A stretch of DNA of 37,630 nucleotides from contig JABDOZ010000015.1 in the NCBI GenBank assembly GCA_013043005.1, positions 1 through 37,630 of the forward strand. Direction: 5' to 3'. Position numbers and translations under genes: made by a program. This stretch comes from Flavobacteriaceae bacterium (GTDB lineage Bacteria; Bacteroidota; Bacteroidia; Flavobacteriales; Flavobacteriaceae). Below, piece after piece: positions 1 through 37,630 of the stretch; position 1 is the first letter of the stretch; every line of letters starts with the position of its first letter. The notes under the pieces were generated by a model. That model saw only the letters and a list, made by a program, of their open reading frames with translations. It was not told the DNA's origin and did not search any database.

Positions 1-30
1 CATAATTACACTTTTAGTTTTGTAAAACCA

Positions 31-969
31 TTATTTTTCTATTCCAAATTCAAGTTGTCTGTTGTATTCATCGACATCAAATTGACCTTTAGATTCTTGT
101 ATCAATCCATCTTCATTTATAGTCCACTCTTCAAATCCACTAATTCTAACTTTATTTCCAGTTCCATTGGCTCCGTTATTTGTTCCAGTAAGCGTCCAAT
201 AAAATCGAGTTCTATCTGATTTTGTGGACAAACTGTCAAGTGAAACTACCATATCAGGAAAAGCCTCCATAAATCCTTTCGCAACATTAGTTATCGCTTC
301 AGTACCTTCTGCTGGTTCTCCTTCATTTATCTGTAGAACTCCATCTTCAGCGAAAAAACAGGAGACAAAATTAGGTCTTTGGCTACACCATGCTTGTGCA
401 TAACTCTTGGCAAAAATCTCTATATCAAATTTTTGAAGTTCTTCAGGTAAGGCTGTATTAGTGAATGAAATATTAATGAATTTCCATTCACCATCTTCCT
501 TGATTAGTGTGAAATTGTCGATGTTATTTGTCCGAGGGACACCATATTTATGTAGCGTAGCATCAGCCCAAACAAAAGCAATTTGGCCCTTATTTATAAG
601 GATTTTGTATTCCTTCACTGGTTCGTAAAAGGGCTTGCGTTCTCGGTCTCGGTTTTTTTGTGTTTCAAAATATTCACCAATTGTGATAACGGAATTTTTC
701 CAAACTCCATCTCGAACAATAGCACTTCCTAAGTTTGCTTTGTCTGAAATTATAGAATCCAAAGTCTGAAAGTCAGAATTACCCACTGCAAACAAGAGCT
801 TTTCTACAAGGGCTATTAATTCTTGTTCCTCTGGATTCCAGGTGTTTTCTTTTTGACCTTCTACAACCTTTTCGGTCACTTTCGTTTTGTCTTGATTTGG
901 CTGACAACTCACAATTAGAAAGAACAATAACAACATTGATAATATGTGAGTTTTTGAATTTTTATTCAT
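31..969 (-). CDS. SnoaL/NTF2-like domain lipoprotein (two ketosteroid-isomerase-like repeats)
   Basis: Signal peptide with lipobox (FFLIVSC); NTF2-like C-terminal text (YAQAWCSQRPNFVSCFFAEDGVLQINEG...). Confidence 0.7.
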   Translation of the reverse strand: MNKNSKTHILSMLLLFFLIVSCQPNQDKTKVTEKVVEGQKENTWNPEEQELIALVEKLLFAVGNSDFQTLDSIISDKANLGSAIVRDGVWKNSVITIGEYFETQKNRDRERKPFYEPVKEYKILINKGQIAFVWADATLHKYGVPRTNNIDNFTLIKEDGEWKFINISFTNTALPEELQKFDIEIFAKSYAQAWCSQRPNFVSCFFAEDGVLQINEGEPAEGTEAITNVAKGFMEAFPDMVVSLDSLSTKSDRTRFYWTLTGTNNGANGTGNKVRISGFEEWTINEDGLIQESKGQFDVDEYNRQLEFGIEK

Positions 970-1003
970 AATTATTTATATATGGTGTTATACATTCGTT
1001 ATT

Positions 1004-1813
1004 TTATTTATGCGTTTCAATTTCTTTTTCAATCATAAGCAGGATTTGTTCTGACCTTTCTTTCAAGCCAAGGTTTCCAGATTTTTGCAGACTTGACAAA
1101 GTATTTCTGTATACAACCTTATTAATTAATTCGAGTTTGATTTTTGGTTCATTTATAAATTGAGTTGATATATTCTTCAGTTCACTATTGCTAACTTTTT
1201 TAGTTTCAAACGAATAAAAGTCATTGAATTTTTTCACCATTCTTTTAGAATTTCCATAAAAAGCATAGGATCCAATTTCTATAAAAGTTTGGGTCGTAAA
1301 ATTATCAACAAGATTGGTGTTATTTATATTGGTGTTTTTAGTAAATAAATCAATTTGCTGATTATAAGCGATGAGATCCTCTTTTAGTTGTCTATTTTGA
1401 ATAATGTTGATTTGGTTTGAATTTAGCAACTGCATCAGGGTTGTATTGGCATTAGAGAAGGTCCATCGTATAGTTAGGTCATGTAGCTTGGGATAAATAC
1501 TATCCATATTATTAAATCCGTCATTTAACTCATAGTGTTTGATAATATCTTTGGTTTGGTCAATTATGATGTCTTCAAATTCAATGTATACATCTAACAT
1601 TTGTATTTGAGAATTTATATCATTTTTTAAATTGTCGAGATATATAATCTCTTGGTTACGCAATTTTCTATTTTCATTCCAATTGTTAATTCCTAATGCT
1701 ATCAAAATTCCGATAACAACAAGTAATATTTCCCCGATTGCATATTTTAAATACTTTCCAGTTTTATTTTTCTCTATAAGGCCGTACCGGATTTTTCTAA
1801 AGAATTTTATCAT
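1004..1813 (-). CDS. DUF6090-like membrane-anchored protein
   Basis: Typical flavobacterial N-terminus MIKFFRKIRYGLIEKNKTGKYLKYAIGEILLVVIGILIALGINNWNE, one TM segment then coiled region. Confidence 0.75.
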   Translation of the reverse strand: MIKFFRKIRYGLIEKNKTGKYLKYAIGEILLVVIGILIALGINNWNENRKLRNQEIIYLDNLKNDINSQIQMLDVYIEFEDIIIDQTKDIIKHYELNDGFNNMDSIYPKLHDLTIRWTFSNANTTLMQLLNSNQINIIQNRQLKEDLIAYNQQIDLFTKNTNINNTNLVDNFTTQTFIEIGSYAFYGNSKRMVKKFNDFYSFETKKVSNSELKNISTQFINEPKIKLELINKVVYRNTLSSLQKSGNLGLKERSEQILLMIEKEIETHK

Positions 1814-1820
1814 TAAATTA

Positions 1821-1881
1821 TTGGTTGTTTATAATATAGCACAAGTTGTACGTTAATGGTTTGTATGGTTTTGACAACCAA
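1821..1881. repeat. Intergenic inverted repeat TTGGTTGT...ACAACCAA
   Basis: Perfect 8-bp arms at 1821-1828 and 1874-1881 between two minus-strand genes. Confidence 0.6.
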
Positions 1882-1882
1882 A

Positions 1883-2551
1883 TTACATATTGGGTTTTTT
1901 AGCTATAATAATATACTGGTTTTCCAACATATCTTTTTTAATCTCTAAATTGGTAAAGCCAACTTTTTTTAACTCATTGACTACTTTATCAGAGGATATT
2001 CTGTGCTCTATAGGTGGACCATGATGAGATTTATTCTTTTTATAATCTACAATGATCAATGTACCATTAACTTTTAATCCATTTTCTACTTTCTTAAAGT
2101 ACGTTATTCTATCCTCAATATGATGGTAAGTATTTACAATTAATACATGATGCACTTCTTTTTCTGTAAGTAAAGGGTCGTCATATTCTGTTTTTCTAGT
2201 TGTCACCAAAGTATCACCTGTTTTGGCCTTCTTTTCTTTGATATAATCTAAAAACCTGTCATCTACATCGGCTGCAATAACTTTTGCTCCTTTTTCTGCC
2301 ATTTTAAACGAAAAATATCCAGTGCCTGAACCTATATCCATGATGCTTTTGCCACTAATTTCGCCCATTAGATCAATGACCTTATTTGGTTTTTGCCATA
2401 AATCTCTTTCTGAACTTTCAAAATTCTTAACCAATTCATCAAAGTTCCTTTTGTTCATATGAGTATTTGAATTGTGTTCATTATGATGGCCATGGTCTTT
2501 ACAACCAGCTGATATAACAAATGCAATAAGCATTAAAATTATCTTTTTCAT
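1883..2551 (-). CDS. class I SAM-dependent methyltransferase with lipoprotein signal and His-rich N-terminus
   Basis: Lipobox VISAGC, then KDHGHHNEHNSNTH; motif I IMDIGSGTGYFSFKMAEKGAKVIAADVD. Confidence 0.8.
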   Translation of the reverse strand: MKKIILMLIAFVISAGCKDHGHHNEHNSNTHMNKRNFDELVKNFESSERDLWQKPNKVIDLMGEISGKSIMDIGSGTGYFSFKMAEKGAKVIAADVDDRFLDYIKEKKAKTGDTLVTTRKTEYDDPLLTEKEVHHVLIVNTYHHIEDRITYFKKVENGLKVNGTLIIVDYKKNKSHHGPPIEHRISSDKVVNELKKVGFTNLEIKKDMLENQYIIIAKKPNM

Positions 2552-2614
2552 TACGGTCTTACTTGGTGAGCATCTAATTTACTAAAAAGGCTTGAATTTC
2601 CTAAAGTACTGAGT

Positions 2615-2669
2615 GAAGCAATGGACTATACCCGCCTGCCACCGTTATTTTGTAATGTGCCGGGCAGGC
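2615..2669 (+). repeat. Intergenic element: GAAGCAATGGACTATA motif followed by GC-rich hairpin (GCCTGCC/GGCAGGC)
   Basis: GAAGCAATG motif at 2615 is shared with elements at 5283 and 6502; perfect 7-bp arms 2634-2640 / 2663-2669. Confidence 0.6.
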
Positions 2670-2681
2670 AATTTGTTAGCT

Positions 2682-4070
2682 TCAGTTTTTATTTTTGATT
2701 TTATCAGGATAAAGTATACTTCCAATTATCATACTTAAGCAGCTAATTGCAGTTCCATAAATTATTGGGTCGATTCGGGTATTGTACATATAACAAAATA
2801 ACCAAGATAAACCACCGATTACCATCGCTGCCCATGCACCTGTTATAGAAGCCTTCTTCCACAATAAACCAAAGGTAAATGGAGCAAAAAGACAAACTAA
2901 AATAAGACTGAGTGAAGCAGCAACCAGTCCTACTATATCTGAATCGTCAAATGCAAAATAACAAGAAACCCCAGCAACTACAATTACGCTCAGTCTCGTA
3001 TAAAGAAGTAAACGTTTATCTGAAAGGGTGGTGGCATATGGTTTAATTAGATTTTCCCCTATAACAGTCGCAGGTGCTAGCATTGCACCACTCGAAGTAC
3101 TTAAAATAGCAGATATTATTGCACCATAAAAAAGTATTTGAACAGGCACACTTGCCATCATGTTTACTAAGGATGGAATGAGATCTTGATTATTCTCATT
3201 ATTCATCAATTCGGGATACAAGTGAACACCTCCCAATCCAATTATAAGTGGGATACTAGGTATAAGAACCATGAGAATTGCGCCAAGAAAAAGACCATTT
3301 CGAGCTGCTTTTTCATTTTTTGCCGAAAATACCCGTTGATAGATTTCCTGTACAGGCATTGGACCAATTACAAAAGTCAATAAAAGAGCAATATATTCTG
3401 CCCATGCATCAAAGCCTTCAGCAGGATAAAAATTAAAAAATTCACTTGGTTGGTTTGAAAAAATTGGTGTAAAACCTCCAGTTTGATTTAATACTTCAAA
3501 TAAAACAACAAATAAGCCTAAAAGTATCATGACACTTTGAACCATGTCTGTATAAGCCACAGCCCACATACCACCTATATAGGTGTAAAAAACCACTATT
3601 GCAGCACCAAGAATAATCCCATAATGGAAAGGAATACCCATTACAGCATTAAATAAGTAAGCCATAGCTACGAATTGGGCTGCAATCCAGTGTGGATAAG
3701 AAAAAACCATTAATACTGATGAAGCCACTTCAAGTTTTTTATTATATTTTATTCTAAAGAAATCACTTATTGTGACAATATTCATTCGATATAATTTACG
3801 AGCAAAGAACTGGCCAACTATTAACAAACAGATTCCTCCAGAAAGGGTTAGGGTTACATATGAAATAAACCCATCCTCAATGAAATAGCCTGGATTTCCC
3901 ATAATTTGGCTACTGCCGAACCAAGTAGCAAATAATGTCACTCCAACAAGCATAGTGGATAAACTTTTTCCGGCCAGCATAAAATCACCAGAATTCTTTA
4001 TTTTCTTGGAAGCCCAGAATCCAATTCCAAGAGTAATTAACAAATAAAATATTATGAAAAAGGTGATCAT
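2682..4070 (-). CDS. sodium:solute symporter (SSS family)
   Basis: 462 aa, ~13 TM segments, SSS-type text (GFWASKKIKNSGDFMLAGKSL, YTYIGGMWAVAYTDMVQSVMILLG). Confidence 0.9.
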   Translation of the reverse strand: MITFFIIFYLLITLGIGFWASKKIKNSGDFMLAGKSLSTMLVGVTLFATWFGSSQIMGNPGYFIEDGFISYVTLTLSGGICLLIVGQFFARKLYRMNIVTISDFFRIKYNKKLEVASSVLMVFSYPHWIAAQFVAMAYLFNAVMGIPFHYGIILGAAIVVFYTYIGGMWAVAYTDMVQSVMILLGLFVVLFEVLNQTGGFTPIFSNQPSEFFNFYPAEGFDAWAEYIALLLTFVIGPMPVQEIYQRVFSAKNEKAARNGLFLGAILMVLIPSIPLIIGLGGVHLYPELMNNENNQDLIPSLVNMMASVPVQILFYGAIISAILSTSSGAMLAPATVIGENLIKPYATTLSDKRLLLYTRLSVIVVAGVSCYFAFDDSDIVGLVAASLSLILVCLFAPFTFGLLWKKASITGAWAAMVIGGLSWLFCYMYNTRIDPIIYGTAISCLSMIIGSILYPDKIKNKN

Positions 4071-4131
4071 ATTTTAATTATAGGATTAATTAGTATATCT
4101 ATGAGGTATTGCAAATAAAGTGTTTGTATAA

Positions 4132-4180
4132 GGTCGGTTGCGTGTTTTAAGAACCTAATTTAGCAAACACAAACCGAATA
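4132..4180. repeat. Intergenic imperfect inverted repeat (TCGGTTgcGTGTTTT...GCAAACACaaACCGA)
   Basis: Near-complementary arms in the spacer between the symporter and hydrolase genes. Confidence 0.5.
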
Positions 4181-4222
4181 GAAAATCCGAGATGTTTTTC
4201 GTAATTAGTCTAGAACTAGCAA

Positions 4223-5161
4223 TTAATTATTCACGTTGTTGTGTTTAATTGTCCATTTAATAGCATCCAATTTATATTTGCTTGGAAGAATATGGCCAGA
4301 ATCAAAATATTTTAATTCTTTTTCTTCTATTGTGATGTTTTCTAAAAAATCAGAAACCTCATTCTCGGTCGTAAAGAAGTCATTTTTACCCATCAGTAAT
4401 AGGATTGGTGAAGTTTGCAATGGAGCGTATTTCATTGGTGTAATATCTAATTGCCCTTGAAGCACGTCTTCAGACCAATTAAACTGCTCTAATCCTCTTG
4501 CCGGAAGATTTAATGGTGGTACACAGGCAACTACACTGGATATACGATCATCAAAAACACTAAGTAAAATGGCTAGACTACCACCCATGCTATATCCTAT
4601 CGTACCAAAAGTCTGCTCTTCTATGTTGTTACTTTGCTGTATATAGTCCATAATGATCCTTAAATCCTTTACTGTAGAAGTCATCAAGGTTTCCAATAAC
4701 TGACTATCTTTTTCATTTCTAGAGATCACAGGTGGTAGGGATTCTGGTGGTCTAAAACCCAATTCATAACTTCTTTCACCATGATATTTAGCATCAGGAA
4801 TTACTAAGCTATAGCCCAAGGTCAACAGAGAGTCTTTCATTGAAGTTAAATTTCTTCCCCATTCTAGATAAGGTTCAGAAGGGAAGACCCAATCCTTTTT
4901 AGAATCACCTAAACCATGAAGAAGGATTAAATATTTGGGGTGCTTTTTTCTTGAATTGGTGTAATGATAAAAAGGGATTTTAGAATCAAACCCTTCAAGA
5001 ATTACTTTTTCAAAAACTGTGACAGAATCAATATTCTGTCTCTGTACCACAACAGCGGTTTTTTCTGTTTTATTGTTATATTCATACAAATTCGTTTTAG
5101 TCTGACAAAATGTTTGGTTCAGACTGAAAAGAATGATCAATAAAGTAATATAATATCTCAT
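4223..5161 (-). CDS. secreted alpha/beta hydrolase (dienelactone hydrolase/esterase type)
   Basis: Signal peptide; LLHGLGDSKKDW oxyanion region, nucleophile elbow GYSMGGS, late Asp (GKNDFF) and His (GH). Confidence 0.85.
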   Translation of the reverse strand: MRYYITLLIILFSLNQTFCQTKTNLYEYNNKTEKTAVVVQRQNIDSVTVFEKVILEGFDSKIPFYHYTNSRKKHPKYLILLHGLGDSKKDWVFPSEPYLEWGRNLTSMKDSLLTLGYSLVIPDAKYHGERSYELGFRPPESLPPVISRNEKDSQLLETLMTSTVKDLRIIMDYIQQSNNIEEQTFGTIGYSMGGSLAILLSVFDDRISSVVACVPPLNLPARGLEQFNWSEDVLQGQLDITPMKYAPLQTSPILLLMGKNDFFTTENEVSDFLENITIEEKELKYFDSGHILPSKYKLDAIKWTIKHNNVNN

Positions 5162-5311
5162 AATTTAATTCAATTAACACAAGGTGCTTGTGTATGGTTA
5201 GTTGGATGAAAATCCGTGAGGATTTTCAGATTAAGATTCCAAGATAGCAAAAGCGTGAGGATTTTCCAATTTAGGAAAATCAGAAGCAATGAACTTTACA
5301 ACTTGTATTGC
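5162..5311 (+). repeat. Intergenic element with duplicated GTGAGGATTTTC and terminal GAAGCAATGAACTTTACAACTTGT
   Basis: GAAAATCCgtgaGGATTTTC hairpin; GTGAGGATTTTC occurs twice; GAAGCAATGAA at 5283-5293. Confidence 0.6.
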
Positions 5312-6379
5312 CTAGTACTTATTTTGTCTTCTTTGCTTCTTCATATTTTTGATCAGCTTCCCTAAATTTTTATCCTTCTTTTTCTTTTCTTCAAGGCTTG
5401 ATTCAAAAAAAGCTCTTTCTTTTTCCATTTTTAGGAAATTAGTATAGGAATCTGAATCTATTTCTCCGTTTTCAACAGCGTCCTGTATGGCGCAATCTGT
5501 TTCAGAAGTATGTGTACAGTTATTGAATTTGCAACTTTGGGATAATTCTACAATTCTATCAAATGTAATATCAAGCCCTGAAGAATTATCAGTAATGCCA
5601 ATTTCTCTCATTCCAGGATTGTCAATAAAGATCGAACCACTATCTAAAACAAATAATTCACGATGTGCGGTAACGTGTTTTCCTCTGTCAATACTCTCAC
5701 TTATTTTTCCTGTATCCATTAATCTCTTTCCTGATAATTTGTTCAAAAGAGTAGATTTGCCAACTCCTGATGAACCTAAAAGACAATATGTTTTTCCTTT
5801 GTCTAAAATGGAGGTTATTTTATCTAAACCAATGTTTGATGGATTGCTAATAGTGATGATAGAAACATCTTTGATCCGCTCTGTTAGTTCATCAAGAAGT
5901 TTGTTTAAAACATGTTCTTCTATCAAATCTATTTTACTGAGAATAATTACTGGTTCAACATTTGAAGTATTACAGATTGTTAGATACCGTTCTAATCGGT
6001 TGATGTTGAAATCCCTATTTACTGATTGAACGATTAAACCAAAATCAACATTTGTAGCAATTATTTGAATTTGTGCAGATTTCCCAACTGCTTGTCTCGC
6101 AATAGTAGAATGTCTCGGATATACAGCATGTATTAATGCTTTATTTTTATCATATTCAGAAATGGCAACCCAATCTCCAACAGCAGGCAAATCGCGTCTG
6201 CTTTCTGCTGTAAACCTTAAATTACCAATAAGTTCTGCGTCAAATTCTGTTGTGGTTGTTTTAACCACATATCTGTCTTTATGTTCCAATATAACACGAC
6301 CAATATCAAATACATCTAAATTATTCTGTTTTCGATATTTCTCTAAATTTTTGTTATATCCTAGATCTTCAATCTTCAT
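5312..6379 (-). CDS. rsgA: ribosome small subunit-dependent GTPase A (RsgA/YjeQ family), possibly a paralogue
   Basis: Circularly permuted GTPase motifs (SKIDLIEE G4, GSSGVGKSTLLNKL G1, DNPGMREI G3) and Cys/His zinc region CKFNNCTHTSETDC. Confidence 0.9.
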   Translation of the reverse strand: MKIEDLGYNKNLEKYRKQNNLDVFDIGRVILEHKDRYVVKTTTTEFDAELIGNLRFTAESRRDLPAVGDWVAISEYDKNKALIHAVYPRHSTIARQAVGKSAQIQIIATNVDFGLIVQSVNRDFNINRLERYLTICNTSNVEPVIILSKIDLIEEHVLNKLLDELTERIKDVSIITISNPSNIGLDKITSILDKGKTYCLLGSSGVGKSTLLNKLSGKRLMDTGKISESIDRGKHVTAHRELFVLDSGSIFIDNPGMREIGITDNSSGLDITFDRIVELSQSCKFNNCTHTSETDCAIQDAVENGEIDSDSYTNFLKMEKERAFFESSLEEKKKKDKNLGKLIKNMKKQRRQNKY

Positions 6380-6537
6380 TTGTGGGCTTACTGTATTTAG
6401 CAGGACGTGTTGGTTTACAATAAGTCGAGGAAAATCTTAATTGATTTTCCGCTGCATAAGCAAGTTAATTAATTCAAGTGAATTTATGTTAAGAAAATTC
6501 CGAAGCAATGAATTATGCATGTTGTTTTGCGCTGGCT
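6380..6537 (+). repeat. Intergenic element ending GAAGCAATGAATTATGCATGTTGTTTTGC
   Basis: Shares the GAAGCAATGAA motif (6502-6512) with 5283-5293. Confidence 0.55.
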
Positions 6538-7113
6538 TTATTTTAGAAATCTAATTTGAGGGTAGTAGATGGCATCCTTTTCATTACTTATTCGCAATGT
6601 ATTTAGCAATATTGAAATCAAATTGGTAAAATACAAAAGTCCAATTATGATAAATAATAGGCTCAAAGTAATATTTTCTACAAGTCCGATTTTTGATATG
6701 ATAATCAATAATATCGGAATGAAAAATAGAATTATTGTCCATGTTATTTCAAAATTGATTAAATCTTTTCCTAATTTATTGATGTTTTTAATCTTACCCT
6801 TTTTAGTTGTCCAAAGTATAAATGGCACTAAAATCCCTAGCAAGGGAAAGAGCAGAAAAGTTAGGGCAGAGAGATTAAGAAATGTCAAATATCTTTTGTC
6901 TTCTTTTATAGACCAATCAATTAATTCATCAGGGTTTACATTTAATGCATTTGATAATCGCTTAAGTGATTCACCGGTCGGATTTGAAACACCATTTTCA
7001 ATCCTTTGAATAGTTCTTAAACTTAATCCTGATTCTTCTGCAAGAAATTCTTGAGACATCCCTTTTTGATTTCTTAATTCCTTTACTCGTATTGCCAAGT
7101 GGTTCTTATCCAT
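6538..7113 (-). CDS. XRE-family HTH regulator fused to a multi-TM C-terminal domain (DUF4870-like)
   Basis: N-terminal HTH RVKELRNQKGMSQEFLAEESGLSLRTIQRIENGVSNPTGESLKRLSNAL; then ~4 hydrophobic segments. Confidence 0.8.
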   Translation of the reverse strand: MDKNHLAIRVKELRNQKGMSQEFLAEESGLSLRTIQRIENGVSNPTGESLKRLSNALNVNPDELIDWSIKEDKRYLTFLNLSALTFLLFPLLGILVPFILWTTKKGKIKNINKLGKDLINFEITWTIILFFIPILLIIISKIGLVENITLSLLFIIIGLLYFTNLISILLNTLRISNEKDAIYYPQIRFLK

Positions 7114-7116
7114 TTT

Positions 7117-7596
7117 CTATAGTTTTTTTTTCATAGTTAAAACTTTTCTGTTTCTCATGCCAGCTAGTGTTATTGCTCCTAGTAAAAATCCAGGAATAAT
7201 TTGGATAAGAGAACCGTAAACCACATGATTTAACAAGGCTTCACCAAAATTATTAAAATATAACCCATAATGAGTTCCTAATTCCCATTTAGTATCAATC
7301 CACCAAGCTAATGCAACAGGAAATCTTGAAATTGGTGAATAAATTATTAAACTTAAAAGAAGTAATAAAATGGACTTCCTTTTATTATGTAATATTATAC
7401 CCCAATAAATAGAAAATCCTATTGTTAACCATAGCAGACCAATGATGAAAATGACATTTTCGGGTAGTCCCAATAATTCAAGAGAATAACGAATTGGTGT
7501 AACGAAAAGAGCAATTATTATTGGAGTTTTTGCAAAGTTAAGTGCTTGTTGAAATAGTGTCTTTTGAGTTGTAATTTCTTTTTCTTTTTTGATCAA
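7117..7596 (-). CDS. multi-TM membrane protein of unknown function, probably co-transcribed with the XRE-TM regulator
   Basis: Starts with MIKKEKEITTQKTLFQQAL then ~4 hydrophobic segments; stop lies 3 nt from the downstream regulator start. Confidence 0.65.
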   Translation of the reverse strand: MIKKEKEITTQKTLFQQALNFAKTPIIIALFVTPIRYSLELLGLPENVIFIIGLLWLTIGFSIYWGIILHNKRKSILLLLLSLIIYSPISRFPVALAWWIDTKWELGTHYGLYFNNFGEALLNHVVYGSLIQIIPGFLLGAITLAGMRNRKVLTMKKKL

Positions 7597-7621
7597 TGTC
7601 TAAATATCTAATTATTTGAAA

Positions 7622-7629
7622 CAAAAGTA
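7622..7629 (-). promoter_or_regulatory. Bacteroidetes-type -7 box TACTTTTG upstream of the membrane protein/XRE pair
   Basis: caaaagta on + strand, 26 bp upstream of the 7596 start codon. Confidence 0.5.
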
Positions 7630-7868
7630 AGTTAATGCGTAGATATTGATGGCGTCATCGATATGACATCTTTACGTCATCTATGCTGGACATAATGAAA
7701 GGCAACTAAATAAATAGTCATATATGATTATTAATGAAGAATAAAGGCATTGTGTTGAAGTAGTTTTTCGACTTATATTTTTATAACGTAAGGAGCGTGT
7801 TTATCGACACTTGAACATAATATGCTTTGTTAGCTACTTGTTTTATTTTCAATAATTTTTATCTACTC

Positions 7869-8642
7869 TTAGTTTGCATGCATTCTGTCAACAGTCTTAC
7901 TCATTTGTTTTAAAATAAAACTAGGAAAATAACGACTCATGAATTTCATCTGACTTGATTGCCCTGGACATATTTCATATTTGTCTTTTGAAAGGCCCTT
8001 AAGAAAGTCAGCTACCATAGCTTGAACTGACATTGCTGATATGCCTTTCATGTCTTCTTCGTTGAAATCTGCGAGCATTTCCGTTTCTGTTGCAGGTGGT
8101 GCAAGTTCAAATACTTTTACATCTGAATTTTTAAGTTGTGCCCTAAGGGACAATGTATATGAATGTGCGGCTGCTTTGGTTGCGCAATACACGGGAGAAA
8201 TTGGCAATGGAACGAAAGCGAGACCGGATGAAACCATAACCGTAGCTGCGTTTTTATTTTTTTTTAGTAAGGGTAAAAAGGCATCATTCATCCAAATTGT
8301 ACCCTTTACATTTATATCTATTTCTTTGGTTAGTTCGTTGGCAGACAAATTGTGGTCCTGCAAGTTTATGGTGGACATTACTCCAGCATTATTGATTAAA
8401 ACATTCAGGTCTGGAAATTCTTTTAAGACTTGTTCATATAATTCTTTAATAGAATCAGGATTGCTCACGTCGCTTTGGATTATTGTAACATCACCTAGTT
8501 TTTGTTTCGCATTTTCAAGTCTATCCATATTACGACCTGTTATGATGACTTTGTTTTTAGCCGCAATAAATTGTTTAGCCATCTCAAAGCCAATGCCACT
8601 TGAGCCACCTGTAATCAAGATGTTGTTTCCGTTTAGATTCAT
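7869..8642 (-). CDS. SDR family NAD(P)-dependent oxidoreductase
   Basis: ITGGSSGIGFEMAKQF (TGxxxGIG), NNAG, S...YCATKAA catalytic motif. Confidence 0.9.
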   Translation of the reverse strand: MNLNGNNILITGGSSGIGFEMAKQFIAAKNKVIITGRNMDRLENAKQKLGDVTIIQSDVSNPDSIKELYEQVLKEFPDLNVLINNAGVMSTINLQDHNLSANELTKEIDINVKGTIWMNDAFLPLLKKNKNAATVMVSSGLAFVPLPISPVYCATKAAAHSYTLSLRAQLKNSDVKVFELAPPATETEMLADFNEEDMKGISAMSVQAMVADFLKGLSKDKYEICPGQSSQMKFMSRYFPSFILKQMSKTVDRMHAN

Positions 8643-8692
8643 AATTGTTTAATTTTTGATATTATTTAGATTGCAATTTATTTGAAATTCCA

Positions 8693-8820
8693 GCCAACGA
8701 TTTCGTGTATGATTGTGTGGGATATTTGGTTAGAATTTTCCGAGTAGTGAATATACGAAATCGAAATCAAATCTTTCAATTAACCAACTATTTGGTGCAT
8801 GAATTATACTTGTTGTTGGC
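8693..8820 (+). repeat. Two-armed inverted-repeat intergenic element (GCCAAC...TTGGTTA...TAACCAA...GTTGGC)
   Basis: Outer arms 8693-8698/8815-8820, inner arms 8726-8732/8781-8787; 3' end GCATGAATTATACTTGTTGTTGGC resembles the other spacers. Confidence 0.6.
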
Positions 8821-8830
8821 TATAGTTATT

Positions 8831-9229
8831 CTATTGTTCTTCTATGATGTATTCTGCCGAAATAAATTCAATAGAATTTATCATTGCTAATTCCAAGGAG
8901 TCTTCTTCATCAAAACTAAATGTGCAGCTAGAATTTGCCTCAATTAAATAACAGAGAGATAAATTTGTAGAAAGAAGAGAAGTTTCTAATCCGTCTGCAT
9001 TTTGAGTTATTTTATAGAAGCCATTAATATCAATATTATTTGGGTTGAAAAATTCTATTTCATATTGCAGTCTGGCAGTATTGTTACCTGTATCAGGGGT
9101 AAACTCCCAAAACAATACGTCGTAAGTCACATCAATTAAAGTCTCTTCTTCAGTTGGCATATCATCATCATTAGGACAACTAAAAAGTAATAAAAATAAG
9201 GGAAGAAATAATATTTTTTTTCGATTCAT
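8831..9229 (-). CDS. small hypothetical lipoprotein
   Basis: Signal with lipobox LLLFSC followed by PNDDD. Confidence 0.65.
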   Translation of the reverse strand: MNRKKILFLPLFLLLFSCPNDDDMPTEEETLIDVTYDVLFWEFTPDTGNNTARLQYEIEFFNPNNIDINGFYKITQNADGLETSLLSTNLSLCYLIEANSSCTFSFDEEDSLELAMINSIEFISAEYIIEEQ

Positions 9230-9348
9230 GTTTTTGATTTAGCTTTTAAAGCAAATTAACTACAATTGGTTGTCGTATTCTAATATATCCGTTTATTGTT
9301 TAACATTGAGGGACAAATATACTTTTGAATAGCTTTTATTCACATCTC

Positions 9349-9903
9349 TTATTTCCACTTAATATTACAACCAATACTTGGTTTTTGTTTGCTTTTATTT
9401 CTTGTACCACTCAAAATGCAGTCAATGGCATGTCGCAGATCTTTGCCTGTTACAGGTATGTCATTTCCTGGTCTGGAAGCATCCAGTTGGCCTCTGTATT
9501 TTAATTTTAAATCTGCATCAAATGCATAGAGATCTGGAGTGCAAGCCGCATCATATGCTTTTGCTACATCTTGTGATTCATCATATAAATATGGAAATGG
9601 ATAGTTGTTTTCTTTAGCATGTACCTTCATTTTATCTGGACCATCTTGAGGGTAGTTAACCACCTCATTACTGGAAATGGCAATGAAGTTTACTCCTTTG
9701 GCCATATACATATTGGCTACATTAACCAATTCTTTATTTACATGGATTACAAAGGGACAATGGTTACAAATAAACATAATAACCGTTGCTTTTTTGCCTT
9801 TTAGCTCCTGTAATGATAGTATTTTGCCTGTTGCGGTATCAAATAGAGAAAAATCTGGTGCTACTGTATTTAGAGGCAGCATATTAGAAAGTGTTCTGGC
9901 CAT
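9349..9903 (-). CDS. thioredoxin/peroxiredoxin-like (AhpC/TSA fold) protein
   Basis: FSLFDTATGKILSLQELKGKKATVIMFICNHCPFV with CxxC, thioredoxin-fold layout. Confidence 0.85.
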   Translation of the reverse strand: MARTLSNMLPLNTVAPDFSLFDTATGKILSLQELKGKKATVIMFICNHCPFVIHVNKELVNVANMYMAKGVNFIAISSNEVVNYPQDGPDKMKVHAKENNYPFPYLYDESQDVAKAYDAACTPDLYAFDADLKLKYRGQLDASRPGNDIPVTGKDLRHAIDCILSGTRNKSKQKPSIGCNIKWK

Positions 9904-10012
9904 TTTTTATATGAATTGATTATGCATTAAAGTTAAAGAAACAAAATAATAAATGTTAATAGTTTGGCAAATTTTAATATCTTGAAACCCTAACTTACAC
10001 CTAGTATATCGC

Positions 10013-10348
10013 ATGAACGAAACCATAAATTTTGATGACTTTACCAAGGTCGATCTTCGTGTAGGAACCATTATTGAAGTGAATGATTTTCCTGAGGCTA
10101 ATAAGCCCTCTTATAAGTTAACAATTGATTTTGGAGACTTAGGAATAAAACAATCATCTGCACAAATAACTTTACTGTACAAAAAGGAGGACTTAATGGA
10201 CCGTCAAATTATTGCAGTGGTTAATTTTCCTAAAAAGCAAATAGCTAATTTCCATAGTGAGTGCTTGGTTTTAGGCGCCGTAAAGGCAAACGATGTGGTT
10301 CTATTAAAGCCTGAGAATAAAGTCCTGAACGGTTCTGTAGTGTCCTAA
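10013..10348 (+). CDS. csaA: tRNA-binding domain protein, CsaA-like
   Basis: FDDFTKVDLRVGTIIEVNDFPEANKPSYKL ... QITLLY ... IAVVNFPKKQIANFHSECLVLG. Confidence 0.85.
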   Translation: MNETINFDDFTKVDLRVGTIIEVNDFPEANKPSYKLTIDFGDLGIKQSSAQITLLYKKEDLMDRQIIAVVNFPKKQIANFHSECLVLGAVKANDVVLLKPENKVLNGSVVS

Positions 10349-10351
10349 ATT

Positions 10352-11251
10352 ATGCAGAAACTGGATGACGTTGTAATAAATTTTGATTCCACAGGTCTGT
10401 GGATTCTCAATATAGCCCTGGCAGTGGTTATGTTTGGCGTGGCTTTAAACATTACTATAAATGATTTTAAAATTCTTTTAAAACAACCCAAACCGGTTTT
10501 AGTTGGAATCCTGTCTCAATTTTTTTTACTTCCCGCGCTTACTTTTTTAGTAGTTCACCTTATAAAACCACAAGCCAGTATTGCTTTGGGCATGATGATG
10601 GTGGCAGCTTGTCCTGGTGGAAATATCTCTAATTTTTTCACCCATTTAGCCAAAGGTAATACAGCATTATCTGTGAGTTTAACGGCCTTTGCAACTTTTT
10701 TAGCAATGATCATGACGCCTTTTAATTTTCAGTTTTATGGTAGTTTATATGAACCAACTTCTGCAATCATTAAAAGTGTTGAACTAAATCCTTTAGAACT
10801 GGTTAAATTGGTTACACTTATTCTTGGAATCCCATTGGTAATTGGCATGTTTATGAGGCATAAGCGACCTAAATTGTCCATTTGGTTATCCAGAATATTA
10901 AAACCAGTTTCCATCATGGTCTTTGTAGCTATTGTTGTTATAGCTTTTACAAATAACCTGGATGTATTTAATGATCATATTCATCATGTTCTTTTATTAG
11001 GTATTGGTCATAATGCATTGGCTCTTTTACTGGGTTTTATTGTTGCAAAGTTGTTTGCATTATCAAAAAATAATCGAAGAACTTTAGCTATTGAGACTGG
11101 AATACAAAATTCCGGATTAGGATTACTACTTATTTTTACCTTTTTTGATGGTTTAGGCGGTATGGCCATTTTAGCTGCATTTTGGGGTATTTGGCATATA
11201 GTATCTGGATTGTTGCTGGCGAGTTATTGGTCTTCAAAAAAAATTAAATGA
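10352..11251 (+). CDS. bile acid:sodium symporter family protein
   Basis: ~9 TM segments; MMMVAACPGGNISNFFTHLAKGNTALSVSLTA and ETGIQNSGLGLLLI motifs. Confidence 0.9.
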   Translation: MQKLDDVVINFDSTGLWILNIALAVVMFGVALNITINDFKILLKQPKPVLVGILSQFFLLPALTFLVVHLIKPQASIALGMMMVAACPGGNISNFFTHLAKGNTALSVSLTAFATFLAMIMTPFNFQFYGSLYEPTSAIIKSVELNPLELVKLVTLILGIPLVIGMFMRHKRPKLSIWLSRILKPVSIMVFVAIVVIAFTNNLDVFNDHIHHVLLLGIGHNALALLLGFIVAKLFALSKNNRRTLAIETGIQNSGLGLLLIFTFFDGLGGMAILAAFWGIWHIVSGLLLASYWSSKKIK

Positions 11252-12279
11252 AAAAACTATGGTTACATAGCGTTAGAGGGTATATTAAATTGGGAATGTT
11301 CTTTTATTTTAAGAAGATAGAAGTACATCATGTTGAAAACGTGCCTAAAGACAAATCTGTCTTAATATTATCAAACCACCAGAATGCTTTGTTAGATGCC
11401 TTATTGATAGCCACCAAATGTGGACGCTTTGTTCATTATTTAACCAGAGCGAGTGTATTTAAAAAATCATTTGTAGATACCCTTTTGAGAAGTTTACAAA
11501 TGCTTCCAGTATATAGAGTAAGGGATGGATGGAATAACCTTTCGAAGAATAATCCGATCTTTGAAACCTGTTCAGAATTACTTAGCAAAAACGAAGGTGT
11601 AGTTATTTTTCCTGAAGGAAGTCACAATTTAAATAGAACTGTAAGACCATTAAGCAAGGGTTTTACCAGAATAATTTTTGAGACTTTAAAAAAATACCCT
11701 GAAACTGATTTACAATTGGTGCCTGTTGGTTTAAACTTCATTAAAGCGAAAGAGTGGGAGGATAGTGTGTCCATTTATTTTGGAGAACCTATAAAAGCGA
11801 AAAATTACATTACGGATTATACTAATGCTGATGTTTTAGCATTAAAACAAGTTGTGCACTCAAATATTAGTGAATTAACAACGCATATACCAAGTGACGA
11901 TTATGACACTATTTTAAACAGATTAGAAGAATTGAATGTCAACTTCCTAGATCCAGTTAGAACAAACAAATGTATTGCTTCAAATTTTGAAGAGTGTATT
12001 GTGAATAAACGAAATAGTTTCTCTGTATTTAAATCTGTTTTAAAGTTTTTATTGAAGATTCTATTGATTGGACCTTACTTAATCTGGAGTTACTATGCAA
12101 AACCCAAAATTGTTGAAATTGAGTTTATGTCTACTTTCCGTTTTGCAGTTGCATTAACCTTAGTGCCAATCTGGTTGATCTTTTTTGGTGTACTTTTCTT
12201 GTTTTTATTTGGATGGATGGCAGGAGTTGGATTTGTAGTGTTCGTATTGCTTGTGGAACTTCTGTTGATTAAATTTTGA
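11248..12279 (+). CDS. 1-acyl-sn-glycerol-3-phosphate acyltransferase family protein
   Basis: LSNHQNALLDA (NHx4D), FPEGSHN motif, C-terminal TM segments; overlaps the preceding ORF by 4 nt. Confidence 0.85.
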   Translation: MKKLWLHSVRGYIKLGMFFYFKKIEVHHVENVPKDKSVLILSNHQNALLDALLIATKCGRFVHYLTRASVFKKSFVDTLLRSLQMLPVYRVRDGWNNLSKNNPIFETCSELLSKNEGVVIFPEGSHNLNRTVRPLSKGFTRIIFETLKKYPETDLQLVPVGLNFIKAKEWEDSVSIYFGEPIKAKNYITDYTNADVLALKQVVHSNISELTTHIPSDDYDTILNRLEELNVNFLDPVRTNKCIASNFEECIVNKRNSFSVFKSVLKFLLKILLIGPYLIWSYYAKPKIVEIEFMSTFRFAVALTLVPIWLIFFGVLFLFLFGWMAGVGFVVFVLLVELLLIKF

Positions 12280-12286
12280 CATAAAA

Positions 12287-12312
12287 AAACCGCTACTGTT
12301 AGATAGCGGTTT
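12287..12312. terminator. bidirectional intrinsic terminator hairpin
   Basis: AAACCGCTA-ctgttaga-TAGCGGTTT between convergent genes. Confidence 0.75.
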
Positions 12313-12331
12313 ATATAGAATTTGTTATTGC

Positions 12332-12742
12332 TTATATATCATCAAAATCAACGTCTGTAAAGTTTTCTGTAGCATTCTTGTCTTTTGCCTCTACTTTCTC
12401 TTCAACTTTGTTTTGCGCAGGTGCAGCATCATTTTCATATTCCTTTTTAAAATCTTTTTGATGACGCTCGCTAATTACCTCTTCACCTTTTTCTGTGATA
12501 ATATAATCTGTCATTTCTGCCAGAATTTCTCTGAATTCTGAAAAATCTTCTTTGTAAAGATAGATCTTGTGTTTCTTGTAGTGGAAAGAACCATCGTCAT
12601 TTGTAAACTTTTTGCTTTCCGTAATTGTTAAGTAATAATCTCCAGCTTTGGTCGCTCTTACATCAAAAAAATATGTACGTCTTCCAGCTCTTAATACTTT
12701 TGAAAATATCTCTTCTTGCTCCATCATATCATTGTAACCCAT
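12332..12742 (-). CDS. PUR family (DUF3276) nucleic-acid binding protein
   Basis: MEQEEIFSKVLRAGRRTYFFDVRATKAGDYYLTITESKK typical of Bacteroidetes PUR-alpha-like proteins. Confidence 0.85.
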   Translation of the reverse strand: MGYNDMMEQEEIFSKVLRAGRRTYFFDVRATKAGDYYLTITESKKFTNDDGSFHYKKHKIYLYKEDFSEFREILAEMTDYIITEKGEEVISERHQKDFKKEYENDAAPAQNKVEEKVEAKDKNATENFTDVDFDDI

Positions 12743-12891
12743 AATCTTATTGTATTAAATATTTAGTTGTTAATTGCTATCAAAAATCTAAAAAAAATAC
12801 GAAGCAGCCAAAAATTAATGTATTTCTTTTTCATCAATTTTAAATTAGGAATTGTTAAGAACTCTGGTCAACTTTCAACAGATTTCCTTTC

Positions 12892-14661
12892 TTAAATGTC
12901 AATATTAGGATTTGATGTTTCAGAGAGTTGTTTTAAATATAGATCTTTATAATAACCCGATTGATTTATTAGTAACTCATGTGTTCCTTCCTGAGTTATT
13001 TTTCCATCTTCCAGAACAATTATTTTATCAGCATTCTTGGCAGAGGAAACTCTGTGACTGACAATAATTGTAGTTTTGTTTGTAGAAACTTTATCCAGAT
13101 TGTTGAGTATTTTTTCTTCGGTTTCAGTATCTACTGCAGATAAACAGTCGTCAAACAATAATATTTTAGGGTCTTTAATTATTGCTCTGGCAATTGAAAT
13201 TCGTTGCTTTTGTCCACCTGAAAGTGTAATCCCTCGTTCTCCAAGCATGGTATCATAGCCTTTATTGAATTTAACTATGTTTTTGTGAACTACAGATTTT
13301 TTAGCAGCTTTAATAACCAAATTATCAGATGCATCCTCCTTTCCAAACTTAATATTGTTCTTTATAGTATCAGAGAATAAAAAGGCATCTTGCGGCACAT
13401 AACCAATGTTGTTCCTTAAACTAGTTAAATTATGATTCGTAATTGGTATATTATCTATGAGTACTACTCCGTCGTCAATATCATATAACCTGCCTATCAG
13501 ATTAAGTATAGTGGATTTGCCTGAGCCAGTTTTTCCAATAATTGCCAAGGTTCTACCTGCATCTATTTTAAAATTAATATCCTTCAAGGCTTGAATATTG
13601 GTGTCTTCATAAGTAAAGGATACATTTTTAAACTCGATTGTGCCATTCACAACAGTAGGGTTCTCAATTGTATTTTTTATTTGTGGTTCAATTTTCAAAA
13701 ATTCATTGATACGCTTTTGAGAAGCTTCTGCCTGCTGTACAATAGATGTTACCCAACCAACCGTGGCGACTGGCCATGTCAGCATATTTACATATATAAT
13801 AAATTTCGCAATAATACCCACACTTTCAATTTCCCCGGCAATGTATTGTTTTCCACCAATATAAATAACTAATAAATTACTGGCGCCTATCAGCAGCATC
13901 ATCAATGGGAAGAACAAGGCCTGAACTTTTGCCAGATTAACTTGTTTTTCTTTGCTCTCATCTGCAAGTAAATCAAAATTATTAAAGGTCTGAGGCTCTA
14001 TACCATACGCTTTAATAACAGAAATTCCTGAAAAAGCTTCCTGAGTGAAGGTAGATAGTTTAGACAGATATTGTTGAACAATAGTGCTACGCTTATTTAT
14101 TTCCCCACTCAACTTGTAAATGATCACTGATAATATCGGTAATGGAATTATAGTATATAATGTAAGCGTTGGTGCTTGACTATACATAAAACTGAGTGCC
14201 ACTACAAATAGTGTAATGGTATTAATACTATACATGATAGCGGGTCCAGCATACATCCTTACTCTGGATACATCTTCACTGATCCGGTTCATAAGATCAC
14301 CGGTTCTGTTTTGCTTATAAAAATTTAAAGATAGCTTTTGATATTGCTGGTAAACCTCATTTTTAAGATCGTATTCCACATAACGTGACACGTTAATTAT
14401 GGTTTGCCTCATTATAAAGGTGAAAAAACCTGCGATAATAGTTGTACCAACTAAAAACAATATTTTTTCAAGTAAATTAGATTTAAATACTTCAATTTCA
14501 TCCGCATTTTGAATTTGCTCATTTACTACATCAATTGTAGACCCAATGAGTTCAGGAACAAAAACAGTGAAAAGTTTAGCAATTATGGTGATAATTATTC
14601 CAATAAATAATCGAACACGATACTTATAAAAATGCTTATTTAAATGGAGTAATTCTTTCAT
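12892..14661 (-). CDS. ABC transporter, fused TM and ATPase (exporter type)
   Basis: N-terminal 6 TM; Walker A GKTGSGKST, signature LSGGQKQR, Walker B ILLFDDCLSAVD. Confidence 0.95.
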   Translation of the reverse strand: MKELLHLNKHFYKYRVRLFIGIIITIIAKLFTVFVPELIGSTIDVVNEQIQNADEIEVFKSNLLEKILFLVGTTIIAGFFTFIMRQTIINVSRYVEYDLKNEVYQQYQKLSLNFYKQNRTGDLMNRISEDVSRVRMYAGPAIMYSINTITLFVVALSFMYSQAPTLTLYTIIPLPILSVIIYKLSGEINKRSTIVQQYLSKLSTFTQEAFSGISVIKAYGIEPQTFNNFDLLADESKEKQVNLAKVQALFFPLMMLLIGASNLLVIYIGGKQYIAGEIESVGIIAKFIIYVNMLTWPVATVGWVTSIVQQAEASQKRINEFLKIEPQIKNTIENPTVVNGTIEFKNVSFTYEDTNIQALKDINFKIDAGRTLAIIGKTGSGKSTILNLIGRLYDIDDGVVLIDNIPITNHNLTSLRNNIGYVPQDAFLFSDTIKNNIKFGKEDASDNLVIKAAKKSVVHKNIVKFNKGYDTMLGERGITLSGGQKQRISIARAIIKDPKILLFDDCLSAVDTETEEKILNNLDKVSTNKTTIIVSHRVSSAKNADKIIVLEDGKITQEGTHELLINQSGYYKDLYLKQLSETSNPNIDI

Positions 14662-14779
14662 TATATGGCAAGGAGGCTAATTTTTTAGACCAACAAAGAT
14701 ACATGAATAAAAAATAATACTACTTTTGCTTAGTTAAATTTAGTTACATATCTTAACTCAATAAAGGTTCTTAATTATT

Positions 14780-15724
14780 ATGCTTAGCAGAAGACATATT
14801 CGTGTTAAAGTAATGCAGACCATCTATGCCTTCAACAATTCTGAAAGTATCGATTTAAAGCTACCTCAAAAACAATTGCTGCTAAGTATGCAAGACATGT
14901 ACAATTTGTATTTATTGCTCGTATCTCTGCTCATAGAAGTTCATTCCAAAGCCGAAGACCATCTAAACAAGTCAAAATTAAAACACCTAGCTACCTTACA
15001 AGAAAAAAATCCAAACAAAAAATTTGTTGATAATATACTTTTGCAGGAACTAAAACACAACAAAGCCTTTCAGGAAGTCCTGAAAAAAAGAAAACCGAAC
15101 GATTGGAAGCTTGATAGTGAATATGTGGAGATCGTTTTCAAGAAAATTCTGGATAGTGAAATTTATTTAACATACATGCAGTCTCAAAACTCCTCCTTTA
15201 ATGAGGATAAGAAGTTTGTTTTAGATGTATTTAAAATTATTATAGCTCCGGATGAAAAACTATATGACTACATAGAAGATAAAAAGCTGACTTGGCTGGA
15301 TGATCTTCCTGTTGTAAATACCGGGATTGTTAAATTATTGAAAAAGACGAAGAGAAATGCAAATGAATCTTATTATTTGCCTGCACTTTACAGAGATGAA
15401 GAAGATAAGGACTTTGCTATAGAACTTCTGCAAAAGACCATTTTGAATCAAAATGAATACAATAAGGAAATAGCTTCCAGAACAACCAATTGGGATAGTG
15501 ATCGACTTGCGGTATTAGATAGTATTTTATTGAAGATGGCTATTTGTGAATTGCAAAATTTTCCGTCTATTCCAACTAAAGTAACCATGAATGAATATCT
15601 GGAAATAGCCAAGGAATATTCAACCCCTAAAAGTAGTGTCTTTATCAATGGAATTTTGGATAAAATAGTAAAGGAATATAGTGATAAAGGAAAGTTAAAT
15701 AAAACTGGAAGAGGATTGATGTAA
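14780..15724 (+). CDS. nusB: transcription antitermination factor NusB
   Basis: MLSRRHIRVKVMQTIYAF N-terminus and C-terminal NusB domain (LDSILLKMAICELQNFPSIPTKVTMNEYLEIAKEYSTPKSSVFINGILDKI). Confidence 0.95.
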   Translation: MLSRRHIRVKVMQTIYAFNNSESIDLKLPQKQLLLSMQDMYNLYLLLVSLLIEVHSKAEDHLNKSKLKHLATLQEKNPNKKFVDNILLQELKHNKAFQEVLKKRKPNDWKLDSEYVEIVFKKILDSEIYLTYMQSQNSSFNEDKKFVLDVFKIIIAPDEKLYDYIEDKKLTWLDDLPVVNTGIVKLLKKTKRNANESYYLPALYRDEEDKDFAIELLQKTILNQNEYNKEIASRTTNWDSDRLAVLDSILLKMAICELQNFPSIPTKVTMNEYLEIAKEYSTPKSSVFINGILDKIVKEYSDKGKLNKTGRGLM

Positions 15725-15760
15725 CAATTTTTTTACTATTTTTAGCCTTTGAAAATAAAA

Positions 15761-16327
15761 ATGAAAATTATGAAAAAAGTATTATTAGGATTAAGTGCAT
15801 TGTGCCTCTTGGCATTTACCTCCTGTAAAGAAGATGCAACTAGTAAGATTAAAGCAGAAAATGTAGCAGAAGCAGCGAAAAGAGATGCGAATTCTACAAA
15901 ATTTCCAGTTTTGGAATTTGACAGATCTGAGCATGATTTTGGTGAACTAGAAGCTAGAACAAACGTTGAAACTGTTTTTAGTTACAGCAATACTGGAGAA
16001 GCTCCTTTGGTTATCACCAATATTTCCAGCTCATGTGGTTGTACTATTCCAAAGGATTGGAGCAGAGAGCCATTGGCACCAGGAGAAAGTGGTAAGTTTA
16101 CGGTAAAGTTCAATGGAACCGGTAATGGTAATGTTACTAAAACTGTAACGGTTACAGCCAATACAGAAAAGGGAAGAGAAGTGGTGAGAATTAAGGCTTT
16201 CGTAAAACCTGATCCAAATGCTCCTCAAAAACCAGCGGCCAAAAACTTACAAGCCTCTGCCAATAAAGTAAATCAAGTTGTAAAGTCGAGCACACAACCT
16301 GGTCACGAAGGTCATAACCACGATTAA
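15761..16327 (+). CDS. DUF1573 lipoprotein
   Basis: Lipobox LLAFTSC; EHDFGELEARTNVETVFSYSNTGEAPLVITNISSSCGCTIP. The listed ORF begins at a TTG (15749); ATG at 15761 or 15770 is more plausible. Confidence 0.9.
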   Translation: MKIMKKVLLGLSALCLLAFTSCKEDATSKIKAENVAEAAKRDANSTKFPVLEFDRSEHDFGELEARTNVETVFSYSNTGEAPLVITNISSSCGCTIPKDWSREPLAPGESGKFTVKFNGTGNGNVTKTVTVTANTEKGREVVRIKAFVKPDPNAPQKPAAKNLQASANKVNQVVKSSTQPGHEGHNHD

Positions 16328-16338
16328 TATATAAGATA

Positions 16339-16635
16339 ATGGGAGAAGGTATAGGTAGTTTTTTACCGATAATTTTGATGTTTGTAGTAGTGTATTTTTT
16401 TATGATTGCACCTCAAATGAAACGTCAAAAAAATGAAAAAAAGTTTGCGGCTGCTTTAAAAAAAGGCGATAGAATAATTACTAAAAGTGGAATGCATGGT
16501 AAAGTTGTTGATCTAAACGATAAAGATTCAAGCTGTATTATCGAAACTATGTCAGGTAAAATCAAGTTTGACAGGTCTGCCATTTCTATGGAGATGAGTA
16601 AGAAACTCAATGCACCTCCTACAGCTAAAAAATAA
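16339..16635 (+). CDS. yajC: preprotein translocase subunit YajC
   Basis: YFFMIAPQMKRQKNEKKFAAALKKGDRIITKSGMHGKVVDL. Confidence 0.93.
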   Translation: MGEGIGSFLPIILMFVVVYFFMIAPQMKRQKNEKKFAAALKKGDRIITKSGMHGKVVDLNDKDSSCIIETMSGKIKFDRSAISMEMSKKLNAPPTAKK

Positions 16636-16640
16636 TTTGA

Positions 16641-16667
16641 AAAAGCAGCTAACTAGCTGCTTTTTTT
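16641..16667 (+). terminator. intrinsic terminator after yajC
   Basis: AAAAGCAGCTAACTAGCTGCTTTTTTT stem plus T-run. Confidence 0.85.
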
Positions 16668-16688
16668 ATATTCATAAAATCAACTAAC

Positions 16689-17654
16689 ATGAAATCAATT
16701 AATCCAATTTCAGCTGCCCTAATATTTACTATAACTTTGTTGCTGTCGTGCAACAACTCACAGAAAAAATCGTACGAAGAATTAGAAGCTGAATTGGAAT
16801 TTGAGACCATGGCATTGCTTGGTGAAGGTGCGTTCTGGAATCATAAGACTCAGGAATTATATTGGGTAGATATTGAAGATAAAAAGTTTAATATTTATAA
16901 TCCTTCCTCTGTTTCAAATCGCATCATACAAATGCCTTCACTTATTGGTACTGTAGTCCCATATAATGAAAATGAAGCAGTCGTTGCCCTTTTAGACGGC
17001 GTCTATAAAGTTGATTTGCTGACTGAAGAAATAAGCTTGCTTTCTGATGTTGAATCCAATATTCCAGAAAACAGATTTAATGATGGAAAATGTGATCCTA
17101 ATGGTAATCTTTGGGTTGGATCCATGCATTTTGAACAGTCAAAACCAAATGCCAGTGTTTATAGGATAAATGAACAAGGCGAAACGGTTAAAATGATTGA
17201 TAGTGTCACCATTTCTAATGGTATAGTTTGGACTAAGGATGCTAAAACCATGTATTACATCGATACGCCTGCGGGAAATATTATGGGCTACGATTATAAT
17301 GATCAAACCAGCACGATATCGAATGGTAGAATTGCTGTAAAAGTATCAGAAGAAGACGGGTTTCCTGACGGGATGGCCATTGATGAAAATGATATGCTCT
17401 GGGTTGGTATGTGGAATGGTAATGCAGTAGCACAATATGATCCAAAAAAAGGAAAATTGGTTTCAAAAATCTCAGTACCCGCACATAATGTCACTTCTTG
17501 TGCTTTTGGAGGCGAAAACCTAGATATCCTGTACATAACTACATCCAGTTTAGATATGACTGAAGAGGAACAAAATAGGTTCCCAATGGCAGGTTCAATT
17601 TTTATGGTTAAGCCCGGAGTTACAGGTGTTGAAAGTCGTTTTTTTGGAAATTGA
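16689..17654 (+). CDS. SMP-30/gluconolactonase/LRE family lipoprotein
   Basis: Lipobox LLLSC; GEGAFWNHKTQELYWVDIEDKKF, NRFNDGKCDPNGNLWVGSM, SNGIVWTKDAKTMYYIDT, PDGMAIDENDMLWVGMW. Confidence 0.92.
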   Translation: MKSINPISAALIFTITLLLSCNNSQKKSYEELEAELEFETMALLGEGAFWNHKTQELYWVDIEDKKFNIYNPSSVSNRIIQMPSLIGTVVPYNENEAVVALLDGVYKVDLLTEEISLLSDVESNIPENRFNDGKCDPNGNLWVGSMHFEQSKPNASVYRINEQGETVKMIDSVTISNGIVWTKDAKTMYYIDTPAGNIMGYDYNDQTSTISNGRIAVKVSEEDGFPDGMAIDENDMLWVGMWNGNAVAQYDPKKGKLVSKISVPAHNVTSCAFGGENLDILYITTSSLDMTEEEQNRFPMAGSIFMVKPGVTGVESRFFGN

Positions 17655-17677
17655 AATGTTTCCGTTTACCTTAGGAC

Positions 17678-19027
17678 TTGATTATGTTAGATTACCAACT
17701 CATTTTTGCAGTACTGTTTGGGATAATTCTTCTATTAACCTTAATCCTTCGTTTTAAAATTCAGGCATTTATTGCGCTGCTCATTGCAAGTATTTTAGTA
17801 GGTATTATTGCCGGTATGCAACCTCAAGATATTGTTGTTACCATTAAAGATGGAATGGGCAATACTTTGGGATTTGTTGCTGTAGTTGTTGGTTTGGGAG
17901 CTATGTTTGGCGCTATGTTAGAACATTCAGGAGGAGCTGAAGCACTAGCAAAATATTTACTGAATAAATTTGGGGAAAAGAATACAACATCAGCCTTGAT
18001 GATTACCGGATTCTTTGTTGCTATTCCAGTTTTTTTTGATGTAGGCTTCATTATTTTAGTCCCTTTGATCTATTCACTACAGAGAAAAACAAAAAAATCC
18101 CTGTTGCTTTATGGCATTCCTCTATTGGCAGGATTAGCTATTACGCATGCATTCATACCTCCAACTCCCGGACCAGTTGCCGTGGCAGATATTCTGAAGG
18201 CAGATCTGGGTTGGGTTATATTAATAGGGTTTATAGCTGCCATTCCAACCACAATTATTAGTGGTCCTGTTTTTGCGAAATATATTGCCAAGAGAATACA
18301 GATTGAAGCACCTGACTTGTTAGTAGAACATGAATATAATGAAGACTATCCTTCTGTTGGTGTAATATTAGCAATAATAGGTTTGCCCATTATTCTTATT
18401 GTAGGAAACACGTTTTTAAATAGTCCGTTATTAAATGATTTTAATATTTCCGAAGGATTTAAGAATTGGATTGGGCTCATTGGACATCCATTTTCTGCTT
18501 TAATAATAGCCAATTTAATAGCCTGGTACGTATTGGGTATAAGAAGGAATTTTGACAAGAATGATTTATTAAAGATCACTACAAAATCCATGGGACCTGC
18601 AGGAATTATAATTTTGCTGACGGGAGCAGGAGGTGTTTTTAAAGAAATGCTTGTTAATACAGGATCGGGTGAAATGATTGCTAACTATTTATCAGACAGT
18701 GGTATTGGAATTCTATTGTTTTCATTTATTATTGCCGCTTTAATTAGGATTTTACAAGGTTCAGCTACTGTTGCTATGATCACAGCTGCTGGAATTACAG
18801 CACCTTTATTACTTGGAGATGTTAGTGAAATTCAAAAAGCACTTCTTGTAATAGCAATTGCTTCTGGAGCCTCCATAATGTCTCATGTTAATGACAGTGG
18901 TTTTTGGTTGGTAAGTAAATATTTAGGATTGACTGAGAAACAAACTTTTAGAATCTGGACAGTAATGACCACCATATTAGCTTTGGTTGGGTTTACAACA
19001 GTGAGTATATTATCTATCTTCGTTTAA
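17678..19027 (+). CDS. GntP family gluconate:H+ symporter
   Basis: Multi-TM; IPVFFDVGFIILVPL, AFIPPTPGPVAVADIL, HVNDSGFWLV motifs. Confidence 0.93.
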   Translation: MIMLDYQLIFAVLFGIILLLTLILRFKIQAFIALLIASILVGIIAGMQPQDIVVTIKDGMGNTLGFVAVVVGLGAMFGAMLEHSGGAEALAKYLLNKFGEKNTTSALMITGFFVAIPVFFDVGFIILVPLIYSLQRKTKKSLLLYGIPLLAGLAITHAFIPPTPGPVAVADILKADLGWVILIGFIAAIPTTIISGPVFAKYIAKRIQIEAPDLLVEHEYNEDYPSVGVILAIIGLPIILIVGNTFLNSPLLNDFNISEGFKNWIGLIGHPFSALIIANLIAWYVLGIRRNFDKNDLLKITTKSMGPAGIIILLTGAGGVFKEMLVNTGSGEMIANYLSDSGIGILLFSFIIAALIRILQGSATVAMITAAGITAPLLLGDVSEIQKALLVIAIASGASIMSHVNDSGFWLVSKYLGLTEKQTFRIWTVMTTILALVGFTTVSILSIFV

Positions 19028-19089
19028 AAATTCTTATACTTATCGTGTAACCCAAGTCCTTTCAGTATCATGGGTCTAATTTTATAAAT

Positions 19090-20328
19090 CTATGCGTATT
19101 TTTTTTGCGTTAATTCTGCAATCTTAATAATGACTTCAGTTGCCTTCAAAATACTTTCTACAGGAACGTACTCGTATCTTCCATGAAAATTATGACCACC
19201 TGCAAAAATATTAGGACAAGGTAATCCCATATAAGAAAGTTGTGAACCGTCAGTACCACCTCTAATTGCTTTTATTAAAGGCTTTATGTCCAACTGCTTC
19301 ATGGCCTCTTCAGCAATATCAACAATATGCATGACCGGTTCAACTTTCTCCTTCATATTAAAGTATTGATCTTTTATTTCTATCTCAATGACCTCTCTAC
19401 CATATTGTTTATTTAAATCTTTGGTAAGTTTTGTCATGGCTTCTTTTCTTGCTTCAAAATGGCCTCTGTCGTGATCTCTAATAATATACTCTAAAACGGT
19501 TTCTTCAACTTTACCTTCCATATTATGTAGGTGAAAAAAGCCTTGATAACCTTCCGTATGTTCTGGTGTTTCTAATCTAGGCAAAGAATTTATGAACTCT
19601 GTGGCTATATACATGGAATTTACCATTTTACCCTTGGCATATCCAGGATGAACTATTTTGCCTTTAACTTTCACTACTGCACCTGCCGCATTAAAATTTT
19701 CGTATTCTAACTCACCAACCTGACTGCCATCCATAGTATAGGCCCAATCCGCTCCAAATTTTTCGACATCAAATTTATGAGCTCCACGACCAATTTCTTC
19801 ATCAGGTGTGAATCCTACTCTTATTTTACCATGTTTTATATCGGGATTTTTGATTAAATATTCCATTGCTGAAACTATTTCACAAATTCCAGCTTTGTCG
19901 TCAGCACCCAATAGTGTGGTTCCATCGGTGGTAATTAATGTCTTTCCTTTATACATCAACAAATCATCAAAATAATCAGGTGACAAGATTATATTGTCCT
20001 TTTTATTTAAAATGATGTCTTTTCCATCATAATTTTCAATGACCTGTGGGTTAACATTGGCACCAGTGAAATCTGGAGAAGTGTCAAAATGAGAGATAAA
20101 ACCGATTGTTGGAACTTCATGGCTAACATTACTTGGCAGAGTCGCCATGATGTATGCATTTTCATCAATGGTAACCTCTTTCATTCCTATTTCTTTTAGT
20201 TCTTTTGCCAACTTGTTCGCCAGGTCCCATTGTTTTTTTGTACTTGGGGTTGTATCACTTTTTGGATCTGATTCTGTATCAATTTTAATGTAGCTTATAA
20301 ACCGATCAATTATATGTTGTTTATTCAT
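19090..20328 (-). CDS. pepT: peptidase T (M20B tripeptidase)
   Basis: [71 protein letters not shown]. Confidence 0.95.
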
Positions 20329-20363
20329 TGTAATGATAATTTTTTCTGGATTTTGCAGTAGTT

Positions 20364-20371
20364 CAAAAGTA
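20364..20371 (-). promoter_or_regulatory. -7 box TACTTTTG for pepT
   Basis: caaaagta on + strand 36 bp upstream of the pepT start. Confidence 0.45.
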
Positions 20372-20421
20372 CGATTATTAATTATTTTGCTTTTTGAATT
20401 GTATGCTTTTTTTTTAAAAAC

Positions 20422-20429
20422 TACTTTTG
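20422..20429 (+). promoter_or_regulatory. -7 box TACTTTTG for pyrD
   Basis: Exact TAnnTTTG motif 16 bp upstream of ATG 20445. Confidence 0.55.
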
Positions 20430-20444
20430 TGCAAATATTACTTC

Positions 20445-21479
20445 ATGTACAAACTTTTAATTCGTCCTATTTTATTTTTATTTGATCCAGAGGTTGTGCA
20501 TCATTTTACTTTTTCTGCAATTCGATTCTTCTTTAAAATACCAGGAATAGCATCATTGGTTAGGGGATTTTATCAAATAAATGATAGTCGATTGGAAAAA
20601 GAACTATTCGGATTAAAATTTAATAATCCAGTTGGGTTAGCTGCTGGATTTGATAAAAATGCAGTTTTGTATAAAGAATTAGCCAATTTTGGATTTGGTT
20701 TTGTTGAGATAGGGACGGTTACACCGAAAGGTCAAGAAGGAAATCCTAAGAAACGATTGTTCCGATTAAAATCGGATAAAGGAATAATTAATCGAATGGG
20801 TTTTAATAATAAAGGTCTGGAAGCCGCTATCAACCAACTTAAAAATAATAAAGGACGAGTCATTATAGGTGGGAATATTGGAAAGAACACCAATACGTCT
20901 CCCAACAACTATACGGAAGATTACCTTAAATGTTTTAAAGCGCTTCATCCTTATGTTGATTATTTCGTTTTGAATGTAAGCTGCCCTAATGTTAGTAGCC
21001 ATGCAAAACTTAATGATAAGGATTACCTGGAAGAATTAATTTCTGAAGTACAGAAAGCCAACAAAACCTTTGATAAGCAGAAGCCTATTTTACTTAAAAT
21101 AGCTCCAGATCTGAATAAAAACCAATTAGATGAAATTATTGAATTGGTTGCAACCACGAAAATTGAAGGTGTTATCGCCAGCAATACATCGGTAAGCAGA
21201 AGTGGGCTTAGAGCTCCAAAGGAAGTACTGGATGAAATTGGAAATGGAGGATTAAGCGGTCAACCCATAAAAGAAAAAAGCACTCAGGTTATTAAATATC
21301 TGTCTGAAAAGAGTAATAAATCATTTCCCATTATTGGAGTAGGAGGAATTCATTCAGCAGAAGATGCCCTTGAAAAATTGAGTGCAGGAGCTGATCTAAT
21401 ACAGGTTTATACAGGCTTTATCTACGAAGGTCCAAATCTTATTAAAAATATTAACAGGGCTCTTTTAAAACTTGCCTAA
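20445..21479 (+). CDS. pyrD: quinone-dependent dihydroorotate dehydrogenase
   Basis: [63 protein letters not shown]; start set to ATG 20445 because the listed TTG lies inside the -7 box. Confidence 0.95.
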
Positions 21480-22105
21480 TGGATTATAATCTGTTATTTG
21501 GTTTTATCGCAGCTGTTGCTGCACTGGCATTCTCACCTGGACCGGATAATATTTATGTTTTAATGCAAAGTGTAACTAATGGCAGAGCTTATGGTTTGGC
21601 AACTGTAGCAGGTTTGATTTCGGGATGCATAGTCCATACAACATTGGTTGCTTTTGGCGTATCGGCAATTGTCAAAAATAACGACACTATTTTTTTAATT
21701 TTAAAACTTTTAGGAGCTGCATACTTATTATATCTTGCTTTTAAGGTTTACAGGAGTGATTCTAAAATCAATTTGTCTAATTCTGATGTTCCTAAAAAGA
21801 CCTTAAGGCAATTGTATAAACAGGGATTTATTATGAATGTTTTAAATCCTAAGGTATCTATATTCTTTTTAGCTTTTTTCCCCGGATTTTTATTCAGTCA
21901 AACCTTGAGTAATGTCACTCAGTTTTATGTTTTGGGCTTACTTTTTATGCTGGTTTCTTTTATAATATTTTCCTTGATTGCAATTCTTGCAGGATCAATT
22001 GCTGATTACCTTAAAAGCCATAAGGGATTTGGAGGATTTTTAAAATGGCTTCAAATTTTTGTGTTTGTTGGTATTGCTTTATTCATTCTGATATCAGAAA
22101 AATAG
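21479..22105 (+). CDS. LysE/RhtB family translocator
   Basis: FSPGPDNIYVLMQSVTNGRAYGLATVAGLISG, multi-TM. Confidence 0.92.
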   Translation: MDYNLLFGFIAAVAALAFSPGPDNIYVLMQSVTNGRAYGLATVAGLISGCIVHTTLVAFGVSAIVKNNDTIFLILKLLGAAYLLYLAFKVYRSDSKINLSNSDVPKKTLRQLYKQGFIMNVLNPKVSIFFLAFFPGFLFSQTLSNVTQFYVLGLLFMLVSFIIFSLIAILAGSIADYLKSHKGFGGFLKWLQIFVFVGIALFILISEK

Positions 22106-22132
22106 AGTATTTTTAATTATTCAAATTAGTCT

Positions 22133-22996
22133 ATGACAAAACCTGTAAAAATTATTGAATGTCCGCGTGATGCCATGCAGGGAATCAAGCAATTTATTCC
22201 AACTGATAAAAAGGTTCAGTTCATTCAATCGTTGTTACGAGTCGGATTTAATACCATTGACTTTGGTAGTTTTGTATCACCAAAGGCCATTCCTCAAATG
22301 GTTGATACGGCGGAGGTGCTCTCAAAATTAGATTTAAGTAAAACTACAAGTAAATTATTAGTGATTGTTGCTAATTTAAGAGGTGCCCAAGATGCCTGCA
22401 AACATCCTGAAATTGATTATTTGGGTTATCCGTTTTCAATTTCTGAGAATTTCCAGATGCGTAATACACATAAAACTATTTCTCAATCAGTTCTCATTTT
22501 AAATGATATTTTAAATGCTGCTGATAAGAATAATAAGGAAGTTGTGGCTTACTTGTCGATGGGATTTGGGAATCCCTATGGTGATCCATGGAATGTTGAT
22601 ATAGTAGGAGCGTGGACTGAAAGATTGAATAAAATGGGAGTGAAGATTTTGTCATTAAGCGACACAATTGGAAGTTCAGATCCGGAAACTATTGACTATT
22701 TGTTCTCGAGTTTAATTCCAAAATTTCCTAACATTGAGTTTGGAGCACACTTACACACGACCCCAAGTGCGTGGTTCGAGAAAATTGATGCGGCTTATAG
22801 ATCGGGTTGCAGACGTTTTGATGGTGCTATTCAAGGATTTGGAGGTTGCCCAATGGCAAAAGATGAATTAATAGGTAACATGCCAACCGAAAAAATGCTA
22901 TCCTATTTTACTGCCAAAAAAAAACACAATTTAAATTCTCTTAGTTTTGAAAGTGCATATAATGAAGCTACAAAAATCTTAACTAAATATTTCTAG
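22133..22996 (+). CDS. hydroxymethylglutaryl-CoA lyase
   Basis: IIECPRDAMQGIKQFIPTDKKVQFIQSL; FGAHLHTTP; GAIQGFGGCPMAKDELIGNMPTE. Confidence 0.9.
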   Translation: MTKPVKIIECPRDAMQGIKQFIPTDKKVQFIQSLLRVGFNTIDFGSFVSPKAIPQMVDTAEVLSKLDLSKTTSKLLVIVANLRGAQDACKHPEIDYLGYPFSISENFQMRNTHKTISQSVLILNDILNAADKNNKEVVAYLSMGFGNPYGDPWNVDIVGAWTERLNKMGVKILSLSDTIGSSDPETIDYLFSSLIPKFPNIEFGAHLHTTPSAWFEKIDAAYRSGCRRFDGAIQGFGGCPMAKDELIGNMPTEKMLSYFTAKKKHNLNSLSFESAYNEATKILTKYF

Positions 22997-23424
22997 AAAA
23001 TGTAAGGAATTAGTCTTTTGGTTCTTTTTTTATATTCCCTGTAAGCATTACCAAACCGCTCCTCTAAAAACTCCTCTTCGCGAATTACTTTGAAGAAAAG
23101 CGTAACAAGTAATACAACAAAAACTATAGTATTCAACCAATTTAAATTTTGGATTATTATTGGTAAGAAAAAAAGAATAACCGCTAAATACATCGGATTT
23201 CTGATCCATTTATAAGGACCAGTAGTTATTAACGAATTTGATTTGACCTCTGGCTGAATATTAAAATTTCCGATTTTTATGGTTAAAATTCCCCAGATTC
23301 CGACCATCGCTCCCAATGCCTGAAAGATTGACCCAACACCATTAACAATAGGATTATTAGTAATTACTAAATAAATCATTGAAATAATTTGAAGACAGAC
23401 AAGAATGACTGATTTTTTTGACAT
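22993..23424 (-). CDS. isoprenylcysteine carboxyl methyltransferase (ICMT/NnrU-like) family protein
   Basis: LITTGPYKWIRNPMYLAVILFFL ... REEEFLEERFGNAYREYKKRTKRLIPYIF. Confidence 0.85.
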   Translation of the reverse strand: MSKKSVILVCLQIISMIYLVITNNPIVNGVGSIFQALGAMVGIWGILTIKIGNFNIQPEVKSNSLITTGPYKWIRNPMYLAVILFFLPIIIQNLNWLNTIVFVVLLVTLFFKVIREEEFLEERFGNAYREYKKRTKRLIPYIF

Positions 23425-23565
23425 TTATTTAATTTTTTAACCGTATTAAAAGTAATATAATTATTAGTTTAATTTATTTCTAAATAAGCTTTGTCAGTTT
23501 AATATTCTATCCTAATTTTGCGACTCACTAACTTACTATTTATATTAAGTCTTAATAAAAATAAC

Positions 23566-24729
23566 ATGAGAAATGTCATTTTATCTTTTGCAATATTATT
23601 ATCAGGATTAGGGTTTTCTCAAACTATTGTTCAAGACACAACATCAACACAAAATCAGCAACAGAATGCAGTTAATACTATTTTAAGTGTAAACAGATCA
23701 AGAGGTGTGATTGTTGGAGGATATGCTCAGGTAGATTACAATCAACCAGAAGGTAAAAATGGTAATCTAGATGTTCATAGATTAGTAATGCTATTAGGTT
23801 ATAAGTTCAATGATAAAGTACAATTTGTTACAGAAATAGAATACGAACATGTAAAAGAGCTTTATGTGGAGCAAGCATTTTTGCAATATACTATAGCTAA
23901 TAATGTCAATATGAGAGGTGGGTTGATGCTGGTACCAATGGGTATTGTTAATGAATATCATGAACCTACAACTTTTAATGGTGTTGAACGACCTAATGTA
24001 GACAAGAGCATTGTACCTTCAACCTGGAGGGAGATTGGCCTAGGTATTACGGGTAAAATAGATAATGTTTCCCTAAGGTATCAAGCTTATGTTTTTAATG
24101 GATTTTCATCAGTAAATGGTGAAAAAGTTTTAGGCGGAAGTAATGGTTTGAGGAACGGTCGTCAAAAAGGAGCAGAGTCAACCATAAATACACCAAACTT
24201 ATCTGCCAAAATAGATTATTATGAAATTCCAGGATTACGTTTGGGCCTTGCTGGTTACTTTGGACGTACTCAAGCAGAGGATGAAGTTCAGGAATCAGAA
24301 GGAGCAGATATTGGTATTTCCATGCTGGGATTAGATGCACGATATATAAACAGACGTTTTTCCGCCAGAGGTCAATATATACAGGCAAAACTATCAGATA
24401 CAAATAAATATAACATATTGAACGATGCTGACTTAGGCTCAGAACTTAAAGGATGGTATGCAGAAGTAGCCTATAACCTATTACCACTAAACAAGGAACA
24501 AAGATTAGATGCTTTTATGCGTTATGAGCAGTATGACACACATGCAGCTACAAAGGACGCAGGTCTCAACAGAAATTTAGCATATAATAGAAATGAATGG
24601 ACCACAGGGTTGAGCTATCATATTGCTCTTGGAGCAGTCGTAAAGATGGATTATCAAATACTGGATAATGCAACTAAAGGTAATAAATCAAAAGGACAAT
24701 TCAATCTTGGGTTTGGTGTTTGGTTCTAA
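23566..24729 (+). CDS. outer membrane porin-like beta-barrel protein
   Basis: Signal peptide MRNVILSFAILLSGLGFSQ; aromatic-alternating strands; C-terminal GQFNLGFGVWF. ATG 23566 preferred because TAATTTTG -7 box (23513-23520) overlaps the listed start. Confidence 0.8.
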   Translation: MRNVILSFAILLSGLGFSQTIVQDTTSTQNQQQNAVNTILSVNRSRGVIVGGYAQVDYNQPEGKNGNLDVHRLVMLLGYKFNDKVQFVTEIEYEHVKELYVEQAFLQYTIANNVNMRGGLMLVPMGIVNEYHEPTTFNGVERPNVDKSIVPSTWREIGLGITGKIDNVSLRYQAYVFNGFSSVNGEKVLGGSNGLRNGRQKGAESTINTPNLSAKIDYYEIPGLRLGLAGYFGRTQAEDEVQESEGADIGISMLGLDARYINRRFSARGQYIQAKLSDTNKYNILNDADLGSELKGWYAEVAYNLLPLNKEQRLDAFMRYEQYDTHAATKDAGLNRNLAYNRNEWTTGLSYHIALGAVVKMDYQILDNATKGNKSKGQFNLGFGVWF

Positions 24730-24741
24730 TAATTTACTATC

Positions 24742-25257
24742 ATGAATAAAGCTCTTATCATATTATGTTTAGTAACACTTACTGGTCTTTCAAAGAGTAT
24801 TCAGAAAAAAGTGGACAAACAAATTATTAAGACATTTAATATTACCGAATTCAAATTTTCTGAAGTAGATCTAGATTTAACCGTTACCAAAACACTTCCG
24901 GCCACTTTTGGACAAGATAATTTGTTTAAGATAGAAACAGAGGAGTCATTGATAGGTTATGCTTATATTTCAAGGGCTTTTGGCAAAGTGGATTATTTTG
25001 ATTATCTGGTTCTTTTAGATAAGGAGTTGATTATAGTCAATACGAAAATCTTAGTGTATAGAGAAGATTATGGTGGTGAAATAGGAAGTAAAAGATGGCT
25101 AAAACAATTTATTGGTAAATCAAAAAATGACGAACTATTTTATGGAGAAAATATATCAGGTATTTCTGGTGCAACTGTTTCAGTACAAGTGATGACCAAT
25201 GCCATGAATGATCTTTTGAAATCAATAAAAATTCTACACGAAAAAAACGTATTATAG
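24742..25257 (+). CDS. FMN-binding domain protein (probable covalent flavinylation site)
   Basis: Exported; C-terminal GENISGISGATVSVQVMTNAM resembles the ApbE-target SGAT motif of RnfG/NqrC-type FMN-binding domains. Confidence 0.75.
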   Translation: MNKALIILCLVTLTGLSKSIQKKVDKQIIKTFNITEFKFSEVDLDLTVTKTLPATFGQDNLFKIETEESLIGYAYISRAFGKVDYFDYLVLLDKELIIVNTKILVYREDYGGEIGSKRWLKQFIGKSKNDELFYGENISGISGATVSVQVMTNAMNDLLKSIKILHEKNVL

Positions 25258-25758
25258 ATGAAGCTTAATGGAATAATTTTAACCTTACCAAAAGAGATTA
25301 AGATATTAATAGGTTCGTTTATTTTTGTATTGAGCGTTGGATTTTATACTGGTTTATTGTTTGTTTCTGAAACATCATCAGCTAATCCAAACGGAATTGA
25401 AGAGCAGTACTTAGGTAATGAGGAAGATGAAGAAGCCACAATAATGAAATTTAAAAAAAGTGAAAAGGAAATGCTGTCCATTGTGCATAGTCATATGTTA
25501 TCCATGTCTATAATTTTCTTTTTAGTTGGACTTATTTTAAGTATCGCAGATCTTAATAAAAAAGTGAAGCTTTTTTTAATTATTGAGCCTTTTTTCTCTG
25601 TAATTTTAACCTTTGGAGGTATTTATTTTCTGTGGAAAGGGTTACTTTGGATGAAATATGTGGTAATGTTTTCCGGTTCATTGATGACACTTTCTTTCAC
25701 TCTTTCAATAGCAATAATAATATTTCAACTTTTTCAAAAACACTCAAGTGCTAATTAG
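25258..25758 (+). CDS. 4-TM membrane protein of unknown function, coupled to the FMN-binding protein
   Basis: Starts immediately after the preceding stop; hydrophobic segments with conserved-looking HSHMLSMS. Confidence 0.6.
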   Translation: MKLNGIILTLPKEIKILIGSFIFVLSVGFYTGLLFVSETSSANPNGIEEQYLGNEEDEEATIMKFKKSEKEMLSIVHSHMLSMSIIFFLVGLILSIADLNKKVKLFLIIEPFFSVILTFGGIYFLWKGLLWMKYVVMFSGSLMTLSFTLSIAIIIFQLFQKHSSAN

Positions 25759-25795
25759 AGCAATTCTAAATGTGAAATATCCTTTATTTAAAATT

Positions 25796-25803
25796 TACTT
25801 TTG
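25796..25803 (+). promoter_or_regulatory. -7 box TACTTTTG for ferritin
   Basis: Exact motif ~31 bp upstream of ATG 25834. Confidence 0.5.
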
Positions 25804-25833
25804 AGTATCTTCGCATAATTAAAATTTGATGAT

Positions 25834-26340
25834 ATGAACAAGTCAATCGAAAAATTATTGAATGATCAGGTAAAATACGAAGCCACAGCATCTATGCAAT
25901 ACCTGTCAATGGCTTCCTGGGCAGACGCCAAAGGTTATAACGGTATAGCAGAATTCTTCTACGCACAATCAGAAGAAGAGCGTGTGCACATGACCAAATT
26001 GGTTAAATTTATAAACGAGCGCAGCGGAACAGTGATTGTTCCAGCCTTGGACAAACCTAAAGCTGATTTTAAATCGCTTAGCGAATTGTTTGAAACCTTT
26101 TTGAGCAGTGAAGTTTTTGTAACAGAAAAAATTAACCATATTATTTTTGAATGTCTTCAAAAGAAGGATTACAATGTCCATAACTTCATGCAATGGTATG
26201 TGACCGAGCAATTGGAAGAAGAGGCAGTAGCGCGAACTTTATTAGATAAATTAAACATTATAGGAAATGACAAATCCGGACATTATTTATTCGATAGAGA
26301 CATCAATACAATAGCTACAGAAGCAGATGCACCTGAGTAA
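25834..26340 (+). CDS. ftnA: ferritin
   Basis: YEATASMQYLSMASWADAKGYNGIAEFFYAQSEEERVHMTKLVKFINERSG ... WYVTEQLEEEAVARTLLDKL. Confidence 0.93.
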   Translation: MNKSIEKLLNDQVKYEATASMQYLSMASWADAKGYNGIAEFFYAQSEEERVHMTKLVKFINERSGTVIVPALDKPKADFKSLSELFETFLSSEVFVTEKINHIIFECLQKKDYNVHNFMQWYVTEQLEEEAVARTLLDKLNIIGNDKSGHYLFDRDINTIATEADAPE

Positions 26341-26364
26341 ATAATCAATTAAAAATGATACTAG

Positions 26365-26393
26365 AAAAGATTCCATAAGTTGGAATCTTTTTT
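26365..26393 (+). terminator. intrinsic terminator after ferritin
   Basis: AAAAGATTCCA-taagt-TGGAATCTTTT plus T-run. Confidence 0.8.
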
Positions 26394-26425
26394 GATTCAG
26401 GATTATTTTTATCTTTTAAACGGCA

Positions 26426-26539
26426 ATGAGAAAGAAAAAGAAAAAAAAGAAGAATAAGAAGAAAAAGAAAAAGGAGGAATGCTGTGAGAAGTACCTCAAA
26501 AAAAAAGGTAAATACTGCAAGAAGTGTCCGAAAGGATAA
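26426..26539 (+). CDS. 37-aa Lys-rich, four-Cys microprotein (MRKKKKKKKNKKKKKKEECCEKYLKKKGKYCKKCPKG)
   Basis: Complete ATG-TAA frame absent from the ORF track because of its length; CC...CxxC pattern is unlikely in random AT-rich sequence. Confidence 0.65.
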   Translation: MRKKKKKKKNKKKKKKEECCEKYLKKKGKYCKKCPKG

Positions 26540-26579
26540 TAGTAATTATCCAAAATAAGTATTAGTTCCTAAAATGCTG

Positions 26580-26587
26580 TATATTTG
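26580..26587 (+). promoter_or_regulatory. -7 box TATATTTG for guaB
   Basis: TAnnTTTG motif 26 bp upstream of ATG 26614. Confidence 0.5.
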
Positions 26588-26613
26588 CACGCAATTATAA
26601 CTGTAATTGCATC

Positions 26614-28086
26614 ATGATAGCTCATCAAAATAAAATTCTTGGAGAAGGTCTAACTTACGACGACGTTCTACTTGTTCCGGCTTTCTCAGAAATCTTACCC
26701 AGAGAAGTCAATATTCAAAGTAAATTTTCTCGCAACATCACATTAAATGTTCCTGTTGTCTCGGCTGCTATGGATACCGTTACAGAAAGTAAAATGGCCA
26801 TTGCCATGGCTCAGGAAGGTGGTATAGGTGTGTTGCACAAAAATATGACTATTGAGCAACAAGCCGAAAAGGTTAGAAAGGTAAAGCGGGCAGAAAGCGG
26901 AATGATCATCGATCCCGTTACATTGCCTTTATCTGCTATTGTTCTGGATGCGAAGCAAAATATGAAAGAGCATAGTATTGGGGGCATTCCAATAGTTGAT
27001 GATAAAGGCATATTAAAAGGAATTGTAACCAATCGTGATCTGCGGTTTGAAAGAAATAATGAAAGACCAATTATTGAGGTAATGACTTCTAAAAATTTGG
27101 TGACTGCTAGTGAGGGCACTTCATTGCAGGATGCTGAAGTTATTTTACAGGACCATAAGATTGAAAAATTACCGGTTGTTGATAAAAACAACAAATTAGT
27201 CGGATTAATTACATTTAGAGATATTACTAAACTTATTCAGAAACCCATTTCTAATAAGGATAAATATGGTCGACTGAGGGTTGCAGCAGCCATAGGAGTT
27301 ACTGGTGATGCAGTAAAAAGAGCAGAAGCATTGGTAAAAGTCAGTATAGATGCTATTATTATTGATACGGCGCATGGCCATACAAAAGGGGTGGTAAAAA
27401 TATTAAAGGAAATAAAAAGTAAGTTTCCAAAATTGGATGTTATAGTTGGTAATATAGCCACTGCAGAGGCTGCAATATATTTGGTCGAAGCAGGAGCAGA
27501 TGCCGTAAAGGTAGGTATTGGTCCGGGATCAATTTGTACAACACGCGTAGTTGCTGGAGTTGGCTTTCCTCAATTCTCTGCTATATTAGAAGTTGCAGCT
27601 GCTATAAAAGGAAGTGGAGTTCCGGTAATTGCAGATGGAGGTATACGTTATACAGGAGACATTCCCAAGGCAATAGCTGCTGGAGCAGACTGTGTGATGT
27701 TAGGTTCCTTATTAGCCGGAACTAAAGAATCTCCCGGGGAAACCATAATCTATGAAGGACGAAAGTTTAAGTCTTATCGTGGTATGGGAAGTGTTGAGGC
27801 TATGGAACAAGGTAGTAAGGACCGATACTTCCAGGATGTAGAGGACGACATTAAAAAATTAGTGCCGGAAGGCATTGTAGGTCGTGTGCCCTATAAAGGT
27901 GAATTGTTTGAAAGTATTCACCAGTTCATTGGCGGGTTACGGGCAGGTATGGGATACTGTGGAGCGAAGGACATAGATACGCTAAAGGAAACAGGGCGTT
28001 TTGTTAAAATATCAACTGCAGGGGTTCAAGAAAGTCATCCGCATAATGTTACCATTACCAAAGAAGCACCAAATTATTCGAGGTAA
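26614..28086 (+). CDS. guaB: IMP dehydrogenase with CBS pair
   Basis: [43 protein letters not shown] repeats, GMGSVEAM. Confidence 0.97.
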
Positions 28087-28181
28087 ATTTTTCAGTTTTG
28101 TGTATTAAAGTTTGTACGTAAAAAGTAGTCGATGGATTTTTGCTATTTTTAATCTAAGACAAGAAATGACAGAATTAAAGC

Positions 28182-28206
28182 AAACTTGAAGTTTAGATCT
28201 AAACTT
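28182..28206. repeat. Overlapping palindromes AAACTTgAAGTTT and AAGTTTAGATCTAAACTT
   Basis: Perfect 18-bp palindrome at 28189-28206 overlapping a 13-bp palindrome at 28182-28194, between convergent genes. Confidence 0.8.
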
Positions 28207-28299
28207 TTATGTGTTATTTTACATATTTGCAGTAGTCAAAATTACATTTGAAAATTATCACATTAAGCAAATGGGAACAAATTCCTTTTTCAACATATT

Positions 28300-30174
28300 T
28301 CAAACTAGCCTTGAAAATCGTGCGTTTGACTGAGGGAAATCTACTCCCATTGCAAAAGTTGTGAACAGTCCACCTATAATAGCGGATATCAAAGTCATCC
28401 AGCCTAAAGTAGATGCTACGACTACAACATTAACATTAATTAAGGTCATAATGATACCAAGAAGAACTGATAAGATTGCTGTCCACTGATATAACCTAAG
28501 ACCCCTGAAGATGGGTGTTTGCACCTCACCTCTGTAGGCCTCTTCAACAAAACGGCCAATGCCGGTAAGTATCAAATAAAGACCAAAAATAAAAGAAGGT
28601 GAAAAATCATGTTGCCAAAGAAATAATAAAACGAAGCCTACCAAAAATAGCCATATCATCGCATAGAGTGGTGTTGGGTGCAACAGTTCGCCTTTTAAAT
28701 GTGATATACCACAAACACGAGAACGATTATGAAAATATCGTATACCAATATCTGGATGGTCAACTTTGCTACCATGGCAACAACCGTTTACTAAACAACG
28801 AAAACGGCCAATGCCTTGTACCCAAGGCATCACCACTGATATGACTCCTATAATAACCCATACATTGAATCCCATAATCCATACTGCAAGGCTGGCAAAA
28901 ATAATACCTACTAAAGCGCCATAATAACCAAAGGGTCTTTTTAATTTTTCAGATCCTTCAATGACTTGTGCCCAAAGTGCAGAAAAAATAACAACTACAA
29001 AAGCAAACATGAGTATGGCCCAGGCATAAGCGTCGCCTACCAATATTCCAGCAAGTAAAATACCAAGAAAGCTACCAAAACCTACATAGAAGCCGTGATT
29101 GATGACCCTTACTTTGCCAAATACCCATTCTTTCCATGAATTAGCAATTTTTTCGGATGCATTTTTTAAAGATAGCCAGATATAAAAATAATAGTCTGCG
29201 AGCAGGAAGATTATAATAGAACTGATTAAATGTAGTTCTGCCGAATTACTGAAAGCTAATTGTATTATCATAAGTGAGACACCTATCAAACTAAATAGTA
29301 TACCTAGCCCTTTTGAATGCTTGAAAATAGATCTTATGGATAGTAATACCAAAAAAATGGGAACCATATAGACAAAAGCATCCTTACCAGCAAGATATTG
29401 CGCCCCTACCGCAGGACATAGTAATGCAATAAAAGTGGAAATACCTATAGCAATCAGGCTGGTAATTACCCAATTGAAAATGTGATCCATTCTTTTGATG
29501 ATAAAAGGTATAGCCAATATAAATAGTACTGTCAATAAAAGTAAATATGGATTTTTGACAGGGAATTGTAAAACCAATGGTTTCCCTAAAAGAGCCGCTG
29601 TACTTCCAACCAATTTCACAATAATTAAATTACTTAATAACAACGAAGCAATCACCCAAAACAAAGAAATGAGTCTCGCCCTAATGCTAGCAGGTTCTTC
29701 TATTTTTGTCGGTAAATCCAAAATGGTTTTAATTGATTCATTTGGGAATCTTTTTTTTAGATCGATATCTTCATAACCCATCACAAGTGCGATCATCGCA
29801 AGGATAGCTATGGGTGTTACCAACCAAAGTCCACTGGATGAATTAGTGATTATAAAATATCCTATTAAAATTATACTAAATCCCCAGTATATGGGATGTC
29901 TAAAAATTTTGTAGGGACCTTTGGTTACAAATCTTGGAGGTGGATAGGCATTCATAGGTAATCCTTTGCCATATTTTTTTAAAGAGAACATGGCCCAAGC
30001 CATCAATATAACTCCGCCAATAACTAGCAACCAACCAATTAAAGTCGATTGGATTAATGGCAGATTGATAAGGTCTTCTGTATGGGTTGCCCAGAACCAT
30101 AGAAACAGAGGGATAATAACCAGAAAGACTATTGAATAGATAGTTTTATTGATTTGAGTTGGTAATTTATTCAT
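28300..30174 (-). CDS. multi-TM fusion: N-terminal ICMT-like methyltransferase + central TM region + C-terminal Lgt-like domain
   Basis: N-term RFVTKGPYKIFRHPIYWGFSIILIG...GYEDIDLKKRFPN (ICMT); C-term GIGRFRCLVNGCCHG...HPTPLYAM...LTGIGRFVEEAYRGE...LRLYQW (Lgt-type). Confidence 0.8.
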   Translation of the reverse strand: MNKLPTQINKTIYSIVFLVIIPLFLWFWATHTEDLINLPLIQSTLIGWLLVIGGVILMAWAMFSLKKYGKGLPMNAYPPPRFVTKGPYKIFRHPIYWGFSIILIGYFIITNSSSGLWLVTPIAILAMIALVMGYEDIDLKKRFPNESIKTILDLPTKIEEPASIRARLISLFWVIASLLLSNLIIVKLVGSTAALLGKPLVLQFPVKNPYLLLLTVLFILAIPFIIKRMDHIFNWVITSLIAIGISTFIALLCPAVGAQYLAGKDAFVYMVPIFLVLLSIRSIFKHSKGLGILFSLIGVSLMIIQLAFSNSAELHLISSIIIFLLADYYFYIWLSLKNASEKIANSWKEWVFGKVRVINHGFYVGFGSFLGILLAGILVGDAYAWAILMFAFVVVIFSALWAQVIEGSEKLKRPFGYYGALVGIIFASLAVWIMGFNVWVIIGVISVVMPWVQGIGRFRCLVNGCCHGSKVDHPDIGIRYFHNRSRVCGISHLKGELLHPTPLYAMIWLFLVGFVLLFLWQHDFSPSFIFGLYLILTGIGRFVEEAYRGEVQTPIFRGLRLYQWTAILSVLLGIIMTLINVNVVVVASTLGWMTLISAIIGGLFTTFAMGVDFPQSNARFSRLV

Positions 30175-30932
30175 TTCGTTCGCATTTTATTGAAAAAGAT
30201 GAGCATTGAAAATATAAAAAAAATTGATCCGTACATTATACCATAAACTGTGGCCGAGGCAGAAGAATAATCTGTTATTGCTGTAATAATAGCGGTTTGG
30301 GATGGGAAATATGCAGGGAGGAATTTTATGATGATCTGGTTTTGTGCCTCAGCATAAAAAAGTGGATTCTGTAGCCAACCTACATCAATATTTACGAGTA
30401 GTACGATCATTAAAATACCTTCTAATTCCCCTTTTATCAAGCTGCCAATGGCCAGTCCATAACTTCCATATACGAAACCTATTAACACTAAGCCGAAAAT
30501 AAAACTGCCAAGGTGATCGATGGTGTAAAAGGCATTAGTAAGTAAGCCTACATATACTGCGATCAATATTATCATCAATAGCAGCGCCAACAAAATTGAA
30601 ATTAATAATTGTATTGGATGATACCCGCATATAATTAATCGTCGGTTTACTACACTATTTTTTTGAATAAGATTAAGTGCCAGAAATGAAACCAGAAACC
30701 CAGACGAGGCAACTGCAAAAAAAATGAAGGAAATACCCTTTTCTGTAATATTTATAAAAACATCATCACCAACAGAGGCTAGTTGAAAAGGAAGCATTCT
30801 ATTTGATGTAGTAAACTCCACGACTGACAAGAAAAATGCTGGGATGATCGCGATCAAAATAATCACGATCTTTTGACGAACAAGCATTCTCAAAATCATT
30901 GCTAATCCTGTTATGATCTTATTTGAAGTCAT
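30171..30932 (-). CDS. ABC-2-type transporter permease
   Basis: ~6 TM segments, 253 aa; start overlaps the stop of the upstream ATPase ORF and its own stop overlaps the downstream start (4-nt overlaps). Confidence 0.75.
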   Translation of the reverse strand: MTSNKIITGLAMILRMLVRQKIVIILIAIIPAFFLSVVEFTTSNRMLPFQLASVGDDVFINITEKGISFIFFAVASSGFLVSFLALNLIQKNSVVNRRLIICGYHPIQLLISILLALLLMIILIAVYVGLLTNAFYTIDHLGSFIFGLVLIGFVYGSYGLAIGSLIKGELEGILMIVLLVNIDVGWLQNPLFYAEAQNQIIIKFLPAYFPSQTAIITAITDYSSASATVYGIMYGSIFFIFSMLIFFNKMRTK

Positions 30933-31528
30933 ACTAAAATTCCATTTTCGAGTTCATAAATGCGATCAAACCTATTTTTTTCACTTAGCAAATGTGTTAC
31001 AATAAGAACAGCACAACCTTGCTTTCTAAGATGATTGGTATAATCCCAAAACCGCTGATAGGTATCCCAGTCAAATCCATTATAGGGTTCATCGAGTATC
31101 AACAGGTCGGGCTTATGAAGAAGCGAGATGGAGAGGTTGAGTTTTTGTTGTGTACCACCACTCAGATTAATAATTCTTTCTTGGTTGTATTTAGCAAAAT
31201 TGAAATGATCTAGCAATTCTGTTGATCGCAGTTTCGATGGTTCTTTACTTATACCATATGCTACGGAGAAGTAATTAAAATGCTCTTGAACCGTAAGATG
31301 TGGAAAGAGTAAAGCTCTTTGAGGGCAATAACCCAACTTGCCATTAATTTGAACGGTTCCGTTTTGAGCCCTTCGCACCCCAACAATTATCTCCATTAAA
31401 GTGGACTTACCAGAGCCATTTTCACCTACAATGCCGGTAACCGTGCCTGCCTCTAGTTGAAAAGAGATATCCGTCAACACTTTTTTTCTACCAAAGGACT
31501 TCACAATATGTTCTGATCTTAAAATCAT
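30929..31528 (-). CDS. ABC transporter ATP-binding protein
   Basis: Walker A GENGSGKST, signature LSGGTQQ, Walker B LLILDEPYNGFD, H-loop VTH. Confidence 0.95.
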   Translation of the reverse strand: MILRSEHIVKSFGRKKVLTDISFQLEAGTVTGIVGENGSGKSTLMEIIVGVRRAQNGTVQINGKLGYCPQRALLFPHLTVQEHFNYFSVAYGISKEPSKLRSTELLDHFNFAKYNQERIINLSGGTQQKLNLSISLLHKPDLLILDEPYNGFDWDTYQRFWDYTNHLRKQGCAVLIVTHLLSEKNRFDRIYELENGILV

Positions 31529-32364
31529 TGATCTTGCGAATTAAAATTTACCCATTCATGAATGGCCATAACTTGCCTTTTAGTATGCCCTTTTTTTTGA
31601 AATTCGCCTTTACTTAACCATTTATAATTGGTAGCCATTAAAAATTTTGCAGGCATCAATTGTTTGAATCCAGGAAGGTAACTCAAAAGTTTCTCAACCA
31701 CCTTAAATATTTTTTTTTCAGATTCTAATACTATTCCTCGATCGAGGTTCAAAACGAAATTCTTATCTTCTGATACAATGTGATCATCTTCTATTATGGG
31801 ATTTAATATCCTTTCGTTATTAAGCCATAACCATTGCTGTTTGTTTTGTTCTCGCAATTCAATCCAAACCATGGTATCATGAAGTGAATGGAATCTTCCC
31901 CAGCGCAGATCATTCATTGGGATATGCCATGGAGGAGTAGTGAGAATCAGTTGCTCGACATAACCCAGTCCTTTTATGATCTTTTCGTTTATTTTTAATT
32001 CCACATTGGAAGCAGGTTGAAAACAGTTCCAGTCGAGATAACCATCATCAGAATCGAATATCCGAGCTTTAAGAGGCTTAGTTATAGAATGCCAGCTACC
32101 TGATATTTTAAATTTTTCATCATGCCAGGTAATCAAATTGTCATTCTTTTCTGGGAGTTTCACATTTCGAAAATGTGATCTAGTTCTAAGCCCACTTTCG
32201 TCGTGTTTTATCCAGCTTGCATAATTAACCACAATACCTTTAAAAGATAATTTTGCTGCATAAAAGATCATCGCTTCTCCACTTTTGCTTAGAAAGTCAA
32301 GAAACCATTTGTTGAGTAAAAAAACTCCTTGTTTTGTATTCGTTTTTTTATCGTTATGATTCAT
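31525..32364 (-). CDS. lipocalin-like CrtC/AttH-superfamily protein (carotenoid 1,2-hydratase-like)
   Basis: WFLDFLSKSGEAMIFYAAKLSFKGIVVNYAS; PPWHIPMNDLRWGRFHSLHDTMVWIELREQNKQQWLWLNNERI. Confidence 0.6.
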   Translation of the reverse strand: MNHNDKKTNTKQGVFLLNKWFLDFLSKSGEAMIFYAAKLSFKGIVVNYASWIKHDESGLRTRSHFRNVKLPEKNDNLITWHDEKFKISGSWHSITKPLKARIFDSDDGYLDWNCFQPASNVELKINEKIIKGLGYVEQLILTTPPWHIPMNDLRWGRFHSLHDTMVWIELREQNKQQWLWLNNERILNPIIEDDHIVSEDKNFVLNLDRGIVLESEKKIFKVVEKLLSYLPGFKQLMPAKFLMATNYKWLSKGEFQKKGHTKRQVMAIHEWVNFNSQDQ

Positions 32365-32376
32365 TTTTTATTCGAA

Positions 32377-33570
32377 TCAAAAATTATATTCAATTTCAGA
32401 TTTTTCTATTTTACTTTTACTTATTAGTATTTGATTTGGTAATTTTTTCCCGGGAAATCCGGAAGCCATTACAATCCCATATGCCCCTACATTTTTCACT
32501 ATTAGAAATTCGCCTTCCTTAACTTCCTCTAATTTTCTATCTCGCCCTAAAAAATCGTTTTGTAGAACCGTGTTTCCCCTTATATCATATACTTTTTTTG
32601 GCTTCCCTGATTTTTCCAAATTATCAATTATATGATAAGAATTATAAACCCTGGGTCTTGCGAATTCTGCAAAACCGGCATTAACTGAAATTTCAGATTT
32701 TTTAGGAGAAAGTTTTTTAATATTTGTAACCTTAACCAACAATATTCCGGCATCAGCCAATAAAGTCCTACCTGGCTCTATTTTTAAAATTATTGCTCTT
32801 TGGAAACTCCTACTCAATTTGTTACATAATGAGGAATAATGTTTCAATACTTTTTTAAAATTAAAATCTTTATCTTTTTCTTTACACCTAACCCCAAAAC
32901 CACTTCCAAAATTAACATACTCCAAATCGGGAAAATTATTAGCGATCTTAAATAGAAAGTTGCCAAACTCAATAAAGGGTTTTTCATCGAATACATTTGA
33001 AGCAAAATAGCCATGTACACCTATAGTTTTGTTGCCTGTTTTTTCTGCGATATCTGTAATTTTACTAAAATCTTTTTCCTCAATTCCTACATTAGAATGT
33101 GAGTAAATGTTAGTAGCTTCATCTGAAATTATTTTTATCCTTTTAGGAATTCTTACTCTTATACCAAAAGTTTTGTTTTTATTTAGAGCACAGTACTTTT
33201 CTACCTCTTCGACAGAATCAAAGTTTATCTCTATATTTTCTTTCGAAAGTTTTTTCATTAACTCCATACTAATTCCTGTAGAACTGAAACTAATATCTGA
33301 AATATTAAACCCTGCTTCCTTCACTAAATCTAATTCGTTTTCTGAATTTACTTGAACGCCTATACCCAAATTCTTAATTGTTTTTAAAATTTCAGGTTGG
33401 TTATTGCACATCACTGCAAAAAAAACTTTACTATTTTGATAAGTTAAAAATTTTAGAATAGCGGATAGATTATCCTTGATTCGTTCAGTATCATAAATAT
33501 AAAGTGGTGTTCCATATTGCTCTGCAATATTTTTATAATTATGTGGAACATTTAAATTATTTAAATTCAT
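32377..33570 (-). CDS. fold-type III PLP decarboxylase homologue (LysA/ODC-like) lacking the PLP lysine
   Basis: AEQYGTPLYIYDTERIKDN, VFFAVMCNNQPEIL (normally VKANxN), FGSGFG, IEPGRTLLADAGILL, GAYGIVMASGF. Confidence 0.85.
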   Translation of the reverse strand: MNLNNLNVPHNYKNIAEQYGTPLYIYDTERIKDNLSAILKFLTYQNSKVFFAVMCNNQPEILKTIKNLGIGVQVNSENELDLVKEAGFNISDISFSSTGISMELMKKLSKENIEINFDSVEEVEKYCALNKNKTFGIRVRIPKRIKIISDEATNIYSHSNVGIEEKDFSKITDIAEKTGNKTIGVHGYFASNVFDEKPFIEFGNFLFKIANNFPDLEYVNFGSGFGVRCKEKDKDFNFKKVLKHYSSLCNKLSRSFQRAIILKIEPGRTLLADAGILLVKVTNIKKLSPKKSEISVNAGFAEFARPRVYNSYHIIDNLEKSGKPKKVYDIRGNTVLQNDFLGRDRKLEEVKEGEFLIVKNVGAYGIVMASGFPGKKLPNQILISKSKIEKSEIEYNF

Positions 33571-33582
33571 ATTAGTATAAAA

Positions 33583-34449
33583 CTATTTTCTATTTGAATC
33601 CAAAATTTGATTTTGTGAAAGTACTCGTCGGAATACTTTTCTTGCAGGAATTTCATATACCACCAAGAAGGTCCATCTTGCCAATTGAGAAAAATTACCT
33701 TCATGTAATCCTCGATGATGTTCTTCAAGGAGTTTTATTCCATCTTTAGCACGTTGCCGTATCCATCTTTTTATTTTCGTTGAAGAAGGGTTATTAAGAT
33801 CTTCGTTTACAATATTAAATTGTGTACATTCTTCTTGAGAAATATTCACATATCCAGCAGCCAGATCAGTTTCAATGTCTTCAATGTCATATTGGTAACG
33901 ACAGGCCACCCCAAGTGGTTCCAATATCTTATACTTTTCAGGGTCATCTTTAAAAACCTTTAAAGTGGCTTTAATTGTTCCCCTGATATCCAGTAAATGG
34001 AAATGATGCATTAATTCCTTTTTCGGAAAAATGATTAATTTGCCCCGCCTTTTAGCATCGAAGAGCAAGGAGTTTAAAATATCTTCGGTTTCTGCTCGGA
34101 ATTCTTCTCCAAACTTTTTTGCGACTCCAAAACAATGGAGCATCAAATAATCTACTTCATCAATTGGATCGATAGGTTTTTTCGAGAATTCGATTTTTTT
34201 CAATAAATAATCTATTTCATTTGGATATCCTTCGGGTAATGGAGCATCCCCATCTACTATATCATCAAGAAAGCGCATTAAAACATAGTAGGATTCCAGG
34301 AATTCACCTCTTGTAGGTGCAAAAGCAGCATATTTGAAAAATCGCAGATATCGCAAAAAAACACGGTACTTCCAACTCCTAGTCTTGAGCATATGCTTAA
34401 ATACTCGATTACGAATTCTGACAGGGTTTTTTAAATCTCCAGTTTTCAA
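33583..34449 (-). CDS. squalene/phytoene synthase-like (trans-isoprenyl diphosphate synthase, head-to-head type)
   Basis: Asp-rich motif 1 YYVLMRFLDDIVDGD; motif 2 YQYDIEDIETDLAAGYVNISQEEC in the position of NILRDxxED..GRxYLP. Confidence 0.8.
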   Translation of the reverse strand: MKTGDLKNPVRIRNRVFKHMLKTRSWKYRVFLRYLRFFKYAAFAPTRGEFLESYYVLMRFLDDIVDGDAPLPEGYPNEIDYLLKKIEFSKKPIDPIDEVDYLMLHCFGVAKKFGEEFRAETEDILNSLLFDAKRRGKLIIFPKKELMHHFHLLDIRGTIKATLKVFKDDPEKYKILEPLGVACRYQYDIEDIETDLAAGYVNISQEECTQFNIVNEDLNNPSSTKIKRWIRQRAKDGIKLLEEHHRGLHEGNFSQLARWTFLVVYEIPARKVFRRVLSQNQILDSNRK

Positions 34450-34550
34450 AATAATTTTTTCAAAGAATTTATAGAACTGCTATCTATATAGATGTTCTTT
34501 TAACTGCCACAAATTTCAAGGATGTGAAAATGTTTTAAAGTTTAAAATCG

Positions 34551-34605
34551 AACATTAAACTAAGTTAGTCTTTTTTACTCATAAAATCAAGGATTTGGTC
34601 AATCA
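34551..34605 (-). promoter_or_regulatory. Upstream element copy 1 (TTAAACTAAGTTAGT...TCAAGG)
   Basis: About 30/42 ungapped identity by eye to 36170-36223; 102-156 bp upstream of the isoprenoid operon. Confidence 0.5.
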
Positions 34606-34655
34606 CAAACAAAGTGTCAGACGCCATTTTTTGGACCTTTTTTTTAATAATTACA

Positions 34656-36095
34656 TCATAACGATGAGGCCCATAAAATCCAAGGTGTAGCAAGAAGGAA
34701 GATAACCGTATTTAAAACTGTTATGACCGCACCTTGTTTATATATGTCCCTTGAGGGTAAAAAACCACTACCCACGAACAAAATATTTGAACTGGAAGCT
34801 TGAGGTGTTATTGCCGCAAATAAATTGGTAGCAAACGAGAGCATAAATGCCATCAAAGCGACAGGAACTTCTGCATTTACAGCAACCTGTAAAAAAACTG
34901 CATATAGCGCTAGTAAGTGAGCAGTCTGACTCACAAACAAATAGTGAATCACAATATACAGTATGGTCAGTAGGATATATACAGTAACCCAATTATAGTC
35001 GCTGAAGTAAGTAGCTATTTGGGCGCCTAGAATTTTCATAAAACCCATATCATTCAACTGTGTGCTAATCATATATAAAATAGCAAACCAAACATAGGTT
35101 TCCAGCGCATCTCCGGCACCATCCCGAATATCGCCAATTGTGTACACATTAGCCAGAATGAGAATAGTCAAACCCAGAAAAGCCACAATAGCCAGATTAA
35201 TGTTTAATAAAGAAGAAAACGCCCAAAGGAGTATCATACCCATAAATGTAATGCCCATGATCCATTCCTGCGTGCTCATGGGTCCCATTTCCTGCAATCC
35301 TTTCCTTGCCATTTCTGGTGCTTCAGGTGTGTATTTGCTTTCTGGAGGGAACAATTTGTATAAAACAAACGGTATTGCAATAAGTGCAACTATACAAGGG
35401 ACTGAAGCCACAAATACCCAATTCCCAAAATTCATGTTGACTCCAAATTGTGCAGCAATTCCAACACCTATAGGGTTGCCGGCCATACCTGTTAACCATA
35501 AAGCAGAACTTATCGTTTGACCAGCTATGTAGGTCATCATAAGATACGTTCCTGTTCGCTTTCTTCCTTCAGCTGTAGGCAGAGATCCAGTGTCTAAGGA
35601 TAACGCGTGTGTAATTGGATACATAATTCCCGAACGAGCTGTATTGCTTGGAATAGAGGGTCCAAGGATAGTATCGGTAACCACGAGGCAATAACCAAGG
35701 TTTAAAGTGGACCTACCAAACCGGCGAATGAGTAAGAAGGCAATCCGCCTTCCCAAACCTGATTTCATGACGCCTTTTGCAACGAGAAATGCCGCTAATA
35801 TAAGCAGAATAAAACTCTCCGAAAATCCTGAATATGCTTGTTCAGGAGTAAGTACTCTGAGTAGGACAACCGCAATCAATGCGATTACCGAAGCGGTGAA
35901 TATGGAAAATGCCTCCAGTAAAACCCCAATGATCGCAGTGATAAAAATGGTAAACAATTGCCAGGCATCTGGTGTTATATCCCAGGGAACGGGAAGGTGC
36001 CAAATAATTGTACCGGCTGCTAGGGTGATAATTCTCTTAACCCAACGTAATTTCTGGAAGTTATATGATAGTTCGTTCACTTCAGGAGTGCTCAT
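34656..36095 (-). CDS. DASS/SLC13-family anion:sodium symporter
   Basis: SNTARSGIMYPI, FATNLFAAITPQASSSNILFVGSGFLP, ~12 TM segments. Confidence 0.9.
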   Translation of the reverse strand: MSTPEVNELSYNFQKLRWVKRIITLAAGTIIWHLPVPWDITPDAWQLFTIFITAIIGVLLEAFSIFTASVIALIAVVLLRVLTPEQAYSGFSESFILLILAAFLVAKGVMKSGLGRRIAFLLIRRFGRSTLNLGYCLVVTDTILGPSIPSNTARSGIMYPITHALSLDTGSLPTAEGRKRTGTYLMMTYIAGQTISSALWLTGMAGNPIGVGIAAQFGVNMNFGNWVFVASVPCIVALIAIPFVLYKLFPPESKYTPEAPEMARKGLQEMGPMSTQEWIMGITFMGMILLWAFSSLLNINLAIVAFLGLTILILANVYTIGDIRDGAGDALETYVWFAILYMISTQLNDMGFMKILGAQIATYFSDYNWVTVYILLTILYIVIHYLFVSQTAHLLALYAVFLQVAVNAEVPVALMAFMLSFATNLFAAITPQASSSNILFVGSGFLPSRDIYKQGAVITVLNTVIFLLATPWILWASSL

Positions 36096-36169
36096 TATTG
36101 TTTGATCAAGATCTAAATTTTAAATAACAGACTTATTATTTCATTATAACCTATTAATGAATTGTATTC

Positions 36170-36223
36170 AGCGTTAAGCTAAGTTAGTTGTTTATTAGTA
36201 CAAAGTCAAGGTAAGATTAATCA
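36170..36223 (-). promoter_or_regulatory. Upstream element copy 2 (TTAAGCTAAGTTAGT...TCAAGG)
   Basis: Shares CTAAGTTAGT and TCAAGG at identical spacing with 34551-34605; 75-128 bp upstream of the DASS gene. Confidence 0.5.
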
Positions 36224-36346
36224 TAAAAATAGTCCATTGAAATTATAGTAGTCTTTTCCAGACTGTATGGATAATGCCTCTGTTGATGTTGAAAATTTTC
36301 TAAATTTTAGATAGAACCTTGTATAGTTATATAAGTCTGCTATTGA

Positions 36347-36856
36347 TTATTTCATTGAGATAGCTTTAACTGGAATTGGAATTCTAACAAAGATAGCATG
36401 TCTTGCAACTCCTTGTGCTTCATTTTTACCGATCATTGGATGCTGATATCTACACCCTATGATGCCAAAAAAGGCAAATGAAACTTCACCACTTAACCGA
36501 ATATCTGTTCCTACCTTATCATTCTTTGTTTCGATGCTATGGTATTGCTGAGATGAAACTCCAAATAATAACCCAGGTAGATTTCCAATGTAATAACCGA
36601 ATGATGTAACCAGTGAAGATTTATAATTTTGACTCCAGCTATGACCTGCATCCAAATAAATACTATGAATAAAAACTATTTCACTATCCTTTTCCTTCTC
36701 CCAGAACACAGAAGGTCCTAACACTACTGAATTAGTCGAACCTGAGAAAGAATAGTCGGCATTTACACCTACCTTAAAATTGTATTGTTCTTTATCTTGA
36801 CTGAAACTTAATTCCGCAAAGAACATTACAAAAGCAAAAATTAGGATACGTTTCAT
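36347..36856 (-). CDS. exported hypothetical protein, possible small beta-barrel
   Basis: Signal peptide MKRILIFAFVMFFAELSFSQ; alternating amphipathic strands. Confidence 0.6.
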   Translation of the reverse strand: MKRILIFAFVMFFAELSFSQDKEQYNFKVGVNADYSFSGSTNSVVLGPSVFWEKEKDSEIVFIHSIYLDAGHSWSQNYKSSLVTSFGYYIGNLPGLLFGVSSQQYHSIETKNDKVGTDIRLSGEVSFAFFGIIGCRYQHPMIGKNEAQGVARHAIFVRIPIPVKAISMK

Positions 36857-36931
36857 ATCACAAAATTATTGTCTTTTATGAGTCAAAATGTTGCTCTATT
36901 CTTATTGCTTAATAATGGCACTTAAAATATT

Positions 36932-37279
36932 CTAATTATCTGTCCATATAGCCAGTTCATTCCCTGATGGATCCAGAAAGTGAAACCTGCGTCCTCCTGG
37001 AAATGAAAAAATTTCCTTCGATATCTTTCCGCCAACTTCAATAATTTTATCCTTAATGCTGTTTATATTGTCATGATATAAAACAATCAATACGGAGTTT
37101 TTAATAGGCTCTTCAGTAGTTTCAAAACCACCTTCAATACCACTTTCCTTAAAAGAGGCATAGGTTGTACCGTAATCCTTAAATGTCCAACCAAAGGCCA
37201 TATTGTAAAAATCCTTAGTTAATTCAAGATCGTTAGTTTTGAATTCTATGTAATCAATGTGGTTGTTTTTAGCTGCCAT
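36932..37279 (-). CDS. VOC (glyoxalase/bleomycin resistance) family protein
   Basis: IEFKTNDLELTKDFYNMAFGWTFKDYGTTYASFKESGIEGGF ... FHFLDPSGNELAIW. Confidence 0.9.
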   Translation of the reverse strand: MAAKNNHIDYIEFKTNDLELTKDFYNMAFGWTFKDYGTTYASFKESGIEGGFETTEEPIKNSVLIVLYHDNINSIKDKIIEVGGKISKEIFSFPGGRRFHFLDPSGNELAIWTDN

Positions 37280-37364
37280 TTTACTTGTATTTAATTTTAA
37301 TGTTAATTATATTTTTCATCATAAACTTGACCTCTATGCGGTTTTAATACATCTCGTATTGGTT

Positions 37365-37547
37365 TCATTTCAATTCATTTACCACCATAAAGGCTATTGC
37401 ATGCATTTCTGATTCTTGTTCAAATCCTGTAATATTGAAATCTGTCTGTTGCATTGTAATACATTCTTTTAAACGCAGAACATGATGTTCTGCAATTATT
37501 AAAGCATCCGGTCCTCGAAAATCCCAAATTAATTTTAGTTTACGCAT
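37365..37547 (-). CDS. small conserved-looking hypothetical protein (MRKLKLIWDFRGPDALIIAEHHVLRLKE...)
   Basis: 60-aa ORF; internal ATG 37547 chosen because an upstream frame ends (TAA) at 37540-37542, suggesting translational coupling. Confidence 0.55.
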   Translation of the reverse strand: MRKLKLIWDFRGPDALIIAEHHVLRLKECITMQQTDFNITGFEQESEMHAIAFMVVNELK

Positions 37548-37630
37548 TGGCAACAGAGGTTCCTTTTTCAGCGAAATTTTTAAAATCAGTCATATATTTC
37601 ATTGTCTGCTTTTTAAAAGCTCCTTTCATA
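37540..37630 (-). CDS. C-terminal end of an ORF truncated by the window edge (...MKGAFKKQTMKYMTDFKNFAEKGTSVANA*)
   Basis: Open frame from the window edge to TAA, overlapping the start of the next gene. Confidence 0.35.
   Translation of the reverse strand, partial: MKGAFKKQTMKYMTDFKNFAEKGTSVANA

Follow-up and report, generated by a model that had tools for sequence, protein, structure and literature searches.

A Six-Gene Flavobacteriaceae Operon and Its Conserved Lipocalin/ICMT-Lgt Gene Pair as a Candidate Membrane-Lipid Module

Results

Organization of the Operon

The window, i.e., the whole stretch of 37,630 nucleotides analyzed here (contig JABDOZ010000015.1), derives from a Flavobacteriaceae bacterium. 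The host is a marine, Maribacter-like bacterium. Six consecutive ORFs, all located on the minus strand, occupy positions 28300 to 34449; the first two gaps measure 12 nt each, and at the remaining three junctions the genes overlap by 4 nt (Table 1). The ORF coordinates match exactly the arrangement described in a preceding sequence-only reading, and the six genes constitute one operon. Promoter and terminator scans at the operon remained at chance level, which also applies to a sigma-70 scan of the presumed promoter region. The SQS-like gene of a relative (locus L031) starts with an ATG that aligns to ATT at 34455-34453, and the window gene starts with TTG.

Table 1. Features of the operon and the evidence for their assignment.
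Feature	Position	Strand	Evidence
SQS-like isoprenoid synthase, 288 aa, TTG start	33583..34449	-	AF2/Foldseek fold, Asp motifs, sub-cut-off Pfam
PLP-barrel (diaminopimelate decarboxylase fold) pseudoenzyme, 397 aa	32377..33570	-	Pfam, DapDC profile match, residue losses
CrtC/AttH/Diels-Alderase-superfamily lipocalin-like protein, 279 aa	31525..32364	-	AF2 model and Foldseek; no Pfam family
ABC transporter ATP-binding protein, 199 aa	30929..31528	-	ABC_tran 102.7 bits, 3e-29
ABC-2 type membrane protein, 253 aa	30171..30932	-	ABC2_membrane_3 18.3 bits, weak, below cut-off
Triple-fusion membrane protein, 624 aa	28300..30174	-	Pfam, PAP2_3 in relatives, motif table, hhalign
Intergenic region 5' of SQS-like gene, presumed promoter region	34450..34655	-	206 bp from DASS symporter gene to SQS-like gene

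Structural Assignment of the SQS-Like, PLP-Barrel, and Lipocalin-Like Proteins

The SQS-like protein scored 17.1 bits with Pfam SQS_PSY (PF00494), which is under the cut-off of 26; 10 of 17 family members were matched at E < 0.01 (best 1e-7), and a PDB sequence search with the family profile yielded weak matches at most (best E 0.002). Its AF2 model (pLDDT 87) adopts the class I all-alpha isoprenoid synthase fold, with HpnC (4hd1; E 1.4e-4, TM 0.62–0.67) as the top PDB match in Foldseek, and CrtM and human SQS also among the matches. Both Asp-rich motifs (D62-D63-x-x-D66 and D188-x2-D191-x3-D195) are invariant in 18 sequences. Comparison of the predicted fold confirms an SQS/HpnC-type synthase, and an SQS/PSY-type component, as proposed in the sequence-only reading, is borne out by fold and motifs despite the low Pfam score. 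In contrast to HpnC, CrtM, and squalene synthase, the protein belongs to a clade of its own, which was seen only in module carriers among the genome samples searched, and the module lacks hpnD, hpnE, or crt partners.

The PLP-barrel protein shares with fold-III PLP decarboxylases both Orn/DAP decarboxylase domains, N- and C-terminal, above the Pfam cut-off (90.7 and 57 bits), and DapDC (2p3e, E 6e-56) was the top match of its profile against the PDB. Unlike in diaminopimelate decarboxylase (LysA), the PLP lysine is replaced by Met (FAVMCNN in the window protein) and the Cys-Glu is lost across the subfamily, in all six aligned proteins, so that the label "pseudoenzyme" was right. An unlinked homologue in genome G332 likewise carries Met at the Schiff-base lysine position. 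The gene has a GC content of 29.1% (GC3 20.9%), with higher values for the other five operon genes, and is a sporadic addition to the module. The protein may be a dispensable accessory that works without PLP, as a binding protein or a scaffold. A functional parallel is antizyme inhibitor, another decarboxylase-fold protein devoid of decarboxylase residues; a partner protein is not evidenced for the PLP barrel.

For the lipocalin-like protein, neither a Pfam family match nor a meaningful match in a PDB sequence search was obtained, and none of the 65 family members matched the CrtC-type Pfam families PF07143, PF09410, and PF24137. Searches of viral contigs and plasmids with the lipocalin gave no match. 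For its AF2 model (pLDDT 92), Foldseek gave 28 PDB entries at E < 0.001; the top 27 are all members of the CrtC/AttH/Diels-Alderase group with its calycin-type fold, including Fsa2 (2e-9), 25-phosphosteroid lyase (1e-8), kievitone hydratase (3e-8), and AttH (4e-8; NE1406). These model-based matches confirm a member of this superfamily outside any Pfam family, in line with the CrtC-superfamily lipocalin named in the earlier reading. The likeness to CrtC and the other characterized proteins is at the level of fold; the lipocalin-like protein is shorter (279 aa) and the TM value only about 0.55. CrtC-like proteins of 356–362 aa encoded near glycosyltransferases (L024, L025, L027–L029) were checked and excluded as a separate group of weak similarity (E 1e-3 to 1e-10).

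A Triple Fusion of Methyltransferase, PAP2-Derived, and Lgt-Like Domains

The fusion protein comprises a PEMT/ICMT-type methyltransferase (residues about 45–131), a degenerate PAP2-derived domain (about 160–340), and an Lgt-like domain (about 340–624). A PDB sequence search with it returned nothing meaningful. LGT (81.5 bits, cut-off 24.9), PEMT (43.7), and ICMT (26.9) all scored above their Pfam cut-offs. The predicted ICMT-Lgt fusion was correct as far as these two domains are concerned, but the protein is a triple fusion with the PAP2-derived domain in between. In the HP-x-Y motif of the methyltransferase part, P94 and Y96 are invariant and H93 is conserved in at least 90% of the aligned fusion proteins.

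The middle domain is recognizable only in relatives and not in the window protein itself: PAP2_3 (PF14378) was detected in 8 of 27 relatives. Of 42 sister-clade proteins, 39 retain the PSxH and HxxxD motifs of PAP2_3 phosphatases/phosphotransferases, as read from the aligned columns of the motif table, whereas the window protein and its clade have lost both. PAP2 loss and SQS/ABC gain fall on the same deep branch of the tree and amount to about one event.

The Lgt-like domain aligned with true Lgt at E 9e-9 (hhalign). In comparison with the E. coli and Bacteroidota Lgt (PF01790), equivalents of R143, R239, E243, R246, G142, and G154 are kept, and the equivalents of the two arginines binding the PG headgroup, R143 and R239 (PMC4728403, PMC13251419), namely R457 and R541, are invariant in 27 fusion proteins. 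In contrast, H103, the His of the HGG motif, is replaced by Tyr, G145 by Arg, N146 by Cys, and E151 by Cys. Relatives carry a separate true Lgt besides the fusion protein. Transfer to a lipobox Cys, the Lgt reaction cited in the sequence-only reading, is unsupported because H103 and N146 are both required in E. coli Lgt (PMC4728403, PMC13251419). Firmicutes Lgts, however, have Tyr in place of H103, and a mycobacterial Lgt paralogue shows the N146C exchange (PMC13251419); a protein acceptor is therefore still conceivable. In some other Lgts, the H103 position is occupied by Tyr or Trp.

Conservation of the Gene Neighborhood

A scan of GTDB genomes identified 80 loci with an ICMT-Lgt fusion protein. 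Of these, 53 have 3.5 kb or more of sequence upstream, and in 50 of the 53 this flank contains the lipocalin gene. This two-gene core of lipocalin and ICMT-(PAP2)-Lgt is shared by at least eight bacterial phyla, including Bacteroidota, Acidobacteriota, Ignavibacteriota, and Pseudomonadota, and most loci and phyla have it without added genes. Distances among the lipocalins track those among the fusion proteins (Mantel r 0.87; no more than 0.11 in permutations). Genetic linkage of the module is well supported, and chance adjacency is ruled out by conservation across loci together with the correlated distances.

In one clade, mostly Bacteroidota, the core is joined by the SQS-like synthase and the ABC pair, and in some members also by a sulfotransferase or PLP-barrel gene. 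The SQS label requires one change on the ICMT-Lgt tree, compared to 16.2 when shuffled. The ABC ATP-binding gene is found at 27 module loci, and the ABC-2 membrane protein gene adjoins ICMT-Lgt in 28. In the very diverged cluster G579, a P450 replaces SQS, and the other five families (the PLP barrel, the lipocalin, ICMT-Lgt, and the two ABC components) are all retained. The co-occurrence of at least four of the six genes in diverged genomes, put forward earlier as the sign of a system, was indeed found. Conserved linkage upholds the proposal of a single system, but the genes are not of equal age: lipocalin and ICMT-(PAP2)-Lgt form the core, and SQS and ABC genes are additions of one clade. Among 399 genomes of the window's phylum, the lipocalin was strongly matched in eight, and the SQS and PLP-barrel families in two each, all inside those eight; in one of the two PLP-barrel genomes, the gene lies at a distant locus.

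The SQS-like family was lacking in 29 of 38 genomes carrying the core pair, and any PF00494 match was missing in 6 of 33 carriers, including Chitinophaga hostae. The core pair can therefore work without SQS. Regarding other neighbors, a gene for a UbiA-type prenyltransferase immediately precedes the pair in three Acidobacteriota loci, and in some relatives ICMT-Lgt is immediately followed by a Sulfotransfer_3 gene, in one case fused to APS kinase. Six loci also have radical SAM genes nearby; most of these lie on the opposite strand, and they were left out of the module.

Discussion

Our literature search on combinations of ICMT with Lgt, and of squalene synthase with a lipocalin or sulfotransferase, found nothing relevant and no published description, which agrees with the initial impression that the gene combination is not a described pathway. 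We tentatively regard the operon as a biosynthesis and export module for an unusual, partly isoprenoid membrane lipid, an assignment that falls just short of probable. All of its chemistry is what we infer beside the observed gene order and overlaps, conservation, folds, and residue losses. On the evidence of its fold and its Asp motifs, the SQS-like enzyme would condense or ionize prenyl diphosphates and release pyrophosphate, yielding a hydrocarbon-like isoprenoid. The lipocalin-like enzyme, given its fold, may hydrate, cyclize, or isomerize the polyene, reactions of the kind carried out by CrtC, kievitone hydratase, and lipocalin Diels-Alderases. A hydroxyl introduced here might be the site for the sulfotransferases encoded downstream in some relatives, whose genes could point to a hydroxyl-bearing product. 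The ABC-2 exporter would carry this product to the inner membrane's outer leaflet. The fusion protein may methylate it, and its Lgt-like domain, with the PG-headgroup arginines kept and the His103/Asn146 set not, may join a diacylglyceryl (or similar) group to a non-peptide acceptor.

In the other clade, in which PAP2 is intact and SQS absent, the phosphatase might dephosphorylate a prenyl phosphate, and pyrophosphate release by SQS would make it needless in the SQS-bearing clade. The PAP2 motifs are kept in two of the three UbiA-linked fusion proteins, which counts against a simple rule that a prenyl synthase replaces the phosphatase; the idea that UbiA acquisition is tied to PAP2 loss is weakened by this reading of the motif table. 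An isoprenoid-derived lipid, as first proposed, is plausible from the SQS fold, the CrtC-type fold, and the UbiA neighbors, but unproven, with 29 of 38 core-pair carriers devoid of this SQS.

The solitary pair in most loci and the PF00494-free carriers such as Chitinophaga hostae would also suit a somewhat unlikely reading, in which the core pair acts on a phospholipid or polyprenyl lipid that is already present, by headgroup phosphotransfer, methylation, or diacylglyceryl transfer. Here, SQS, ABC, PLP-barrel, and sulfotransferase genes would be lineage-specific accessories and isoprenoids not the main substrate. The PEMT, PAP2_3, and Lgt families each include members acting on phospholipids. 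However, the strict association with SQS in one clade and the UbiA neighbors are left unexplained, and the substrates of characterized CrtC-type folds are isoprenoids, prenylated compounds, or polyketides.

In a manner analogous to the CAAX processing of eukaryotes, the Lgt-like domain might instead put an isoprenoid-containing lipid on cysteine proteins, with methylation by the ICMT part. The presence of ICMT and Lgt families and the kept R143, R239, E243, and R246 equivalents are in favor of such protein lipidation, as is an Rce1-like (CAAX-protease-like) gene upstream of the pair. This neighbor occurs at a single locus (L018), however, and neither a substrate-protein nor a signal peptidase gene was found travelling with the module at its loci. 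Together with the replaced His103 and Asn146, and with a CrtC-type enzyme and sulfotransferase better suited to a lipid product, this makes protein lipidation improbable. A pigment or hopanoid side branch yielding a variant carotenoid, squalene, or hydroxysqualene derivative is hardly likely either: fold matches to HpnC, CrtM, and CrtC-type proteins speak for it, but desaturase, cyclase, hpnD, and shc are all missing from the operon, carriers such as G605, G606, G609, and G626 have a separate canonical SQS/PSY elsewhere in the genome, and these pathways have no place for the fusion protein. A classical carotenoid, squalene, or hopanoid cluster was rejected on the missing partner genes, as it had been from the outset.

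Returning to the partly isoprenoid membrane lipid, a far-reaching version appears unlikely to hold in full, i.e., an undescribed class of lipids that combine isoprenoid and glycerolipid parts and are made by a mobile module. Its core, a new CrtC-superfamily family together with the methyltransferase-PAP2-Lgt triple fusion, spans at least eight phyla, and its Lgt-type enzyme would lipidate a small lipid and not a protein. If the proposed lipid module is right, the lipid pathway would be common to marine and soil bacteria of many phyla, Lgt-type chemistry would have been recruited away from lipoproteins, and the unannotated CrtC-superfamily family would gain a functional handle. The gene set is available for lipidomics in Christiangramia, Mangrovimonas, Algoriphagus, Carboxylicivirga, and Chitinophaga.

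Organization and Distribution of the Module

The six minus-strand ORFs recognized in the sequence-only reading were recovered at the same positions, with junctions of 12, 12, −4, −4, and −4 nt. They encode, in order, an SQS-like synthase, a PLP barrel, a lipocalin-like protein, an ABC ATPase, an ABC membrane protein, and the ICMT-Lgt fusion protein. The source genome is a 2.2 Mb assembly of 181 contigs with a completeness of 73.5%. The nearest locus, with a 98% identical ICMT-Lgt protein, belongs to the MAG Maribacter sp. SS_bin_62 (JABDKZ). This MAG contains three different ICMT-Lgt gene copies (L030, L032, and L033; 98%, 76%, and 76% identical to that of the window), so that the bin may be mixed or one organism may possess several operons.

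Coordinates of the operon and of related features
Feature	Sequence	Positions	Strand	Remark
Six-gene operon	window	28300-34449	minus	
Start of the SQS-like gene	window	34447-34455		listed start TTG; ATT two codons earlier; apparent ATG at the position of the ATT in relative L031
Sulfotransferase-adenylylsulfate kinase (APS kinase) fusion gene	locus L041	11890-13509		directly behind the module
Diverged cluster	G579 (L026, C1)	6417-12860		cytochrome P450 replaces SQS

A single pass of a fusion-protein profile over 85,488 species genomes yielded 80 loci. The lipocalin gene was located upstream of the fusion gene at 50 of the 53 loci with at least 3.5 kb of upstream sequence, and distances between the lipocalins correlated with those between the fusion proteins (r = 0.87). 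To this core pair, the scanned neighbourhoods add the ABC pair (27-28 loci), the SQS gene (17 loci), the PLP-barrel gene (5 loci), and, directly downstream, a sulfotransferase-family gene (5 loci, three tested with Pfam, including an APS kinase fusion). Three Acidobacteriota loci carry a prenyltransferase-family gene 5' of the lipocalin gene (one tested, UbiA-like); the remaining neighbours are unrelated genes. The sequence-only reading had set the conserved co-occurrence of at least four of the six genes in diverged genomes as support for a system, and five of the six families do occur together in genome G579, outside the 80 loci, in the order lipocalin, P450, ICMT-Lgt, ABC ATPase, ABC membrane protein, and PLP barrel, with identities of only ~22-25% for the lipocalin, fusion, and PLP proteins.

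Six module loci (L039, L041, L047, L049, L050, and L053) have related radical SAM proteins encoded a few genes away at most, usually on the opposite strand; those submitted to Pfam contain a SPASM domain. In Neisseria wadsworthii and Neisseria sp. 83E34 (L082 and L087), the core pair follows a NarX/NarL-like two-component pair; both genomes contain two SQS_PSY genes elsewhere, which is unexpected for Neisseria.

In a sample of 399 genomes from the phylum, the lipocalin was found with strong support in eight. The SQS-like family, likewise with strong support, was confined to two of these (chance of both falling among eight of 399: 28/79401, ~4e-4, calculated by hand with kinship ignored). Among 248 genomes of the window's order, only the window's own SQS-like protein was detected at the sensitivity used; Christiangramia and Mangrovimonas, named Flavobacteriaceae outside this sample, also carry it. 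The module is rare, patchy, and widespread, as expected for a horizontally moving trait.

Features of the Encoded Proteins

Both domains of the proposed ICMT-Lgt fusion stood, as ICMT/PEMT and LGT exceed their Pfam cut-offs; the description lacked a third part, a middle region that corresponds to a PAP2_3 domain in relatives from many phyla. A tree of 79 fusion proteins splits with 100% support into groups of 42 and 37. In the former, generally with the lipocalin gene as sole companion, the PAP2 motifs PSxH (or PAxH) and HxxxD are retained in 39 of 42 proteins according to the aligned motif columns, whereas they are gone in the latter (0/37), which includes the window. A UbiA-linked fusion protein from Acidoferrales (L083) lacks both PAP2 histidines; two close UbiA-linked relatives retain them.

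A comparison with genuine Lgts from relatives shows that the Lgt-like domain retains the phospholipid-binding arginines and carries the substitutions His103 to Tyr, Gly145 to Arg, Asn146 to Cys, and Glu151 to Cys. H103 and N146 are required in E. coli Lgt (PMC4728403, PMC13251419), but the later paper reports that H103 is unconserved in Firmicutes and that, in distant Lgts, position 146 is occupied by Cys and position 151 by Cys or Asp (PMC13251419). A protein acceptor therefore appears less probable from these residues, though it could still apply.

For the SQS-like protein, the domain match lies below the Pfam cut-off. The isoprenoid synthase assignment nevertheless held: a confident AlphaFold model built from relatives (pLDDT 87) matches HpnC, CrtM, and squalene synthases, and the protein is likely an active synthase, since its Asp-rich motifs are invariant. 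The ABC ATPase has a clear Pfam match, and the ABC membrane protein one below the cut-off.

The lipocalin-like protein of the window was assigned to no Pfam family, and none of 65 family members matched any CrtC-type family. A confident AlphaFold model, likewise built from relatives (pLDDT 92), matches the Diels-Alderases Fsa2, Phm7, and CghA, as well as 25-phosphosteroid lyase, kievitone hydratase, and AttH; NE1406/AttH was tied to isoprenoid metabolism and CrtC (PF07143) by its own authors (PMC2954199).

The PLP-barrel profile has diaminopimelate decarboxylases as top solved relatives (E 6e-56). In line with the suspected pseudoenzyme, the PLP lysine is replaced by Met in 6/6 aligned proteins and the decarboxylase Cys-Glu by Leu-Gln, which is a subfamily trait, not a local mutation; the G579 protein retains the lysine. 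The gene has the lowest GC (29.1%) and GC3 (20.9%) of the operon. It lies between the SQS and lipocalin genes in the window, 5' of the lipocalin gene in L043/L044, and 3' of the fusion gene in L055/L065/L073. Only two of the 399 genomes carry the family, the window's and G332, both with the module; in G332, the gene, again with Met, is distant from the core pair. These varied positions, including the distant copy, show that the module acquired the PLP barrel on more than one occasion.

A Possible Lipid Pathway

We read the operon as a lipid pathway, granting this slightly less than an even chance. The synthase would make an isoprenoid, which the lipocalin enzyme would modify; after export, the fusion protein would methylate the product and join a lipid group to it, the order of steps being our inference. 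The SQS, UbiA, and CrtC-type relatives argue for the isoprenoid part and the Lgt residues for the lipid-joining part. The main weakness is that most genomes with the core pair lack this SQS, and the pair may therefore act on another lipid there.
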